A DNA stretch of 64,000 nucleotides from Protaetiibacter intestinalis (GTDB taxonomy: Bacteria > Actinomycetota > Actinomycetes > Actinomycetales > Microbacteriaceae). Under the pieces are notes generated by a model. The model saw nothing but the letters and a program-made list of their open reading frames with translations, ran no database searches and was not told where the DNA came from. Shown one piece after another: positions 1 through 64,000 of the stretch (position 1 is its first letter; each line of letters starts with the position of its first letter). The translations under genes were made by a program, and so were the position numbers. The stretch lies in contig NZ_CP032630.1 in NCBI RefSeq assembly GCF_003627075.1, positions 558,001-622,000 of the forward strand, in the 5' to 3' direction.

Positions 1-9
1 AATAGGGCC

Positions 10-594
10 ATGTCCGCTGTCGCCGAAGCCCCCGAGCTCGAGACCGTCAACCTGCAGAACGGCCTCTCCTGCTCGATCCCCGCCGACTCCCCGCTCGCGA
101 AGCTGCTGCGCAGCAAGCGCACCTGGACCGGTCCGAGCGCCCAGGAGCGCCTCGGCATCCTGCGCCGCGCGAAGTCGGTCGCCATCGTGGGCGCCTCGCC
201 GAACCCGGCGCGCTCCTCGTACTTCGTCGCCACCTACCTGCAGCAGTCGAGCGACTACGACCTGTACTTCGTGAACCCGAACGCGACCGAGATCCTCGGG
301 CAGCCCGTGTACAAGTCGCTCGCCGATCTGCCCGTGGTGCCCGACATCGTGGATGTCTTCCGCCGCGGCAGCGACATCCCCTCCGTCATCGACGACGTCG
401 TCGCGATCGGCGCGAAGACGATCTGGGTGCAGCTCGGCATCTGGAACGAGGAGGCCGCCTACTACGGCGAGTCGAAGGGCCTCACCGTGGTGATGGACCG
501 CTGCATCAAGGTGGAGCACGCGCGCTTCAACGGCGGGCTGCACCTGCTCGGCTTCGACACCGGGCAGATCACCTCGCGCAAGACGATCCGCTGA
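10..594 (+). CDS. CoA-binding domain protein (YccU-like)
   Basis: A 194-residue protein with one Rossmann-type CoA-binding domain (about residues 50-165), recognised from the nucleotide-loop segment AIVGASPNPARSS and the later NPN and WVQLG segments of the succinyl-CoA-ligase-like CoA_binding family. These stand-alone proteins are cytosolic; they bind CoA, but no reaction is established. The ATG at 10 is the first in frame, and with nine bases before it I cannot judge a ribosome-binding site or a longer start. It ends nine bases from the convergent lipoprotein gene. Family assignment is firm, role unknown. Confidence 0.85.
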   Translation: MSAVAEAPELETVNLQNGLSCSIPADSPLAKLLRSKRTWTGPSAQERLGILRRAKSVAIVGASPNPARSSYFVATYLQQSSDYDLYFVNPNATEILGQPVYKSLADLPVVPDIVDVFRRGSDIPSVIDDVVAIGAKTIWVQLGIWNEEAAYYGESKGLTVVMDRCIKVEHARFNGGLHLLGFDTGQITSRKTIR

Positions 595-603
595 GGCGCG
601 AGG

Positions 604-1113
604 TCACAGCGCGGGGGCGCTGACCTCGTTGCGTGCGCCGTTGTCGGTCACCGAGCCGAGGCGGCCGCCCGCCGACACCTCGTTGTCGTTTCCGTCGAAG
701 ACGAGCGAGCCGATGCCGGCCGAGCTCGTCACCTCGTTGCGGTCGCCCGCGATCGTCACGGCGCCGATGAGGCCCGACTCGACGTCGTTGTCCTGGCCCT
801 CGATCGACAGCGTGCCGAGCGAGGCGGCCGTCACCTCGAGGCCGTCGCCGCGCACGACGAGGGCGCCGACATCGCCGGCCACCACCTCGATGTCCTGCCC
901 CTGCACCGTGAGGGTGTCGCAGTCGCCGATGACGTGATCGCCCGGCTGGTCGATCACGAGCTCGCCGTCGCATCCGCCGGGCGCCTCGGGCGCGAGCGTC
1001 TCGCCGGGCTCGAGCGTCGACCCCTGTTCGGGCACGATCGGCGGCAGCACGACGCATCCGCCGAGTGCGAGGGCGGCGAGCAGCAGCACGGGGGCGGCGG
1101 CGCGGCGCGACAT
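604..1113 (-). CDS. Lipoprotein with DUF3060-like repeats
   Basis: A 169-residue protein. It opens with a lipoprotein signal (hydrophobic stretch 8-17, lipobox LGGC with Cys20), so it should be anchored on the outer face of the membrane. After an acidic, Pro-rich linker, residues 50-165 repeat short units ending in N/D-D/E-V (NDVES, NEVTS, NEVSA) about every 20 residues. This is the pattern of a small beta-solenoid and matches DUF3060. Its ATG overlaps the upstream stop (TGATG), so it is translationally coupled to the secreted protein before it. No enzymatic motif is visible; a structural or binding role is inference. Confidence 0.75.
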   Translation of the reverse strand: MSRRAAAPVLLLAALALGGCVVLPPIVPEQGSTLEPGETLAPEAPGGCDGELVIDQPGDHVIGDCDTLTVQGQDIEVVAGDVGALVVRGDGLEVTAASLGTLSIEGQDNDVESGLIGAVTIAGDRNEVTSSAGIGSLVFDGNDNEVSAGGRLGSVTDNGARNEVSAPAL

Positions 1114-2069
1114 CAACCCACCCGGGTGAGCAGCCACACCGTCATGTTGGAGGCGGAGCCGCCGACGCACGTCTGGTAGTAGCCGTCGTAGCCGGCCGGC
1201 ACCGCGGATGCGTCGCTGCCGTAGGCGAGTCCGCCGACGCGGCCCGCCACCTGGAAGCTGCCATAGCCGGGGATGTCGACGCGCGCGCCCGTGCCGAGGC
1301 CCGACCAGGCGCGCCCGCCGCACGACCAGTGCTCGGCCGCGTAGAAGGCGCCGCCCAGGTAGGCGGCGATGTTCGCGAAGTTCACCGAGCCGCGGCACGC
1401 GTCGACCTCCGCCTGGCCGCCCGTCGTCCAGATGCTCTCGACGTACGGGCCGATCGCCTGCACCCGGCCGGTGCCCGCGGCGACGGTGCGTCCGGCCGCC
1501 TGCTGCGCCGCAAGCTGCGCGGCGCGGGCCGCCGCCTCGGCGGCGAGCCTCGCCTGCTCGGCCTCCCACGCGGCGACGGCCGCGTCGAGCCGCTCGACCC
1601 CCTGGCCGAGGCGCTCGACGAGCGCGGCCGAGCCGCCGTCGGAGGCGCCCTCGACCCCGCCGCCCAGCGCGGCGAGCAGCCGCACCCGCTCGGCCCCCGC
1701 CTCCGCGGCGGCGATGTCGGCGGCGAGCGCCTCCCGCGCGGACTCGTCGAGCACGTGCCCGGCCGCGGCGGCGTGGGCGGTGCGGGCCGCCTCGGTCGCC
1801 TCGCGCAGGGCGGCGACGGGGTCGGATGCCGTGGACGCCGTGGCGACGGCGGGCGCGGCGGGCGTCGTGAAGGCGACCGGCTCGAGGCGATCGGCCCCGG
1901 CATCCGCCGCACCGAAACCGCCCACCGCCACCGCGACAGCGGCACCGAGGACGAGCGCGCGTGCGGCGTGCCCGTGGACCTTCGGCGCGACGACCGGCGC
2001 GGGGCGCGGCATCCGGTGCCGGGCGTGGGCAGCCCGGCCGAAGGGTGGGTGCCCGATGAACGCCGTCAT
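1113..2069 (-). CDS. Secreted protein with Ala-rich coiled coil and Cys-containing C-terminal domain
   Basis: About 318 residues. A basic N-terminus followed by a hydrophobic Ala/Val stretch and an ADAGA cleavage-like site indicate export. The middle (about 85-205) is Ala/Glu/Arg-rich and predicted to be a long helical coiled coil. The last 110 residues form a Gly/Tyr-rich globular part with three cysteines (DACRGS, HWSCGG, YQTCVGG), typical of disulfide-stabilised exported domains. I chose the ATG at 2069 because GGAG lies 8 bases upstream; a GTG three codons earlier and an ATG 19 codons later are alternatives. It is first in a two-gene operon with the DUF3060-like lipoprotein. Family not recognised. 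Confidence 0.65.
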   Translation of the reverse strand: MTAFIGHPPFGRAAHARHRMPRPAPVVAPKVHGHAARALVLGAAVAVAVGGFGAADAGADRLEPVAFTTPAAPAVATASTASDPVAALREATEAARTAHAAAAGHVLDESAREALAADIAAAEAGAERVRLLAALGGGVEGASDGGSAALVERLGQGVERLDAAVAAWEAEQARLAAEAAARAAQLAAQQAAGRTVAAGTGRVQAIGPYVESIWTTGGQAEVDACRGSVNFANIAAYLGGAFYAAEHWSCGGRAWSGLGTGARVDIPGYGSFQVAGRVGGLAYGSDASAVPAGYDGYYQTCVGGSASNMTVWLLTRVG

Positions 2070-2274
2070 CTTCCACACTCCGCTCGTGGCGTCGCGGCGG
2101 GTTCACCGTGACGTCTGCTGTTGAGACGGGTGCGGAGGTTTTCGGGTCACCTCCGGTTTGTACCCCCTCAGTGTGCCTCGTGTACCCCGTCGTCGGCAAT
2201 GGGGAATCCGACCGGATGCCACGGCAGCGTTACCGTGTGTTGCATTCCGTCACGAAGCGGACACCGCGCGGGGC

Positions 2275-2280
2275 TAGCGT
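2275..2280 (+). promoter_or_regulatory. Leaderless -10 element (TAGCGT) of the sulfurtransferase gene
   Basis: TAGCGT ends seven bases before the ATG at 2287, which puts the predicted transcription start on the start codon itself. No Shine-Dalgarno sequence lies in between. Confidence 0.55.
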
Positions 2281-2286
2281 GCTGGC

Positions 2287-3162
2287 ATGACCGACACACC
2301 CGTGCTCACGAGCCAGCTCGTCTCGACGCAGTGGCTGGCCGACCACCTCGGCACCGAGGGGCTGCTCGTCGTCGACGCCTCCGTCGCCGCGTTCACGCGC
2401 CCCGACGGGCGCAGCGGCTACCTGAGCGGGCACGAGCAGTACCTGCTCGAGGGCCACGTGCCGGGCGCCGTGTTCGCCGACCTCATCGAGGAGTTCTCCG
2501 ACCCGGAGGGCGACTACCCCTTCACGCGACCGGATGCGGAGCGCTTCGCGGCGGCGGCCGGCGCGCTCGGCGTCGGCCCGGGCACGACCGTCGTCGCGTA
2601 CGACACCGCGGTCGGCCAGTGGGCCTCGCGGCTGTGGTGGCTGTTCCGCGCCTTCGGCTACGACGACGTCGCGGTGCTCGACGGCGGCCTCGCCAAGTGG
2701 CGGGCCGAGGGTCGCGAGCTCGGCCGCGGCCACATCGAGCCGACCCCGGCGGAGTTCACGGCATCCGAGCGCCCCGAGCTCTGGGTGTCGAAGCAGGACG
2801 TGGAGGCCGTGGTGCGGGGCGAGCGCGAGGCGGCGCTCGTGTGCTCGACGCCGCCGAAGGAGTTCAGCGGCGAGGCCGTCACCCGGGTGCGCGCGGGCCA
2901 CATCCCGGGGTCGAGCTCGGCGCCGGCCGGGTTCCTCGTCGACCGCGAGACGAACGCGCTGCTGGATGCCGAGGGGCTGCGCGCGCGGCTCGCCCCCGCG
3001 CTCGGCGCGCCGCAGATCATCACCTACTGCGGCGGGGGCATCGCCGCGACCTCGGCGGCCTTCGCGCTCACCCTGCTCGGCGAGCGCGCGGTGGCGGTGT
3101 ACGACGGCTCGCTCAACGAGTGGGCGGCCGACCCGGATGCGCCGCTCGTGACCGCGGACTGA
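2287..3162 (+). CDS. sseA: Sulfurtransferase (thiosulfate/3-mercaptopyruvate type, two rhodanese domains)
   Basis: A 291-residue protein with the tandem rhodanese architecture: a non-catalytic N-terminal domain (about 15-145) and a catalytic C-terminal domain (about 165-288). The persulfide-forming cysteine is Cys248 in ITYCGGGIAA, at the expected loop. The length matches the family (about 280-300). It transfers sulfur from thiosulfate or 3-mercaptopyruvate to an acceptor in the cytosol. The CGGGIA loop does not clearly separate the two substrate classes, so the gene symbol is tentative. The start is supported by the leaderless -10 at 2275. It converges with the DUF255 gene, 12 bases away. 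Confidence 0.85.
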   Translation: MTDTPVLTSQLVSTQWLADHLGTEGLLVVDASVAAFTRPDGRSGYLSGHEQYLLEGHVPGAVFADLIEEFSDPEGDYPFTRPDAERFAAAAGALGVGPGTTVVAYDTAVGQWASRLWWLFRAFGYDDVAVLDGGLAKWRAEGRELGRGHIEPTPAEFTASERPELWVSKQDVEAVVRGEREAALVCSTPPKEFSGEAVTRVRAGHIPGSSSAPAGFLVDRETNALLDAEGLRARLAPALGAPQIITYCGGGIAATSAAFALTLLGERAVAVYDGSLNEWAADPDAPLVTAD

Positions 3163-3174
3163 GCGGGGGCCGGC

Positions 3175-5019
3175 TCAGGCGAGCTGGGCGGCGAGGGCCG
3201 CCGGGTCTCCCGTGGGCAGTCGGCAGCTGAAGCCCTCGCACAGGTAGGCGGTGGCCGCGCCCGCGACCGGTGTGCGATCGGCGAACAGACCGAAGCCCGC
3301 CGCCGCGAACGCCTCGGCGGCGCGCTGCGGCAGGATCGCGAGGGTGCGGCCGGGCGCCGCCCAACCGCGGGCCGCATCGGCGAGCGGACCGTCCACGCCC
3401 GCGTCGTCGGGCAGCACCACGACGAGCTCCTCCGGGGGCGCCGCAAGCCGGGCCGCCACCGCGAGGGTCGCGCCGAAGGCGATCGGCCGCTCGAGCGCCG
3501 GGCCGAGCAGCGGCGCGATCGCGCGCTCCGCGGCGGCGGCGTAGCGGTCGTCGCCCGTCAACTCGAACATGCCGCGGGCGGCATCCGCGAGAAGCGCGGC
3601 ACCCGAGGGCGTCGCGCCCTCGCTCTGGTCGGCATCGACCTGGATGCCGCGCGCCGCGAGCACCGGGTCGCCGCCGCCGGGGGCGCGCACCTCGCCGTCA
3701 TCGAGGCAGGCGTCGAGCAGCTCGCGGGCCGTCACCGCGTAGGCGGGCTCCCCCGCCGCGAGCGCGAGCCGCAGCAGGCCGCCCGCGAGGCCGCCGTAGT
3801 CCTCGAGGGTCGCGGAGGCGTCCGAGACCCGCTCGCCGCGGCCCGCCCGCCGCAGCCGGGGACCGTCGGAGGTCGCCGCGAGCTGGGCGGCGAGCACGGC
3901 ATCCGCGGCCCGCGCCGCCGCCTCGATCCAGGCGGGGCGGGCGAAACGCACCCCGGCATCCGCGAGCGCGCCGATCGCCATGCCGTCGAGGCCCGCGAGC
4001 ACCTTCGCGTCGACGGCCGGCCGCGGCTGCGTCGCGCGCGCCGCGGCGTCGAGCGCGTAGTAGCCGCCCTCGACGCGCTCGCCGTCGACGAGGCTCTCCG
4101 AGTCCTGGGCGGAGGCGAAGGCGCCGTTCGGCAGGCGCAGCACCTCGAGCAGGAAGCCGGCCACGGCATCCGCGGTGCCCTCGTCGCCGAAGCCCGTCGC
4201 GAGGTCGAGCAGCTGGGCGTTGTCGGAGAGCATGCGCTCGTAGTGGGGTTCGGTCCAGTCGCGGCGCACGGCGTAGCGGAAGAAGCCGCCCTCGACGGGG
4301 TCGCGCAGCGCCTGGGCGGCGTCGTAGAGGCGGCGGCCGAAGGCGTCCGCCCCGGCGTCGCCGCGTCGCCCGCGCTCCGCGAGGAAGGCGATGACGGGCG
4401 CGTTCGGGAACTTCGCGTCGGCGCCGAAGCCGCCGTACTGCGGGTCCTCGAAGCTCGCGAGCTCGGCGACGGATGCGGAGAGCGCGTGCTCGCCGGGCAG
4501 CGCGGCGAGCGCCTCCTCGGGCCGGGCGGCGAGCGCCTCGGCGACCGCGGCGCCCGTCGCCTCCACCTCCGCGCGGCGCAGCGTCCACGCCTCCACGATC
4601 GCCTCGAGCACCTGCCGGAACGACGGCACCCCGTGCGCCGCGCGCGGCGGGAAGTAGGTGCCGGCGAAGAACACCCGACCCTCGGGGGTGGCGAACACGG
4701 TGAGCGGCCAGCCGAGCTGCGGTGTGAAGGCGCTCGCCGCGGCGAGGAAGGCGGCGTCGACCTCCGGATGCTCCTCGCGGTCCACCTTGATCGCCACGAG
4801 GTGCTCGTCGAGGTAGGCGGCGAGCTCGGGGTCGGAGAACGACTCGCGCGCCATCACATGGCACCAGTGGCAGGTGGCGTAGCCGATCGAGACCATGACC
4901 GGCACGTCACGGCGGGCGGCCTCGGCGAAGGCCTCCTCGCCCCACGGCCACCAGTCGACCGGGTTGCCCGCGTGCGAGAGCAGGTAGGGACTGATCGCGG
5001 ATGCGAGGCGCTTCCCCAT
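3175..5019 (-). CDS. DUF255/YyaL-type thioredoxin-fold protein
   Basis: A 614-residue cytosolic protein. The N-terminal thioredoxin-like DUF255 domain (about 1-165) carries the CxxC-like pair Cys50/Cys53 in [11 protein letters not shown] and the typical opening [13 protein letters not shown]. The remainder is an (alpha/alpha)6-barrel-like region with DNAQLLDL and QDSES motifs, as in the YyaL/SPATA20 family. Members are usually 650-700 residues, so this one is on the short side but keeps both parts. Function is unproven; a redox or sugar-epimerase-like role has been suggested. Its ATG is 11 bases from that of the divergent gene. Confidence 0.85.
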
Positions 5020-5033
5020 AGGCTCACCCTATG
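5017..5033. promoter_or_regulatory. Minimal divergent leaderless promoter pair
   Basis: The inverted repeat CATAGG-CTCAC-CCTATG contains both divergent start codons. On the plus strand TAGGCT (5019-5024) ends seven bases before the ATG at 5031. On the minus strand TAGGGT (5031-5026) ends seven bases before the ATG at 5019. Both transcripts are predicted to be leaderless, and each -35 region would lie inside the opposite gene. Confidence 0.55.
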
Positions 5034-5792
5034 CCGACGCCCGCGCCGTTAGCCGTGACGTACATCGGGGGCCCGACGGCGCTCGTCGAGTACGCGGGGC
5101 TGCGGGTGCTGCTCGACCCGACGTTCGACGAGCCGCGGCACTACCCGCGGGCCGGGCTGCGGAAGACGGCGGGGCCGGGGCTCCCCGCATCCGCCATCGA
5201 GCCGGTCGACGTCGTGCTCGTCTCGCACCACGGGCACGCCGACAACCTCGACGACGCGGGGCGCGAGCTGGCGCTGCGGGCACCGCTGGTGCTGTCGACG
5301 CCCGAGGCGCAGGCGGCGCTCGGCGGGCCCGTCGTGGGGATGCGGCCCTGGCAGACGCACGCGCTCGGCGAGGTGACGGTGACGGCGCTGCCGGGGCGGC
5401 ACGGACCGCGGCCGCTGCGGCCGCTCGTCGGGCCGGTCACGAGCTTCCTGCTGAGCGCACCCGGCGAGCCGACCGTCTACGTCTCGGGAGACAACTCCTC
5501 CCTCGCGCTCGTGCGCGCCGCGGCGAAGCGCGTGGGCCCGGTCGGGGTGGCGTTCCTCTTCGCGGGGGCCGCGCGCGTCGCGCCCGTGCCGGTCGCGCTC
5601 ACCCTCACCGCCGCACGCGCGGTACAGGCGGCGCGCATCCTGGGCGCCCGCCGCGTCGTCGGCCTGCACGTCGAGGACTGGGCCCACTTCTCCGAGAGCC
5701 GCGCCGACCTCGAGAAGGCCTTCACCGACGCGGGCCTCGCCGAACTCCTCGTTCCCACCCCCCGTGGCGAGCGCACAGCCATCCCGCTCTAG
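5031..5792 (+). CDS. Metallo-beta-lactamase-fold hydrolase (UlaG-like)
   Basis: A 253-residue metal-dependent hydrolase fold. It begins with the beta-sandwich signature YIGGPTALVEYAGLRVLLDP and carries the metal motif HxHxDN (His67, His69, Asp71 in SHHGHADN). Later metal-site segments are VSGDN and the HVEDWAH ending. The size fits the UlaG-like branch of the superfamily, whose members act on small phosphorylated or lactone substrates; the substrate here cannot be read from sequence. No signal peptide, so cytosolic. The start is fixed by the leaderless TAGGCT element. Confidence 0.85.
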   Translation: MPTPAPLAVTYIGGPTALVEYAGLRVLLDPTFDEPRHYPRAGLRKTAGPGLPASAIEPVDVVLVSHHGHADNLDDAGRELALRAPLVLSTPEAQAALGGPVVGMRPWQTHALGEVTVTALPGRHGPRPLRPLVGPVTSFLLSAPGEPTVYVSGDNSSLALVRAAAKRVGPVGVAFLFAGAARVAPVPVALTLTAARAVQAARILGARRVVGLHVEDWAHFSESRADLEKAFTDAGLAELLVPTPRGERTAIPL

Positions 5793-5796
5793 TCCC

Positions 5797-5856
5797 CGAA
5801 AGTACGTACTTTTGGGGTGAAATCGGGCCCGAACGGCCCAAAAGTGCGTACTTTCG
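5797..5856. repeat. Convergent-gene palindrome, family 1 copy A
   Basis: Two 20-base arms (5797-5816 and 5837-5856) pair at 19 of 20 positions around a 20-base loop that contains CGGGCCCG. Each arm holds the self-complementary AAAGTACG core. It lies between two convergent stop codons and could serve as a bidirectional terminator, although no U-tract follows. A near-identical copy is at 28351. Confidence 0.8.
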
Positions 5857-5873
5857 CGGAGGGGGGACGGACG

Positions 5874-8406
<2,533 letters not shown>

Positions 8407-8410
<4 letters not shown>

Positions 8411-9834
8411 CCGCGGCGTTCTGGGCGGATGCCGTGCTCGCCGCCACGGTCGCCGACGCCGCGTACGTGGTCGCCGCGCTGCTGTTCGTGCTGAGCCTCG
8501 CGGGGCTCAGCCGCCACGAGACGGCGCGGCGCGGCGTCGGCTTCGGGATCGCCGGCATGGCGATCGCGCTCGCCTCCACCGTGTGGGTGGTCGTGGCGAC
8601 CGGGTCGGTGGTGCCGCAGGGCGGCCTCGGGCTCACCCTGCTCGCGGCCGCCGTGCTCGTCGGCGGCGCGATCGGCCTGTGGCGCGCGCGGGTCGTCGAG
8701 ATGACGGGGATGCCCGAGCTCATCGCGCTGCTGCACTCCTTCGTGGGCCTCGCGGCCGTGCTCGTCGGCTGGAACGGCCACCTCGCCTCCGCCGGGATCC
8801 CGGCCGCGCTGCGCGACATCCACCACGCCGAGGTGTTCATCGGGGTGTTCATCGGCGGCGTGACGTTCACCGGCTCGATCGTCGCCTTCCTCAAGCTCTC
8901 GGGGCGCATCGGCTCGCGGCCGCTCATGCTGCCCGGCAAGAACGCGCTCAACATCGGGGCGCTCGTCGCCTTCGCCGGCCTCACCGTCTGGTACGTGCTG
9001 ACCCCGGAGCTGTGGCTGCTCGTCGCCGTCACGGCGCTCGCGCTGCTGCTCGGCTGGCACCTCGTCGCCTCGATCGGCGGCGGCGACATGCCGGTCGTCG
9101 TGTCGATGCTCAACAGCTACTCGGGCTGGGCGGCGGCCGCGGCGGGCTTCCTGCTGGACAACGACCTGCTCATCGTCACCGGTGCGCTCGTCGGCTCCTC
9201 GGGCGCCTACCTCTCCTACATCATGTGCAAGGCCATGAACCGCTCGTTCCTCTCGGTCATCGCGGGCGGGTTCGGCATCGTCGCACCGCGCGCCGGCGAG
9301 GAGGAGGCGGGCGAGCACCGCGAGATCGACGCGACCTCGGCGGCGGCGCTGCTCACGGCATCCCGCTCGGTCGTCATCACGCCCGGCTACGGCATGGCGG
9401 TCGCGCAGGCGCAGTACCCCGTCGCCGAGCTGACGGAGCGGCTGCGGGCGCGCGGGGTCGACGTGCGCTTCGGCATCCACCCCGTCGCGGGTCGCCTGCC
9501 CGGCCACATGAACGTGCTGCTCGCCGAGGCGAAGGTGCCGTACGACATCGTGCTCGAGATGGACGAGATCAATGACGAACTCGCCGAGACGGATGTCGTG
9601 CTCGTGATCGGCGCGAACGACACCGTGAACCCGGCGGCCGCCGAGGACCCGGGCTCCCCCATCGCGGGGATGCCGGTGCTGCGCGTGTGGGAGGCGACGA
9701 ACGTCATCGTCTTCAAGCGCTCGATGGCCTCCGGCTACGCGGGGGTGCCGAATCCGCTGTTCTTCCGCGAGAACGCGCAGATGCTGTTCGGCGACGCGAA
9801 GGAGCGCGTGGAGGACATCCTGCGCGCGCTGTAG
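8407..9834 (+). CDS. pntB: NAD(P) transhydrogenase subunit beta
   Basis: A 475-residue integral membrane subunit. Residues 1 to about 265 form the proton channel, with eight or nine hydrophobic helices and the conserved [12 protein letters not shown] segment. The C-terminal NADP-binding domain III (about 295-475) carries the [10 protein letters not shown] nucleotide loop and the closing [10 protein letters not shown]...PLF block. Translation starts at the GTG that overlaps the pntA stop, so the two subunits are coupled and made in step. The enzyme supplies NADPH and is fully supported by sequence. Confidence 0.95.
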
Positions 9835-9841
9835 CGAAGTC

Positions 9842-9893
9842 GCGGTTTCGGCCGGATGGCGCGGTTTCGCCGCCGCCATCCGGCCAAAACCGC
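9842..9893. repeat. Convergent-gene palindrome (family 2)
   Basis: Arms at 9842-9861 and 9874-9893 (20 bases, one mismatch) flank a 12-base loop. It lies between the convergent stops of pntB and the ABC permease and could terminate both. The stem contains the genome word GGATGG/CCATCC. Confidence 0.8.
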
Positions 9894-9901
9894 ACCACGG
9901 C

Positions 9902-10654
9902 TCAGCGGAAGCGGCGCCCCTCGTCGCGGCGGTAGAGCACGAGGGCGAGCGTCAGCAGCACGGCGCACCAGGCGAGGATGCCGCCCCACGCCCACCACGG
10001 CACCTCGCCACCCTGCACCGCGGCGATGACCACCTCGCGCGCCTGCCGCGAGGGCAGGAAGCGCGAGAGCACGTCGAGCCAGCCGGGGAACATGACCGGC
10101 GGCAGGAACAGCCCGCCGCCGAAGGCGAGCGCGAACATCACGATCTGCACGACCGCGATCGCCACCTTCATGGGCATCGCGTAGCCGATCGCGATCCCCG
10201 CGAACAGGAACGGCAGCGCGGAGGCCGCGAGCGCGAGCAGCCCGAGCACGAGGCCCGCGGCATCCGCGTGCGCCTGCGTCAAGGTGGCGCCCAGCACGAG
10301 CACGGGGATGAGCGCGGCGAGGCCGAGGGTGCCGGTCGAGAGCACCTGGGCCAGGATGCGGGCGACGGCCGGCGCCGGCAGGGTGCGCAGGTAGGGATCC
10401 CACGGGGTCTCGCGGGCCTGGGCGATCGAGATGCCGAAGCCGAACAGCGCGTTCGACATGAGGGCGAACACCATGAGCTGGATCACGGCCTGCGTCGCGA
10501 ACACGGGGTCGTCGGCGACCACCCGCTGCGGCACGATGAAGAACAGGAACGCGAGCGCCGGGAAGGCGAGCGAGCCGATCACCGCGATCGGCACCCGGAA
10601 GGTCTCGACGAGCGTGTAGCGCGTGTGCAGGGCGGTCAGACGCAGCGTGCTCAT
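9902..10654 (-). CDS. ABC transporter permease (ABC-2 type)
   Basis: A 250-residue membrane protein with six predicted hydrophobic helices (about 25-45, 60-80, 105-130, 140-165, 170-190, 225-243). Its organisation is that of ABC-2 exporters of the multidrug/bacteriocin-resistance kind. The start ATG overlaps the stop of the ATPase gene (ATGA), so permease and ATPase are co-translated and form one exporter. The operon order is membrane protein, winged-helix regulator, ATPase, permease. The exported compound cannot be predicted. Confidence 0.85.
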   Translation of the reverse strand: MSTLRLTALHTRYTLVETFRVPIAVIGSLAFPALAFLFFIVPQRVVADDPVFATQAVIQLMVFALMSNALFGFGISIAQARETPWDPYLRTLPAPAVARILAQVLSTGTLGLAALIPVLVLGATLTQAHADAAGLVLGLLALAASALPFLFAGIAIGYAMPMKVAIAVVQIVMFALAFGGGLFLPPVMFPGWLDVLSRFLPSRQAREVVIAAVQGGEVPWWAWGGILAWCAVLLTLALVLYRRDEGRRFR

Positions 10655-11535
10655 GCCGCGCTCCTCTCGGTCAGGGCGAGGAACGCCTCCTCGAGCGTCG
10701 CGCCGCGCACCTGCAGCCCCGTGAAGGGGATGCCGGATGCGACGAGCTCGCGCACGAAGGCGTCCGAGTCGTGCACGGCGAGCGAGACGCCCGTCTCGTC
10801 CGCGGCGGTCGCGACGACCCCCGCGAGCGCGGCCAGGCGCGCCGGCTCGGGCGTGGAGAGCCGCACCCACTGGTCGCCCACGCGGGCGAGCACGGCGTGC
10901 AGGCTGTCGTCGGCGACGACGCGGCCGTCGGCGATCACGACGACCCGCTCGGCGAGCGCCTCGATCTCCTCCAGGTAGTGGCTCGTGACGATGATCGACG
11001 CGCCCGCGGCGTGCTGGCGGCGGATGGCGTCCCACAGGGCGCGGCGGCCGTCGACGTCGAGCCCCGTGGTGGGCTCGTCGAGCAGCACGAGGCGAGGTCG
11101 GCCCACGAAGGCGAGGGCGACGCTCAGCCGGCGACGCTGTCCGCCCGAGAGCGCGCCGGTCTGGCGGCGCAGCAGCTCGGTGAGCCCGAACTCCTCCGCG
11201 AGCTCGGCGGTCGGCATCCGGTCGGCGAAGTGCCCGCCGACGAAGTCGATGACCTCGCCCACCCGCAGGGTCGCGGGCAGCGCCGTCTCCTGCGGGGTGC
11301 AGCCGAGGCGTTGCCGGGATGCCGCGTCGCGCGGGTCGCCGCCGAAGAGGCGCACGGTACCCGCGTGCGGGCGGCGCAGCCCCTGCAGCAGGGAGAGCAG
11401 GGTGGTCTTGCCTGCGCCGTTGGGGCCGAGCAGGCCGACGAGCTCCCCCTCGCCGACGGCGAGGTCGACGTCGTCGAGGGCGAGGATGTCGCCGAAGCGC
11501 CGGGTGACGCCGTCGAGGGCGGCGAGGGTGGTCAT
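10651..11535 (-). CDS. ABC transporter ATP-binding protein (DrrA/CcmA-like)
   Basis: A 294-residue ATPase with all motifs of an active ABC domain: Walker A GPNGAGKTT (about residue 36), Q-loop TPQE, signature LSGGQRRRLS, Walker B LVLLDEPTTGLD and the switch SHYLEE. The C-terminal extension (about 215-290) is the usual dimer-stabilising tail of DrrA-type exporters. It overlaps both neighbours by four bases, so the whole operon is translationally coupled. It powers the ABC-2 permease encoded next. Confidence 0.92.
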   Translation of the reverse strand: MTTLAALDGVTRRFGDILALDDVDLAVGEGELVGLLGPNGAGKTTLLSLLQGLRRPHAGTVRLFGGDPRDAASRQRLGCTPQETALPATLRVGEVIDFVGGHFADRMPTAELAEEFGLTELLRRQTGALSGGQRRRLSVALAFVGRPRLVLLDEPTTGLDVDGRRALWDAIRRQHAAGASIIVTSHYLEEIEALAERVVVIADGRVVADDSLHAVLARVGDQWVRLSTPEPARLAALAGVVATAADETGVSLAVHDSDAFVRELVASGIPFTGLQVRGATLEEAFLALTERSAA

Positions 11536-11828
11536 GGGGTTCCTCCGAGGAGTGATCTGAGCTGGGCGGTGTAGTCCTCGAACGCACGGCGCCCGGCCGT
11601 GCTGAGCGAGAGGTAGGTGACGGGCGAGCGGCCCTGGAAGGTCTTGTCGACGGCGAGGTAGCCGGCGTCCTCGAGCTTGCGCAGGTGCGTGGAGAGGTTG
11701 CCCGCGGTCATCGCGAGCAGCTCCTGCAGGCGGGGGAACGAGATCCGGTCGCCGGCGTCGAGCGCCGCGAGGGTCGCGCAGATGCGCAGGCGCGCCGAGG
11801 CGTGGATGACGGGGTCGAGTTCGTCCAT
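11532..11828 (-). CDS. Small winged-helix transcriptional regulator
   Basis: A 98-residue protein consisting of a single winged helix-turn-helix domain. The recognition region reads LLAMTAGNLSTHLRKLEDAGYL and the wing FQGRSPVTYLSLS, as in the PF13601-type (HTH_34) regulators that commonly accompany ABC exporters. It overlaps the ATPase gene by four bases. Because it sits inside the exporter operon and a CTTTG/CAAAG operator lies at the operon promoter (12480-12503), autoregulation is the natural reading; the inducer is unknown. Confidence 0.85.
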   Translation of the reverse strand: MDELDPVIHASARLRICATLAALDAGDRISFPRLQELLAMTAGNLSTHLRKLEDAGYLAVDKTFQGRSPVTYLSLSTAGRRAFEDYTAQLRSLLGGTP

Positions 11829-11832
11829 GGCG

Positions 11833-12474
11833 TCACATCCGCCGCAGCCGGAGGAGGGAGACGACCCCGCCGATCAGCAGCGCGGGGCCGGCGATGAGCG
11901 CCATCGCGAGCATGTTGCCCGGCGCCCCGAAGAAGCCGGTGACGGCGGCCGCGACGATCATGACGAGCGCGATGACGAGCTGGTCGGGCGAGCGCCAGAG
12001 CATCGTGCCGGCGAGGTACATCGCCCCGACGAGCAGCGCGTAGGCGGAGGTGAAGTAGATGGCGACCACCTCGTCCGTGGCGCCTGCCCGGATGAGCGCG
12101 TAGCCGAGCGCGGCGGTCGCGGTGCCGAGCACGGCCCACGAGATGCCGTAGACGGTGCCGACGAAGTCGCTCACGCCCTTGATGCCGCGGTTGGTGCGCA
12201 CCCCGACGACGGCCGAGGTGACGGCCGCGCCGAGGATGAGGGCCGCGAACGCGGGTGCGGCGACGACGAGCGGCACCGCGACGGGCGAGGGGCCGCCCGG
12301 CCAGGCCGCCCACAGCAGGGTGTAGCCGATGAGCCACGCGCCGCCCCACACGAAGTAGTAGACGGGCACCTGGGCACCGAACAGGCGCTTCACGCCGCGC
12401 GTCTCGCCCGCGATGAGGGCGAGCGACTGCTCGGGCGTGAGGTCGTCGTCGTCGGATGCGTCGGGCTCGGTCAT
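11833..12474 (-). CDS. Multi-pass membrane protein of an ABC exporter operon
   Basis: A 213-residue protein. A short acidic N-terminus (EPDASDDDDLTPEQSLALI) precedes five or six hydrophobic helices. The family is not recognised beyond frequent co-occurrence with small winged-helix regulators. It is the first gene of the exporter operon, four bases before the regulator gene. I start it at 12474, since the longer upstream frame would cross the promoter region and the divergent gene. A sensor-like or accessory role is inference. Confidence 0.7.
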   Translation of the reverse strand: MTEPDASDDDDLTPEQSLALIAGETRGVKRLFGAQVPVYYFVWGGAWLIGYTLLWAAWPGGPSPVAVPLVVAAPAFAALILGAAVTSAVVGVRTNRGIKGVSDFVGTVYGISWAVLGTATAALGYALIRAGATDEVVAIYFTSAYALLVGAMYLAGTMLWRSPDQLVIALVMIVAAAVTGFFGAPGNMLAMALIAGPALLIGGVVSLLRLRRM

Positions 12475-12479
12475 GGCTA

Positions 12480-12503
12480 CTTTGTAACGCAAAGTGCTTT
12501 GCG
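12480..12503 (-). promoter_or_regulatory. Candidate operator of the ABC exporter operon
   Basis: Three alternating half sites, CTTTG-TAACG-CAAAG-TG-CTTTG, form two overlapping inverted repeats. The inner one, CGCAAAG-TG-CTTTGCG, is perfect. It begins six bases upstream of the first ATG of the operon, the expected place for the operon's winged-helix repressor. Confidence 0.5.
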
Positions 12504-12530
12504 GGTCAAGTGTCAGTCTCGCCCTCCCCC

Positions 12531-12574
12531 TTGACGCCAACGACCGACGGTCGTAACGTACAACCAAATGGTTG
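12531..12574 (+). promoter_or_regulatory. Promoter and operators of the ArsR-type gene
   Basis: TTGACG (12531-12536), a 17-base spacer and TAACGT (12554-12559) make a near-consensus promoter whose start point falls within about two bases of the ATG at 12568. Two palindromes overlap it: CGACC-GAC-GGTCG in the spacer and CAACCA-AA-TGGTTG (12561-12574) across the start codon. Autorepression is likely. Confidence 0.65.
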
Positions 12575-12906
12575 CACAAACGGAACTGAGCGAGGCGGAG
12601 GTCGACCGCCTCTTCCATGCCCTCGCCGACCGCACCCGGCGCGACATCGTGCGACGCACCCTGCTCGGCGAGCGCTCCGTGAGCGAGCTCGCCGCCGACT
12701 ACGCGATGTCCTTCGCCGCGGTGCAGAAGCACGTCGCCGTGCTGGAGGGAGCGGGACTCGTGACCAAGCAGACCCGCGGTCGCGCACGCATCGTGCGCGC
12801 CGACCCCGAACAGCTCGCCCGCGCACGCGCACTGCTCGACGCCTACGCCGAGCTCTGGCGCGGACGCATCGACCGTCTCGACGCGCTGCTCGCCGACGAC
12901 GACTGA
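12568..12906 (+). CDS. ArsR-family transcriptional regulator (SRPBCC-linked)
   Basis: A 112-residue winged-helix repressor with the ArsR layout: FHALADRTRRDIVRR, SVSELAADYAMSFAAVQKHVAVLEGAGLV as the helix-turn-helix, and the RGRARIVRA wing. No metal-binding cysteine motif is present. It belongs to the group of ArsR proteins paired with AHSA1/SRPBCC domain proteins, and the next gene is exactly that. The transcript is probably leaderless. The operator overlapping its own start codon suggests autorepression; the signal is not evident. Confidence 0.9.
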   Translation: MVAQTELSEAEVDRLFHALADRTRRDIVRRTLLGERSVSELAADYAMSFAAVQKHVAVLEGAGLVTKQTRGRARIVRADPEQLARARALLDAYAELWRGRIDRLDALLADDD

Positions 12907-12935
12907 CCACCCATCCGCAGCTGAAGGAGAGAACC

Positions 12936-13922
12936 ATGCCCGTGACATCCGTCACCACCGATCCCGAGGCGCTCACGATGACCGTCGTGGCCGACTTCCC
13001 CGTGCCCGTCGAGCGCCTCTGGAGCGCGTTCGCCGACCCGCGGCAGCTCGAACGCTTCTGGGGCCCGCCCGGCTACCCCGCGACCTTCGACCGCCACGAG
13101 GTGCACCCCGGCGGCATCTCGCACTACTGGATGACCTCGCCCGAGGGCGAACGCTTCTACGGCCGCTGGGACTTCGTCGAGGTCGACGAGCCGCACCGCT
13201 TCGTGGTGCGCGACTCGTTCGCCGACGCGCAGGGCGAGATCGACACCTCGGTGCCGACCGGGGTGATGACGCTCACCTTCGAGAGCACGCCGACGGGCGC
13301 GCGCTTCACCGCGGTGTCGGAGTCGCCGACCGCCGAGGCGCTCGAGCAGGTGATCGCGATGGGTCAGGCCGAGGGCATGGAGCAGGCGTTCGGCCAGCTC
13401 GACACCGTGCTCGCCGACCTGCGGCAGTACGCGCTCGGCAGCGGCATCCGCACCGAGATGCTCGACGACACGCACGTGCGCTTCACCCGCGCCTTCGAGG
13501 CACCGCGCCACCTGCTGTGGCGGGCGCACACCGAGCCGGAGCTGATGCGCCGCTGGCTGCTCGGCCCCGACGGCTGGACGATGACGGTCTGCGAGAACGA
13601 GCTGCGCGTCGGCGGCGCCTACCGCACCGCGTGGGCGCCCGAGGAGGGCCACCCCGGCGAGCCGTTCGGCTTCGAGGGCGAGAACCTCGTGATCGAGCCG
13701 GAGCGGCGCATGGTGACGACCGAGCGGATGTCGGGCACCGACCTCCCCGGCACCGTCAACGACCTCACCCTCGACGAGGTCGACGGCGTGACGCTGCTCA
13801 CCCTGCTCATCACCTACGCGAGCGTCGAGCAGCGCGACGCGATCCTCGCCACCGGCATGACCGACGGCATGGAGACCTCGTACGCCCGCTTCGAACGCGA
13901 GGTGCTGCCCACCCTCGGATGA
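12936..13922 (+). CDS. Tandem SRPBCC (AHSA1/START-like) domain protein
   Basis: A 328-residue cytosolic protein made of two AHSA1-type START-like domains (about 10-165 and 178-328). Each has the characteristic entry PVERLWSAFADPRQLERFWGP or APRHLLWRAHTEPELMRRWLL, and each ends with a GMEQAF or GMETSYARFE helix. Such domains form a hydrophobic ligand cavity. It is 29 bases after the ArsR gene with AAGGAG before its ATG, so the two form an operon and the regulator probably controls it. Ligand unknown; the duplicated domain suggests internal duplication. Confidence 0.88.
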   Translation: MPVTSVTTDPEALTMTVVADFPVPVERLWSAFADPRQLERFWGPPGYPATFDRHEVHPGGISHYWMTSPEGERFYGRWDFVEVDEPHRFVVRDSFADAQGEIDTSVPTGVMTLTFESTPTGARFTAVSESPTAEALEQVIAMGQAEGMEQAFGQLDTVLADLRQYALGSGIRTEMLDDTHVRFTRAFEAPRHLLWRAHTEPELMRRWLLGPDGWTMTVCENELRVGGAYRTAWAPEEGHPGEPFGFEGENLVIEPERRMVTTERMSGTDLPGTVNDLTLDEVDGVTLLTLLITYASVEQRDAILATGMTDGMETSYARFEREVLPTLG

Positions 13923-13958
13923 CGCACGTGGGCCCTCCGGCGGTAGCCTGGAGGGCTC

Positions 13959-16900
13959 ATGTCCGAGGCGCCCGCATCCCCCTACCGCATCGTCTACCCG
14001 CCCGAGCTGCCCGTCAGCCAGGCGCACGACGAGCTCGCGCGCGCCATCCGCGACCACCAGGTGGTGGTCGTCGCGGGCGCCACCGGCTCGGGCAAGACCA
14101 CCCAGCTGCCGAAGATCTGCCTCGAGCTCGGGCGAACCCGCATCGGCCACACCCAGCCGCGGCGGATCGCGGCCCGCTCGGTCGCCGAGCGCATCGCCTC
14201 CGAGCTGGGCGTCGAACTCGGCGGCGTGGTCGGCTACCAGGTGCGCTTCGACGACCGCACGAAGAGCGAGACCGCGATCAAGCTCATGACCGACGGCGTG
14301 CTGCTGGCCGAGCTCTCGCGCGACCGCGACCTCCGCGCCTACGACACGATCATCATCGACGAGGCGCACGAGCGCTCCCTCACGATCGACTTCCTGCTCG
14401 GCTACCTGAAGCAGCTGCTGCCGCGCCGCCCCGACCTCAAGGTCATCGTCACCTCCGCCACCATCGACCCCGAGAGCTTCGCCCGCCACTTCGCGGATGC
14501 CGCGGGCGAGCCGGCGCCCGTCGTCGAGGTCTCCGGCCGCACCTACCCGGTCGAGCTGCGCTACCGCCCGCTCGTGGCCGAAGCCCTCACCCCCGACGAC
14601 GACTTCGTTCGGGAGGACGACACGCCGCATCCGCCCGCGTCAGGCCGCGCACGCGGCGTGTCGTCCTCCCGAACGGAGACCGCGGAGGCGGATGGCGGGG
14701 ACGTGCAGCAGGGCATCGTCGATGCGCTCGTCGAGCTCGGGCGGGAGGAGCCGGGCGACGTGCTCGTGTTCCTCTCGGGCGAGTCCGAGATCCGGGATGC
14801 GGCGGATGTCGTGGCGGGCCGCTTCGGCGCCGACACCGAGGTCGTGCCGCTGTACGGGCGCCTCTCGGCCGCCGACCAGCACCGGGTGTTCGACACGAAG
14901 CGCCGCCCCGGCATCCGGCGGCGCGTCGTGCTCGCCACCAACGTCGCCGAGACGAGCCTCACGGTGCCCGGCATCCGCTACGTCGTCGACGCGGGCACGG
15001 CGCGCATCAGCCGCTACTCGCCGCGCGCCAAAGTGCAGCGGCTGCCGATCGAGGCGATCAGCCAGGCCTCCGCCAACCAACGCTCCGGCCGCGCGGGCCG
15101 TACGAGCCCCGGCATCGCGATCCGCCTCTACTCGGAGGAGGACTTCGCCCGGCGCCCCGAGTTCACCGACCCCGAGGTGCTGCGCACGGGCCTCGCCGCC
15201 GTCATCCTGCAGATGCTCGAGCTGCGGCTCGGCGACATCCGCGCCTTCCCCTTCCTCACCCCGCCCGACGCGCGCGGCATCGCCGACGGCCTCGACCTGC
15301 TCGCCGAGCTCGGCGCGGTCGACGCGGCGCAGCGCATCACCCGCGTCGGCCGCGACCTCGCGCGGCTGCCCGTCGACCCGCGGTTCGCGCGGATGCTCGT
15401 GGAGGCGAAGACGCACGGCGTCGTGCGCGAGGTGGCGGCGATCGTCGCCGGCCTCTCCATCCAGGACCCGCGCGAGCGCCCGCTCGAGAAGCGGCCGCAG
15501 GCGGATGCCGCGCACGCGCGGTTCCGCGACCCGGGCTCCGACTTCGTCTCGCTGCTGAACCTCTGGAACCACCTGGAGGAGAAGCAGCAGGAGCTCTCCG
15601 GCAACGCCTTCCGGCGTATGTGCAAGGCGGAATATCTCAACTACCTGCGGGTGCGGGAGTGGCAGGACCTGTACCGGCAGGTGACGAGGGCGGGGAAGTC
15701 GGTCGGGCTGACGGTCGGCGCCGCCTCCACGGATGCGGATGCCATCCACAGATCGGTGCTCGCGGGCCTGCTCTCGCGGCTCGGGCTGCGCGACGCCGAG
15801 AAGAAGGACTACCTGGGCTCCCGCGGCCAGCGCTTCGTGATCTTCCCGGGCTCCGGGCTCGCCAAGAAGCAGCCGAACGCCGTCATGGCCGCCGAGCTCG
15901 TCGAGACCTCGCGGCTCTTCGCCCGCACGGTCGCCGCGATCGACCCCGCCTGGGCCGAACCGATCGCGGGCGAGCTCGCCAAGCGCAGCCACTCCGAACC
16001 GCACTGGTCGAGCAAGCAAGGTGCGGCGCTCGTCTGGGAGAAGGTGACGCTCTACGGGGTGCCGATCGTGCCGCGCCGCCGCGCGCAGCTCGCCCGCATC
16101 GACGCGCCGCTCGCGCGCGAGCTGTTCATCCGGCACGCGCTCGTCGAGGGCGACTGGCCGCACGAGCTGCAACGCTCCGCACTGCTCGACTTCGACCGCG
16201 CCAACGAGAAGCTGCGCCGCGAACTCGCCGAGGTCGAGGAGCGCACCCGGCGCCGCGACATCCTCACGGGCGACGAGGCCGTCTACGAGTTCTACGAGCG
16301 GCGGATCCCGGACGAGGTCACCGACTCACGGCGCTTCGCGAGCTGGTGGAAGAGGACGAAGGCCGAGCAGCCCGAGCTGCTCACCATGAGCCGCGCCGAG
16401 CTGCTCGAGGACGACGACGCGGGCGACGCCGCCGGCTTCCCCGACGAGTGGGTGCAGGGGGATGCCCGCTTCCGCATCCGCTACCGCTTCGAGCCGGGCG
16501 CCGACGACGACGGGGTGACCGTCGTCATCCCGCTCGCCGTGCTGCCCCGGGTCGCCGAGCGCGGCTTCGACTGGCTCGTGCCGGGGCTGCGGGAAGACCT
16601 CGTGACGGCGCTCATCAAGGCGCTGCCGAAGCAGCTGCGCCGCCACGTGGTGCCCGCGGGCGACTGGGCGAGGCGCCTCGTCGGCGAGCTGCCGGTGCTG
16701 TCGGACGTCCCGGTCGGCGAGGCCGTGGCGGAGGTCATCCGCGCCGCCGTGCATATTCCCATCACGGCATCCGACATCGAGTGGGAGCGGGTGCCCGCCC
16801 ACCTGCGGATGCGCTTCGAGGTGGTCGACCAGCGCGGGAAGACCCTCGCGGCGGGTCGCGACCTGCCCGCGCTGCAGGCGCGCCTCGCGGAACGCGCGCG

Positions 16901-17804
16901 CACCGACGTGGCCGTGAAGGTCGCCGCCGTCACCCCCGGCCGCGAGCTCGAACGCACCGGGATCACGTCGTGGGACCTCGGCACGATCCCCGAGCAGGTC
17001 ACCGCGACGCAGGGCGGCTCGACCATCGTCGGCTACCCCGCGCTCGTGGACGCCGGTGCCGGCGTCGAACTGAAGGTGTTCGCGACGCGCGCGGAGGCGC
17101 ATGCCGCCCACCCGCGCGGGGTGCGACGGCTCGTCGCCCTCACCCTGCCGAGCCCGCTCGGCTACGTGCAGGAGCAGCTCACCGGGCCCGAGAAGCTCGT
17201 GCTCGCGACCGCCCCCTACCCGAACACGAAGGCCCTGCTCGACGACGTGCTGCTCGCCGTCGTCGACGAGCTCGCGGGGGATGCGGCGCCCCGCGACGAG
17301 GCGGGCTTCGCGGCGCTGCGGGAGCGCGTCTCGGGCGGGCTCATGGATGCGCTGTTCCGCGCCGCGGGGCTCACGGCGCGCGTGCTCACGGGCGCGAAGG
17401 AGGCCGACAAGGCGATCTCGCGGGCGTCGAGCCTCGCCTTCATGGGGCCGCTCGCCGACGCCCGTGGGCAGCTCGAGGCGCTCGTGCATCCCGGTTTCGT
17501 GCGCATCACCGGCCTCGCGCAGCTCGCGCGTGTGCCCGTGTACCTCGCCGGCATCCGGCACCGCGCCGAGAAGCTCGCCGACAACCCCGGCCGCGACCGC
17601 GCCTGGCAGACCCAGGTGGAGGAGGCGGTGGCCCTCTACCGCGCCGCCGGCGGCACCCTCCCCCTCGCCCCCACCACGCCCGCGCACCTCGTGCCCGTCC
17701 GCTGGATGCTCGAGGAACTGCGCCTCTCCCTCTTCGCCCAGCACCTCGGCGCCGCGGGCCCCATCTCGGTGCAGCGCATCCGCAAGGCCCTCACCCCGGG
17801 TTGA
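13959..17804 (+). CDS. hrpA: ATP-dependent RNA helicase HrpA
   Basis: A 1281-residue DEAH-box helicase. The motor core shows Walker A GATGSGKTT (about 40-48), DEAH (about 135), SAT, and the QRSGRAGR motif VI. Then come the winged-helix, HA2 and OB regions and the long HrpA-specific C-terminal DUF3418 region. It acts on structured RNA in the cytosol, with roles in mRNA processing and ribosome rescue in E. coli. Residues about 216-239 are encoded by an in-frame palindrome (14606-14675) that splits motor domain 1 from domain 2. The stop codon lies in the first copy of the downstream tandem repeat. TAGCCT (13944-13949) is a probable -10. Confidence 0.95.
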   Translation: MSEAPASPYRIVYPPELPVSQAHDELARAIRDHQVVVVAGATGSGKTTQLPKICLELGRTRIGHTQPRRIAARSVAERIASELGVELGGVVGYQVRFDDRTKSETAIKLMTDGVLLAELSRDRDLRAYDTIIIDEAHERSLTIDFLLGYLKQLLPRRPDLKVIVTSATIDPESFARHFADAAGEPAPVVEVSGRTYPVELRYRPLVAEALTPDDDFVREDDTPHPPASGRARGVSSSRTETAEADGGDVQQGIVDALVELGREEPGDVLVFLSGESEIRDAADVVAGRFGADTEVVPLYGRLSAADQHRVFDTKRRPGIRRRVVLATNVAETSLTVPGIRYVVDAGTARISRYSPRAKVQRLPIEAISQASANQRSGRAGRTSPGIAIRLYSEEDFARRPEFTDPEVLRTGLAAVILQMLELRLGDIRAFPFLTPPDARGIADGLDLLAELGAVDAAQRITRVGRDLARLPVDPRFARMLVEAKTHGVVREVAAIVAGLSIQDPRERPLEKRPQADAAHARFRDPGSDFVSLLNLWNHLEEKQQELSGNAFRRMCKAEYLNYLRVREWQDLYRQVTRAGKSVGLTVGAASTDADAIHRSVLAGLLSRLGLRDAEKKDYLGSRGQRFVIFPGSGLAKKQPNAVMAAELVETSRLFARTVAAIDPAWAEPIAGELAKRSHSEPHWSSKQGAALVWEKVTLYGVPIVPRRRAQLARIDAPLARELFIRHALVEGDWPHELQRSALLDFDRANEKLRRELAEVEERTRRRDILTGDEAVYEFYERRIPDEVTDSRRFASWWKRTKAEQPELLTMSRAELLEDDDAGDAAGFPDEWVQGDARFRIRYRFEPGADDDGVTVVIPLAVLPRVAERGFDWLVPGLREDLVTALIKALPKQLRRHVVPAGDWARRLVGELPVLSDVPVGEAVAEVIRAAVHIPITASDIEWERVPAHLRMRFEVVDQRGKTLAAGRDLPALQARLAERARTDVAVKVAAVTPGRELERTGITSWDLGTIPEQVTATQGGSTIVGYPALVDAGAGVELKVFATRAEAHAAHPRGVRRLVALTLPSPLGYVQEQLTGPEKLVLATAPYPNTKALLDDVLLAVVDELAGDAAPRDEAGFAALRERVSGGLMDALFRAAGLTARVLTGAKEADKAISRASSLAFMGPLADARGQLEALVHPGFVRITGLAQLARVPVYLAGIRHRAEKLADNPGRDRAWQTQVEEAVALYRAAGGTLPLAPTTPAHLVPVRWMLEELRLSLFAQHLGAAGPISVQRIRKALTPG
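14606..14675. repeat. In-frame palindromic element inside hrpA
   Basis: Two perfect 23-base arms (14606-14628 and 14653-14675) enclose a 24-base loop. The reading frame stays open through the element (it encodes REDDTPHPPASGRARGVSSS). It falls in the variable linker between the two helicase motor domains. Confidence 0.85.
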
Positions 17805-18090
17805 GCAGCCCGCACAGCGCCACCCTCTCCGCGGCACCCCTCCGCGGGTTGAGTAGCCGCGCAGCGGCCCCCTCCCCCGGGTTGAGTAGTCCGCGCAGCT
17901 CCCCTCTCCGCTGGTTGAGTAGCCCGCGCAGCGGGCGTATCGAAACCCATGCAGGCGTGGACCAGTAGGGCCCTCACCGAGCGAAGGCGCCCCATCGAGG
18001 GGCGCCTTCGCTGGTTTCGATACACCGCCTTCGGCGGCACTCAACCAGCGGGAAGGGGTGACGCCCGGCGCGCGGCACTCAACAGCGGGA
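17798..18090. repeat. Tandem and inverted copies of a GGTTGAGTAG...TATCGAAACC repeat (intergenic)
   Basis: This covers most of the gene-free stretch 17805-18144. Four degenerate direct copies of the TTGAGTAG unit begin near 17798, 17845, 17879 and 17911, spaced about 48, 33 and 32 bases. The last is complete and ends in TATCGAAACC at 17947. Two copies in the opposite orientation lie at 18011-18051 and 18073-18090. The complete unit is itself a hairpin (GCCCGC/GCGGGC). I see no gene here; 18091-18144 holds nothing I recognise. Confidence 0.8.
17980..18012. terminator. Strong hairpin downstream of hrpA
   Basis: Fourteen-base arms AGCGAAGGCGCCCC / GGGGCGCCTTCGCT close on the five-base loop ATCGA with perfect pairing. 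It has no U-tract but is the most stable simple hairpin between the convergent hrpA and pdxH genes, so it may end transcription from either side. Confidence 0.55.
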
Positions 18091-18144
18091 AGGCCGCATC
18101 GCGACCGTCCCGCAAGACACAGCGCGGCCGCAGGCCGCACCGCG

Positions 18145-18798
18145 TCACGGCCACAGCCGCTCGCGCATCCACGAGGCGCCCTCGCGCCGGTAGCGCAGGC
18201 GGAGGTGGGCGCGGTCGTGCGCCGCCTGCCAGAACTCGACGGTGCTCGGCACGACGCGCCAGAGCGCCCATGACGCGGGCACGAGCCCGGGGTCGGCCTC
18301 GACCCGGGTGCGCGCGGCGGCGCGCGCCGCCGCGTACTCCGCGTCGCCCGCGAGCACGGGTGCGGGGCGTCCGACGAGGGCCGTCGCCCGCGCCTCGACG
18401 GGGCGGGCGAGGAAGTCGGCGGCCGCCTCCGCGGCGTCGGCGCGCCGCACCTCGCCCTCGACGCGCACCTGCCGTCCGAGCGCCGGCCAGAAGAAGCCGA
18501 GGGCCGCGACGCCGGACGCCGCCATCGCCCGCCCGGGCCGGCTGTCGTCGGGCGTCGCGATCGCCCAGCCGGTGCCATCCACGTCCTTCAGGATCACCAC
18601 CCGCGCGCTCGGGCCGCCGTCATCGTCCGTCGCGAGGGTCGCCGCGTGCGGCGCGAGCACGCCCGCGCGCACCGCGGCGTCGAGCCACTCGAGGAAGAGC
18701 GGCTCGGGTTCGGCCGGTGCGGCGTCCGGGTCGAACACGGGCAGCTCGGCGGGGAACGACGGCAGCGCCCGCAGGCGCGCCCGCAGCTCGTCGGTCAT
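18145..18798 (-). CDS. pdxH: Pyridoxamine 5'-phosphate oxidase
   Basis: A 217-residue FMN enzyme that oxidises pyridoxine- or pyridoxamine-5'-phosphate to pyridoxal-5'-phosphate. The FMN-binding segments SARVVILKDVDGTGWAI and GFFWPALGRQVRVEG are present. So is the C-terminal substrate signature VEFWQ...DRAHLRLRYRR...WMRERLWP, which separates true PdxH from other PPOX-fold proteins. Full length, cytosolic, monocistronic. The ATG is seven bases after a TAGCCT -10 element. Confidence 0.92.
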   Translation of the reverse strand: MTDELRARLRALPSFPAELPVFDPDAAPAEPEPLFLEWLDAAVRAGVLAPHAATLATDDDGGPSARVVILKDVDGTGWAIATPDDSRPGRAMAASGVAALGFFWPALGRQVRVEGEVRRADAAEAAADFLARPVEARATALVGRPAPVLAGDAEYAAARAAARTRVEADPGLVPASWALWRVVPSTVEFWQAAHDRAHLRLRYRREGASWMRERLWP

Positions 18799-18804
18799 GG
18801 CTCG

Positions 18805-18810
18805 AGGCTA
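18805..18810 (-). promoter_or_regulatory. Leaderless -10 element (TAGCCT) of pdxH
   Basis: TAGCCT on the minus strand ends seven bases before the pdxH ATG at 18798, so transcription should begin at the start codon. Confidence 0.5.
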
Positions 18811-18874
18811 GCGGGAGGTATCAGGCCGGGCCCGCCGCCCTCCTCACTGTCACCGATCCCCCCGAGGAGCAGCC

Positions 18875-21800
18875 ATGTCCGCCACCGCCTTCCGCCCCCT
18901 GTCCGCGCAGGTCACCACCCCCGACGGCTCCCCCGTCGCCGGTGCCGCCGTCACCCGCACGGCACCCGACCGCACGACCCTCACGGTCGAGACCGACGCG
19001 CGCGGCATCGCCCGCTTCGACGCGGACCCGCGCGAGGCGGCCTCCCTCACCGCGATCGCGAAGGGCCTCGCCCCCGACGCACGCGAGATCGGCGACGGCT
19101 ACCCGGTGCGCCCCGACGGGGTCGAGCAGTTCGTGCTCGCCCCCGCCGGCTGGCCCGCCTACTACCGCGGGCGTGTGCGGGTGCCGTTCCGCCCGGTTCC
19201 GGATGCCGTGGGCGTGCGCCTCGTCGGCGGTGCGGCCCCGAAGGACGACGCGGGCTACGACGGCCTCGACGCGATCGGCGACGCGCGCGACGTGATCCGC
19301 TTCGGCGACCCGACGGTCGCCGTCGTTCGACTCGCCGCCCCCGCGGGCGGCGACACGGTGCGCGACATCGGCCGCGAGGTGGCGGATGTCGACCGCCTCG
19401 GCGAGGTCGGCGCGGTCGTCGAGCTCACCGACCGCGGCGCCGCGTTCCTCACCGACGAGCTCGTCGTGTCGCTGCTGACGGACGACGTCGACCCGGTGGC
19501 CCTCGCCGCCCGCCACGGGCTCGAGGTCGTGAAGCGCTTCGAGGCGCTGCCGCGCACCTACGTGCTGCGCTCCCCCGCCGGCGCCGGCTATGACCTGCTC
19601 GACATCCTCGCCGCGGTGGTCGCCGAGCCGGGCGTGCGCTACGCGGAGCCGAACCTCGTCGTCACGGTCGAGGACGACGCCGTCACCCCCAACGACTTCC
19701 TCTTCCCGCAGCAGTGGGACCACGGCGTCATCGGCACCCCCGACGCCTGGCAGGTGCTGCAGGACCTCGACCCCGCCCACACCTTCGGCTCGCCCGACGT
19801 CACGATCGCGGTCGTCGACTCGGGCGTCGACGACGGGCACCCGGGCATGGCGGTCACCCTGAGCGACGGCACCGCGAAGGTGAGCCGGCTGTTCGACTTC
19901 GCGCGGATGGCCGCCGACAACGACAACACCGCCGACGGCGACCACGGCACCAACTGCGCCGGCACCGCCGCGGGCGCGGTGAACAACGCGGAGGGCACGG
20001 CGGGCGTCGCGGGCAACTGCCACGTGTTCGGCATCCGGCGCTCCGGGCCCGAGACGCGCTACGCGGAGATGTACCTGTGGCTCGCCGGCCTCGACGCGAA
20101 CTCGTCCACGGCGGGCTTCCCGGCGCAGCTCGCGACGGGCGTCGACGTCATCACGAACAGCTTCGGCTTCAGCATCGGCATGCCGATCTCGGCCCTCATG
20201 CAGGACACCTTCGACGCCGTCACGGACGACGGGCGCGGGGGGCTCGGCACCGCGCTGTTCTTCTCGGCCGGCAACAACATCCGCGACCTCGACGCCACCT
20301 CCGACCGCCCGTGGAGCATGTACGGCCGCTGCTTCGGCGTGGCCGCATCGACGCTCGACACCGACGGCGTCACCGAGATCCACGCCGGCTACAGCAACTT
20401 CGGCAGCACGATCGACTTCGCCGCCCCCTCGCACACGCGGTTCCGCTCGCCCGACCCCGCGATCCGCCACGACCCGAACACCGAGTTCGGCATCTTCTCC
20501 TCGACGCGCGCCGACGCCCCCGAGGGCACCGCGATCGCCGGGTCGGCGGATGCGACGACGACGCTCAGCGCGGCATCCGCGGCGGGGGCGACGAGCCTCT
20601 CGGTGGCGAGCACGGCGGGGGCGACGGTCGGCGGCGCGCTGCTCGTCGGCAACGTCGCGACGCGTGCCGCCCGCGGCCGCACCATCACCGCCGTCGACGC
20701 GGGCGCCGGCACCGTCTCGTTCGACTTCCCCCTCACCACCGGCTTCGCCTCCGGCACCGCCGTCGCCTTCGCGCCGCGGCGCTACCGCTCCGACTTCGGC
20801 GGCACCTCGCACGCCACCCCGCTCACGGCGGGTGTCGCGGCGCTCATGCTGTCGGCGAACCCGCAGCTGCGCTGGGACCAGGTGGGCCAGATCCTGCGCG
20901 ACACGGCCGTCAAGATCGACCCCACCCAGACCGACCCGGTGGGCCGCTGGACGGATGTCAACGGCCTCGTCTCCTCCGACCCCGGCTACGCGGGCCCGAG
21001 CTTCAGCCGCTGGTTCGGCGCCGGGCGCATCGACGCGGGCGCGGCGGTGAGCCGCGCCGCCTGCACGATCGACCTGGTGACCGACGAGCTCGCCTTCACC
21101 GACATCCCCGAGGGCGAGGAGGCCTGGCGCGCGGTGCGCTTCGACGTGCACAGCCTCTACGCCTCCACCTTCACCGTCACGGGCGCACCCGCGGCCCCGT
21201 TCGGGCTGCCGCTCGGCGCCACCGAGTCGCTCACCGGCACCGCCGACTACCAGACGGTGCAGGAGGCCTACCTGTGGGTCAACTTCGTCGGCACCACGGC
21301 GGGCGCGACCGCCGCGGGCAGCATCACGGTGCGGCACGACCAGACCGGCCAGGAGTGGACGCTGCAGATCGCCGCGAACACCGTGCCGCCGACCTCCGCG
21401 TGCGTCATGCTCGTGCTCGACCGCTCCGGCTCGATGGATGCCGCATCCGGTGTCGGCACGGCGAAGCGCATCGACGTGCTGCACTACTCGGCCGGCATCC
21501 TCGCGGAGGCCGTGCACGAGGGCGACGGGGTGGGCATCGTCGGCTTCGACGACGACTCCTTCCCCGTGCTCGTGCCGCCCGTGGGTCCGCTGCTCGCGCC
21601 CACGATCTTCGACACGACGCGCGGGGACGTGCGCTCGAAGATCTCGAGCTACGCGGTGAACCTCAACGGCGCGACCTCGATCGGCGACGGCCTCGAACTC
21701 GGTCAGAACGAACTGAACCCGGTCGGCGGCTACGACACGAAGGCGACGATCGTCTTCACCGACGGCTACGAGAACCGCAACGCCTTCATCGCCGACGTGT

Positions 21801-22876
21801 CCGGCTCGATCACCGACCGCACCTACGCGGTCGCCCTCGGCCGCGCCGAGAACATCAAGCCGGCCGCCCTCACCGCCGTCACGAAGGGCACCGGCGGCTA
21901 CTGCGTGCTCACCGACGACCTGGATGCCGACAGCCGGTACAAGCTCGCGAAGTACTTCCTGCAGGTGCTCGCGGGGGTCAAGAACGACCAGATCGTCGTC
22001 GACCCGCCGGTGAAGATCCCGGTCGGGTCGGACGTCGACGTGCCGTTCGTGCTCGCGGAGACCGACTTCGTGGCCGACGTGTTCCTGCTGACCCAGCATC
22101 CGGAGCTCGTCGACATGACGCTCATCACCCCCGACGGCGACGTCATCGACCCGGCGTTCATGGCGGGGCTCGGCGGCCGCAACTACGTGCGGGTGGCCGA
22201 CGACGTCGTGTACTACCGGCTGACGCTGCCCGCCCCGATCGGCGCGGGCGCGCGCTCCGGCACCTGGCTCGCTCGCTTCACGATCGACAAGCGCCACCTC
22301 AAGGCGGCCGTCGGCAAGGAGCAGCTCACGGCCGAGGAGGTGCGCGAGATCGCGAGGCGGGGCCTGCCCGGCACGGTGCTCGTGCACGCCTCGTCGAGCC
22401 TGCGGATGCGGGTCGACACCGAGCAGGACTCGCTCGAACCGGGGGCGAAGGCGCGGCTCGTCGCGTGGCTCACCGAGTACGACGTGCCCGTGTCGGGCCG
22501 GGCGCAGGTGCGGGCCACCGTCACCGAGCCCTCCGGCGCGCAGTACGACGTCGACCTCACCGAGTCCGCCCCGGGCGAGTTCGTGGAGGCGATCGGCCTC
22601 GGCGCTCCGGGCGTCTACACGGTGCTGTTCCGGGCGGAGGGCAAGACCTTCCGCGGCACCCCGTTCACGCGCGAGGAGGTGCGCACCCTCAGCGTGTGGA
22701 GGGGCGGCGACGAGTACAAGCCGACCGAGGGCGAGGAGCCGGGGCGCAAGCGCATCCCGGGCCGCTGGTGGAAGGCGATCGAGCGCGACCCGAAGCTGCT
22801 CGAACTGCTCACCAAGCGCCTCGCCGAGGACGGCCTCTCCGTGAAGGAGCTCGAGCGCGAGTTCGAGCGGGTGTGA
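18875..22876 (+). CDS. Subtilisin-family serine protease fused to a VWA domain, no signal peptide
   Basis: A 1333-residue multidomain protein. In order: a small N-terminal beta domain (5-70); a prodomain-like region ending near RYAEPNLVV (about 190-263); an S8 peptidase with catalytic Asp315 (AVVDSG), His357 (DHGT), oxyanion Asn467 (SAGNN) and Ser645 (GGTSHATP); a VWA domain from about 845 with the MIDAS motif DRSGS; then beta-rich domains. The peptidase is interrupted at about 555-635 by a Ser/Thr/Ala-rich segment of the ATSLSVASTAGA type seen in phage-tail and adhesin proteins. There is no signal peptide or membrane helix, unusual for this family. GAGGAG precedes the ATG. Substrate unknown. 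Confidence 0.88.
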   Translation: MSATAFRPLSAQVTTPDGSPVAGAAVTRTAPDRTTLTVETDARGIARFDADPREAASLTAIAKGLAPDAREIGDGYPVRPDGVEQFVLAPAGWPAYYRGRVRVPFRPVPDAVGVRLVGGAAPKDDAGYDGLDAIGDARDVIRFGDPTVAVVRLAAPAGGDTVRDIGREVADVDRLGEVGAVVELTDRGAAFLTDELVVSLLTDDVDPVALAARHGLEVVKRFEALPRTYVLRSPAGAGYDLLDILAAVVAEPGVRYAEPNLVVTVEDDAVTPNDFLFPQQWDHGVIGTPDAWQVLQDLDPAHTFGSPDVTIAVVDSGVDDGHPGMAVTLSDGTAKVSRLFDFARMAADNDNTADGDHGTNCAGTAAGAVNNAEGTAGVAGNCHVFGIRRSGPETRYAEMYLWLAGLDANSSTAGFPAQLATGVDVITNSFGFSIGMPISALMQDTFDAVTDDGRGGLGTALFFSAGNNIRDLDATSDRPWSMYGRCFGVAASTLDTDGVTEIHAGYSNFGSTIDFAAPSHTRFRSPDPAIRHDPNTEFGIFSSTRADAPEGTAIAGSADATTTLSAASAAGATSLSVASTAGATVGGALLVGNVATRAARGRTITAVDAGAGTVSFDFPLTTGFASGTAVAFAPRRYRSDFGGTSHATPLTAGVAALMLSANPQLRWDQVGQILRDTAVKIDPTQTDPVGRWTDVNGLVSSDPGYAGPSFSRWFGAGRIDAGAAVSRAACTIDLVTDELAFTDIPEGEEAWRAVRFDVHSLYASTFTVTGAPAAPFGLPLGATESLTGTADYQTVQEAYLWVNFVGTTAGATAAGSITVRHDQTGQEWTLQIAANTVPPTSACVMLVLDRSGSMDAASGVGTAKRIDVLHYSAGILAEAVHEGDGVGIVGFDDDSFPVLVPPVGPLLAPTIFDTTRGDVRSKISSYAVNLNGATSIGDGLELGQNELNPVGGYDTKATIVFTDGYENRNAFIADVSGSITDRTYAVALGRAENIKPAALTAVTKGTGGYCVLTDDLDADSRYKLAKYFLQVLAGVKNDQIVVDPPVKIPVGSDVDVPFVLAETDFVADVFLLTQHPELVDMTLITPDGDVIDPAFMAGLGGRNYVRVADDVVYYRLTLPAPIGAGARSGTWLARFTIDKRHLKAAVGKEQLTAEEVREIARRGLPGTVLVHASSSLRMRVDTEQDSLEPGAKARLVAWLTEYDVPVSGRAQVRATVTEPSGAQYDVDLTESAPGEFVEAIGLGAPGVYTVLFRAEGKTFRGTPFTREEVRTLSVWRGGDEYKPTEGEEPGRKRIPGRWWKAIERDPKLLELLTKRLAEDGLSVKELEREFERV

Positions 22877-22920
22877 ACCCGGCGGGACCTGCGACCCTCG
22901 ACGCGGGGGCGGCACGCACG

Positions 22921-22926
22921 TAGGGT
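22921..22926 (+). promoter_or_regulatory. Leaderless -10 element (TAGGGT) of the PPOX-fold gene
   Basis: TAGGGT ends seven bases before the ATG at 22933. It implies a separate leaderless promoter, not read-through from the protease gene. Confidence 0.5.
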
Positions 22927-22932
22927 GCCGTC

Positions 22933-23331
22933 ATGGAGCACGCGGCGGAGACCCTCGACCTCGACACCTGCTGGGAGCTGCTCGCCCAGGCCCGGATCGG
23001 GCGGGTGATCTTCTCGGAGGGCGACGACGTGGAGGTGTTCCCGGTCAACTTCTCGATCGGCGGGCGCAGCGTGCTGTTCCGCAGCGCGCCGGGCTCGAAG
23101 CTCGAACTCGTCGCGGAGCACCCGCGGGTCGCGTTCGAGGTCGACGAGCACTCCGAGGAGGTCGCCTGGAGCGTCATCCTGTGGGGCACCGCCGAACGCC
23201 TCGAGTTCGACGACGAGATCGAGCACTCCGGCATCCTGGGGCTCGTCTCGTGGTCACCCGACGAGAAGTTCAACTACGTGCGCATCACCCCCGACCGCGT
23301 GAGCGGCCGCCGCTTCCACCGCGCGGACTAG
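22933..23331 (+). CDS. Pyridoxamine 5'-phosphate oxidase-fold flavin-binding protein
   Basis: A 132-residue split-barrel protein of the PPOX-like superfamily (PNPOx_2 type). It opens with the CWELLAQARIGRVIF helix-strand and continues with VFPVNFSIGGRSVLFRSAPGSKL and VAFEVDEHSEEVAWSVILWGTAERL. It lacks the PdxH C-terminal substrate signature, so it is not a vitamin B6 oxidase. Relatives bind F420, FMN or heme and reduce small molecules. It overlaps the 3' end of nrdB by four bases on the opposite strand and has its own leaderless promoter. Cofactor undetermined. Confidence 0.85.
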   Translation: MEHAAETLDLDTCWELLAQARIGRVIFSEGDDVEVFPVNFSIGGRSVLFRSAPGSKLELVAEHPRVAFEVDEHSEEVAWSVILWGTAERLEFDDEIEHSGILGLVSWSPDEKFNYVRITPDRVSGRRFHRAD

Positions 23332-24326
23332 GACTTGCGGTCGCCGGAGGAGGCGGAGGCGTTCGACTCGTAGGAGGTGTTCGTCGACTCGAAGAAGTTG
23401 ACGAGCTGCAGGGTGTCGTTCGCGGTCGCCATCCACTTGGCCGGGTTCACCACGTTGTAGTGCGAGCCGAAGCCGAGCTCCTCGAGGCGACGGTCGGCGA
23501 GGTACTTCACGTACTGGTTGATGTAGCTCGCGTTGAGTCCGAGGATGCCGTTCGGCAGCAGGTCGTTGTTGTACTGCTCCTCCATCTCGACGGCGTCGAG
23601 GATCATCTGCTTGATCTCGGCCGCGAACTCCGGCGTCTGCAGGTCGGAGTTCTCGTCGAGCACCGTGAGGATGAGGTTGATGCCGAACTTGAGGTGCAGG
23701 GACTCGTCGCGCACGATCCAGTCCATGAGCGAACCGAAGTTGCGCAGCAGGTTCCGCTGACGGAACGACAGCGCCACCATGAAGCCCGAGTAGAACCAGA
23801 TGCCCTCGAGGATGATGTTGTAGGCGATGAGGTTGCGGATGAAGTCCTGCTTGCCCGCGGTCGTCGTGATGTCGAGGGTCTCCTCGGTCATCCGGCGGAT
23901 GTAGCCGACCTCGAACTCCTCCTTGCGCTGCATCGACGGCACGTCGACGTGGGAGTTGTAGGCCTCGTTGCGGTCGATCGGGAACGTCTCGAGGACGTAC
24001 TCGAACGACATGCAGTGGTTGGCCTCCTCCCACATCTGCTTCGCGAGGTAGAGGTGCGCCTCGGGGGCGTTGACGTACGGGTAGACGCCGAAGGCGAGGG
24101 CCTTGTTGACGAGCAGCTCGTTGGGGTTGAAGTAGGAGATCAGGAAGGTGACGGCGTGACGCTCCTCGTCCGTCATCTTCTTGAAGTCGGCGAGGTCTTC
24201 GCCGAGCTGGATCTCGTTGGGGAACCAGGTGTTGGCGACCGCCTGGTCGTAGAGGTCCATCGCCCACTGGTAGGTGACGGGCTTGAGGAGGAGTCCTTCC
24301 TGGACCCCGGTGCCGAGGATGGCCAT
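23328..24326 (-). CDS. nrdB: Ribonucleotide reductase small subunit, tyrosine-free (subclass Ic-like, Mn/Fe)
   Basis: A 332-residue R2 protein. The metal ligands are Glu70, Glu101, His104, Glu174, Glu208 and His211 (NPNELL, EEANH, EGIWFYSGF, RDESLH). The residue that carries the radical in ordinary R2 is Phe108 here (HCMSF), exactly as Phe127 in the Chlamydia trachomatis subclass Ic enzyme. From memory, all these positions keep a constant offset of 19 with the chlamydial protein. A Mn(IV)/Fe(III) cofactor is therefore expected instead of a tyrosyl radical. Trp203 replaces the chlamydial relay Tyr222. Its ATG overlaps the stop of the tail peptide frame (TAATG). It works with NrdA in dNTP synthesis. 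Confidence 0.93.
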   Translation of the reverse strand: MAILGTGVQEGLLLKPVTYQWAMDLYDQAVANTWFPNEIQLGEDLADFKKMTDEERHAVTFLISYFNPNELLVNKALAFGVYPYVNAPEAHLYLAKQMWEEANHCMSFEYVLETFPIDRNEAYNSHVDVPSMQRKEEFEVGYIRRMTEETLDITTTAGKQDFIRNLIAYNIILEGIWFYSGFMVALSFRQRNLLRNFGSLMDWIVRDESLHLKFGINLILTVLDENSDLQTPEFAAEIKQMILDAVEMEEQYNNDLLPNGILGLNASYINQYVKYLADRRLEELGFGSHYNVVNPAKWMATANDTLQLVNFFESTNTSYESNASASSGDRKS

Positions 24327-24409
24327 TATTGGCAGCTCTCACACTGAAGTTCGTCCATGGGGTCGAGCGGCACTTCATAACCGCCGATGGTGTCTCCGTA
24401 GCCGTTCAC
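24326..24409 (-). CDS. Detached C-terminal redox tail of ribonucleotide reductase large subunit (27 codons)
   Basis: The 27-codon frame ends in DPMDELQCESCQ, the CxxC tail that in other class I large subunits sits at the very C-terminus. There it shuttles electrons from thioredoxin to the active site. The nrdA product here has no cysteine in its last 50 residues. The frame starts at a GTG overlapping the nrdA stop (GTGA), has GGAGG six bases upstream (24420-24416), and ends overlapping the nrdB ATG (TAATG). Three readings are possible: a separate peptide, a -1 ribosomal frameshift joining it to NrdA, or a one-base sequence error. The ribosome-binding site and clean overlaps favour real expression. 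Confidence 0.7.
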   Translation of the reverse strand: MNGYGDTIGGYEVPLDPMDELQCESCQ

Positions 24410-26871
24410 GCGAGGCCTCCGAATCCGCGACGCGGCGCGGCGGCCGGTGCGGCCGGGGCCTCGGTCGCCGGGGCGGCCGCCGCGGCACCGAAGCCGCGCT
24501 GGGCGCCGGCGCCGGTGTTCAGCTCCTCGGTCTTGTTGACCTTGACCGTGGACTGCTCGGCCGTGTGGCGCGGCTTCATGTGCAGGTAGTAGGTCGTCTT
24601 GACGCCCTTCTCCCATGCCGCGTAGTAGATGTCCATCATGTCGCCGAGGTCGCGCGTCTCGAGGTACATGTTGCGGCTGATGGCCTGGTCGATCCACTTC
24701 TGGGCGCGCGCCGCCACCTCGATGAACGAGTACGGCGAGAGCTGGAAGCTCGTCTTGTAGACGTTCTTGAGATCGTCGGGGATCTCGGCGATGTTCTGCA
24801 CGTCGCCCTGGCTGCGCAGCACCTGCTCGCGCACGGTGTCCCAGAGGCCGAGCTTCTGCAGGTCGTTCACGAGGTTGCGGTTGACCTCGAGGAACTTGCC
24901 GTTGCTGGTTGCGCGGCTGAAGATCTGCGCGAACTGCGGGTCGAGGCCGGGGGTGGTGCCGGCGACGAGGCCGATGGATGCGGTGGGCGCGATGGCCATG
25001 AGGGTCGCGTTGCGCATGCCGCCCTTGACCTTCTCGCGCAGGCGGTCCCAGTCGAGCCGCGTGGTGCGGTCGACGGTGATCTTGATGCCGCGGTCCTTCT
25101 CGGTGAGCTCGATCGAGTCGAAGGGCACGAGGCCCTGCGACCAGCGGCTGCCCTCGAAGTTGTCGTAGGAGCCGCGCTCGCGGGCGAGGTCGGCCGACTC
25201 GTCGATGGCCGCGTAGGAGACGTGCTCCATGATCTCGTCCATGAGGGCGTACGCCTCCTCGGACTCGTACGAGAACCCGAGACGCTCCACGACATCCGTG
25301 AAGCCCATGACGCCGAGCCCGATGGCGCGGTTGGTCTGGTTGGCGTGGTCGGCCTCGGCGACCGACGACTCGGTGATGTCGATGAGGTTGTCGAGCTGGC
25401 GCACGGCGCTGCGGGCCGAGTCCTCGATGAGGGCCCAGTCGAAGCCGAGGCCGCCGTTCTCGTCGACCTTGAGGTGGGTCGAGAGGTTGATGGAGGCCAG
25501 GTTGCAGACGGAGATGTTCTCGAGGTCCTGCGGGAGGCAGATCTCGGTGCAGAGGTTCGAGAGGTGGATGGTGCCCGTGTTGTTGTTGAGGGCGCGGTTG
25601 TTGATGGTGTCCTTCCAGGTGAGCCACGGGTGGCTCGTGGTCTGGAGCGACATCAGGATGTCCTTGAACTGGGCGCGCGCGGAGATCTTCTTGAACATCC
25701 GCATCTCGCCCGCCTCGGCCTTCGCGGCGTACTCGGCGTAGCGGTCGGAGAACTCCTGGCCGTACAGCTCGTTGAGGTCGGCGACCTCGAGCGGGTCGAA
25801 GAGGTACCAGTCGCCGTCGTTCTGCACGCGCTTCATGAACTCGTCGGAGATCCAGACGGCCGTGTTGGCGGTGCGGGTGCGGCGGTACGGGTCGCCCGAG
25901 TTGTTGCGCAGCTCGAGGAACTCGGGGAAGTCGAGGTGCCAGTTCTCCATGTAGAAGCACAGGGCGCCGAACTTCTTGCCGCCGCGGCTGACCGCGCGCA
26001 GCACCGAGTCGATCGTGTGCATGAAGGGGATCGGCCCGGTCGAGGTGGTGTTGTTGGAGCGGATGGGCGAACCCTGCGAGCGCAGCTTGGTGACCGAGAG
26101 GCCGATGCCGCCCGTGCCCTTGGTGAGCCACATGACGTCGCGCACCGACTTGGCGATGTGCTCGATGTCGTCGTGCATCTCCATGACGAAGCAGTTGGAG
26201 AGCTGCGGGAACGCGGTGCCAGCGTTCACGAGGGTGGAGCCGGCGGCGAGGTACTCGAGCTTCGACATCTTGTCGTAGAACTCGATCGCGTGGCTCGTCG
26301 GGTCGGCCTCGTTGAGCGAGAGGCCCATGGCGATGCGCATCCAGAAGAACTGGGGCACCTCGAGCGGCTCGCCGTTGCGGGCCTTGATGCCGTAGCGGTT
26401 GTTGAGGGTGACGACGCCGATGTACTTGAGCAGGCCGTCGCGGGCGGGCTCGAGGGCGGCGGCGAGGCGGTCGAGGTCGAAGAGCTCGGGGAAGCGCGAG
26501 TCGAGGAGCGTCTCGGCGACGCCGCGCTCGATGGCGCCGCGGAAGTGCTGCGCGTGGAGGGCCTTCAGCTGCTCGTCGGTCGTGTAGTCGCCGAGCACGC
26601 GCTTGTAGATGGTCTTGAGCAGGAGCCGCGCGGCGACGGTGTCGAACTGCGGGTCGTCCTTGACGTTCTGGAGGGCGACCTGGATGACGGCCTCGTCGAG
26701 CTGCTGGGTGGTGATGCCGTCGAACAGGGTCAGCTCGAGCTCCGAGGCGATCTGGGTGACCCAGGTGATGTTCTCGTCGAGCCCCTGGCTCGCGTGCTCG
26801 ATCGCCAGGTTGATCTTGTTGGCGTCGTACGGCTCGCGCTCTCCGTTGCGCTTCACGACGGTGATGGTCAC
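24406..26871 (-). CDS. nrdA: Ribonucleotide reductase large subunit
   Basis: An 821-residue class I R1. It has an N-terminal ATP-cone (about 1-90, VVKRNGEREPYDANKINLAI) for allosteric control and the ten-stranded barrel with active-site Cys227 (SNCF), the thiyl-radical Cys441 (NLCTEI) and Cys456 (VCNLASINL). The usual PTASIG and loop segments follow. From about residue 770 it becomes a Lys/Glu then Ala/Pro/Gly-rich linker (RGFGAAAAAP...RGFGGLA) that stops without the expected CxxC pair; that pair is encoded in the next frame. It starts with GTG after GAAAGGGAT. Tandem NrdR boxes lie upstream. Confidence 0.95.
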   Translation of the reverse strand: MTITVVKRNGEREPYDANKINLAIEHASQGLDENITWVTQIASELELTLFDGITTQQLDEAVIQVALQNVKDDPQFDTVAARLLLKTIYKRVLGDYTTDEQLKALHAQHFRGAIERGVAETLLDSRFPELFDLDRLAAALEPARDGLLKYIGVVTLNNRYGIKARNGEPLEVPQFFWMRIAMGLSLNEADPTSHAIEFYDKMSKLEYLAAGSTLVNAGTAFPQLSNCFVMEMHDDIEHIAKSVRDVMWLTKGTGGIGLSVTKLRSQGSPIRSNNTTSTGPIPFMHTIDSVLRAVSRGGKKFGALCFYMENWHLDFPEFLELRNNSGDPYRRTRTANTAVWISDEFMKRVQNDGDWYLFDPLEVADLNELYGQEFSDRYAEYAAKAEAGEMRMFKKISARAQFKDILMSLQTTSHPWLTWKDTINNRALNNNTGTIHLSNLCTEICLPQDLENISVCNLASINLSTHLKVDENGGLGFDWALIEDSARSAVRQLDNLIDITESSVAEADHANQTNRAIGLGVMGFTDVVERLGFSYESEEAYALMDEIMEHVSYAAIDESADLARERGSYDNFEGSRWSQGLVPFDSIELTEKDRGIKITVDRTTRLDWDRLREKVKGGMRNATLMAIAPTASIGLVAGTTPGLDPQFAQIFSRATSNGKFLEVNRNLVNDLQKLGLWDTVREQVLRSQGDVQNIAEIPDDLKNVYKTSFQLSPYSFIEVAARAQKWIDQAISRNMYLETRDLGDMMDIYYAAWEKGVKTTYYLHMKPRHTAEQSTVKVNKTEELNTGAGAQRGFGAAAAAPATEAPAAPAAAPRRGFGGLA
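24410..24420 (-). promoter_or_regulatory. Shine-Dalgarno site for the detached NrdA tail
   Basis: GGAGG at 24420-24416 lies six bases before the GTG at 24409, inside the last codons of nrdA. It would allow independent re-initiation on the tail frame. An internal Shine-Dalgarno can also stimulate -1 frameshifting, as in dnaX. Confidence 0.65.
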
Positions 26872-26994
26872 GTGATCCCTTTCCTCTCCGCGCAGTCCTG
26901 CGCGCCCCGCATTCCGATGAAAAAACCCTGGTGAGAATCGACCTCGACGGCCCGTCCTCGAGCTTCGTTGCTCTCCCCCGGCCCGGAGGTTCCA

Positions 26995-27042
26995 CCACTA
27001 TATATCGGGCTCCTGACACCGGGCCAACCCTAGATGTTGTGG
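26995..27042 (-). promoter_or_regulatory. Tandem NrdR boxes upstream of nrdA
   Basis: Two sites resembling ACACWATATATWGTGT lie at 26995-27010 (CCACTATATATCGGGC) and 27027-27042 (ACCCTAGATGTTGTGG). Their starts are 32 bases apart, three helical turns, the usual NrdR arrangement. They lie in the 265-base gap between nrdA and a divergent MFS gene. The rest of that gap shows only AT-richer promoter-like sequence. Confidence 0.7.
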
Positions 27043-27136
27043 GCGTGTCATCCACAGATGTGCATAACTTCACCGCTGTTATTCACACTTTCCACACCCT
27101 AGGAGGCCCCTCCGACAGCACTACAGTGGGAAGGCC

Positions 27137-28345
27137 GTGAACGCGTACCTCGACCTCCTGCGCACCCGGGGCGTCGCCCGGATCATCGCCGCGCAGCTCG
27201 TCGCGCGGTTCCCGAGCGGCATGCTCTCGCTCGGCTTCCTCATCCACATCGAGCACCTCTTCCACAGCTACGGGGCGGCCGGCCTCGTGCTCGCCGCGAC
27301 CTCCGTCGGGCAGGCGATCTCGGGCCCCGTCACGAGCCGCTGGATGGGCCGCTGGGGCATGCGGCCCGTGCTCATCGCCACGACGACCGTCTGCGCCGTC
27401 GCGCTCACCACGATCGCGCTCGCGCAGATGCCGCTGTGGGGCTTCATGATCGCCGGCCTCGTCGCGGGGCTCAGCTACCCGCCCGTGCAGCCCGCGGTGC
27501 GCACCATCTACCCCAAGATGGTCAACTCGCGCCAGCTCACCCCGCTGTTCTCGCTCGACGCATCCGCCCAGGAGCTCATCTGGATCGCCGGGCCGGTCGT
27601 CGTGACGCTCGTCGCCATCCAGGTGTCGACCGTCGCCGGGATCTTCATCTCGGTGTTCTTCCTCGTCGTGGGCGGCGCCTGGTTCATCTCCTCGCCCGAG
27701 CTCGGCCGGGTGCGCATCCCGCGCTCGAAGCGCCGGTTCGGCGTCGTGCTCAAGCGCCCCGCGGTGCTGCTGTCGACGGTCGTCGGCTTCCTGCTGGTGG
27801 GTTCGTGCGCCGCCGTCGAGGCGGGCGTCGTGGCGACCTTCGGCGAGGGCGGCGCGGAGGCGGGACTCGTGCTCGGCATCTGGGCGGTCGCCTCGCTCGT
27901 CGGCGGCCTCGGCTTCGGCAACATCCCGATCGGGCCGTGGGCGCTCGCGCGGCGCATGTTCATCGTCTTCGTCGGCTCGACGCTCGCCGTGTTCGCCTTC
28001 GAGTTCTGGTCGATCTCGGCGACCCTCGTGATCGCCGGCCTCGGCATCGCACCGGCGCTCGCCGTGATGTTCTCGATCGTGTCGGCGACCGTCAAGTTCT
28101 CCGACACCGCGGAGGCCTACGGCTGGGTCGGCACCGGCCAGCTCATCGGCGCGGCCCTCGGCTCGGCGGTCGCCGGCTTCCTCATCGACGGCTACGGACC
28201 CGACGGCGGCTTCGTCGCGGCGGCCGCCTTCGCGTTCGCGGGTTTCCTCGTGCCGGTGTTCTTCCGGCGCGCGCACCCCGACCTCCGCGGCCGCGACGCG
28301 AGCCCCCTCCCCGACACCGAGCCGGTCCCCCTCCCGCCCAGCTGA
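27137..28345 (+). CDS. MFS transporter
   Basis: A 402-residue membrane protein with twelve predicted helices and the loop signature GPVTSRWMGRWGMRP after helix 2, placing it in the major facilitator superfamily (drug:H+ antiporter-like half). It starts at GTG 27137. TACAGT at 27122-27127 is a plausible -10, leaving almost no leader. It is divergent from nrdA, but nothing links its function to it. Substrate unknown; efflux is the likeliest role from family resemblance. Confidence 0.85.
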   Translation: MNAYLDLLRTRGVARIIAAQLVARFPSGMLSLGFLIHIEHLFHSYGAAGLVLAATSVGQAISGPVTSRWMGRWGMRPVLIATTTVCAVALTTIALAQMPLWGFMIAGLVAGLSYPPVQPAVRTIYPKMVNSRQLTPLFSLDASAQELIWIAGPVVVTLVAIQVSTVAGIFISVFFLVVGGAWFISSPELGRVRIPRSKRRFGVVLKRPAVLLSTVVGFLLVGSCAAVEAGVVATFGEGGAEAGLVLGIWAVASLVGGLGFGNIPIGPWALARRMFIVFVGSTLAVFAFEFWSISATLVIAGLGIAPALAVMFSIVSATVKFSDTAEAYGWVGTGQLIGAALGSAVAGFLIDGYGPDGGFVAAAAFAFAGFLVPVFFRRAHPDLRGRDASPLPDTEPVPLPPS

Positions 28346-28350
28346 GTCCG

Positions 28351-28410
28351 CGAAAGTACGTGCTTTTGGGCCCGATCGGGGCGAAATCACCCCAAAAGCA
28401 CGTACTTTCG
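28351..28410. repeat. Convergent-gene palindrome, family 1 copy B
   Basis: Perfect 20-base arms (28351-28370 and 28391-28410) enclose a 20-base loop. The left arm differs from copy A (5797) at one base only. It again lies between two convergent genes, with a stop codon just outside each arm. Confidence 0.85.
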
Positions 28411-28414
28411 GGGA

Positions 28415-29401
28415 CTACCAGCGGGCGTGGATGGCGTCGCGGAAGCTGCGGTCGTAGAGCTCGCGCACGGATGCCGTGAAGGCCGCGCCGAGGTCGGGCA
28501 CCGAACCGGCGGCGGCGTTCGCCTCCGCCTGCGCCACACTGCGGGCACCCGGGATGACCGTCGAGACGCCCGGCAGCTGCGCCACCCAGGCGAGCGCCGC
28601 CGTCGCGGGCGCGAGCCCCGCATCCGCCGCGAGTACCGCGAACGAGCGCGCCGCATCCACACCCTCGGCGTAGTCGACGCCGGAGAAGGTCTCGCCCTGG
28701 TCGAAGGCGGCGCCGTGGCGGTTGTAGTTGCGGTGGTCGTCGGCCGCGAAACTCGTCTCGAGCGTGTAGCGCCCCGACAGCAGCCCGCTCGCGAGCGGCA
28801 CCCGCGCGATGATGCCGACCCCCGCCTCCTCGGCCGCCGGCAGCACCCGGTCGAGCGGCTTCAGCCGGAACGCGTTCAGGATGATCTGCACGCTCGCCAC
28901 GTGCGGGCGGGCGATCGCCGTGAGCGCCTCGTCGACCGTCTCCACGCTGACGCCGTAGTTCGCCATGACGCCCTCCTCGACGAGCAGATCGAGCGCGTCG
29001 AACACCTCGTCGGAGGAGTACACCGGAGTCGGCGGGCAGTGCAGCTGCACGAGGTCGAGCGTCTCGACGCCGAGGTTCCGACGGCTGCGATCCGTCCAGG
29101 CGCGGAAGTTCGCGAGCGCGTAGTTCTCGGGCAGCTGCTCCATGCGGCGACCCATCTTCGTCGCCACCGTGACGCCGGCGCCCGGGTTGTCGCGCAACCA
29201 GCCGCCGATGAGCGACTCGCTGCGCCCGTCGCCGTAGACGTCGGCCGTGTCGAAGAAGGTGACCCCGGATGCGGCGCTCGCGTCGAGCACGGCGCGGGCA
29301 TCCGCCTCGCTCACCTGCCCCCAGTCGGCGCCGAGCTGCCAGGTGCCGAGGCCGATGACGGAGACGGTGCGGGCCGTGCGGCCGAGCGTGCGATGCTGCA
29401 T
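28415..29401 (-). CDS. Aldo/keto reductase (YdjG/Tas-like)
   Basis: A 328-residue TIM-barrel oxidoreductase. It opens with the family block RTVSVIGLGTWQLGADWG and carries the catalytic Asp/Tyr in FFDTADVYGDGRSE, Lys in TKMGRR and His in VQLHCPP. The C-terminal NADP segment is ALAWVAQLPGVSTVIPGARSVAQ. It is longer than the AKR at 5874 and belongs to another branch, with activity on diverse aldehydes and keto sugars. TAGGCT lies eight bases before the ATG, suggesting an almost leaderless message. Cytosolic, probably monocistronic. Confidence 0.88.
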   Translation of the reverse strand: MQHRTLGRTARTVSVIGLGTWQLGADWGQVSEADARAVLDASAASGVTFFDTADVYGDGRSESLIGGWLRDNPGAGVTVATKMGRRMEQLPENYALANFRAWTDRSRRNLGVETLDLVQLHCPPTPVYSSDEVFDALDLLVEEGVMANYGVSVETVDEALTAIARPHVASVQIILNAFRLKPLDRVLPAAEEAGVGIIARVPLASGLLSGRYTLETSFAADDHRNYNRHGAAFDQGETFSGVDYAEGVDAARSFAVLAADAGLAPATAALAWVAQLPGVSTVIPGARSVAQAEANAAAGSVPDLGAAFTASVRELYDRSFRDAIHARW

Positions 29402-29429
29402 GCCTGCGAGCCTACGGCGTCGCCCGCGG

Positions 29430-30212
29430 TCACTCCTCGTCGACGGATCGGGCGACCGCCCGGGCGAGGCGCTTGCCGATGAGGTGGTCGGCGCCGCGCA
29501 CGCGCGTCACCGTGACGCCGCGGATGCGCTCCGCGATCCGCATCCCGCCGGGCGAGCTGAACTCGTCGAGGTCGCCGTAGACGATCTCGACCGGCACCCG
29601 CAGCGCCGCGAGGTCGGAGATGGTCGTCTGCGACTCGATCGTGTGCTCGAGCGACTTCACGAACGGCACCCAGGTGCGCTCGTTGATGTCCATCGAGCGC
29701 GGGATGGCGAGCATGTCGCCGATGATGCCGCCGTTCTTGATGGTGAACGCGGGGTTCTCGCGCAGCCACTTGTAGGCCCGCAGGTAGAACTGCTGCACGC
29801 TGCGGTCGCGGTCCATCGACAGCGCCGTCGGGGTGATGTAGATCGGCGGGCTCACGAGCACCAGGCGTCGCACCTGCTTCGGATGCCGCGCCGCGTAGCG
29901 GGGCGCGATGAGCCCGCCCATCGAGTGCCCGACGAGCACGAACGGCTCCCGCAGCCGGAGGCTCGCGACCGTGCGGGCGATCGCGGCGACGTGCTCGGCG
30001 AGCGTGTAGTCGGCGTGCTCGGGGATGGGCGAGCCGCCGAAGCCGAGCAGGTCGATCGAGATGCACCGGAAGCGGTCCTCGAGCAGCGGCACCACGTTCG
30101 TCCAGGTGATCGAGCTCGACGCGATGCCGTGGATGAACACCACCACCGGCCCCGAGCCGCGGTCGTCGGCCACGTGGAGCAGCGGTGCGCGCCGGAACGG
30201 ATTCCACCCCAT
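29430..30212 (-). CDS. Alpha/beta-fold hydrolase
   Basis: A 260-residue serine hydrolase of the alpha/beta fold. The oxyanion segment is VVFIHGIASSSITW. The nucleophile elbow is GHSMGG (Ser at about 97). An acid is near DLDEFSSPGG and a His near RGADHLIGKRL completes the triad. No signal peptide, so cytosolic. The sequence does not separate esterase, lipase or C-C hydrolase activity. The ATG at 30212 is seven bases after TAGCCT, a leaderless arrangement that supports this start. Confidence 0.87.
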   Translation of the reverse strand: MGWNPFRRAPLLHVADDRGSGPVVVFIHGIASSSITWTNVVPLLEDRFRCISIDLLGFGGSPIPEHADYTLAEHVAAIARTVASLRLREPFVLVGHSMGGLIAPRYAARHPKQVRRLVLVSPPIYITPTALSMDRDRSVQQFYLRAYKWLRENPAFTIKNGGIIGDMLAIPRSMDINERTWVPFVKSLEHTIESQTTISDLAALRVPVEIVYGDLDEFSSPGGMRIAERIRGVTVTRVRGADHLIGKRLARAVARSVDEE

Positions 30213-30218
30213 GCCCCG

Positions 30219-30224
30219 AGGCTA
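30219..30224 (-). promoter_or_regulatory. Leaderless -10 element (TAGCCT) of the alpha/beta hydrolase gene
   Basis: TAGCCT on the minus strand ends seven bases before the ATG at 30212. Confidence 0.5.
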
Positions 30225-30252
30225 GCGGGGCACGGGGTGGATGGGGAGGCGC

Positions 30253-30453
30253 TCAGCCGTCCTCGCGGAGCTTCTCCTTGTACTCGTTCCTGGCGTGCAC
30301 GCTGTCGCGCTCCGCCTCCGCGCGCTTGACGTCGGCGTCCGCGCGCAGCTCGTCGACCTTGTCCTCCACGCGCTCCTTGGTGTCGTCCACCCAGTCGCCG
30401 ACCTTCTTGCCGGTGGCCTCGGCCGCGTCCTTCGCGTCGTCCAGGAAACCCAT
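30253..30453 (-). CDS. Small charged helical protein (stress-type, CsbD/YtxH-like)
   Basis: A 66-residue, highly charged and probably fully helical protein (DDAKDAAEATGKKVGDWVDDTKERVEDKVDELRADAD in outline). The pattern is like CsbD- and LEA-type small stress proteins, but I cannot assign a family. I start it at the ATG at 30453 because AGAGGAGG lies five bases upstream; a longer in-frame version starting 13 codons earlier has no such support. It stands alone between the hydrolase and the divergent DUF4349 gene. Confidence 0.65.
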   Translation of the reverse strand: MGFLDDAKDAAEATGKKVGDWVDDTKERVEDKVDELRADADVKRAEAERDSVHARNEYKEKLREDG

Positions 30454-30625
30454 GTCGTCCTCCTCTGTCCTCGTGGGATCTCGTAGCCCCATCGAAGCCC
30501 GGATGCGGCGGGCGCGACACGGGGTTGACAGCGGCCCGCGACCGGCCTAGCCCGTGACGGAATCGTGACCGCGGGACGACCGAATCGTGATGAAAGTTGG
30601 GTGGTGCTCGCATCCGGGGCGGTCC

Positions 30626-30631
30626 TAGCGT
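30626..30631 (+). promoter_or_regulatory. Leaderless -10 element (TAGCGT) of the DUF4349 gene
   Basis: TAGCGT ends seven bases before the ATG at 30638. Upstream, two copies of a GAATCGTGA motif (near 30559 and 30584) could be a regulator site. Confidence 0.5.
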
Positions 30632-30637
30632 GACGCC

Positions 30638-31516
30638 ATGAGGCACATCCCCCGTTTCCCCGCAGCCCTCGCCGCGCTCGCCGCGGCGGGCATCGCCCTC
30701 AGCGGATGCTCCGCCGCCTCCTCCGGCGCCGACAGCGCATCCGACCGTGGCGGCACCTCCGAGTACGCACCCCAGGCCGTCGACGCGGGCAGCACCGCCG
30801 ACGTCGAGAGCACCTCGAGCCAGGAGCAGGCGCTCGTCATCACGGGCACCGTCACCATCACCGCCGACGATCCGATCGCGGCCGCCGAGCGGGCCACCGA
30901 GATCGCGGATGCGGCGGGCGGCCGGGTCGACGCGCGCAGCGAGAACGCGCCCCGCGACGGGCGCGCGGCATCCGCGACGCTCACCCTGCGCATCCCCGCC
31001 GATCAGCTCGAGCAGGTGCGCGCCGACCTCAAGGAGCTCGGCTCGGTCGACGAGTCGGCGTTCGACACCGTGGGGGTGGGCGACCGGCAGCGCGACCTCG
31101 ACTCGCGCATCACGACGCTGCGCGCCTCGATCGCGCGCTACACCGCGTGGCTCGCCGACGCCGACACGACCGCCGACCTGCTCGCGCTCGAGTCGGCGAT
31201 CTCCGAGCGGCAGACGCAGCTCGAGTCGCTCGAGGCCGAGCAGCGCGAGCTCGCCGACCAGGTCGCGATGTCGACCGTCACGCTCGTGCTGCGCGCGGAG
31301 GCGCTCGCGCCGCCGCCCGAGGGCCCGACGAACTTCTGGGAGGGGCTCGTCGCGGGCTGGAGCGGGTTCGCCGCGTTCTGGGCGGCCGTCGCCGTCGCCC
31401 TCGGCGTGGGGCTGCCCTGGCTCGTCACGCTCGGCATCGTCATCACGGTCGTCGTGCTCGTCGCGCGGCGCGTCGGCCGCGCCGCACCGCCCACCGCACC
31501 GCCCACCGCGAGCTGA
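30638..31516 (+). CDS. DUF4349 lipoprotein
   Basis: A 292-residue membrane-attached protein. The lipobox is LSGC (Cys24). The DUF4349 domain (about 65-270) begins with the QALVITGTVTITADDPIAAAE strand, followed by an amphipathic coiled-coil segment (about 150-210, with QTQLESLEAEQRELADQ). A hydrophobic helix lies near 250-275, followed by a basic tail. It is therefore held at the outer face at both ends. DUF4349 proteins are widespread but uncharacterised; an envelope role is inference. Confidence 0.85.
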   Translation: MRHIPRFPAALAALAAAGIALSGCSAASSGADSASDRGGTSEYAPQAVDAGSTADVESTSSQEQALVITGTVTITADDPIAAAERATEIADAAGGRVDARSENAPRDGRAASATLTLRIPADQLEQVRADLKELGSVDESAFDTVGVGDRQRDLDSRITTLRASIARYTAWLADADTTADLLALESAISERQTQLESLEAEQRELADQVAMSTVTLVLRAEALAPPPEGPTNFWEGLVAGWSGFAAFWAAVAVALGVGLPWLVTLGIVITVVVLVARRVGRAAPPTAPPTAS

Positions 31517-31520
31517 CCAC

Positions 31521-31563
31521 GCGACCTCCGACATGTGGACGCTGTTCACATGTCGGAGGTCGC
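31521..31563. terminator. Perfect hairpin between the DUF4349 and MFS genes
   Basis: Seventeen-base arms (31521-31537 and 31547-31563) pair perfectly around a nine-base loop, starting five bases after a stop codon. It probably terminates the DUF4349 transcript and insulates the next gene, whose -10 element begins five bases further on. Confidence 0.65.
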
Positions 31564-31567
31564 GGGC

Positions 31568-31573
31568 TAGCCT
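31568..31573 (+). promoter_or_regulatory. Leaderless -10 element (TAGCCT) of the second MFS gene
   Basis: TAGCCT ends seven bases before the ATG at 31580. Its -35 would lie within the preceding hairpin. Confidence 0.5.
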
Positions 31574-31579
31574 GAGGCG

Positions 31580-32953
31580 ATGCGGACCTTCGCGCAGATC
31601 CTCGTCAACACGGCGCTCGCGAACGTGACGACGAGCTACCTGTGGTTCGCCCTCACGTTCTGGGTCTACCTCGAGACGAGGTCGGTGCTCGCCACGGGCA
31701 TCATCGGCGGCGCCTACATGCTGCTCGTCGCGCTGTTCTCGATGGCGTTCGGCACGATCGTCGACCGCCACCGCAAGCACCGGGTGATGCTGTTCGCGGG
31801 GGTCGTGACGCTCGTCGCCTTCGGGATCGCGGGCGGCCTCTACCTGCTCTACCCGGAGTCGCAGCTCGTCGACATCGGCGGGCCGGCGTTCTGGTTCTTC
31901 ACGACGATCATCCTCATCGGCGCGGTCGTCGAGAACATGCGCAACATCGCCCTCGCCACGACGGTGACCCTGCTCGTGCCGCCCGAGCGCCACGCGAACG
32001 CCAACGGCATGGTCGGCACCGTGCAGGGGCTCGCCTTCACCGTCACGAGCGTGTTCAGCGGGCTCTCGGTCGGCTTCCTCGGCATGGGGTGGACGCTCGC
32101 CATCTCGCTCGTGCTGACGGCGGGCGCGCTCGTGCACCTGCTGTTCCTGCGCATCCCCGAGGACGAGCCGGCGCGCGATCCGGGCCGCACGGGCCTCATC
32201 GACCTGCGCGGCAGCATCGCGGCGGTGCGGGCCGCGACGGGCCTGTTCGCGCTGCTCGTCTTCTCGACCTTCAACAACCTCATCGGCGGCGTCTACATGG
32301 CCCTCATGGACCCGTACGGCCTGCAGCTGTTCCCCGTCGCGTGGTGGGGCGTCGTGCTCGGGATCACCTCGACGGGCTTCATCATCGGCGGGCTCCTCGT
32401 CGCGCGGTTCGGGCTCGGCCGCAACCCCATCCGCACGATGCTCCTGCTCGTCATGGTCATGGGTGCCATCGGCGCGCTCTTCACGATCCGCGAATGGTGG
32501 TGGCTCTACGCGGGCGGCATCTGGCTGTACATGGTGATCATCCCCGCGATCGAGGCATCCGAGCAGACCGTCATCCAGCGGGTCGTGCCGTTCGCCACCC
32601 AGGGGCGCGTGTTCGGCTTCGCGGCCGCCTTCGAGTCGGCCGCGGCGCCCCTCACCGCCTTCCTCGTCGCGCCGCTCGCCGAGTTCCTCGTCATCCCCTA
32701 CATGGAGTCGGAGGCGGGCCAGGCGCGCTGGGGCTGGCTGCTCGGCGACGGCACCGCGCGGGGCATCGCGCTCATCTTCCTCGTCGCGGGGCTCGTCATG
32801 GTGCTCGCCGCGGCCGGCGCGTTCTTCACGCGCTCCTACCGGCGCATCTCGCGGCTCTACCTCGCCGAGCAGTCGTCGGTGCCGGCCGCGGAGATACCGC
32901 AGGCACCCGCCCCGCGCGCGGCGATCAGCGGGAGCGACGGATCGCCCGGCTGA
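31580..32953 (+). CDS. MFS transporter (MFS_3-type)
   Basis: A 457-residue membrane protein with about twelve helices. The loop after helix 2 reads FGTIVDRHRKHRVM, the standard major-facilitator signature. It resembles the permeases annotated as macrolide or general drug efflux proteins, though the substrate cannot be read. The C-terminal 30 residues are cytoplasmic and Pro/Ala-rich. The start is defined by the leaderless TAGCCT. Its last 29 bases overlap the convergent small membrane protein gene. Confidence 0.85.
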   Translation: MRTFAQILVNTALANVTTSYLWFALTFWVYLETRSVLATGIIGGAYMLLVALFSMAFGTIVDRHRKHRVMLFAGVVTLVAFGIAGGLYLLYPESQLVDIGGPAFWFFTTIILIGAVVENMRNIALATTVTLLVPPERHANANGMVGTVQGLAFTVTSVFSGLSVGFLGMGWTLAISLVLTAGALVHLLFLRIPEDEPARDPGRTGLIDLRGSIAAVRAATGLFALLVFSTFNNLIGGVYMALMDPYGLQLFPVAWWGVVLGITSTGFIIGGLLVARFGLGRNPIRTMLLLVMVMGAIGALFTIREWWWLYAGGIWLYMVIIPAIEASEQTVIQRVVPFATQGRVFGFAAAFESAAAPLTAFLVAPLAEFLVIPYMESEAGQARWGWLLGDGTARGIALIFLVAGLVMVLAAAGAFFTRSYRRISRLYLAEQSSVPAAEIPQAPAPRAAISGSDGSPG

Positions 32954-33305
32954 GCCACACCGCGGCGGCCGCCGTCACGATCGCGAGCACGAGCGGCACG
33001 ACGATATGCAGGGCGTCGCCGCGGATGACGCCGACGATCGTGTCGAGCACGTCGACGAGGGCGAGCGCGGCCGCCGCGAGCACCGCACCGGCCGGCCAGC
33101 GCGCGATCGACACGGCGATCGCGATGAACAGGAACACCAGGCTGCGGCCCGTCGCGTAGAGGAAGCTCGTGTCCCAGCCCGAGTCGACGAGGTCGTAGAT
33201 CGCGAGCCCGATGCCCGCGACCGCCGTGACGAGCGTGACGCCGACGGTGACGCGGAACGGCACCACGACCGAGGGGGCGAGCGCGGGGATCTCCATGGCG
33301 CCCAT
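32925..33305 (-). CDS. Small membrane protein (four helices)
   Basis: A 126-residue protein with four hydrophobic helices (about 17-38, 50-66, 70-90, 100-119) and a basic tail RAIRRSR. No family recognised. Two start codons are possible (33305 and 33296). It overlaps the 3' end of the convergent MFS gene by 29 bases; since both frames keep normal composition there, I accept both. Confidence 0.65.
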   Translation of the reverse strand: MGAMEIPALAPSVVVPFRVTVGVTLVTAVAGIGLAIYDLVDSGWDTSFLYATGRSLVFLFIAIAVSIARWPAGAVLAAAALALVDVLDTIVGVIRGDALHIVVPLVLAIVTAAAAVWLSRAIRRSR

Positions 33306-33356
33306 TGTGCACCGCGGGGGCGCGGGGGCGGCAGGGGCGCGCCCGGGGAGCCGGGC

Positions 33357-33772
33357 TCAGGCCGCGGCGCGGATGAGCGCGAGCAGCGCCTCGCCGTACG
33401 CCTCGGTCGCGTCGTCCGCCTCGAAGACGGTCGTCATGCCGGCCCGCTCGGTCGTGACGCGGTAGATCGCACCCGCCCCCTGCGGCACCCGCTCGAGGCC
33501 GCGGAACGAGCCCCGCAGCAGCTCGCGCAGCTGCTCCTCGCGCGGCAGCCAGAGCGCGTCGTCGAGGGCCACCGAGTCGAGCGCCCACTCGGTCGTGCCG
33601 TTGAAGCCGAGCACCGAACCGGTCGGGTAGTGGTGCGCCTCGATCGTCATGTCGCTCACCGTGAAGACGTCGCCCTCGAACTCGCCGCCCTCGAGCTGGA
33701 ACGCGTCGCCGGATGCCGGGGTCCAGACGAGCCCGGCATCCGGAGCTCGAGGGCGAGGCGCGTCGAGATCAT
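33357..33772 (-). pseudogene. Short uncharacterised protein with N-terminal frameshift (often annotated 'pilus assembly CpaE')
   Basis: The conserved part (TPASGDAFQLEGGEFEGDVFTVSDMTIEAH through LWLPREEQLRELL) matches a roughly 130-residue family common in this bacterial group and usually mislabelled CpaE. The expected N-terminus MISTRLALELR begins at the ATG at 33772 after GGAGGC. After the codons for LALEL only two bases (33742-33741) remain before GAT GCC, so the frame is lost: one base appears to be missing. The rest could be read only from an unusual upstream start inside the neighbouring gene. Real frameshift or sequence error cannot be decided here. Confidence 0.6.
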
Positions 33773-33795
33773 GCCTCCAGTCTGCGGGATGCGGC

Positions 33796-35337
33796 TCAGC
33801 CGCGGGGCGCGGATCCGCCGCCGCCCTGGCGCTGGCCGCCTCCCCCGCCGCCCATGCCGCCACCGCCGCCGAATCCGCTCGACGCCTCGCCCGCGGTGCC
33901 GGTGCCGGCCGAGGAGCCGTTCACGGTCGCCGTGTAGCTCTGCCCGTCGACGACCTCCGCGGTGCTCACGACGATGTTGCCGAAGCTCTTCGACGCCGTC
34001 ACCTCGGCGATCACCGTGCCGTCGGCATCCGTCACCTCGACGACGTCGCCCGCGGAACCGGTGACGCCGATCGACACGAAGCCCTGCGCGGAGTCGGCGT
34101 CGGGTGTCTCGGCCATCCCCGAGCTGCCGATCGCGACGAGCGTGCCGCCCGAGATGGTGAAGCTGCCGTTCGAGTCGAGCGCGCCGTTGTCGTCGGCGGT
34201 CGGCCCCTGCACGACGACGTCGCCGCCCGTCATCTCGATCGAGCCGTTCGAGTCGAGCCCGTCGCCCTGCGCGTTCACCGTGAGGGTGCCGCCCGAGAGG
34301 GAGAGGAGCTGGCCGCCGTCGCCCATGCCGCCGCCACTCGAGGTGCCGCCGGATGCGTTGAGCCCGTCGTCCGAGGTGGTCACGTCGATCGTGCCCCCGG
34401 CGATCGAGATCGTGAAGCTCTCGATGCCCTCGTTCGCGTTCGCGACCGTGACCTCGCCGCCCTCGATCGCGAGCACGACCTCCGAGTGCAGGCCGTCGTC
34501 CGCGGCGTCGACGGTGAGCGCGCCGCCCGTCACGACGATGTCGGTCTGCGCGTCGAGGCCGTCGTCGCCCGCCGTCAGGTCGAGGGTGCCGCCCGCGAGC
34601 TCGATCCAGCCCTGGGTCTCGTCGCCGTCCTGGTCGGACGTCAGCGCGTCGCCGCCCGCGTCGACCGTGAGGGCGCCGTCCTTCACGACGAGGGCGTCGT
34701 GGCCGCGCAGGCCGTCGTCGCCCGCGGTCACCGCGATCGTGCCCGAGAGGATCACGAGGTCGTCGCTCGTCGAGATGCCGTCGTCGACCGCGTCGACCTC
34801 GAGCGCGCCGGTGCCCGAGATCGTGAGGTCGGCGTCCGAGGCGATCGCGGCGTGGAAGTCGGCGTCGTCGGCGTAGCCCGTGCCCGCATCCGAGACGGTG
34901 TTGGTGCTGCCGTCCTCGAGGAAGATGCCGACGTCGTCGGCGCTCGTGACCTGGATGCCGGGGCCGTCGGCGTTCGAGATCTCGGCCCCGTCGAGGATCA
35001 GCACGACCTGCGCCTCGTCGCCCGCGTCGACCACGACCCCGCCCGTGTAGTCGCCCGAGAGCCGGTACACGCCCGCCTCGGTGATCGTCACGGTGTCGGC
35101 GGATACGGCGAGGTCGACGGCCGTCGAGGCGTCCCACTCGTCGTCGTTCACGGTCGTCGCGTCGGAGTTCGCGGCGAGGATCGCCTCGGCCGTGAGGTCG
35201 TCGGGGGTCGCGATCTCGGAGGCGGTCCGGGTCGACCCGTCCTGGGTCGTGGTCGCCGCGACGGCGCAGCCGGTGAGGCCGAGGGCCGCGGCGAGCGCGG
35301 CCGCCGAGAGCAGGGCGGAGGTTCTGCGGGTGGGCAT
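33796..35337 (-). CDS. Cthe_2159-type carbohydrate-binding lipoprotein
   Basis: A 513-residue surface lipoprotein (lipobox LTGC, Cys24). Residues about 85-430 are a right-handed beta-helix built of repeats such as ISGTGALEVDAVDDGISTSD, each containing DDG/DGL turns. This is the signature of Cthe_2159 proteins, which bind acidic polysaccharide and calcium. The tail is extremely Gly-rich (GGGGGMGGGGGGQRQ). Gene order after DUF4956 and VTC is a recurrent bacterial association. It is probably displayed outside the membrane and may bind polyanions; polyphosphate-related binding is inference. Confidence 0.85.
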   Translation of the reverse strand: MPTRRTSALLSAAALAAALGLTGCAVAATTTQDGSTRTASEIATPDDLTAEAILAANSDATTVNDDEWDASTAVDLAVSADTVTITEAGVYRLSGDYTGGVVVDAGDEAQVVLILDGAEISNADGPGIQVTSADDVGIFLEDGSTNTVSDAGTGYADDADFHAAIASDADLTISGTGALEVDAVDDGISTSDDLVILSGTIAVTAGDDGLRGHDALVVKDGALTVDAGGDALTSDQDGDETQGWIELAGGTLDLTAGDDGLDAQTDIVVTGGALTVDAADDGLHSEVVLAIEGGEVTVANANEGIESFTISIAGGTIDVTTSDDGLNASGGTSSGGGMGDGGQLLSLSGGTLTVNAQGDGLDSNGSIEMTGGDVVVQGPTADDNGALDSNGSFTISGGTLVAIGSSGMAETPDADSAQGFVSIGVTGSAGDVVEVTDADGTVIAEVTASKSFGNIVVSTAEVVDGQSYTATVNGSSAGTGTAGEASSGFGGGGGMGGGGGGQRQGGGGSAPRG

Positions 35338-35359
35338 GGGGGTCTCCTTCCGGGAGGGG

Positions 35360-36118
35360 TCAGGCGGCGTGCGCGAAGTGCCGACGCAGCACGCGGTTCC
35401 ACTTGTGGGAGGGCAGCTCGGGGCGCAGCGCCGCGAGGCCCGTGCCGAACTTCGACACGGTCGACGGGCGATGCCCCGCACGCCACAGCATCCGGTCGAC
35501 CTCGGATGCCGCGCCGGCCGACTTCGTCTCGACGATCGCGAGCTGCGGCAGGACGAGGCGGTCGCCGGCGGCGTCCTCCCAGCCGAGCTCGGTGTCGACC
35601 GTCGCCCGGCTGCCGGAGCCGGGCAGGTAGAGCGTCTCGCGCACGTAGCGGGTCACGAGGGTGGGCTGGAGGCGGGCCGGGTCGTCCAGGCCCAGCTCGT
35701 CGAGCGTCGGCGCCGCGTAGGCGATGCCCTCGGCGGTGAGCTCGTCGCGGTGCGCGATCTCGTAGGCGAGGCGGTCCTTGACGGTCGCGCTGCGGGCGCC
35801 CTTCGTCTTCAGCTCGAGGTAGGCGGCCCCCGTGTCGAGGTACGAACGGGTGCGCAGCTTGAAGCGGCGGCGGCGGCCGAGCGCCGCCATCCGGTAGCTC
35901 AGCAGCTCGTCGGTGTCGAAGTACACCGACTCGTAGAGCGAGCCGCGGGCGCCGTCGATCTCGAGCACCCGCGTCTCCGGGTCGAGCGCGGCCAGGATGC
36001 GCGCGGCATCCGCCCGCGGCAGCACGTACTTGCGGTCGATGCGGGTCTGCAGGGCGGCGAGCTCGAGCAGCTCGTCGAGGCCGATCGCGGCGAGGGATGC
36101 GGGGGCGAGGAGCGACAT
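35360..36118 (-). CDS. VTC-domain polyphosphate polymerase
   Basis: A 252-residue cytosolic domain of the CYTH-like triphosphate-tunnel fold. Visible tunnel residues are the basic runs RIDRKYVL, RFKLRTRSY, ELKTKGARSATVKDR and TRYVRE. Metal-binding acids are in VDTELGW and VETKS, and the nucleophile-side lysine is in STVSKFGTG. Yeast VTC4 relatives make polyphosphate from ATP. Its ATG overlaps the stop of the DUF4956 gene (TGATG), so the pair is coupled and the membrane partner may export or anchor the product. Confidence 0.88.
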   Translation of the reverse strand: MSLLAPASLAAIGLDELLELAALQTRIDRKYVLPRADAARILAALDPETRVLEIDGARGSLYESVYFDTDELLSYRMAALGRRRRFKLRTRSYLDTGAAYLELKTKGARSATVKDRLAYEIAHRDELTAEGIAYAAPTLDELGLDDPARLQPTLVTRYVRETLYLPGSGSRATVDTELGWEDAAGDRLVLPQLAIVETKSAGAASEVDRMLWRAGHRPSTVSKFGTGLAALRPELPSHKWNRVLRRHFAHAA

Positions 36119-36669
36119 CAGCGGGCCTCGCCCACCTGGTAGCGCACCTCGACGAGCGTCGAGTCGTCGACGAGGTCGAGCTCGCGCACCGTCACCCGGT
36201 GCACGCGGGCGCCGAGGGTCTGCTCGAGCGCGGCGCGCAGCGCGGCCTCGTCGGGGTAGGCCTGGTCGAGGCGCACGAGCTGCTGCCGGTAGCGGCGCAG
36301 CACGAGCCGGCTGTCGCCCACGGCGAGCACCGCCACGACGAGCACCATGAGTCCGAGCGAGAGGGCGAGTGCCCCCGAGCCGAGGCCGCCGACGAGGCCG
36401 AGCGCGAGAGCCGCGAAGTAGTAGGCCACCTCGTGCTGCTCGATCTCGGAGGAGCGCAGCCGGATGATCGACAGCACGCCGAACAGGCCCAGCCCGATCC
36501 CGAGGCCCACGGACGAGCTCCCGAGCACGATCGACACCGCGAGCACGCCCACGTTGACGGTGAGGAACGCCACCACGAGGTCGCGCCGGCGGTGCCGGGG
36601 GAAGTAGAGCGCGAACACGAGCACGCCGATGGCGACGAGGTCGGCGGCGATGAGCAGCAGGGATTCCAT
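36118..36669 (-). CDS. DUF4956 membrane protein
   Basis: A 183-residue protein with four hydrophobic helices in the first 115 residues and a basic cytosolic C-terminal domain (RRYRQQLVRLDQAYPDEAALRAAL...RELDLVDDSTLVEVRYQ). This matches DUF4956, the membrane partner regularly encoded next to bacterial VTC polymerases. It is the first gene of the operon. Role unproven; a channel or membrane anchor for polyphosphate synthesis is inference. Confidence 0.85.
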   Translation of the reverse strand: MESLLLIAADLVAIGVLVFALYFPRHRRRDLVVAFLTVNVGVLAVSIVLGSSSVGLGIGLGLFGVLSIIRLRSSEIEQHEVAYYFAALALGLVGGLGSGALALSLGLMVLVVAVLAVGDSRLVLRRYRQQLVRLDQAYPDEAALRAALEQTLGARVHRVTVRELDLVDDSTLVEVRYQVGEAR

Positions 36670-36863
36670 GTCGACCAGTACCGCATCCGGGCCTCCCCCG
36701 CACCCTGGTCGCGCCTATGCCGTTCCTGGGAATCGGACGAACGCGCGTCCCGCGCAACATGGAGTCACGAAGCGCAACCTCGGGACGCAAAGCGGCCCCG
36801 CATCCGACCGCGGTGACAGGATCGGCAGGGCGCCGCGATCCGCGCGGCCCGGAGGAGAGACGC

Positions 36864-37442
36864 ATGAGCGACACCATCCGCGTCGTCGGGGTGAGCGGCA
36901 GTCCCACCGACCCCTCGCGCACCACCGCCCTCGTGCGCCGGGTCTCCGAGGCGTTCGCCGAGCGGCTCGGCGGCGAGGCGCAGGTGATCGAGCTCGCCAC
37001 GGTGCTCCCCGCGCTCGCCGCGGGCGGCCACCGCCCGAACCTGGGGCAGGCTGCGCAGGAGGCGCTCGACGCGGTCGAGACGGCGGATGTGCTCGTGGTC
37101 GGCTCGCCTGCCTACCGCGCCACCTACTCGGGGCTGTTCAAGCTGTTCTTCGACTACGTGGGGCAGTACGCGCTCGTCGACACCCCCGTCGTGCTGACCG
37201 CGACGGGCGGCTCCGACCGCCACGCGCTGCTCGTCGAGCACCAGATGCGGCCGCTGTTCGGCTTCTTCCAGGCGCTCACGCTGCCGCTCGGCATCTTCGC
37301 CAACGAGCGCGACTTCACCGACTACGTCGTCACGGGCGACGAGCTCGGCGAGCGCATCGAGACCTCGCTCTCGCGCGCCCTCCCCCTCGTGCGCAGCCAG
37401 CTCGCCGCGAACGCCGCCGCCCGCGAACCCCTGGTCGTCTAG
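36864..37442 (+). CDS. NADPH-dependent FMN reductase (CE1759-like)
   Basis: A 192-residue flavodoxin-fold reductase. The phosphate-binding loop GVSGSPTDPSRTTALV is followed by the conserved GSPAYRATYSGLFKLFFDYV and the flavin-contacting ATGGSDRHALLVEHQMRPLFG. It reduces FMN with NAD(P)H in the cytosol, often for a two-component monooxygenase or iron release. GGAGGAGA lies just before the ATG. The 194 bases upstream hold no other gene. Proximity to the siderophore reductase is suggestive only. Confidence 0.88.
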   Translation: MSDTIRVVGVSGSPTDPSRTTALVRRVSEAFAERLGGEAQVIELATVLPALAAGGHRPNLGQAAQEALDAVETADVLVVGSPAYRATYSGLFKLFFDYVGQYALVDTPVVLTATGGSDRHALLVEHQMRPLFGFFQALTLPLGIFANERDFTDYVVTGDELGERIETSLSRALPLVRSQLAANAAAREPLVV

Positions 37443-37461
37443 CAGCGCACGCCCGGCCTCT

Positions 37462-37551
37462 AGCCCGCGAAGCGGGCTCTGGACACATCCTCTGGCGATA
37501 CAGCTCGGCGCGAGCGAAGCGACCGCCGAGTCAGTGGAGGCACGAAGTGCC
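37462..37551. repeat. Three GAA-loop mini-hairpins between convergent genes
   Basis: AGCCCGC-GAA-GCGGGCT (37462-37478), CTCGGCG...GAGCGAAGC...CGCCGAG (37504-37530) and GGCAC-GAA-GTGCC (37539-37551) fill the gap between the FMN reductase and siderophore-reductase genes. All turn on a C-GAA-G loop. The first is a plausible terminator. Confidence 0.6.
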
Positions 37552-37553
37552 GA

Positions 37554-38354
37554 CTACATGTACGCCTTACCGAGCCGCCAATAGCCGACGAACGCGATCC
37601 GGTCCTTCGGCACGTGGTGCTCGGTGACGAGCCACCGCCGCAGCGACGTCGGCAGCGCCTGCTCGCCCACGAGGTAGGCGGTGAACGGCTCGTCCGGCAC
37701 GGGCGCCGCCTGCACCGCCGCGCGCACCGTGTCGCCCGCCTTCGCCCCGTCCTCGCGCACCACCCAGTGCACCTCGACCCCGTCGGGGGCGTCGTGCGGC
37801 TGGGCGTCGGAGGCATCCGGGATCTCGATCCAGGCCGCGCCGCGGTGGTGCCGCGGCAGCGAGCGCAGGATGCCGAGCACGGCCGGCAGGCCCGTGTCGT
37901 CGGCGACGAGCAGGTGGTGGTCGATGCCCTCGCGGAGGTCGTAGCCGGGTCCCTGGTCGATGATGGCGAGCCGCTCACCGGGCTGGGCGGCGCGGGCCCA
38001 GGGCGCGGCGACCCCGGCATCCCCGTGCACGACGAAGTCGATGTCGAGCTCGCGCTGCTCGCGGCGCAGCTCGCGCACGGTGTAGCAGCGCATGACGGGA
38101 CGGGCGCCCGCGGACATGCCCATGAACTTGAGGGTGCCGAGCACGTCGACCTTCTTCGGCAGCCGGCCGAGGGCGTCGTCGTGCGCGGGGCGCGGCAGGA
38201 AGAGCCGGAACCACTGGTCGAAGCCGTGGTCGGGGAACTCGGCGAGGTCGTCGCCGCCGACCGTCACCCGCACCATGTGGGGGCTCACCTGCTCGGTGCG
38301 CACCACCTCGAGCAGGGCGTGGGTGTCGTACTTACGGGCGTCGCGGAAGCTCAT
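37554..38354 (-). CDS. Siderophore-interacting protein (FAD/NADPH ferric-siderophore reductase)
   Basis: A 266-residue flavoprotein of the SIP family. The FAD motif RCYTVRE (about residues 89-95) lies in the N-terminal barrel, then comes the AAPWARAAQPGERL diphosphate segment typical of SIPs. The NADPH domain has LVADDTGLPAV and AYLVGEQ, and a C-terminal basic helix ends in FVGYWRLG. It would release iron from imported ferric siderophores in the cytosol. Its ATG overlaps the EcfT stop (ATGA): it is the last gene of the ECF operon, which ties that importer to iron. Confidence 0.92.
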   Translation of the reverse strand: MSFRDARKYDTHALLEVVRTEQVSPHMVRVTVGGDDLAEFPDHGFDQWFRLFLPRPAHDDALGRLPKKVDVLGTLKFMGMSAGARPVMRCYTVRELRREQRELDIDFVVHGDAGVAAPWARAAQPGERLAIIDQGPGYDLREGIDHHLLVADDTGLPAVLGILRSLPRHHRGAAWIEIPDASDAQPHDAPDGVEVHWVVREDGAKAGDTVRAAVQAAPVPDEPFTAYLVGEQALPTSLRRWLVTEHHVPKDRIAFVGYWRLGKAYM

Positions 38355-39166
38355 GGCAACTCCAGGGTGGGGATGGTGAGGAGGAGGGCGGCGGTCGCCG
38401 CCGGGACGAGGATCAGGTAGGCGATGTCGCGCAGCCGGAACGGCACGAGGTGCCGCTCGGTGCGGGTGCGGTGGGCGCCGAACGCGCGCGAGTCCATCGC
38501 GAGGGCGACCCGCTCGGCGTGCCGGATGGCGCCCGCCAGCAGCGGCACGGCGTAGCCGAACCAGCGGTGTACGGCCGCGATGGGCCCGCGTCCCCCCGTC
38601 ATGCCGCGCACCCGGTGCGCCTGGCGGATCACCTCGAGCTCGTGGGCGAAGCGCGGCACGAAGCGGAACGCCGCGAGCGCCGTGTAGCCGACGCGGTACG
38701 GCACCCGCAGCTGCTGCACGAGCGAGCGCGCCACATCCGGGCCCGTCGTGGTGAGGCCCGCGGTGAGCGACAGCACGACGATCGCGGCGAGGCGGAGGGC
38801 CGTCGCCGCGCCCACCTGCCACATGCCGAGCGTGAAGCGGTAGTCGCCCACGGCGAGCAGCACGACCGCGTCGTCGACGCGCGAGCCGTCGATCCACAGG
38901 CCGAAGCTGAGCGACAGCACGAGCGCGGTGAGCGGGATGGCGAGGAACAGCAGGGCGGCGCTGCGCGCGGTGAGCCGCGCCCCGACGAGCAGCAGGGCGT
39001 AGCCGAGTGCGGCGAAGGCGAGGGGGGTGGCGAGGTCGCGGCTGAACACGAGCGCGACGATGGCCGGCAGCGGGGCGGCGAGCTTGACGAGCGGGTTGAG
39101 GCCGTGCAGGAACCGCACGGCGCTCACGCGGGCGGCCGCGGCGTAGGGGTCGACGACGGCCGTCAT
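38351..39166 (-). CDS. ecfT: ECF transporter transmembrane component
   Basis: A 271-residue EcfT (CbiQ/YkoC-like) protein. It opens with FLHGLNPLVKLAA, the standard start of the family, and has five or six hydrophobic helices. Cytoplasmic coupling motifs are present as YRVGYTALAAFRFVP and AHRVRGM, followed by MDSRAFGA, which contact the ATPases. It connects the ATPase pair to the substrate-binding S component. Four-base overlaps with both neighbours place it in one coupled operon. Confidence 0.92.
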   Translation of the reverse strand: MTAVVDPYAAAARVSAVRFLHGLNPLVKLAAPLPAIVALVFSRDLATPLAFAALGYALLLVGARLTARSAALLFLAIPLTALVLSLSFGLWIDGSRVDDAVVLLAVGDYRFTLGMWQVGAATALRLAAIVVLSLTAGLTTTGPDVARSLVQQLRVPYRVGYTALAAFRFVPRFAHELEVIRQAHRVRGMTGGRGPIAAVHRWFGYAVPLLAGAIRHAERVALAMDSRAFGAHRTRTERHLVPFRLRDIAYLILVPAATAALLLTIPTLELP

Positions 39167-40878
39167 CCGCCCACCTCCGCGGACCGCTCGGGGGCGCCCG
39201 GCAGCTCGGCGAGCCGGGTGACGCCGCGCCACTCGGCGTGCCGCAGTCCGCGCATCGCTCGGGCGAGGGGCGGATGCCGCAGCCCGGCCTGCTCGAGCGC
39301 GTCGCCCGCCAGCACCTCGCGCGTCGTGCCGTGGGCGAGCAGCCGCCCCTCGCGCAGCACCGCGACGTGGCTCGCGTAGTCGGCGACGAGCTGCATGTCG
39401 TGGGTGACGACGAGCACCGTGGTGCCCTGCGCGTTGAGTCCCGCGAGCATGTCGAGCAGCTCGGCCGCGCGCTCCCGGTCCTGCCCGAAGGTGGGCTCGT
39501 CGAGCGCGAGCACGGGCGCGCCCGCGATGAGCGCCGCGCCCACCGAGAGGCGCCGCTTCTGCCCGCCCGAGAGCAGGAAGGGGTGCACCTCCCGCGCGTC
39601 GGAGAGTCCGAAGCGTTCGAGCACCCCGTCGACCCGGCGCGCGATCTCGGCCTCCGGCATCCGCTGCAGCTGGAGTCCGTGTGCGAGCTCCTCGGCGACG
39701 GTGTGGCGGATGAACTGGTGCTCGGGGTTCTGGAAGACGAAGCCGACGGTGCGCGCGAGGGCGCGCACGTCGGCACGGGCCGGGTCGAGTCCGGCGAGGT
39801 CGACGTGCCCGCGCGGCGGCGACTGCACGCCGGCGATCGCCTGCAGCAGCGTCGTCTTGCCCGCGCCGTTCTCGCCGACGAGCGCGAGGAACGCCCCCGC
39901 GTGCACCTCGAGGTCCACCCCGTGCAGCACGGCGCGGCGGCCGCGTTCCACGCTGAGCCCCGCGACCCGCACGACGACGTCGCCGGCGGATGCGACATCC
40001 GGCACCGCGCGCGGCGGCGGCAAAGCCGGCAGAGCGTCGAGGGCGGCCGTGAGCTCGCCGGGGGTCACCGGCAGCGGATCGAGGTGGAGACCGGCGTCCC
40101 GCAACCGCAGCCCCGCGAGGGTCGCGACGGGCAGCCAGACGCCGAGCGCGTGCAGTTCCTCGGCCCGGGCGCGCAGCACCTCGTCGACCGTGCCGTCGGC
40201 GGCGGTGCGCCCCGCGCGGTCGAGCACGACCACGCGGTCGACGAGCGAGACGGCGGCGTCGAGGTTGTGCTCGATGAGCACGATCGCCACCTCGTGCGCC
40301 GCGACGACCTCCGCGAGCGCCGCGTACACCTCCTCGATGCCGACCGGGTCGAGGTTGGCGGTCGGCTCGTCGAGCACGATGACGTGCGGGCGCATGGCCA
40401 GGGCGCAGGCGATCGCGAGCCGCTGCCTGCCGCCGCCCGAGAGCCGGTCGGGGCTCTCGGCGCGCCGCTCCCAGAGGCCGACGCGGCGCAGGGCCGCCTC
40501 GCCGCGGGCGAGCACCTCCTCCACCGGCACGAGCAGGTTCTCGGGGCCGAAGCACACCTCGTCGAGCAGCGTGCCCGTCACGAGCTGGCTGTCCGGATCC
40601 TGGAAGACCATGCCCACGTGCGCGCTGAGCGCGCCCGGCGTGGAGGCACGGGTGTCGATGCCCGACACGGTGACGACGCCTTCGAGGTCCGCGGGCACGG
40701 CGTGCGGCACGAGCCCGTCGAGGGCGAGGGCGAGGGTCGACTTGCCGGAGCCGGAGGGCCCGAGCAGCAGCACGACCTCGCCCGCGGCGACCGCGAGGTC
40801 CGCCCCGTCCGGGGTCCAACGGTCGCGACCGTCGTGGCGGATGCGCACCCCCGCGGCTGCGAGCGGCGGCGCGCTCAT
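39163..40878 (-). CDS. ECF transporter fused double ATPase (YkoD-like)
   Basis: A 571-residue protein with two ABC ATPase domains. Domain 1 (about 5-245) has Walker A GPSGSGKST, signature LSGGGRQRLA and Walker B VIVLDEPTANLD. Domain 2 (about 310-545) has GENGAGKTT, LSGGQKRRLS and LALDEPTFGQD. Both keep catalytic acids, so both should hydrolyse ATP. This fusion is the YkoD arrangement of ECF importers. It overlaps the S component and EcfT genes by four bases each. Confidence 0.93.
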   Translation of the reverse strand: MSAPPLAAAGVRIRHDGRDRWTPDGADLAVAAGEVVLLLGPSGSGKSTLALALDGLVPHAVPADLEGVVTVSGIDTRASTPGALSAHVGMVFQDPDSQLVTGTLLDEVCFGPENLLVPVEEVLARGEAALRRVGLWERRAESPDRLSGGGRQRLAIACALAMRPHVIVLDEPTANLDPVGIEEVYAALAEVVAAHEVAIVLIEHNLDAAVSLVDRVVVLDRAGRTAADGTVDEVLRARAEELHALGVWLPVATLAGLRLRDAGLHLDPLPVTPGELTAALDALPALPPPRAVPDVASAGDVVVRVAGLSVERGRRAVLHGVDLEVHAGAFLALVGENGAGKTTLLQAIAGVQSPPRGHVDLAGLDPARADVRALARTVGFVFQNPEHQFIRHTVAEELAHGLQLQRMPEAEIARRVDGVLERFGLSDAREVHPFLLSGGQKRRLSVGAALIAGAPVLALDEPTFGQDRERAAELLDMLAGLNAQGTTVLVVTHDMQLVADYASHVAVLREGRLLAHGTTREVLAGDALEQAGLRHPPLARAMRGLRHAEWRGVTRLAELPGAPERSAEVGG

Positions 40879-41453
40879 CCCTCGGATGCCGGGGGCGGCG
40901 TGACGACCGCACGCCGCGGGCGGGCCACGCCGGCCGCCTGCAGCCGCCCGGCGAGGAACTGCGCGAGCCAGGTGAAGAACGCGGCGCTCGCGAGCGTCAG
41001 CACGACGAAGATCGCGAGCACCCACCAGGCGAAGGCGCCCAGGTCGAAGCCGACGACGTAGAACGGGATGACGAGCAGCTGCGAGAGCGGGTGCGCGATC
41101 CAGAACATGCGTCGCGAGCCGAAGCGGTAGAGGGTGACGGCGAACGGCAGCTCGAGGATGAGCCCGAAGATGACCGTGCTCCAGATCTGCGCGACGCCGT
41201 ACGGGGTGAACGGTGCGTTGACGAGCGAGGCGACGAGGAGCGTGAACAGCCCGATGCCGGGAACCCGGAAGAGCACCTGGGAGAGCATCCCGGGCAGCAC
41301 CCAGAGGCCGAAGACCGCGACGATGATGAGGGTCGCGATCGGGGTCGTGTTGAGGGCGATGAAGAGCCAGTTGAGGGCGATCGCGAGCACGCCGCCGGCG
41401 GCGCCGATGGCGGCCGCGCTCAGGAAGACGCGGGTCGAGTAGGGGTTGCGCAT
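40875..41453 (-). CDS. ECF substrate-binding S component, YkoE-like (1)
   Basis: A 192-residue membrane protein with five or six helices. The block VFGLWVLPGMLSQVLFRVPGIGLFTLLVASLVNAPF resembles the YkoE family of S components, whose classic member imports the thiamine precursor HMP. Here the operon ends with a siderophore reductase and the promoter carries an IdeR-like box, so the cargo is more likely an iron chelate. It is the first gene of the operon. Start ATG at 41453. Confidence 0.85.
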   Translation of the reverse strand: MRNPYSTRVFLSAAAIGAAGGVLAIALNWLFIALNTTPIATLIIVAVFGLWVLPGMLSQVLFRVPGIGLFTLLVASLVNAPFTPYGVAQIWSTVIFGLILELPFAVTLYRFGSRRMFWIAHPLSQLLVIPFYVVGFDLGAFAWWVLAIFVVLTLASAAFFTWLAQFLAGRLQAAGVARPRRAVVTPPPASEG

Positions 41454-41471
41454 GACGGGTGGGTCCTTGAC

Positions 41472-41490
41472 TAAGGTAAGGCAACGCTAA
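41472..41490. promoter_or_regulatory. Candidate IdeR/DtxR iron box between divergent ECF genes
   Basis: TAAGGTAAGGCAACGCTAA matches about 14 of 19 positions of the actinobacterial consensus TTAGGTTAGGCTAACCTAA. It lies between the two S-component genes and next to TTGACT (41467-41472), a -35-like hexamer for the plus-strand gene. Iron-dependent repression of both sides is the expected consequence. Confidence 0.55.
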
Positions 41491-41532
41491 CTCTAGCGCG
41501 CCATCCGACCATCACGACCGAGGAGAACCCCC

Positions 41533-42135
41533 GTGGGCCGCTTCACGACCCGATACCTGTTGAGCTGCGCCGCCATCGGCGTCGCCGGCGGGCTGCTGCT
41601 GATCCCGGCGAACCTGTACGCCGCGACCGTCGCGAAGGGGGTGCCGCTGCTGTACGCGCCCGTGGTGGGCGTCTGGATCCTGCCGGTCGTCGTCGCGCTC
41701 GCCCTGCTGCGACGCCCGGGCGCCGGGGTGCTGAGCGCGCTCGTCGCGGGGCTCGTGACCATCCCGGCCTCGCCGAACGGCGCCGCCGCGGTCATCACGA
41801 TGCTCATGATCGGGGTGCTGCTCGAGCTGCCGTTCGCCGTGCTGCTGTACCGGCGCTGGCATCCGGCGATCTTCCTCTCGGCGGCCGTCGTGCTCGCGGT
41901 GCTCTACGGCTTCGTCACGTGGCGCAGCCTCGACGTCGCCTCCCTCGCCCCCTGGGCGCAGGCGACCTTCATCGCCCTGCTGCTCGTGAGCGCGGTCGTG
42001 GGCACGCTGCTCGGCCGGGCGATCGCGCGCGCCGTCGAGCGCACGGGCGTGACGCGCGGCATCTCGTACACCGGCCCGAAGCCGACGGCGGATGCCGCTC
42101 CCGCGGCTCAGTCGGAGGCCGTCGCCGGGCAGTAG
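41533..42135 (+). CDS. ECF S component, YkoE-like (2)
   Basis: A 200-residue membrane protein, clearly a paralogue of the S component encoded divergently. It shares the block YAPVVGVWILPVVVALALLRRPGAGVLSALVAGLVTIP and the following LLELPFAVLLYRRW. It has no ATPase or EcfT of its own next to it, so it presumably shares those encoded on the other strand. It starts at GTG 41533 after GAGGAGA. The C-terminus is a Pro/Ala-rich cytosolic tail. It may bind a second chelate or a different form of the same one. Confidence 0.8.
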   Translation: MGRFTTRYLLSCAAIGVAGGLLLIPANLYAATVAKGVPLLYAPVVGVWILPVVVALALLRRPGAGVLSALVAGLVTIPASPNGAAAVITMLMIGVLLELPFAVLLYRRWHPAIFLSAAVVLAVLYGFVTWRSLDVASLAPWAQATFIALLLVSAVVGTLLGRAIARAVERTGVTRGISYTGPKPTADAAPAAQSEAVAGQ

Positions 42136-42371
42136 AGCAGGGTGCGCCCGTCCTCGCTCGTACCCTTCGCGTGCTCCGACATGAGCGCGCCGCACAGCGG
42201 ACACGCGCGATCCCGGGCGGGCACCGGCGCGGGCTGGTCGTAGGGGCCGAGCGGGGGCGGACCGAGCCACGGGAAGAGCCGGCGGTTGAGGCGGTTGAAG
42301 AACCCGCCGCCCGCGAAGTCGTTGCCCCGGCTGAAGCCGTCGACGGACTCCTCGTCACGTCGTGTCGTCAT
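42108..42371 (-). CDS. Small putative zinc-ribbon protein
   Basis: An 87-residue protein with a flexible Gly/Phe/Pro-rich first half and a C-terminal CPLCG...LLYCP segment, three cysteines with nearby His in a zinc-ribbon-like spacing. Family not recognised. It overlaps the 3' end of the convergent S-component gene by 28 bases. Coding is supported by its ordered Cys pattern and normal composition; function unknown. Confidence 0.6.
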   Translation of the reverse strand: MTTRRDEESVDGFSRGNDFAGGGFFNRLNRRLFPWLGPPPLGPYDQPAPVPARDRACPLCGALMSEHAKGTSEDGRTLLYCPATASD

Positions 42372-42395
42372 CGCCGTCTCCCGCTCGTCACCCTC

Positions 42396-43166
42396 TCAGC
42401 GTACGAGCCAGCCGCCGTCGACGGGCAGCGTGACGCCGGTCACGTACGCCGAGGCGTCCGAGGCGAGGAACACGGCCGCGCCCGCGAGATCCCGCGGCCG
42501 CGCCCAGCGGCCCACGGGGATGCGCGGGGTGAGCGCCGCGATGCGCTCGGGGTCGCCGTCGGCGCCCAGGGTGAGCTCCGTCTCGACGTAGCCGGGGGCG
42601 ATCGCGTTGACGGTGACCCCGCGATCCGACCACTCGTTCGCGAGGGCGCGCACGATGCCGCCCACGCCCGCCTTGCTGGCGGCGTAGCCGACGACGTTGC
42701 GCCCGCCCTGGAACGCGTTCATCGAGGAGAGGAAGAGGATGCGGCCGTGTCCGCGCTCCAGCATGCCGCGGCCGAGCTCGCGGGCCAGCAGGAACGGCGC
42801 GTGCAGGTTCACCGCGAGCACGGCCTCCCACTGGGCGTCGCCGTGCGACTCGGCGGGGTTGCGCTCCGCGATGCCGGCGTTGTTGACGAGGATGTCGACG
42901 GGGCGGTCCAGGGTCGCGAGCTCGAGCAGCAGCGCCTCGACGCCGCGGGCGTCGGAGAGCTCGGCGGCGATCCCCGTGAACTCCCGGCCCGCGGCGCGCA
43001 CCGCGGCGCCCGTGTCGCCACCGTCGGGCGTCATCGTGCGCGAGACGCCCACGACATCCGCCCCCGCCTCGGCGAGTGCGACGGCGATCGCGGCGCCGAT
43101 GCCGCGGCTCGCCCCGGTGACCAGCGCGAGCCGGCCGTCGAGCCGGAAGTCGTCGAGGATGCCCAT
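42396..43166 (-). CDS. SDR-family oxidoreductase (KduD/gluconate dehydrogenase-like)
   Basis: A 256-residue classical short-chain dehydrogenase. The cofactor loop is TGASRGIGAA, then NNAGIAERNP, active-site Ser in LFLSSMNAFQG and YAASKAG (Tyr/Lys). It closes with GVTLPVDGGW. The best general match is the 2-deoxy-gluconate/5-keto-gluconate dehydrogenase group; the true substrate is unknown. It follows livF by 13 bases but also has its own leaderless TAGCCT. Its position at the end of the catabolic cluster suggests it oxidises an imported polyol or sugar acid. Confidence 0.88.
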   Translation of the reverse strand: MGILDDFRLDGRLALVTGASRGIGAAIAVALAEAGADVVGVSRTMTPDGGDTGAAVRAAGREFTGIAAELSDARGVEALLLELATLDRPVDILVNNAGIAERNPAESHGDAQWEAVLAVNLHAPFLLARELGRGMLERGHGRILFLSSMNAFQGGRNVVGYAASKAGVGGIVRALANEWSDRGVTVNAIAPGYVETELTLGADGDPERIAALTPRIPVGRWARPRDLAGAAVFLASDASAYVTGVTLPVDGGWLVR

Positions 43167-43172
43167 GGAGGA

Positions 43173-43178
43173 AGGCTA
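43173..43178 (-). promoter_or_regulatory. Leaderless -10 element (TAGCCT) of the SDR gene
   Basis: TAGCCT on the minus strand ends seven bases before the ATG at 43166. It sits in the 13-base gap after livF, so the SDR gene may be expressed separately from the transporter. Confidence 0.45.
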
Positions 43179-43179
43179 C

Positions 43180-43929
43180 TCAGACGACGCCGAGGTACTT
43201 GTTCTGCACGGCCTCGTCGTTCGCGATCTCGTGGGCGCTCAGGTCGGCGGCGATGCGCCCGTTCACCATCACGAGGATGCGGTCGCACAGCTCGGTCGCG
43301 AACCGCAGGTTCTGCTCGATGAGCAGCACCGCCTGCCCCTCGCTCACGAGTCGTCGGAACACCTCGGCGAGGTGGTCGACGACGGCGGGCGCGAGGCCCT
43401 CGCTCGGCTCGTCCATGACGAGCAGGCGCGGGTTCGACAGCAGGGCGCGGCCGATCGCGAGCATCTGCTGCTCGCCGCCGGAGAGCTCGGCGCCGCCGTT
43501 GCGGCGACGCTCGGCGAGCCGCGGGAACAGTTCGTACACCGCGGGCACGTCCCAGCGCGCACCCCGCGCGCGCTTGACCATCGTCAGGTGCTCGTGCACC
43601 GTGAGCGAGGGGAAGATCCGCCGACCCTGGGGCACGTAGCCGACCCCGGCGCGGTTGATCTGGTACGGCTGGCGCCCGACGAGCTCGCCGCCCTCGAAGC
43701 GGATCGAGCCGCTGCGCACCGGCAGGAAGCCGGCGATCGCGTTGGTGAGCGTCGACTTGCCCATGCCGTTGCGGCCGACCATCCCGAGCGGCTCGGTGCC
43801 CATCGAGAAGCTCACGTCCTGCAGCACGTGCACGCGCCCGTAGGCCACGTTGAGGTTCTCGACCTCGAACACGGTCGGCCCGGCGCCGGGCGAGGCGAGG
43901 GGGACGACGGGGTCAGGCGACGTCGGCAA
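43180..43929 (-). CDS. livF: Liv-type ABC importer ATPase (LivF-like)
   Basis: A 249-residue ATPase of the branched-chain amino acid/urea transporter class. It has Walker A GRNGMGKST, signature LSGGEQQMLA, Walker B LLVMDEPSEGLAP and switch IEQNLRFA, the LivF-type spelling. I start it at the TTG at 43929 because GGAGG lies five bases upstream inside livG and the frame overlaps the livG stop by 17 bases. With LivG it drives the LivH/LivM channel. Cargo is set by the binding protein and need not be an amino acid. Confidence 0.9.
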   Translation of the reverse strand: MPTSPDPVVPLASPGAGPTVFEVENLNVAYGRVHVLQDVSFSMGTEPLGMVGRNGMGKSTLTNAIAGFLPVRSGSIRFEGGELVGRQPYQINRAGVGYVPQGRRIFPSLTVHEHLTMVKRARGARWDVPAVYELFPRLAERRRNGGAELSGGEQQMLAIGRALLSNPRLLVMDEPSEGLAPAVVDHLAEVFRRLVSEGQAVLLIEQNLRFATELCDRILVMVNGRIAADLSAHEIANDEAVQNKYLGVV

Positions 43930-44674
43930 CGGAACCTCCCAGGTAGATCTCGCGGACCCGCTCGGAGGCGCGGATCTCGTCCGGCGTGCCCTCGAGGATC
44001 TTCTCGCCGTCGTGCATCACGATGACGCGGGTGGCGACCGCGAGGGCGATGTCCATGTCGTGCTCGATGAGCAGCAGGCTGATCTCCTGCGGCAGCTCGC
44101 GCAGCAGCGTCGTGAGGTGCACGCGCTCGGCGGGCGAGAAGCCGGCCGCCGGCTCGTCGAGCATGAGCAGCCGCGGCTGCAGGGCGAGCGCCATCGCGAG
44201 CTCGAGCTGGCGCTGCTCGCCGTGCGAGAGGTCGGCGACGACCGTCTCGTCGCGTCCCGCGAGCCCGACGCGCTCGAGCAGCCGCTCGACACGGTCCCAG
44301 CGCTCGCGTCCGAACCGGCTCGGTCGCAGCAGACCGCCGCGGAACTCGTTGCCGCCGAGGGCGATGAAGACGTTCTCGGCGGCGGTGAGCTGCTCGAACA
44401 GCCGCGAGGTCTGGAAGGTGCGGGCGAGGCCGCGTCGCGCACGACGCGAGGCGGACATCCGGGTGACGTCCTCGCCGAACAGCTCGATGCGTCCGGAGCT
44501 CGCCGGGAAGGTGCCCGCGATGCAGTTGAACAGCGTCGACTTGCCCGCGCCGTTGGTGCCGATGACGCTGATGCGCTCGCCGACACCGAGCGTGAGGCTC
44601 ACGTGCCGCATGGCCTTCAGGCCGCCGAAGTGCTTCGACACGTCGTCGACGACGAGGGCGGTGTCGGTGCTCAT
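43913..44674 (-). CDS. livG: Liv-type ABC importer ATPase (LivG-like)
   Basis: A 253-residue ATPase with Walker A GTNGAGKST, the LivG-specific RTFQTSRLFEQLTAAENV insert after the Q-loop, signature LSHGEQRQLE, Walker B LLMLDEPAAGFSP and switch IEHDMD. It pairs with LivF. It is separated from the upstream binding-protein gene by a perfect 32-base palindrome, which may lower its expression relative to the binding protein. Confidence 0.92.
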   Translation of the reverse strand: MSTDTALVVDDVSKHFGGLKAMRHVSLTLGVGERISVIGTNGAGKSTLFNCIAGTFPASSGRIELFGEDVTRMSASRRARRGLARTFQTSRLFEQLTAAENVFIALGGNEFRGGLLRPSRFGRERWDRVERLLERVGLAGRDETVVADLSHGEQRQLELAMALALQPRLLMLDEPAAGFSPAERVHLTTLLRELPQEISLLLIEHDMDIALAVATRVIVMHDGEKILEGTPDEIRASERVREIYLGGSVADVA

Positions 44675-44700
44675 CGCGATTCCCTTCGCGTGGATGGATG

Positions 44701-44732
44701 TCCCGGGCCGGATGCGCGCATCCGGCCCGGGA
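44701..44732. terminator. Perfect 32-base palindrome between binding-protein and ATPase genes
   Basis: Sixteen-base arms meet with no loop sequence (TCCCGGGCCGGATGCG and its complement). Located just after the binding-protein stop, it is in the usual place for an mRNA-protecting or attenuating hairpin that keeps binding protein in excess over ATPases. Confidence 0.6.
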
Positions 44733-44740
44733 CCGGGGGG

Positions 44741-46006
44741 TCAGCCGAGATCGGCGCAGGACTCGAAGCGGTCGTAGACCGTGGTGCCCTGCTTCACGCC
44801 GTCGGTCTGGGCGACGGTGCTGAGCACGAGCGCGCCCGAGTCGTCCGTCACGACCTCGTTCATGAAGTTGGTCACGATCGCCTGACGGTTCTCGTCGAGC
44901 TTGATCTCACCGGTGGGCGAGGTCCAGTCGAGGCCCGAGAGCGCCTCGCGGAACGCCGACTGGCCGTCGCTCAGGTCGCCGTCCGCCTTCTCGAGGCCGA
45001 GCAGCAGCGACTCGAATGAGTTGTAGTACAGGATCGAGAAGATCGACGGGCTCGGGAAGGCGTTGGGCTGCGTCGCGTAGGCCGCAACGAAGGCATCCCA
45101 CTCGGGGGTGTCGTAGTCGCCACCCGGCACCGGTCCGCCCGAGATCATGCCGACCGCCGCGGAGGCGATGTTCGCGTCGCCCGAGAGCGCCGTGGTGTCG
45201 ACCGCGATCGTGCCGCCGACGAGGGGCTTGCTGACGCCGTTGGTGACCGCCTGCGAGAGGAAGCTGGCCGCATCCGCACCGCCGAGGCCCACGTACACCG
45301 CGTCGGTGTCGGCCGGGATCTGGGCGATGATCGTCGCGTAGTCGGTCGTGCCGACGGGCACCCACGAGGCGCCCGTGATCTCGCCGCCCGCGGCGCAGAA
45401 CTCGCTGAAGAACCCGCCCGCGTTGTCGTACGGGAAGGAGTAGTCCTCGGCGAGGAGGTAGATCTTCTCGTAGCCCTTCTCGTCGTGGGCGTAGGTGCCC
45501 ACGCCGCCCATCCACATGGCGGAGTCGCCATGGAAGCGGAAGAAGTTCTCGGCGCCCTCGAGCGTCATGCCGACGGGGCTGGCCGCACCGTTGACGAAGG
45601 TGACCTCCGGGACGGTCAGCGCGTACTGCACGACCGTCTCGCCCTCGTCGCCGGAGACCGGGCCGAGCACGATGTCGACGCCGTCGTTCTCGACGAGCTT
45701 CTTGACCTGGGTCTGCGCGGATGCGGTGGTGCCATCGGTGCCCGCGTAGACGAACTCGATCTTCTTGCCGGCGACCTCGCCGCCCTCGGCCGTGCCCCCG
45801 CGCGCCTCCATCGCGACGCCGATGGCGGCCTTGGCCTCGTCCATGCCGAAGGCGAGGTTGCCTTCGCTCGTGGCGAGCACGCCGATCTTGATGGTGTCGC
45901 CACCGTCCCCGCCGTCCCCGCCCGGGGCGGAGCAGCCGGTGACGGCCAGGAGCATGGCGCTCCCGATTCCGATCGCCGCGGCGATCGACTTCTTCTTCAG
46001 CTTCAT
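44741..46006 (-). CDS. Liv-type ABC importer substrate-binding lipoprotein
   Basis: A 421-residue lipoprotein (basic start MKLKKKS, lipobox VTGCS) of the periplasmic-binding-fold type I family used by Liv-class importers. The start TIKIGVLATSEGNLAFGMDEAKAAIGVAMEARGG and the ligand segments GPVSGDEGETVV and GLGGADAASFLSQA are typical. It is lengthened by a C-terminal EIKLDENRQAIV block. It captures the substrate at the outer face for LivH/M. The ligand pocket cannot be read. Its ATG overlaps the livM stop by four bases. Confidence 0.9.
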   Translation of the reverse strand: MKLKKKSIAAAIGIGSAMLLAVTGCSAPGGDGGDGGDTIKIGVLATSEGNLAFGMDEAKAAIGVAMEARGGTAEGGEVAGKKIEFVYAGTDGTTASAQTQVKKLVENDGVDIVLGPVSGDEGETVVQYALTVPEVTFVNGAASPVGMTLEGAENFFRFHGDSAMWMGGVGTYAHDEKGYEKIYLLAEDYSFPYDNAGGFFSEFCAAGGEITGASWVPVGTTDYATIIAQIPADTDAVYVGLGGADAASFLSQAVTNGVSKPLVGGTIAVDTTALSGDANIASAAVGMISGGPVPGGDYDTPEWDAFVAAYATQPNAFPSPSIFSILYYNSFESLLLGLEKADGDLSDGQSAFREALSGLDWTSPTGEIKLDENRQAIVTNFMNEVVTDDSGALVLSTVAQTDGVKQGTTVYDRFESCADLG

Positions 46007-47061
46007 CGCTGTTTCCCTTCGGTGATTGCATGCTCCGTCGACGGTGCCGTCGGCGGCTCTTCGGATGGTCCGGCGCCCGCCGCACGGCGACGGTCGACGA
46101 ACCGCTTGACCTGCCGCCCGATCCCCGCCAGGCCGGAGGGGGCGAACAGCAGGATGAGGATGAACACGAGCCCGGTGAGGGTCATGTAGCGGTCGGTGAG
46201 GTTCTGGGCGAAGTTGGAGAGCAGAGTCAGCACGACGGCGCCCGCGAAGACGCCGCCGAGCGAGCCGATCCCGCCGACGACGGCGACGACGAGCACGTCG
46301 AGCGTCGAGCCGAGGCTCACGACGTCGGGGTCGACCTGCGCCCGGTCGAGCACGAGCAGCACGCCGCCGACGGAGGCGATGAAGCCCGCGAAGGTGGTGG
46401 CCGCGATCCGGTAGGCGTTGACGTTGTAGCCGAGCGCCTTCATGCGATCGGGACTGTCGCGCACGCCCTGCAGGGTGAGGCCGAACGTCGAGGCGCCGAC
46501 GTAGCGGCAGAGCAGGTAGCAGAGCACGCCGACGGCGAGCGCGAAGTAGTAGAACGTCGTGATGTCGTTGAGGTTGACGACGCCCCAGTCGGGCTTGAGC
46601 ACGGGCGCGAGACCGCGGCGCGCGTTGGTCACCTCGATCGCCTGCGAGGCCCAGGAGTAGAACACCTGGCCGATCGCGAGGGTGATCATGAGGAAGTAGA
46701 TGGCGCGCGTGCGGGCCGCAATGAGCGCGATGAGGAACGCGGCGACCGTGCCGGCGAGGATGCCCACGAGGGCGCCCAGCAGGAAGTCCTGCTCGAGGGT
46801 CACCATGACGTAGCCGACGCCGTAGGCGGAGATGCCCGCGACGGTGACCTGCGCGAGCGAGAGCAGCCCGACGTAGCGGTTGAGGAAGACGAGGCTCATG
46901 GCGATGATGCCGAGCCAGATCGATCGCACGCCGATGTTGGGCAGCCAGAACCGCGGCCGGTCGACGAGGTACGGGAACGCGATCGCGACGCCGAGGGCGA
47001 CGAGCCCGATGACGAGCGGGATGCGGCGGGTCCACCGCCGGGTGCGGACGGCGCCGGCCAT
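46003..47061 (-). CDS. livM: Liv-type ABC importer permease (LivM-like)
   Basis: A 352-residue permease with about nine helices. The conserved LivM blocks are LSLAQVTVAGISAYG (usually LSLGQ.AF..IGAY), ARTRAIYFLMITLAIGQVFY, TFGLTLQGVRDSPDRMKALGYNV and the VVGGIGSLGGVFAGA coupling region. The stop of livH overlaps its ATG (TGATG). The C-terminal cytosolic tail is Ala/Pro/Glu-rich. It forms half of the channel with LivH. Confidence 0.92.
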   Translation of the reverse strand: MAGAVRTRRWTRRIPLVIGLVALGVAIAFPYLVDRPRFWLPNIGVRSIWLGIIAMSLVFLNRYVGLLSLAQVTVAGISAYGVGYVMVTLEQDFLLGALVGILAGTVAAFLIALIAARTRAIYFLMITLAIGQVFYSWASQAIEVTNARRGLAPVLKPDWGVVNLNDITTFYYFALAVGVLCYLLCRYVGASTFGLTLQGVRDSPDRMKALGYNVNAYRIAATTFAGFIASVGGVLLVLDRAQVDPDVVSLGSTLDVLVVAVVGGIGSLGGVFAGAVVLTLLSNFAQNLTDRYMTLTGLVFILILLFAPSGLAGIGRQVKRFVDRRRAAGAGPSEEPPTAPSTEHAITEGKQR

Positions 47062-47924
47062 CAGGCTGCCCTCCCCATGAGGCCCTGGGGGCGCACGGCG
47101 AGCACGACGACCATGAGGGCGAAGGTCAGCACGAGCGAGTAGGTGGGCGCGTAGACGAGGGCGAACTGCGAGACGAGCCCCACGAGGGCCGCGCCGAGCG
47201 CCGCCCCCGGGATGGACCCCATCCCCCCGACGATCACGACGACGAGCGAGTACAGCAGGAACACGCCGTCCTGGCCGGGCAGCAGCGGGAAGAGGGTGCC
47301 TCCCACGACGCCGGCGAGGGCGGCGAGGGCGGAGCCGAGCACGAAGATCGCGGCGAACACGAGTCGCACGTTGACGCCCGTGGCGGCCGTCATCCGGCTG
47401 TCGTCGACGCCGGCCCGCACGATCGAGCCGAACCGGGTGCGGGTGATGACGAGCGCGAGGGCGACCCCGATGACGATCGCGAGGGCGAGCACGAGCAGCC
47501 GCAGCACCGGGTAGGAGCCGACCCCCGGGATCGCGACGGATGCCACCTGCAGCTCGTCGGGCACCGGCACCTGGGTGGCGGTGCCGCCGAAGGTCGCGAG
47601 CATGAGGTCGGTGCCGATGAGCGAGACGCCGAGCGTGATGAGCGCGACGCGCATGTCGTCGTCCTGGAAGCGGCGGATGAGCACCTGGTGGATGAACAGT
47701 CCGAGCACGCCGATCGCGACGGCCGCGCCGAGGGCGCCGAGGAACCAGTTGCCGGTCGCCTTCGCGATCGTGTAGCCGACGTAGCCGCCGAGCAGGTAGC
47801 TCGTGCCGTGGGCCATCGTGATGACGCGCATGAGGCCGAAGATCAGCGTCAGGCCGCTCGCCACCAGGAAGTAGACGGCCGCCAGCGTCAACCCGTTCAG
47901 GGTGATGAGGAGGATCTGGTCCAC
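47061..47924 (-). CDS. livH: Liv-type ABC importer permease (LivH-like)
   Basis: A 287-residue permease with eight or nine helices. Recognition blocks are QILLITLNGLTLAAVYFLVASGLTLIFGLMRVITMAHG at the N-terminus and VVIVGGMGSIPGAALGAALVGL as coupling loop. I start it at GTG 47924 because GGAG lies five bases before it and the protein begins there like other LivH proteins; the frame stays open a further 15 codons upstream. It is the first gene of the importer operon, downstream of the TTGTATACAA operator. Confidence 0.9.
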   Translation of the reverse strand: MDQILLITLNGLTLAAVYFLVASGLTLIFGLMRVITMAHGTSYLLGGYVGYTIAKATGNWFLGALGAAVAIGVLGLFIHQVLIRRFQDDDMRVALITLGVSLIGTDLMLATFGGTATQVPVPDELQVASVAIPGVGSYPVLRLLVLALAIVIGVALALVITRTRFGSIVRAGVDDSRMTAATGVNVRLVFAAIFVLGSALAALAGVVGGTLFPLLPGQDGVFLLYSLVVVIVGGMGSIPGAALGAALVGLVSQFALVYAPTYSLVLTFALMVVVLAVRPQGLMGRAA

Positions 47925-47971
47925 ACGCGCTCCACGTCTCTGTGAGGGGCTTCCGGGTTGGGACACCAAAC

Positions 47972-47994
47972 TGTATCCCTACTTGTATACAACT
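47972..47994. promoter_or_regulatory. Candidate GntR operator, site 1 (livH / Gfo-Idh intergenic)
   Basis: A 23-base site centred on the palindrome TTGTATACAA (47983-47992) lies between divergent livH and oxidoreductase genes. It matches 21 of 23 bases with the site at 55897. Direct copies of C(T/A)GTATCCCT flank it (47971-47980 and 48002-48011). It probably controls both directions. Confidence 0.65.
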
Positions 47995-48097
47995 TCGGGT
48001 ACAGTATCCCTGCGCGCTCGGAGATGTCAAACATCCCGGCCCGCGCCCCCTCCGCGCAGGCCTCGCGCGGGGCTCGCAACGACGCGAAAGGAACACG

Positions 48098-49273
48098 ATG
48101 CCCGCACCGGATGGATCGCTCGGAGTCGCCGCGATCGGCTACGCCTTCATGGGGAAGGCGCACTCGGGCGCCTGGCGCAACGTCGGGGCCTACTTCGACG
48201 TGCCGCCCGTGCACCGCCGCCTCCTCGTCGGCCGCGACGCGGAGGCCGTGGGCCGCGCCGCCGCGCGCTACGGCTGGGACGAGACGGCGACCGACTGGCG
48301 CAGCGTGCTCGAGCGCGACGACGTCGACATCGTCGACATCCTCACTCCCGGCCACCTGCACGCCGAGATCGCGATCGCCGCGCTCGAGGCGGGCAAGCAC
48401 GTCGTCGTCGAGAAGCCGCTCGCCAACACGCTCGCCGAGGCGGAGGCGATGGCCGCCGCGGCCGCCGCGGCCGAGGCGCGCGGCCAGCACGCGATCGTCA
48501 ACTTCAACTACCGCCGGGTGCCGGCCATCGCGCTCGCCAAGGAGCTCATCGACGAGGGCCGCATCGGCGCCATCCGGCACGTGCGCGCGAGCTACCTGCA
48601 GGACTGGCTCGCCGACCCCTCCTCCCCCATGAGCTGGCGGCTGCGCAAGGAGCAGGCCGGCTCGGGCGCGCTCGGCGACCTCGGCGCCCACATCGTCGAC
48701 CTCGTGCTGCACCTCACGGGCGACCGGATCGAGAGCCTCAACGGCGGGATGCGCACCTTCGTCACCCGGCGCCCCGCGGGCGAGAGCGGCGACGGCGCGC
48801 TCGGCGGCAGCGGAGGCGGCGGGCCGCTCGAGGAGGTCACCGTCGACGACGCCGCCTGGGCGAGCGCCCACCTCTGGGGCGGCGGCGTCGCCCAACTCGA
48901 GGTGTCGCGCTTCGCGGGCGGCCGCAAGAACGGCCTGCGCCTCGAGCTCTACGGCGAGCACGGCTCGATCGCGTTCGACCTCGAACGCCTCAACGAGCTC
49001 GAGTACTTCGACGCCCGCGGCGACGCCGGGCGTCAGGGCTTCACGCGCATCCTCGTGACCGAGTCCGGGCATCCGTGGGTGAACGCCTGGTGGCCCGACG
49101 GGCACATCATCGGCTGGGAGCACAGCTTCACGCACCAGTTCGCCCAGCTGCTCGGCGACATCCGCGACGGCCGCCCCTCGACGCCGAGCTTCGCGGAGGG
49201 CCTCGCCGTGCAGCGCGTGCTCGACGCGATCGAGCGCTCCGCGGCGCACGACGGCGCGGCCACCGCCCCCTGA
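48098..49273 (+). CDS. Gfo/Idh/MocA-family oxidoreductase
   Basis: A 391-residue NAD(P)-dependent dehydrogenase. N-terminal Rossmann domain with GVAAIGYAFMGKAHSGAWRN, then DIVDILTPGHLHAEIAIAALEAGKHVVVEKPLA; the lysine of EKP is the catalytic one. The C-terminal alpha/beta domain has GSGALGDLGAHIVDL. Such enzymes oxidise ring or chain hydroxyls of sugars, inositols and glycosides. GAAAGGA precedes the ATG at 48098. It is followed 39 bases later by a TIM-barrel isomerase, a pairing common in 3-keto-sugar and inositol pathways. Confidence 0.92.
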   Translation: MPAPDGSLGVAAIGYAFMGKAHSGAWRNVGAYFDVPPVHRRLLVGRDAEAVGRAAARYGWDETATDWRSVLERDDVDIVDILTPGHLHAEIAIAALEAGKHVVVEKPLANTLAEAEAMAAAAAAAEARGQHAIVNFNYRRVPAIALAKELIDEGRIGAIRHVRASYLQDWLADPSSPMSWRLRKEQAGSGALGDLGAHIVDLVLHLTGDRIESLNGGMRTFVTRRPAGESGDGALGGSGGGGPLEEVTVDDAAWASAHLWGGGVAQLEVSRFAGGRKNGLRLELYGEHGSIAFDLERLNELEYFDARGDAGRQGFTRILVTESGHPWVNAWWPDGHIIGWEHSFTHQFAQLLGDIRDGRPSTPSFAEGLAVQRVLDAIERSAAHDGAATAP

Positions 49274-49312
49274 ACCCCCCTCCACCACCGCAACCCCGAC
49301 GAAGGAGTCACC

Positions 49313-50320
49313 ATGTCCCACCCCGTCACCCTGTTCACCGGCCAGTGGGCCGACCTCCCGCTCGAGGAGGTGGCCCGGCTCGCGAGCGGATGGGGCTACG
49401 ACGGCCTCGAGCTCGCCTGCTGGGGCGACCACCTCGACCCGTGGCTCGCCGCCGAGGACGACGCGTACGTCGCCTCCCGCCTCGAGATCCTGAAGCGCCA
49501 CGAGCTGCAGCTCTTCGCGATCTCCAACCACCTCAAGGGCCAGGCCGTCTGCGACGACCCGATCGACTTCCGCCACCAGGCCATCGTCGGCTCCCGGGTG
49601 TGGGGCGACGGCGACGCCGAGGGCGTGCGGCAGCGCGCCGCCGAGGAGATGAAGAAGACCGCGATCGCGGCCCGCAGGCTCGGCGTCGACACGGTCGTCG
49701 GCTTCACGGGGTCGAAGATCTGGCCCTACGTCGCGATGTTCCCGCCCGTCGGACAGGACGTCATCGACGCGGGCTACGAGGACTTCGCGACCCGCTGGAA
49801 CCCCATCCTCGACGTCTACGACGCCGAGGGCGTGCGCTTCGCCCACGAGGTGCACCCGAGCGAGATCGCCTACGACTACTGGACGACCGTGCGCACCCTC
49901 GAGGCGATCGACCACCGCGAGGCGTTCGGCCTCAACTGGGACCCGAGCCACATGGTGTGGCAGGGGCTCGACCCCGTCGCGTTCATCCTCGACTTCGCCG
50001 ACCGGATCTACCACGTGGACTGCAAGGACACCCGGATGCGGATGGGCGGCGGCCGCAACGGCGTGCTCGGCTCGCACCGCCCGTGGGCCGACCCGCGCCG
50101 CGGCTGGGACTTCGTCTCGACGGGCCGCGGCGACGTGCCGTGGGAGGACGCCATCCGCGCCCTCGACCACATCGGCTACACGGGCCCCGTCTCGGTCGAA
50201 TGGGAGGACGCCGGCATGGACCGCCTCGAGGGCGCCCCGGCCGGGCTCGCCTTCGTGCGCTCGCTGCTGTGGTCGGTGCCGACCGGCTCGTTCGACGACG
50301 CGTTCGCCGCGAAGGACTGA
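49313..50320 (+). CDS. Sugar phosphate isomerase/epimerase (xylose-isomerase-like TIM barrel, 1)
   Basis: A 335-residue TIM-barrel enzyme of the AP-endonuclease-2/IolE superfamily. It begins [33 protein letters not shown]. Metal-binding residues appear in [23 protein letters not shown] and [11 protein letters not shown]. Relatives isomerise, dehydrate or epimerise keto sugars and keto-inositols. AAGGAG precedes the ATG. Its gene follows the Gfo/Idh dehydrogenase, whose keto product is a natural substrate; the specific compound is unknown. Confidence 0.9.
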
Positions 50321-50326
50321 GGCGTC

Positions 50327-50355
50327 GCGGGGGTGCGGACGCGCCGCGCCCCCGC
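50327..50355. terminator. Bidirectional hairpin between isomerase and gntR genes
   Basis: GC-rich 12-base arms (50327-50338, 50344-50355; one mismatch) with a five-base loop occupy the 39-base gap between convergent stop codons. Confidence 0.65.
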
Positions 50356-50359
50356 GGGC

Positions 50360-51034
50360 TCACTCCCCGATGTACATCGCGGCGGCGGCCAGCAGGTCGA
50401 GGATGCGCTCGCGCATGTGGTCGATGTGCTCCTTGACGGCCGGCTCGATCGCCGCGTAGTCCTTGCTGATCATCGCCTCCGCGAGCACCGCGTGCTCGTC
50501 GGAGCAGTCGATGAGCCGCGACTGCAGCGACGCGGCGTGCAGCCAGAAGCGCTGCACGCGGCGGCGCGTCTCCTTCACCGTCTCCGAGACGAGGGCGTTG
50601 CCCGCGATGCCGTTCAGGAGCCGGTGGAAGGCGAGGTCGGCCTCCGACCACGCCGCGCGGTCTCCGGAGGCCGCGGCGACGCGCATCGCGTCGACGGAGG
50701 CGCGCAGCACCTCGTGGTCGTCGGGGCTGAGCAGCGACGCGGCCTTCTTGGCGATGTAGGTGTCGAGCACCTCGAGCATGTCGCAGGCCTCGTTCGCCTC
50801 CTGCGGCGTGAGCTGCGAGACGGTGAAGCGCGCGCTGTCGCTGCGCTTCACGAGCCCCTCCTTCTCGAGGCGCTGCAGGGCCTCGCGCACGGGGGTGCGC
50901 GAGATCCCGAGCTGCGCCGCGATCCGGTTCTCCGAGAGCGGGGCGCCGGTGCGCACGCGGAAGGAGGTGATCTCGCCGAGCAGGTACTCGTACGCACCCT
51001 CGACGCGCGAGTGGTTCTCGTCGGTCAGTGTCAT
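50360..51034 (-). CDS. GntR-family transcriptional regulator (FCD type)
   Basis: A 224-residue regulator. N-terminal winged helix (about 8-75) with SENRIAAQLGISRTPVREALQRLEKEGLV. All-helical FCD ligand domain (about 85-215) with the metal/ligand residues around DLAFHRLL and DEHAVLAEAMI. FCD regulators sense small carboxylates and sugar acids. It lies in the middle of the catabolic cluster, and the two TTGTATACAA operators flanking the cluster are its obvious candidates. I start it at the ATG at 51034 after GGAGG. Confidence 0.92.
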   Translation of the reverse strand: MTLTDENHSRVEGAYEYLLGEITSFRVRTGAPLSENRIAAQLGISRTPVREALQRLEKEGLVKRSDSARFTVSQLTPQEANEACDMLEVLDTYIAKKAASLLSPDDHEVLRASVDAMRVAAASGDRAAWSEADLAFHRLLNGIAGNALVSETVKETRRRVQRFWLHAASLQSRLIDCSDEHAVLAEAMISKDYAAIEPAVKEHIDHMRERILDLLAAAAMYIGE

Positions 51035-51138
51035 CCCGCCTCCTCGGCCTGCGCCTGCGCGCAGGCCCTGCAAGGGCTTCATGTTACGACCTCGGCGCCC
51101 CCGGGACCGGGAAGGATCGGGGGCGCCGGGGCCCCGCG

Positions 51139-52074
51139 TCACATGACGCGGTTGACGAACTCCCGGTCGTGCACCTCGACGGGCGCCTTCATGAGCTCGA
51201 GGATGCCGCGCGCGGTGTGCTCCGAATAGCGGCGGAAGGCCTCGAACCCCTTCTCCGGGGTGGCCCGCATCGGGTTGCCGATGATGCCGTTCTCGACGAA
51301 CTCGTGGTGGTCCATCGGGAAGGTGAAGTACTGGTAGCCCTCGAACTCGGTGTCGGGCATCCCGTCGTTCTTCTGGAACGCGTCGGGCAGGAACGCGGGC
51401 GTGTGGGCGCGGGTGTCGACCGCGCGCTCCATGCGCACGAGCTCGGGGCGCCAGGCCATGTCCTGCGAGGTCTCGAGCTCGCTCGAGTGCCAGCCGGGGG
51501 TTTCCTCGGGCGGGTTCTCCATGAGCCCGTCGAGCACACCCACATAGCGCTCCATGAACGGCTTCACAAACGAGATGAGCGCACCCGTCTCGTAGCGCAG
51601 CCGCCGCAGCACCGGGTCGACGACCTTCGTGTTGGAGCCGTGGCCGTTGATGAAGATCACCCGGTTGAAGCCGTGGTGGATGAGCGAGCGCGCCACGTCG
51701 TACATGAGGTCGAGCAGCGTGCTCGCGCGCACCGTGATCGTGCCGCGACCCTGACCGACGCCGTACATGTGCTGCGGTGAGTAGCCGGTCCAGATCGGCG
51801 GGGTGTGCAGCACGCCGATCGCCTCCGAGATGCGCTCGGAGATCTCGACGGCCGTGATGGTGTCGGTGTAGAGCGGCAGGTGCGGGCCGTGCTGCTCGGT
51901 CGAGGCCATCGGTACGAGCACCGTGTCCTTGACGGCGAGGTACTCGTTGATGTCGACGTACGAGAGGTAGGCGAGGTTCCAGGACACGAACTTCGCGCGG
52001 AAGTCCTCGTCCCCCTCGGTGAGGTGCGCGACCTCGCGCTCGTAGCCGGACGACTCGGATCGGACCAGGGGCAT
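51139..52074 (-). CDS. Creatininase-family metal-dependent amidohydrolase
   Basis: A 311-residue protein of the creatininase fold. Metal-site motifs are all present: MASTEQHGPHLPLYTDT (Glu, His, Asp), INGHGSN, and HSSELETS (the last metal Glu). The family hydrolyses cyclic or linear amides (creatinine, formamidopyrimidine precursors) or cleaves peptides in cofactor synthesis. This member is longer than creatininase (about 260) at both ends. GAAGGAGAA precedes its ATG. It starts a run shared with a Tm-1-like protein and an isomerase. Substrate unknown. Confidence 0.9.
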   Translation of the reverse strand: MPLVRSESSGYEREVAHLTEGDEDFRAKFVSWNLAYLSYVDINEYLAVKDTVLVPMASTEQHGPHLPLYTDTITAVEISERISEAIGVLHTPPIWTGYSPQHMYGVGQGRGTITVRASTLLDLMYDVARSLIHHGFNRVIFINGHGSNTKVVDPVLRRLRYETGALISFVKPFMERYVGVLDGLMENPPEETPGWHSSELETSQDMAWRPELVRMERAVDTRAHTPAFLPDAFQKNDGMPDTEFEGYQYFTFPMDHHEFVENGIIGNPMRATPEKGFEAFRRYSEHTARGILELMKAPVEVHDREFVNRVM

Positions 52075-52104
52075 CTTCGTGTTCTCCTTCGTGACGGATG
52101 CGGT

Positions 52105-53337
52105 TCAGTCGGCCGGACCGCGTCCGCCGACGAGTGCGAGGAAGCGCTCGGCGGCGAGACGGCCCAGCTCGGGGTCGTTGATGTGCAGCTCGACGGTCTC
52201 GACGGGGATGTCGGGCCGCAGGTGCTCGCGGATGGCCGCGAGGTAGAGGGCGTCGCCCTCCGGATCCCAGAACACGCCGTCGGGCGTGGCCGGGATCGAC
52301 AGGCCGCGGGTGGGGAAGAGCACGAGCACGGGCCCGGTGGCCTGGTTAAGGCGCTCGGCGAAGACGCGGCCGAGGGCGCGCTTCTCCTCGTGGGTGGCCC
52401 GCACGAGCGTGTACTCGGGGTTGTGGTCGTAGGCGGGGCGGTCGCGCATGTCCTCGGGGATCGTCGCGGGCGACCACACCGAGAAGTCGTTGCAGCCGGG
52501 CAGCACCACCTGCGGCAGCCCGAGGCGGCCGGCCACCGCGAGGCGGTCGGGGCCGCCGTCGTGGATGCCGCCCACCATCGGGTCGTAGATCTCGTTCGTC
52601 GTGTAGTCGACGACGCCGACGAACTGGCCCGCCTCGGCGAGCTCCTCCATCGCCGGGCCGCCGACTCCGTTGGAGTGGAAGACGACCGTCTCGTAGCCCG
52701 CCTCGGCGAGGCGGTCCTTCATGGCGGCGACGGCGCGCGTCGTGTTGCCGAGCATCGTGGACGCCACGTACCGGCGGCCCGCGGGCGGCGCGCCGAGCGC
52801 GTGGCCGGCGTCCAGCATCCCCTTCATGGCCGCCGCGACGTTGTCGAGCACGGTCGTGAGCACGGGGTTCAGCCCCAGGATGTCGACGACCGAGTGCACC
52901 ACGAAGACGTCCTTGAGGCCCACGTACGGCCCGAACTCGTGGTGACCGCTCGCCGTCGGCGCGACGACGATCTTCGGCACCCCGACCGGCAGCACCTGCA
53001 CGGCGGCGGCCCCCATGACGGAGCCGACGCCGCCGAGCGCGATGCCGCCGATGAGCTCGCCCGCCTCGTGCAGCTCGCGCACGAGGTCGGTGACGAGGTC
53101 GCGCATCGTGTCGACTGCGCGACCCCGCGTACCGGAGTGCTGCAGCTGGGCGAGGGTGATGCCGCCTCGCTCAGCCAACTGCTCGTGTGAGACATCCGGC
53201 ACGATGCCGACCGGCTCCCCGAGGATGCCGCTGTCGACCACGAAGGTCTCGATGCCGAGGGCGTTGAGGCGATCGCGCAGGTACGCGGTCTCCGGGCCCT
53301 TCGTGTCGAGCGTGGCGACGATGACGACTCTTCCCAT
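52105..53337 (-). CDS. Tm-1-like ATP-binding domain protein (UPF0261)
   Basis: A 410-residue protein covering both domains of the Tm-1/UPF0261 family: an N-terminal part with VIVATLDTKGPETAYLRDRL and GGVGSVMGAAAVQVLPVG, and a C-terminal part with STMLGNTTRAV, VVFHSNGVGGPAMEEL and the NDFSVWSP block. The plant homologue Tm-1 binds ATP and a viral replicase. Bacterial members lie in catabolic clusters and have no proven reaction. It lies between creatininase-family and isomerase genes. Cytosolic. Confidence 0.88.
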   Translation of the reverse strand: MGRVVIVATLDTKGPETAYLRDRLNALGIETFVVDSGILGEPVGIVPDVSHEQLAERGGITLAQLQHSGTRGRAVDTMRDLVTDLVRELHEAGELIGGIALGGVGSVMGAAAVQVLPVGVPKIVVAPTASGHHEFGPYVGLKDVFVVHSVVDILGLNPVLTTVLDNVAAAMKGMLDAGHALGAPPAGRRYVASTMLGNTTRAVAAMKDRLAEAGYETVVFHSNGVGGPAMEELAEAGQFVGVVDYTTNEIYDPMVGGIHDGGPDRLAVAGRLGLPQVVLPGCNDFSVWSPATIPEDMRDRPAYDHNPEYTLVRATHEEKRALGRVFAERLNQATGPVLVLFPTRGLSIPATPDGVFWDPEGDALYLAAIREHLRPDIPVETVELHINDPELGRLAAERFLALVGGRGPAD

Positions 53338-53373
53338 GGGGAGCAGATCTCCGATCCTTCGGTGCCGACCCGA

Positions 53374-54279
53374 TCAGAACACGTTGTCGACGAGCGGCAG
53401 CAGCGTCTTGGCGTGCTGCTCGTAGAGCCACGTGTAGTACTCCTCGGTGAGGATCGACGAGCCGTGGTCGACGATGAACTTGAGCTGCTCCTCGTCGATG
53501 TCGAGGTTCTCGAGGTTCGTCTCGAGCGCGTTCGGGTACTTGTTGGCGGGCGTGCGGTCCACCGGCGCCACGAACTCGGCGGTGAGGGCGCCGGTGTAGC
53601 CGACCTCCTCGAGCACCCCCACGAACTCGGCCCAGTCGTAGTCGCCGTAGCCGGCCGGCATCCGGTTGTTGTCGGCCACGTGCACGTCGACGAGCTTGTC
53701 CTTGCCGACGAGGCGGATCGCGTCGTAGAGGTTGGACTCCTCGATGTTGATGTGGAAGGCGTCGAGCACGACGCCGAGGTTCGGGCCGACCTCCGCGCAC
53801 AGCGCGAGCGCCTGCTCGGCACGCGTGATGAGGTACGACTCGAAGCGGTTGAGCGGCTCGATGCCGACCCGCACGCCCTTCTGCTCGGCGAACTCGTAGA
53901 CCTCCTTGGTGCCCTCGACGAGCCACTGCCACTCGTTCTCGGGGGTCGAGTCGGGCACGACCTTGCCGACCGTGCCGGGCACCAGGGTGAGGATCTGCCC
54001 GTCGAGGTCGGACACCAGCTGGATGCAGTCCTTCACGTACTGCACGCTCGAGGCGCGCTTGGCCTCGTCGGCCGACTGCATGTTGCGCTTGTCGACCATG
54101 AGGGTCACCGACCCCCAGCACTTCATGCCCGCGTCGTCGAGCAGTCCCTTGACGTGCTTCGGGTCGTACTTCTCAGGTTCGCCCGAGATCTCGATGGACT
54201 TGAACCCGAGCTTCGCGAGGCGCGCGATCGTGACCTCGATGGGCTCCTGCCGCATCCAGTTGTGGGACGAAAGGTGCAT
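53374..54279 (-). CDS. Sugar phosphate isomerase/epimerase (TIM barrel, 2)
   Basis: A 301-residue TIM barrel related to D-psicose/tagatose 3-epimerases and hydroxypyruvate isomerase. Metal ligands are visible in RVGIEPLNRFES, VVLDAFHINIEE, LVDVHVADNNR and LTAEFVAP. It is only distantly similar to the isomerase at 49313, so the pathway likely has two separate isomerisation or epimerisation steps. I choose the ATG at 54279 because AGGAGA lies five bases before it; an in-frame start nine codons earlier lacks one. Confidence 0.88.
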   Translation of the reverse strand: MHLSSHNWMRQEPIEVTIARLAKLGFKSIEISGEPEKYDPKHVKGLLDDAGMKCWGSVTLMVDKRNMQSADEAKRASSVQYVKDCIQLVSDLDGQILTLVPGTVGKVVPDSTPENEWQWLVEGTKEVYEFAEQKGVRVGIEPLNRFESYLITRAEQALALCAEVGPNLGVVLDAFHINIEESNLYDAIRLVGKDKLVDVHVADNNRMPAGYGDYDWAEFVGVLEEVGYTGALTAEFVAPVDRTPANKYPNALETNLENLDIDEEQLKFIVDHGSSILTEEYYTWLYEQHAKTLLPLVDNVF

Positions 54280-54361
54280 CACACTCTCCTTTGAGTCGCG
54301 GCACATGGGTGCCGAACCATTGTCGTTGCCGTATTCAGTTGTGGGGGTCGTGGGGCGCGAC

Positions 54362-55846
54362 TCAGAGTCGCGGACCGCGGGGCGGACCGAAGCCGAGCTT
54401 GCCGGGGTTCATGATCCCGTTCGGGTCCCAGGCGTCCTTGAGCTCGCGCAGCAGCTCGAAGCCGACACCGAGCTGCGGGCGCATGAAACGGCCGAGTTTG
54501 ATGCCGACGCCGTGGTGGTCGTTGAGCACGCCGCCGTTCGCGAGGCCCGCGGTGATGCCGGCATCCCAGAGCCGGTCGTGCAGCTCCATCGCCTCCTCCG
54601 GGTCCTCCGGCGGCGCGTCGACGTAGAACCGGTCGTAGAGCATCGAGCCCCAGTCGTACCAATGCGAGAGGTGGGCGGTGTACCGGGCGCCGTACTCGCG
54701 GAACTCGCGCTCGATGACCTCCTTCTTGGCACGGTAGATCGCCGGCAGGTCGGAGAAGCGGGCCACCTGGTCGAAGGTGCCGTACATGAGCGGCGGCTGC
54801 GGCAGCTTGCCCTTCGCGTAGGGCTCGTACTTGCCCTCCCACCAGATCCGTCCGACCTCGGAACCTTGCGAGGTGCCGCCCGCCTTCTCGGCGAGTTCGG
54901 TGATGGCGCGGGTCTCGTAGGCGACGAGCTCGTCGGAGCCGTCGCACATGATGACCATGAGGGTGCCCGTGAACGGGGTGCCCACCCACTCCTGCAGCTT
55001 GACGGAGTCGGCCTCGTCGTAGAGGCGGATGGTCGCGGGGCGCAGACGCGAGGTCATGATGAGCCGCCCCGCCTCCATCCCGGCGAAGATGTCGGGGAAC
55101 GAGAACGCGAGGAACTCACGGCGCGCGGGCAGCGGGTCGATCCGCATCGCGAGCTGGGTGATCACGCCGAGGGTGCCCTCGGAGCCGACGAGGGTCTGCA
55201 GCAGGTCGGGGCCGGCGGCGTGGCTCGGCACCCGCAGGGTCGTGAGGGTGCGGCCGGGCGGCAGCACGGCCTCGAGCTGCAGCACCTGGTTCTCGGCCTT
55301 GCCGTACTTGGTCGAGACGACGCCCGAGCCGCGCGCCGCGACGAAGCCGCCGATCGAGGCGCCGAGGTGGTACGAGCCCGGGTAGTGGGCGAGGGTGAGG
55401 CCCTGCTCGTTGAGTGCGGCCTCGAGGGTCGGGCCGTCGATGCCCGCCTGGCACGTGACGATGAGCGACTCGGCGTCGATCTCGACGATGTCGGTCATCC
55501 GCGAGAGGTCGAGGGCGATGCCGCCGTAGGGGGCGAGGGTGCCGCCCTGGGTGCCGGAGCCGCCCCCGCGCGGGACGATCGGGATGACGTGGTCGTTCGC
55601 GATCTGCACGACGCGCTCGACCTCCGCGGTCGTGCGCGGGCGCACGACGAAGTCGGCCGCGGGCTGCTCGAGGCCGCGGTAGGTCATGAACTTCGACTGC
55701 CAGGACCAGTCGGCGGCGGCGCTCTGGCGGGCCTCCGGGTCGTCGGTGACGTTGTCGAAGCCGACGACGGCACCGAGCTCGCGGGCGAGCACGCCCTTGA
55801 GGTAGTTCGATCCGGTCACCGAGGTCTGGGGCCAGTCGCCGCTCAC
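54362..55846 (-). CDS. FAD-linked oxidase (GlcD/alkylglycerone-phosphate synthase-like)
   Basis: A 494-residue flavoprotein of the FAD_binding_4 (VAO) superfamily. The FAD half has VVRPRTTAEVERVV, VPRGGGSGTQGG, GIDGPTLEAAL and YPGSYHLGASIGGFVAARGSG. The substrate half ends with the NDHHGVGIKLGRFM block, close to the His-rich active site of alkylglycerone-phosphate synthases and D-2-hydroxyacid dehydrogenases. Oxidation of a 2-hydroxy acid is the most likely reaction. It starts at GTG 55846 after AGGAGG. The operator at 55897 lies 50 bases upstream. Confidence 0.9.
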   Translation of the reverse strand: MSGDWPQTSVTGSNYLKGVLARELGAVVGFDNVTDDPEARQSAAADWSWQSKFMTYRGLEQPAADFVVRPRTTAEVERVVQIANDHVIPIVPRGGGSGTQGGTLAPYGGIALDLSRMTDIVEIDAESLIVTCQAGIDGPTLEAALNEQGLTLAHYPGSYHLGASIGGFVAARGSGVVSTKYGKAENQVLQLEAVLPPGRTLTTLRVPSHAAGPDLLQTLVGSEGTLGVITQLAMRIDPLPARREFLAFSFPDIFAGMEAGRLIMTSRLRPATIRLYDEADSVKLQEWVGTPFTGTLMVIMCDGSDELVAYETRAITELAEKAGGTSQGSEVGRIWWEGKYEPYAKGKLPQPPLMYGTFDQVARFSDLPAIYRAKKEVIEREFREYGARYTAHLSHWYDWGSMLYDRFYVDAPPEDPEEAMELHDRLWDAGITAGLANGGVLNDHHGVGIKLGRFMRPQLGVGFELLRELKDAWDPNGIMNPGKLGFGPPRGPRL

Positions 55847-55896
55847 GGGTCCTCCTGCGTTGGGGGCCGCTCGCGACTCTGGGTCGGCGTCGACCT

Positions 55897-55919
55897 TGTA
55901 TCCGTACTTGTATACAAGT
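55897..55919. promoter_or_regulatory. Candidate GntR operator, site 2 (upstream of FAD oxidase)
   Basis: A 23-base site with the perfect palindrome ACTTGTATACAAGT (55906-55919), 21 of 23 identical to site 1 at 47972. It lies upstream of the FAD oxidase, which heads the run back to the gntR gene. The shared sequence makes it the best evidence that both arms form one regulon. Confidence 0.7.
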
Positions 55920-55969
55920 CAGAACACTAGTGGCGCTCCGGCGGGCTGTCAAATCCCGCGCTCACGCGG

Positions 55970-56007
55970 TTGACATTAATGTGTGTCGCACAGTATCGTG
56001 CGACACA
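55970..56007 (+). promoter_or_regulatory. Promoter and operator of the PadR gene
   Basis: TTGACA (55970-55975), an 18-base spacer and TATCGT (55994-55999) put the transcription start at the ATG (56007). The perfect inverted repeat TGTGTCGCAC-N6-GTGCGACACA (55982-56007) covers spacer, -10 and start codon, ideal for autorepression. Confidence 0.75.
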
Positions 56008-56342
56008 TGTACGACGACGAGGTGCTCGCCACCCACCTGCAGGAGCTGCGGCGCGGCACGATCGTGCTCGCCTGCCTGCTGCTCCTGAAGACGCCCGACT
56101 ACGGCTACGCGCTCATCGAGGCGCTCGAGGCCCGGGGCTTCGCCACGGATGCCAACACCCTCTACCCGCTGCTGCGGCGGCTCGAGAAGCAGGGCCTGCT
56201 CGTGTCCGAGTGGGACACCGCCGAGGCCCGGCCGCGCAAGTTCTACCGCACGAGCGACGACGGGGCGGCCCTCGCCGACCTCCTCACCGCCGAATGGCGC
56301 TCGCTCGACACCGCGTTCGACACCCTCAAGGAGCAGTCATGA
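56007..56342 (+). CDS. PadR-family transcriptional regulator
   Basis: A 111-residue PadR-type winged-helix protein. It has ELRRGTIVLACLLLLKTPDYGYALIEALEARGF, then ANTLYPLLRRLEKQGLLVSEWDTAEARPRKFYRTSDDG and a short C-terminal dimerisation helix (subfamily 2). I use the ATG at 56007, placed by the promoter, instead of an in-frame ATG eight codons earlier that lies within the operator. The stop overlaps the ATG of the next gene (ATGA). Typical of PadR/membrane-protein pairs controlling envelope stress or efflux. Confidence 0.92.
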   Translation: MYDDEVLATHLQELRRGTIVLACLLLLKTPDYGYALIEALEARGFATDANTLYPLLRRLEKQGLLVSEWDTAEARPRKFYRTSDDGAALADLLTAEWRSLDTAFDTLKEQS

Positions 56343-57286
56343 CCGCCACCACCCTCACCGACCGTTATATCTCCGCCGTCGTGCGCGGTGTGCCCGAGAA
56401 GCAGCGCGCCGACCTCGAGCAGGAGCTGCGCGCATCCCTCGCCGACGCGATCGACGCCCGGCTCGAGGCGGGCGCGGATGCGAAGACGGCCGAGTACGAG
56501 GCCGTCACCGAGCTCGGCGACCCGATCGTGCTGAGCGCCCGCTACGCGGGACGCCCGCTGCATCTCATCGGCCCGGCGCTCTACCCGGACTGGAAGCGGC
56601 TGCTCACCGTGCTCGAGTTCATCGTCGTGCCGATCGTCTTCGCGACGCTCACCGTCGTGGGCGTGCTGAAGGGCGACGAGGTCGGCGGCGTCATCGGCGG
56701 CGCCGTGTGGACCGCGCTGTCGGTCGCGGTGTTCCTCGCCTTCTGGGTCACCGTGGTCTTCGCCGTCATCGAGCGCACCGCCCCCGAGGCGGCCTGCAAG
56801 CGCACGACGTGGAACCCCGACATGCTGCCGGAGACCTCCGCGAGGCTCACCAGCCGCACCGAGTTCGTCGTCGAGACGACGCTCGGGGCCCTCGTGATCA
56901 CGGCCTTCCTGCTCTCGCCGTTCGTGAGCCCCCACGCGGACGCGGCGGGGGCGCCGATCCCGTTCTTCCACCCGTGGATCTGGCAGTCCGGGCTCGTGGT
57001 GCTGCTCGTGCTCGTGCCGCTGCTGCAGGTGGGCGCGAACGTCCTCAAGCTGCGGGGACGGTGGACGATGCCGCTCGCGATCGGGGCGACGGTCGTCGAC
57101 GTGGTCGGCGCGATCGTGCTCATCGTGCTCGCCTCGACGGACCACGTGCTCAACCCGGCGTTCTTCGCCGCCGCCGGCTGGCCCGCCTCGATCATCCCCG
57201 TCGTCAACGTGATCCTCGTGATCGTCGCGGCCCTCTCCATCGCCACCTCGGCGTGGGAGAACATCCGTTCCGTCCGCAAAGTCTGA
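56339..57286 (+). CDS. Membrane protein with N-terminal HAAS/permease-prefix domain
   Basis: A 315-residue protein. Its N-terminal cytosolic domain (about 1-75, RYISAVVRGVPEKQRADLEQELRASLADAIDARLE...EYEAVTELGDP) is the HAAS/permease-prefix signalling domain that habitually follows PadR regulators. After that come six or seven hydrophobic helices. It is translationally coupled to padR. The partner suggests a sensor or transporter controlled by the same repressor; ligand unknown. Confidence 0.85.
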   Translation: MTATTLTDRYISAVVRGVPEKQRADLEQELRASLADAIDARLEAGADAKTAEYEAVTELGDPIVLSARYAGRPLHLIGPALYPDWKRLLTVLEFIVVPIVFATLTVVGVLKGDEVGGVIGGAVWTALSVAVFLAFWVTVVFAVIERTAPEAACKRTTWNPDMLPETSARLTSRTEFVVETTLGALVITAFLLSPFVSPHADAAGAPIPFFHPWIWQSGLVVLLVLVPLLQVGANVLKLRGRWTMPLAIGATVVDVVGAIVLIVLASTDHVLNPAFFAAAGWPASIIPVVNVILVIVAALSIATSAWENIRSVRKV

Positions 57287-57294
57287 CCGTGACT

Positions 57295-57341
57295 GGTCGG
57301 TTTTCGGCCCCAAACCTGCGGTTTGGGGCCGAAAACCGACC
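57295..57341. repeat. Convergent-gene palindrome, family 3 copy D
   Basis: Perfect 22-base arms (57295-57316, 57320-57341) with a three-base loop TGC lie between the convergent PadR-operon and lldD genes. The same structure with three compensated base changes occurs at 63674. Confidence 0.85.
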
Positions 57342-57343
57342 GA

Positions 57344-58591
57344 TCAGCGACGGGGGCGCGGGATGAGGCGCTCGAGCTGGGTGACGTGGGCGGGCTCGAG
57401 CTCGGCGAGGGTCGAGGCGCCGAGGAGCTTCATGGTGCGGGTCAGCTCGCCCGTGAGGATCTGGAGCGCGCGGTCGACACCGGCCCGGCCGCCGGCCATC
57501 AGCCCGTAGAGGTAGGCGCGACCGATCATCGTGAACTTCGCGCCGAGGGCGACGGAGGCCACGATGTCGGCGCCGTTCATGATGCCCGTGTCGAGTCCGA
57601 TCTCGACGTCCTTGCCCACCTCGCGCACCACATCCGGCAACAGGTGGAACGGGATGGGCGCACGGTCGAGCTGACGACCGCCGTGGTTCGAGAGCACGAT
57701 GCCGTCGACGCCGCGCGCCGCGAGCGCCTTCGCGTCATCGACGCTCTGCACCCCCTTGATGACGATCTTGCCCGGCCACATCCCCCGGATGACGTCGAGG
57801 TCGTCGAAGGAGATCGTGGGGTCCATGGCGGCGTCGAGCAGCTCGCCGACCGTGCCGCCCGTCGACGACAGCGAGGCGAACTCGAGCGTCGGGGTGGTCA
57901 GGAAGTCGAACCACCACCAGGGGCGCGGGATGGCGTTGACGATCGTGCCGAGGGTGAGCTGCGGCGGGATCGAGAAGCCGTTGCGCTTGTCGCGCAGGCG
58001 GGCGCCCGCGACGGGGGTGTCGACCGTGAAGTGCAGGGTGTCGAAGCCCGCGGCGGCGGCCCGCTCGACGAGGCCGTAGGAGATCTCGCGGTCGCGCATG
58101 ACGTACAGCTGGAACCAGTTGCGCCCGTCGGGGTTCGCGGCCTTCACGCCCTCGATCGAGGTCGTGCCGAGGGTCGAGAGCGTGAACGGGATGCCGAGGG
58201 CGCCCGCCGCGCCGGCGCCCGCGACCTCGCCCTCGGTCTGCATGAGCCGGGTGAAACCGGTCGGGGCGATCGCGAGGGGGTAGGCCGACGGACCGCCGAG
58301 GATCGTCGAGCTCGTGTCGACGTCGGTCGCCGGGCGGAGGATCCGGGGGCTGAACTCGACGTCCTCGAACGCCTGGCGCGCCCGCGCGAGGCTCAGCTCG
58401 CCCTCGGCCGCGCCATCCGTGTAGTCGAAGGCGGCCTTCGGGGTGCGGCGCTTCGCGATGTCGCGAAGGTCGGAGATCGTGAGCGCCTTCGACAGCCGGC
58501 GCGTGCGGCCGTCGAACTCGGGCTTCTTGAACTTCATGAGGCCGAACACCTCGGCCGGGCGGGGGAACTGTCGCTTGACCACCGTGGTCAC
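57344..58591 (-). CDS. lldD: FMN-dependent L-lactate dehydrogenase (alpha-hydroxy-acid oxidase family)
   Basis: About 415 residues. A TIM-barrel flavoenzyme with [42 protein letters not shown], active-site [12 protein letters not shown] (His/Arg) and the phosphate loop [26 protein letters not shown]. It oxidises L-lactate to pyruvate at the membrane face. The N-terminus [18 protein letters not shown] is typical of the quinone-linked actinobacterial LldD. The GTG at 58591 overlaps the upstream stop (GTGA); a GTG three codons later has the better-spaced GGAAGG. Coupling to an LldR-like regulator supports lactate. Confidence 0.88.
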
Positions 58592-59250
58592 CTTCCGTGC
58601 TGCGAGTCGAAGTGCGCGAGCAGGCGGTCGCGCGACGCGAGGATGTGGGCGCGGGTGAGGTGCCCGGCGAGCGCGGCGTCGCCCGCGGCGACGGCGTCGA
58701 GGATGCGACCGTGCTCGGCGGCGACCTCGCGCGTGGAGCGCAGGCGGTGCGCGTCGACCTGCGCGAGCGCGAACTCGATCTCGCCCATCAGCTGGTCGTG
58801 CAGGCGCGGCAGCCGCGTGGAGGGGGCGCCCTGCACGAGGGCGCGGTGGAACGCGATGTCGACGGCCCAGTAGGAGGCGTCCGCGTCGAGTCGCTCGAGC
58901 TGGGCGTGGGCGGCGGATGCGGGCTCCGGCACCGCCGAGGTGTCGGCCAGCAGCTCGACGGCCGCCGCCTCGACGGCGGCGCGCGCCGCGAAGAGGTCGG
59001 CGATGTCGTCCCGGCCGAGGCGTCGCACGCGGGCCGCGTGGTGCGGTTCGCGCTCGAGCAGCCCGTCGGCGACGAGCCGGTCGATCGCGATGCGCGCCGT
59101 CGGCCGCGCGACCCGGAACGTCTCGGAGACGAGCGCCTCGGTGACGGCGACCCCCGGCTCGACGGTGCCCGCGAGGATCGCGGTGCGCAGCGACGCGACC
59201 ACGGCATCCGGCCGCACCGCCGCGGCCGACGCACCCGCCATCTCCACCAT
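58588..59250 (-). CDS. GntR/FCD regulator, LldR-like
   Basis: A 220-residue regulator. It has a winged-helix N-terminus ([28 protein letters not shown]) and an FCD ligand domain ([22 protein letters not shown] ... DIAFHRALV ... [13 protein letters not shown]). The operator upstream fits the LldR pattern TNGTNNNACNA and the next gene is lldD, so lactate is the probable signal. The ATG at 59250 lies right beside the operator; a second ATG three codons on is possible. Confidence 0.88.
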
Positions 59251-59251
59251 G

Positions 59252-59282
59252 ATTGTCAGACAATATCAGATTGCCTGACAAT
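59252..59282 (-). promoter_or_regulatory. LldR-type double operator upstream of lldR/lldD
   Basis: Two 13-base copies (ATTGTCAGACAAT and ATTGCCTGACAAT) form an inverted repeat around ATCAG. Each contains TTGTCNGRCAA in one orientation, matching the actinobacterial LldR consensus TNGTNNNACNA. It lies between the glpX stop and the regulator ATG, overlapping a TATTGT -10 candidate. Confidence 0.7.
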
Positions 59283-59289
59283 CATGGCC

Positions 59290-60267
59290 TCACATCCAGC
59301 GCTCGGTGCGGTAATCGGCGGTGATGCGGCGCACGGTGCCGGATGCGCCGCGCACGACGATCGACTCGGTGCGGATCACGGGGCCGAGCTTGCGCACGCC
59401 CTCGAGCAGCGCGCCGTCGGTGACGCCCGTCGCCACGAAGAAGGTGTTGTCGCCCGCGACGAGGTCGTCGGCCTCGTACACCCGGTCGAACTCGAGCCCC
59501 GCCGCCTCGGCGCGCTCGCGCTCGGCGTCGTCGCCCGGCACGAGCCGCCCCTGGATGAGCCCGCCGAGCGCCTTCACGGCGCACGCCGTCGCGACCCCCT
59601 CGGGGCTGCCGCCGATGCCCACGCACATGTCGAGGTCGCCCTCGAGCGACGCCGCCGCGATGCCGCCGCCCACGTCGCCGTCGAGCAGCAGCCGCACGCC
59701 GGCACCCGCCGCGCGGATGTCGGCCACGAGCCCCTCGTGCCGGGGACGGTCGAGCACGCCCACTGCGAGGTCGCCCACCTTCTTGCCGGAGGCCTTCGCG
59801 AGCGCCCGCAGGTTGTCGCCGATCGGCCGGCGGATGTCGACGATGTCGACGCCCGCGGGACCGGTGACGATCTTGTCCATGTAGAACACGCTCGACGCAT
59901 CCAGCATCGTGCCGCGGTCGGATGCCGCGATCATCGAGATCGCGTTCGGCCGACCGGCCGCGGTGAGGGAGGTGCCGTCGATCGGGTCGACCGCGATGTC
60001 GCACTCCGGCCCGTCGCCCGTGCCGACCACCTCGCCGTTGAACAGCATGGGCGCGCGGTCCTTCTCGCCCTCGCCGATCACGACCGTGCCGCGGAACGCG
60101 ACCGTGCCGAGGAACGCGCGCATGGCATCCACCGCGGCGCCGTCGGCGGCGTTCTTGTCGCCGAGTCCGACGAACGCGGAGGCGCGGATGGCGGCCGCCT
60201 CCGTCGCCCGCACGAGCTCGAGCGCGAGGTTGCGGTCGGGCACCGCGGTGCCGAGGACGAAGCTCAC
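59290..60267 (-). CDS. glpX: Class II fructose-1,6-bisphosphatase
   Basis: A 325-residue GlpX-type phosphatase. It has [63 protein letters not shown] (metal/phosphate site) and [11 protein letters not shown]. It hydrolyses fructose-1,6-bisphosphate in gluconeogenesis, the only FBPase class in most actinobacteria. It starts at a GTG that overlaps the pckG stop (GTGA), so two key gluconeogenic enzymes are co-translated. Cytosolic; full length. Confidence 0.95.
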
Positions 60268-62102
60268 GCGACGGCCTTCTTCCCCGCGCGCCGGGGTGCG
60301 CCGAGCCGCTCGCGCAGCGCCGCGAGCTGGCGACGCACCGCCTCCGGGAGCTTGTCGCCGAATCGGTCGAGGAACGCCTCGGTGTCGTCCGCCTCCGCGA
60401 GCAGGGCGGGCGCGTCGACGCGGAAGAGCTCCTGCCAGTCGGCGTCGCCCACCCCCGCCGCGCGGTAGTCGATCGTGCCGACCGCGGGGATCCGGCCGAG
60501 CGGGGTGTCCGAGGCGGGGGCCTCCCCCGCGATCCGCTCCACGATCCAGGCGAGCACGCGGCCGTTCTCGCCGAAGCCCGGCCACAGCCACTTCCCGTCG
60601 GCGTCCTTGCGGAACCAGTTCACCTGGTACACGCCCGGAACCCCGCCCGTGCGGCGCAGGCGCGTGCCCACGTCGAGCCAGTGCTGCATGTAGTCGGCCA
60701 TGTTGTAGCCGCAGAAGGGCAGCATCGCGAAGGGGTCGCGGCGCAGCTCGCCGAGCTCGCCCTCGGCCGCGGCGGTGCGCTCGGAGGCGATCGTCGCCCC
60801 GAGGAACACGCCGTGCTCCCAGTCGCGCGCCTCCACGACGAGCGGCACGTTCGTGGCGCGCCGCCCGCCGAAGATGATCGCGTCGATCGGCACGCCGTTC
60901 GGGTCGTCCCAGTCAGGCGCGATGGAGGGGCACTGGGATGCGGCGACCGTGAACCGCGAGTTGGGGTGCGCGGCCGGGCGGCCGGCATCCGGGGTCCAGG
61001 GCTCGCCCCGCCAGTCGGTGAGGCCGGCGGGCGGGGTCTTCGTGAGGCCCTCCCACCAGACATCGCCGTCCTCGCGGAGCGCCACATTCGTGAAGATCGT
61101 GTTGCCCCACAGGGTGTCGATCGCGGTCGGGTTGGTGTCGGGCCCGGTACCGGGCGCGACACCGAAGAACCCGGCCTCGGGGTTGATGGCGCGCAGGCGC
61201 CCATCCGATCCGGGGGCGAGCCAGGCGATGTCGTCGCCGAGCGTCTCGACCTGCCACCCGGGCAACGCCGAGCGCAACATGGCGAAGTTCGTCTTGCCGC
61301 ACGCGCTCGGGAACGCGGCCGCGATGTGGAAGCGGCGCCCGCGCGGGTCGGTCACCCGCAGCAGCAGCATGTGCTCGGCCAACCAGCCCTCGTCGCGCGC
61401 CATGACGGAGGCGATGCGCAGCGCGAACGACTTCTTGGCGAGGATCGCGTTGCCGCCGTAGGCGGAGCCGAAGGAGACGATCTCGCGCGTCTCGGGGAAG
61501 TGGCAGATGTACTTGACCGGGTTGGACGGCCACGCCACGTCCTCGTCGCCGGGTTCGAGCGGCGCGCCGACCGAGTGCAGCGCGGGCACCCAGCGGGCGC
61601 CGGCGCGGATGCGCTCGAGCACGGCGTCGCCGACGCGCGTCATGATCGACATCGAGGCCACGACGTAGGCCGAGTCGGTCAGCTGCACGCCGTACCGCGA
61701 GAGGGCGCCGCCGACCGGCCCCATCGAGAACGGCAGCACGTACATCGTCCGGCCGCGCATCGCGCCCGCGAACAGCCCGCGCAGTTCCTCGCGCATGGCC
61801 TCCGGCTCGCGCCAGTTGTTGGTGGGGCCCGCATCCTCTTCGCGCTCGGAGCAGATGAAGGTGCGCGCCTCGACGCGCGCGACGTCGTCGGGGTCGCTAC
61901 GGGCGAGGAAGCTGTAGGGCCGATGCTCGGGGTTGAGGCGGATGATGCGGCCCTCCTCGACCATGTCGTGCAGCAGGGCGTCGAGCTGGGCGCGCGAGCC
62001 GTCGATCCAGACGACGCGGTCGGGCTGCAGCAGCTCGACGTTCTCGGCGACCCACTCGTCGAGCGAGCGGACGGGGGCGACGGGGGTCGGCGACGCGGGC
62101 AT
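60264..62102 (-). CDS. pckG: Phosphoenolpyruvate carboxykinase (GTP)
   Basis: A 612-residue GTP-type PEPCK (oxaloacetate + GTP to PEP + CO2 + GDP). The hallmark active-site loop [13 protein letters not shown] is present with its hyper-reactive Cys, together with the [20 protein letters not shown] substrate block, [16 protein letters not shown], and [13 protein letters not shown]. The length matches the family. It heads an operon with glpX, and the divergent neighbour is a RamB-like regulator of carbon metabolism. It commits TCA intermediates to gluconeogenesis, as growth on lactate would need. Confidence 0.97.
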
Positions 62103-62173
62103 GGCATCCTCCTGAAGAATCGGCGTGATTCCACTCTGCGCGCACGATCACGGCTTGATTCGGCGCCGATAGT

Positions 62174-62202
62174 GGAAATTTCCGCTGAAATTGACGTAGC
62201 GT
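62174..62202 (+). promoter_or_regulatory. Leaderless promoter with palindrome, ramB-like gene
   Basis: TAGCGT (62197-62202) ends seven bases before the ATG at 62209. The palindrome GGAAATTTCC (62174-62183) covers the -35 region, a plausible autoregulatory operator, and may also reach the divergent pckG promoter. Confidence 0.55.
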
Positions 62203-62208
62203 GCATTC

Positions 62209-63642
62209 ATGCCCGATCTCTCGACCCTCGGCCAGCGGATGCGTCACTTCCGCAGCGCCGCCGGCCTCACCCTCGGCGACCTCGGCGGCGCCGTCGGCGT
62301 CTCCGCGAGCCAGCTCTCCCTCATGGAGAACGGCAAGCGCGAGCCGCGCCTCTCGCTGCTCTCGGCGATCGCCGACCGCCTCGGCATCCCCGTCGGCGAG
62401 CTGCTCGACGACGCCCCGCCCTCCGCGCGCGCCGCCCTCGAGATCGAGCTCGAGCGCGCGCAGACGGGCGCCCTCTACGCGGAGCTCGGGCTCCCCGCGC
62501 TGCGACCCGGGCGCACGATGCCCGACGAGGTGCTCGAGACGCTCGTGGGCCTGCACCGCGAGCTCGACCGCCGCTCGCGCGAGAAGATCGCCACCCCCGA
62601 GGAGGCCCGCCGCGCCAACACCGAGCTGCGCGCCCGGATGCGCGAGGCCGACAACCACATCCCCGAGATCGAGGAGCTCGCCGAGCGCGTCATGGCCGAC
62701 GCAGGCTACGAGGGCGGCGCCATGACCCACCGCCAGGTCGCGGTGGTCGCCAAGCGCCTCGGCTTCGAGCTCGTGCACGTGGGCGACCTGCCGCACTCCG
62801 CCCGCTCGGTGACCGACCTCGAGAACGGGCGCATCTACCTGCCGCCGGCATCCATCCCGGGCGGCCACGGGCTGCGCTCGATGGCGCTGCAGGCGATCGC
62901 CCACCGCCTGCTCGAGCACCACCCGCCGCGCGACTACGCCGAGTTCCTGCGGCAGCGGCTCGAGATCAACTACTTCGCGGCCGCCTGCCTCATGCCGCGC
63001 AGCCACGCCGTGCGGTTCCTGCGCCAGGCGAAGACCGACCGCGACATCGCGATCGAGGACTTCCGCGACGCCTTCGGGGTCACCCACGAGGCCGCCGCGC
63101 TGCGCTTCACGAACCTCGCGACCGCGCACCTCGACATGCGCGTGCACTTCATGCGCGTCGACGACGGCGGCGCCATCGCGAAGGCCTACGAGAACGACGG
63201 GCTGCGGCTGCCGACGGATGTCACGGGCGGCGTCGAGGGGCAGATCGTGTGCCGCTACTGGGCGGCGCGCACGGCGTTCGCGCGCACCAACCGCACGACC
63301 GAGTTCTACCAGTACACCGACACCCCCGAGGGCACCTTCTACGAGTCGAGCCAGACCGGAACGAGCGCCACGGAGGAGTTCTCGATCACCGTCGGGGTGC
63401 CGTTCGTCGAGTCGAAGTGGTTCCGCGGGCGCGAGTCGACGCGCCGCGAGACCTCCCGCTGCCCGGATGCCGCGTGCTGCAAGCGCCCGCCGTCGGAGCT
63501 CGCCTCACGCTGGGCGGGCAAGGCCTGGACGAGCGCGAAGGTGCACGCGCACATCTTCAGCCCCCTGCCATCCGGCACCTACCCGGGCGTCGACGACCGC
63601 GAACTGTACGAGTTCCTTGAGACCCACCGCGTCTCGGACTGA
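62209..63642 (+). CDS. XRE/ImmA-IrrE-type regulator, RamB-like (short-chain fatty acyl regulator)
   Basis: A 477-residue transcription factor. N-terminal XRE helix-turn-helix (about 8-65, GQRMRHFRSAAGLTLGDLGGAVGVSASQLSLMENGKREP). Degenerate ImmA/IrrE region around 215-260, where IAHRLLEHH replaces the HExxH zinc motif, so it is probably not a peptidase. C-terminal DUF2083 domain with CRYWAARTAFAR and a Cys cluster CPDAACCKRP. RamB of Corynebacterium controls acetate metabolism and senses carbon status. Divergence from pckG suggests it regulates gluconeogenesis here; the signal is inferred. Confidence 0.88.
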   Translation: MPDLSTLGQRMRHFRSAAGLTLGDLGGAVGVSASQLSLMENGKREPRLSLLSAIADRLGIPVGELLDDAPPSARAALEIELERAQTGALYAELGLPALRPGRTMPDEVLETLVGLHRELDRRSREKIATPEEARRANTELRARMREADNHIPEIEELAERVMADAGYEGGAMTHRQVAVVAKRLGFELVHVGDLPHSARSVTDLENGRIYLPPASIPGGHGLRSMALQAIAHRLLEHHPPRDYAEFLRQRLEINYFAAACLMPRSHAVRFLRQAKTDRDIAIEDFRDAFGVTHEAAALRFTNLATAHLDMRVHFMRVDDGGAIAKAYENDGLRLPTDVTGGVEGQIVCRYWAARTAFARTNRTTEFYQYTDTPEGTFYESSQTGTSATEEFSITVGVPFVESKWFRGRESTRRETSRCPDAACCKRPPSELASRWAGKAWTSAKVHAHIFSPLPSGTYPGVDDRELYEFLETHRVSD

Positions 63643-63673
63643 GGCGTCAGCCCCCACTCCCCCCTCGCTGACC

Positions 63674-63720
63674 GGTCGGTTTCTGGCCTCAAACCGGCGG
63701 TTTGAGGCCAGAAACCGACC
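63674..63720. repeat. Convergent-gene palindrome, family 3 copy E
   Basis: Perfect 22-base arms (63674-63695, 63699-63720) with loop GGC; pairing extends outward with one mismatch. It differs from copy D at three positions per arm, all compensated. Its right half encodes the C-terminus of the minus-strand gene, and its left half supplies that gene's stop codon. Confidence 0.85.
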
Positions 63721-63997
63721 GATCAGCGGCACGGGAGGCGGAAGCGGCGGGCTCGGCGGCCGTGGCGAAGATGCGGCCCATCCACAACCAGACGACGACG
63801 CCGGTCGCGATCGTGACGGCCACCGAGCCGAGCGTGGTGAGCGCGATCGAGAGCGCCGCGTTGCCGAGCACCTCCCCCACCGTGCGGGCCGAGCCGAAGA
63901 TGAGGCCCGTGAGCGCGCCGACCGTCGCCGTCAGCAGGCTCGCGATCACGAGACCCACCGCGAGGCCGAAGCCCGTGACGTAGCCGGGGCGGTTCAC
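63689..63997 (-). CDS. Small membrane protein, possibly cut by the window end
   Basis: A 102-residue protein with three hydrophobic helices (about 9-33, 44-60, 60-76) and a short polar C-terminus SRAADRSVSGLKPPV. The last residues are written by the palindrome at 63674, so the original gene may have ended differently. The GTG at 63997 lies three bases from the window edge; a longer protein starting outside cannot be excluded. Family not recognised. Confidence 0.55.
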   Translation of the reverse strand: MNRPGYVTGFGLAVGLVIASLLTATVGALTGLIFGSARTVGEVLGNAALSIALTTLGSVAVTIATGVVVWLWMGRIFATAAEPAASASRAADRSVSGLKPPV

Positions 63998-64000
63998 CCG

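Follow-up and report, generated by a model that had tools for sequence, protein, structure and literature searches.

Ribonucleotide reductase (RNR) is an essential enzyme whose C-terminal tail, being flexible and tethered, is difficult to study. We analyzed a 64,000-nucleotide stretch of DNA from Protaetiibacter intestinalis (contig NZ_CP032630.1, positions 558,001 to 622,000; here called the window), in which the gene for the catalytic subunit of a class Ia RNR stops short of the cysteine pair that such a tail carries, and a separate short frame with a cysteine pair lies between this gene and nrdB. The features concerned are as follows.

24406..26871, minus strand: nrdA, class Ia RNR catalytic subunit (translation with GTG start, 821 aa; NF005101, 1605 bits, over cut-off)
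24416..24420, minus strand: GGAGG, possible Shine-Dalgarno sequence, located within the 3′ end of nrdA and six bases upstream of the tail GTG
24406..24409, minus strand: GTGA, tail start overlapping the nrdA stop (sequence)
24326..24409, minus strand: detached redox-tail peptide gene between nrdA and nrdB, 27 sense codons, GTG 24409 to TAA 24326, VNGYGDTIGGYEVPLDPMDELQCESCQ
24324..24328, minus strand: TAATG, tail stop overlapping the nrdB start (sequence)
23328..24326, minus strand: nrdB, radical-generating subunit, 332 aa (PF00268; NF007186 over cut-off)

Translation gave ...AAAPRRGFGGLA* as the C-terminal end of the window NrdA, with no Cys C-terminal to TYYLH. In profile searches, NrdA matched PF02867 (552 bits), PF00317, and the ATP-cone profile PF03477; barrel, N-terminal, and ATP-cone domains with an adjoining NrdB identify a class Ia RNR (NrdAB), except that the cysteine pair expected inside a class Ia NrdA is missing from this one. 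A class II B12-dependent barrel of the NrdJab type was also considered and rejected: TIGR02504 (NrdJ_Z) scored 380.6, with a cut-off of 399.95, and TIGR02506 (NrdE_NrdA) passed. A Pfam search with the tail peptide gave no match of its own. The initial annotation of this locus had described an 821-residue NrdA without terminal Cys, followed by a separate 27-codon frame ending in CESCQ, with GGAGG six bases before the GTG and with the GTGA and TAATG overlaps; all of these elements are present in the window. We consider it probable (roughly 85%) that the tail is translated as a free peptide and works in trans on the class Ia RNR, a reading drawn from the sequence comparisons given below.

The initial annotation had proposed comparing the nrdA-nrdB junction among related genomes. 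All nine genomes of the genus have kept both an ATG or GTG that overlaps the TGA of nrdA and a tail with CESCQ* at its end, and conservation of the tail frame across the genus is above chance expectation. The proposed Shine-Dalgarno sequence fared less well, with GGGGG or GGCGG replacing GGAGG in 4/9 genomes (L003, L006, L007, and L008). None of the other eight congeners showed the TAATG overlap with nrdB.

The wider clade sampled, which is Microbacteriaceae by nearly all named labels, provided 100 distinct nrdA ends. In 92 of these, nrdA is followed by a tail ORF that is separate and has a start of its own; 6 have no adjoining tail, and 2 are cut by contig ends. The tail ORFs encode 21 to 57 residues (median, 27) and end in approximately YxVPxDPMDxLQC[ED]SCQ. 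The offset of the tail start to the nrdA stop is −1 in 42 of the 92 and +2 in 30, both typical of coupled genes, and a crude pattern detected a Shine-Dalgarno-like motif before 73 tails and none before 19. No Cys follows TYYLH in 116 of the 117 clade loci with a readable nrdA end (duplicates counted); at the junction of the exception, L019, the nrdA frame continues 233 bases beyond the tail start. We found no split in the families outside the clade that were read, where the tail is fused in frame to NrdA. In outgroup NrdA from other Actinomycetota (L041-L055 and L102-L118), the same motif is fused behind variable linkers. Among 150 genomes of the family, the tail co-occurs with the split NrdA, being found in 70/70 genomes with this NrdA and in 2/80 without it. 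Weak class-survey matches were seen in G480 and G625, and G005:C129 contains weak NrdA-like pieces (L011-L013) with 33 to 35% identity.

In the genome that contains the window, a second tail gene stands free of nrdA, ~1.04 Mb away and near hadA, and such a gene is present in 9/9 genomes of the genus. Upstream of the nrdA operon lie two NrdR-like boxes.

27027..27042, minus strand: upstream NrdR-like box of the nrdA operon, CCACAACATCTAGGGT (paired site by pattern)
26995..27010, minus strand: downstream NrdR-like box of the nrdA operon, GCCCGATATATAGTGG (paired site by pattern)

The pair pattern was based on the NrdR box consensus. Its only other match in the window's genome is before the free-standing tail (G000:C1:1621740-1621786, outside the window). 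Throughout the genus (9/9 genomes), it has exactly two matches per genome, one before nrdA and one before the free-standing tail; as a control, the reversed box pattern gave 0 matches in the same nine genomes. NrdR is encoded in the genome (TIGR00244 over cut-off). Paired boxes together with an NrdR gene are indicative of an NrdR regulon, the sites themselves being putative and taken from the pattern match, and NrdR would be expected to bind them. The strict box pair is absent from 12 of 88 nrdA upstream regions. Given the paired NrdR-like boxes in front of the second tail copy, induction of this copy together with nrdAB would be expected.

Either copy of the tail can be lost while the other is kept. 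The linked tail is missing from six genomes (G061, G023, G144, G754, G756, and G757), and the free-standing copy has been retained in all six; on the NrdA tree, this loss requires at least four changes. The box pair precedes the free-standing tail in five of the six, and G023 has one clear box and one weaker box. A second RNR large-subunit match, searched for in three of these genomes, was not found in G061 or G023 and was present in G144, and another RNR may exist in four of the six (G144, G754, G756, and G757). Genomes with only nrdA-distant copies agree with reduction of a tail-less NrdA in trans by a detached chain. For G111 and G020 (the latter 82% complete), only the linked copy was found; hence, some genomes manage without the free-standing gene. 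G144 is apparently the same genome as G755.

Copies of the tail also occur in cultured phages, plasmids, and IMG/VR viral contigs, nearly all of them away from any nrdA seen. In 79 of the 80 viral contigs kept, the tail is a short stop-bounded ORF, and the remaining one is cut by the contig end. No NrdA or NrdB match was found in 79/80 of the IMG/VR stretches, and phage records L132-L134 have no annotated nrd gene within the 8-kb stretches. In being carried by a phage with the host enzyme not alongside, these genes resemble phage auxiliary metabolic genes. The tblastn matches in phages and plasmids were weak (E values of 5e-4 to 0.3), and their assignment depends on recognition of the motif. 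A match in bajarodmic virus 249 (E value of 6, inside a capsid gene) was rejected as a chance match. In the records, the phage and plasmid tail genes are mostly unannotated or hypothetical; a single one bears the name RNR beta subunit. Some tail copies form part of a fusion, the partner domain being NrdH-like or unknown; fusions to an NrdH-like domain were found in three genomes and sit in mobile-looking regions. The pN/pS of the tail was 0.37 for linked, 0.19 for free-standing, and 0.28 for viral copies; viral and most free-standing tails were found with a CxxC-favoring pattern or profile, so hit selection accounts for part of their CxxC conservation and biases their pN/pS downward.

The initial annotation had weighed a detached redox microprotein against a programmed −1 frameshift at the nrdA stop, which would yield both tailed and tailless forms of NrdA, and had leaned toward re-initiation. 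The −1 frame does hold 78 of the 92 linked tails, including that of the window, and the internal GGAGG could stimulate such a shift. However, a programmed frameshift calls for a constant frame and has no need of a start codon, whereas 9 of the 92 tails share frame 0 with nrdA but are separated from it by a stop, 5 are in the +1 frame, and every one of the 92 has an available ATG or GTG, mostly at the coupled-gene offsets (−1 and +2). With 14/92 linked tails outside the −1 frame, a distant second copy in 9/9 genomes of the genus, and six genomes tail-free at nrdA, we reject frameshifting as the general mechanism. The varied frames, the distant box-preceded copy, and the genomes without a linked tail instead favor a detached microprotein that would act in trans. 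A single indel would produce the same picture in one genome if the tail were really fused and the break were an assembly or sequencing error, or if nrdA were decaying. We give this explanation almost no credence, as the layout recurs in 9/9 genomes of the genus and in 74/80 named relatives; an uninterrupted frame in close relatives, which would have spoken against the initial annotation, was found in 0/80. Moreover, start codons are retained, and the tail has undergone more synonymous than nonsynonymous change.

Another possibility is that free-standing and mobile copies are regulators or decoys that, for example, compete for thioredoxin or lower RNR activity, with the linked copy alone being catalytic. 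Phage and plasmid copies without RNR nearby would suit such a role, as would the fusion of certain copies to NrdH-like or unknown domains. However, six genomes own only nrdA-distant copies, two of them without a second RNR large-subunit match, and the free-standing gene has the box pair in common with nrdAB, as expected of a subunit. We regard the regulator or decoy role as improbable.

We therefore favor a free peptide acting in trans, such that the class Ia RNR of this clade would be made by three genes, encoding a tail-less NrdA, NrdB, and the peptide. The ancestral C-terminal tail would have been cut from NrdA, probably once, behind an (R/K)(R/K)GFG linker and given its own gene. The linked tail is likely translated through coupling at the nrdA stop, which the GTGA overlap suggests. 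The peptide would then bind NrdA in trans, and after each turnover its CxxC would reduce the disulfide in the active site; the peptide itself would be re-reduced by thioredoxin or a similar donor. Extra phage and plasmid copies would perhaps speed the host RNR, to the presumed benefit of the phage. An AlphaFold2 model of the NrdA of a relative (L147) read through into the tail, made with 22 alignment rows, had a mean pLDDT of 57.5, with the tail below 50, and was uninformative on docking.

A broader proposal, toward which we lean with some reserve, is that redox tails are diffusible, exchangeable microproteins: the essential class Ia RNR of this family of soil and water bacteria would use a free ~27-residue peptide from several loci tied to NrdR, and phages and plasmids of these hosts would provide it too, either by itself or, in mobile-looking regions, as a fusion with an NrdH-like domain, driving host dNTP synthesis. 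The data suggest that part of an essential enzyme can move among an operon, a distant locus, and mobile elements. If this is true, nature has supplied a separate, titratable peptide with which the re-reduction step and tail docking could be tested directly. A class of very small genes carried by phages and plasmids also emerges, whose role probably lies in dNTP supply.

In the open-licence PMC literature searched, we found no account of a class I tail that is detached. The split class II RNR of Pseudomonas aeruginosa, NrdJa/NrdJb, is described in PMC4520616, which attributes thiol-disulfide exchange to NrdJb, states that both subunits are needed for biological function, and presents NrdJ as the sole split RNR from a non-viral organism. 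As in NrdJa/NrdJb, the redox C-terminus studied here is encoded by a separate gene of the same operon. However, NrdJa/NrdJb is class II and B12 dependent, with an NrdJb of 229 residues, whereas the system studied here is class Ia, with NrdB and a ~27-residue peptide, and additionally has a distant copy with NrdR-like boxes and phage and plasmid copies. The cysteine pair of E. coli NrdA is also discussed in PMC4520616; the fused tails of NrdA in E. coli and in Actinomycetota outside the clade have a similar terminal cysteine motif and presumably a similar role but are covalently attached. Aeromonas phage Aeh1 likewise has a class I NrdA in two pieces but has no clade-wide detached tail peptide. 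Reportedly, a mobile insertion has divided the Aeh1 NrdA, and this concerns a single phage. Its pieces are named NrdA-a and NrdA-b in PMC3653736. Finally, Facklamia ignava, for which PMC6187632 describes an NrdB fused to glutaredoxin, likewise has an RNR gene rearranged with its reductant; there the redoxin is on NrdB, whereas here the NrdA tail has been freed.

In class I ribonucleotide reductases (RNRs), every turnover leaves a disulfide, which is reduced by a cysteine pair in the tail. In the window, the genes concerned run on the minus strand in the order of two NrdR-like boxes, nrdA, the tail frame, and nrdB:

27042-27027, minus strand, first NrdR-like box
27010-26995, minus strand, second NrdR-like box
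26871-24406, minus strand, nrdA
24409-24326, minus strand, tail frame, 27 codons
24326-23328, minus strand, nrdB

The initial annotation had described a CxxC tail split from nrdA into its own frame, and the sequence details that it gave for the three genes were all borne out on re-reading the window sequence. This nrdA provides the only PF02867 match in the 3.1-Mb single-contig actinobacterial genome; among the named NrdA proteins compared, the nearest was that of Protaetiibacter mangrovi (97%), which places the genome in or close to Protaetiibacter, within Microbacteriaceae.

The same arrangement was found throughout the genus. In the junction alignment of relatives, all nine genus genomes kept the frame break and the overlap of the nrdA TGA by an ATG or GTG, as the initial annotation had read them in the window; NrdA ended in RRGFGGL(x)(x), and the tail in CESCQ*. 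For the wider clade, we removed 18 duplicates from 118 loci, leaving 100 distinct nrdA junctions. A linked tail open reading frame (ORF) was present at 92 of these and absent from 6, and 2 were cut by a contig end. Relative to nrdA, the 92 linked tails lay in frame -1 (78 tails), in frame 0 behind a stop (9), or in frame +1 (5). They began with ATG (57) or GTG (35), most often at -1 (42) or +2 (30) from the nrdA stop, and were 21 to 57 residues long (median, 27). Among 80 named relatives (genome_contigs), 74 were split and none was fused; a first script scored the tail as absent from the other 6, which on re-reading proved to be 2 truncated loci and 4 without a tail. Nearly all named rows were labeled Microbacteriaceae, with other labels on a few metagenome-assembled genomes (e.g., L190, Cellulomonadaceae). 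We conclude, on this sequence evidence, that the NrdA/tail split is a property of the clade.

Outside the family, the tail was fused. Sixteen order-level genomes carried the tail pattern, and in all 15 from outside Microbacteriaceae it was in frame with NrdA; the NrdA of locus L055, for example, ends ...RRGFGGLQPHVDVIDGEECPVDPMERLQCESCQ*. A class survey of 246 genomes gave 73 with NrdA at an E value of ≤1e-100. We fetched 29 loci from outside the family, of which 27 had readable ends, all fused (L113 and L114 were cut). A tail profile matched 27 of 394 class genomes, 2 of them within Microbacteriaceae. Matches outside the family were read as NrdA C termini at L350, L357, L360, L363, and L365; most of the remainder lay within frames of >850 codons, and the matches in G480 and G625 were weak. 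In a tree of 115 NrdA proteins (quick method, midpoint root; truncated rows L158 and L207 labeled "linked" by default), the 15 fused rows shared one side of a branch with an SH-aLRT of 100.

A second match to the tail pattern lies in the window's genome at G000:C1:1621888. This free-standing ORF, MNDVDTVGGYAVPVDPMDDLMCESCQ, is preceded by GGGAGG, and a free-standing copy was present in all nine genus genomes. A hadA-like gene adjoined or lay near the free-standing tail at 32 of 33 loci tested (two loci being the same gene), the match in G023 being weak (35%). The genome encodes NrdR. A paired NrdR-box pattern had exactly two matches per genome in all nine, one preceding nrdA and the other the free-standing tail; the reversed pattern gave no match in these genomes. 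More broadly, among the bacterial tails that lie apart from nrdA (55 distinct copies), 31 had a box pair ≤330 bases away (28 strict, 3 looser); the pair stood upstream of nrdA itself in 76 of 88 cases. The pattern search found no pair near 92 linked or 79 viral tails. Of the 24 pairless copies away from nrdA, L082 has variant boxes. The remaining 23 are additional copies, and several have phage- or plasmid-like genes as neighbors or form part of a fusion with another domain.

In six genomes, the junction from nrdA to nrdB contained no tail (L151 [Naasia lichenicola], L185, L194, L211, G061, and G023). The profile found a tail elsewhere in all six (G754, G755, G756, G757, G061, and G023); upstream box pairs were visible for five, and in G023 one box was clear and its partner weaker. 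On the NrdA tree, these losses require at least four changes, G023 being a long branch of unsure placement. Large-subunit counts covered G061, G023, and G144. G061 and G023 each had a single match. G144 had two; its identical coordinates suggest that it duplicates G755, so G755 may hold another RNR beside the split one. By the tail profile, G111 and G020 had only the linked copy; G108 (85% complete, partial NrdA) had only the free-standing copy. In a draw of 150 family genomes, the tail was present in 70 of 70 with NrdA of the split kind versus 2 of 80 without it (Fisher P = 3.8e-41, ignoring relatedness), and a reversed-pattern control gave 0 in every row. The two exceptions were G120 (77% complete) and G147, which has a 16-codon remnant with one mismatch (L362, G147:C18:26842-26889) and no matched NrdA of the split kind. 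Copies per NrdA-positive genome numbered one (6 genomes), two (47), three (13), four (1), five (2), or six (1). Since six genomes lack the linked tail and G111 and G020 show no other, we conclude that either of the two copies can be lost; both together were missing from none of the 70 genomes.

A docking motif on a tether would be expected to show conserved end residues behind a variable linker. The NrdA C termini of fused relatives, with variable linkers and conserved final residues, fit this expectation. If the tether were cut, the peptide should still be able to dock on NrdA. The tail is very probably (roughly 85%), as far as genome comparison can tell, a free peptide working in trans on NrdA. 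PMC4520616 treats the E. coli NrdA cysteine pair and NrdJb of the split class II RNR NrdJa/NrdJb; NrdJb has 229 residues and its enzyme is class II, whereas the tail described here has ~27 and its enzyme is class Ia. A search of open-licence PMC text found no description of a detached class I tail. Among split RNRs, a kind already known, the arrangement would stand at the extreme.

Tail copies also occur on mobile elements. Using the free-standing tail as a tblastn query, we found matches in phages of Clavibacter (CMP1 and CN1A) and Pontimonas (phiPsal1), in phage Pan2 (recorded for Pseudanabaena), and in 19 plasmid records (Clavibacter, 15; Leifsonia, 3; Gryllotalpicola, 1). E values were weak (5e-4 to 0.3), as expected of any 26-residue query; a motif ending CxxCQ* was read directly in the eight stretches fetched. 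In bacteria related to these cultured hosts, NrdA is split (L213 for Clavibacter, L217 for Pontimonas). An IMG/VR scan matched at least 120 stretches, of which 80 were kept as loci. Among the matches listed, the tail was an ORF of ≤118 codons between stops in 79 of the 80 (one was cut by a contig end), and 79 of the 80 stretches (1.4 to 15 kb each) had no NrdA or NrdB match. Nine neighbors tested were holin, terminase, portal, exonuclease, tail-fiber, or endolysin/peptidase-like genes or had no assigned function. The exception, viral contig L283 (locus positions 9780-13977), has a split RNR in the order tail, nrdA, nrdB, with nrdB cut by the locus end; its tail ORF lies 88 bases upstream of nrdA, whose product ends KGFGFKSAN without cysteine and holds an intein-like insertion (below the Pfam cutoff). 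More tentatively, phages might gain from carrying a tail copy.

Pan2 carries an actinobacterial-type tail, ACPNDPADLVSCESCQ, in an unannotated frame (L131, 4001-4081), and may in fact infect an actinobacterium. On plasmid NZ_CP065038.1, a 33-amino-acid copy (L135, 3962-4063) is publicly annotated as ribonucleotide-diphosphate reductase subunit beta. Elsewhere, the tail forms the C terminus of an NrdH-like glutaredoxin domain (L379 positions 1240-1542, from G754:C5; L396, G120:C176:50449-50736; L413, G076:C26:544-783). The best matches of this domain in L379 and L396 were NF007657/TIGR02194, below their cutoffs, and its own CxxC is lost, L379 keeping one cysteine and L396 none. A small domain (MSTLITDT...) is fused to the tail in L415, L416, L419, and L421, the last two being separate copies within G133; the L416 domain matched nothing in Pfam or NCBIfam. 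Extra tails at L414, L417, and L430 adjoin genes that, judged by eye, resemble those for single-stranded-DNA-binding proteins, and G049 carries six tail copies.
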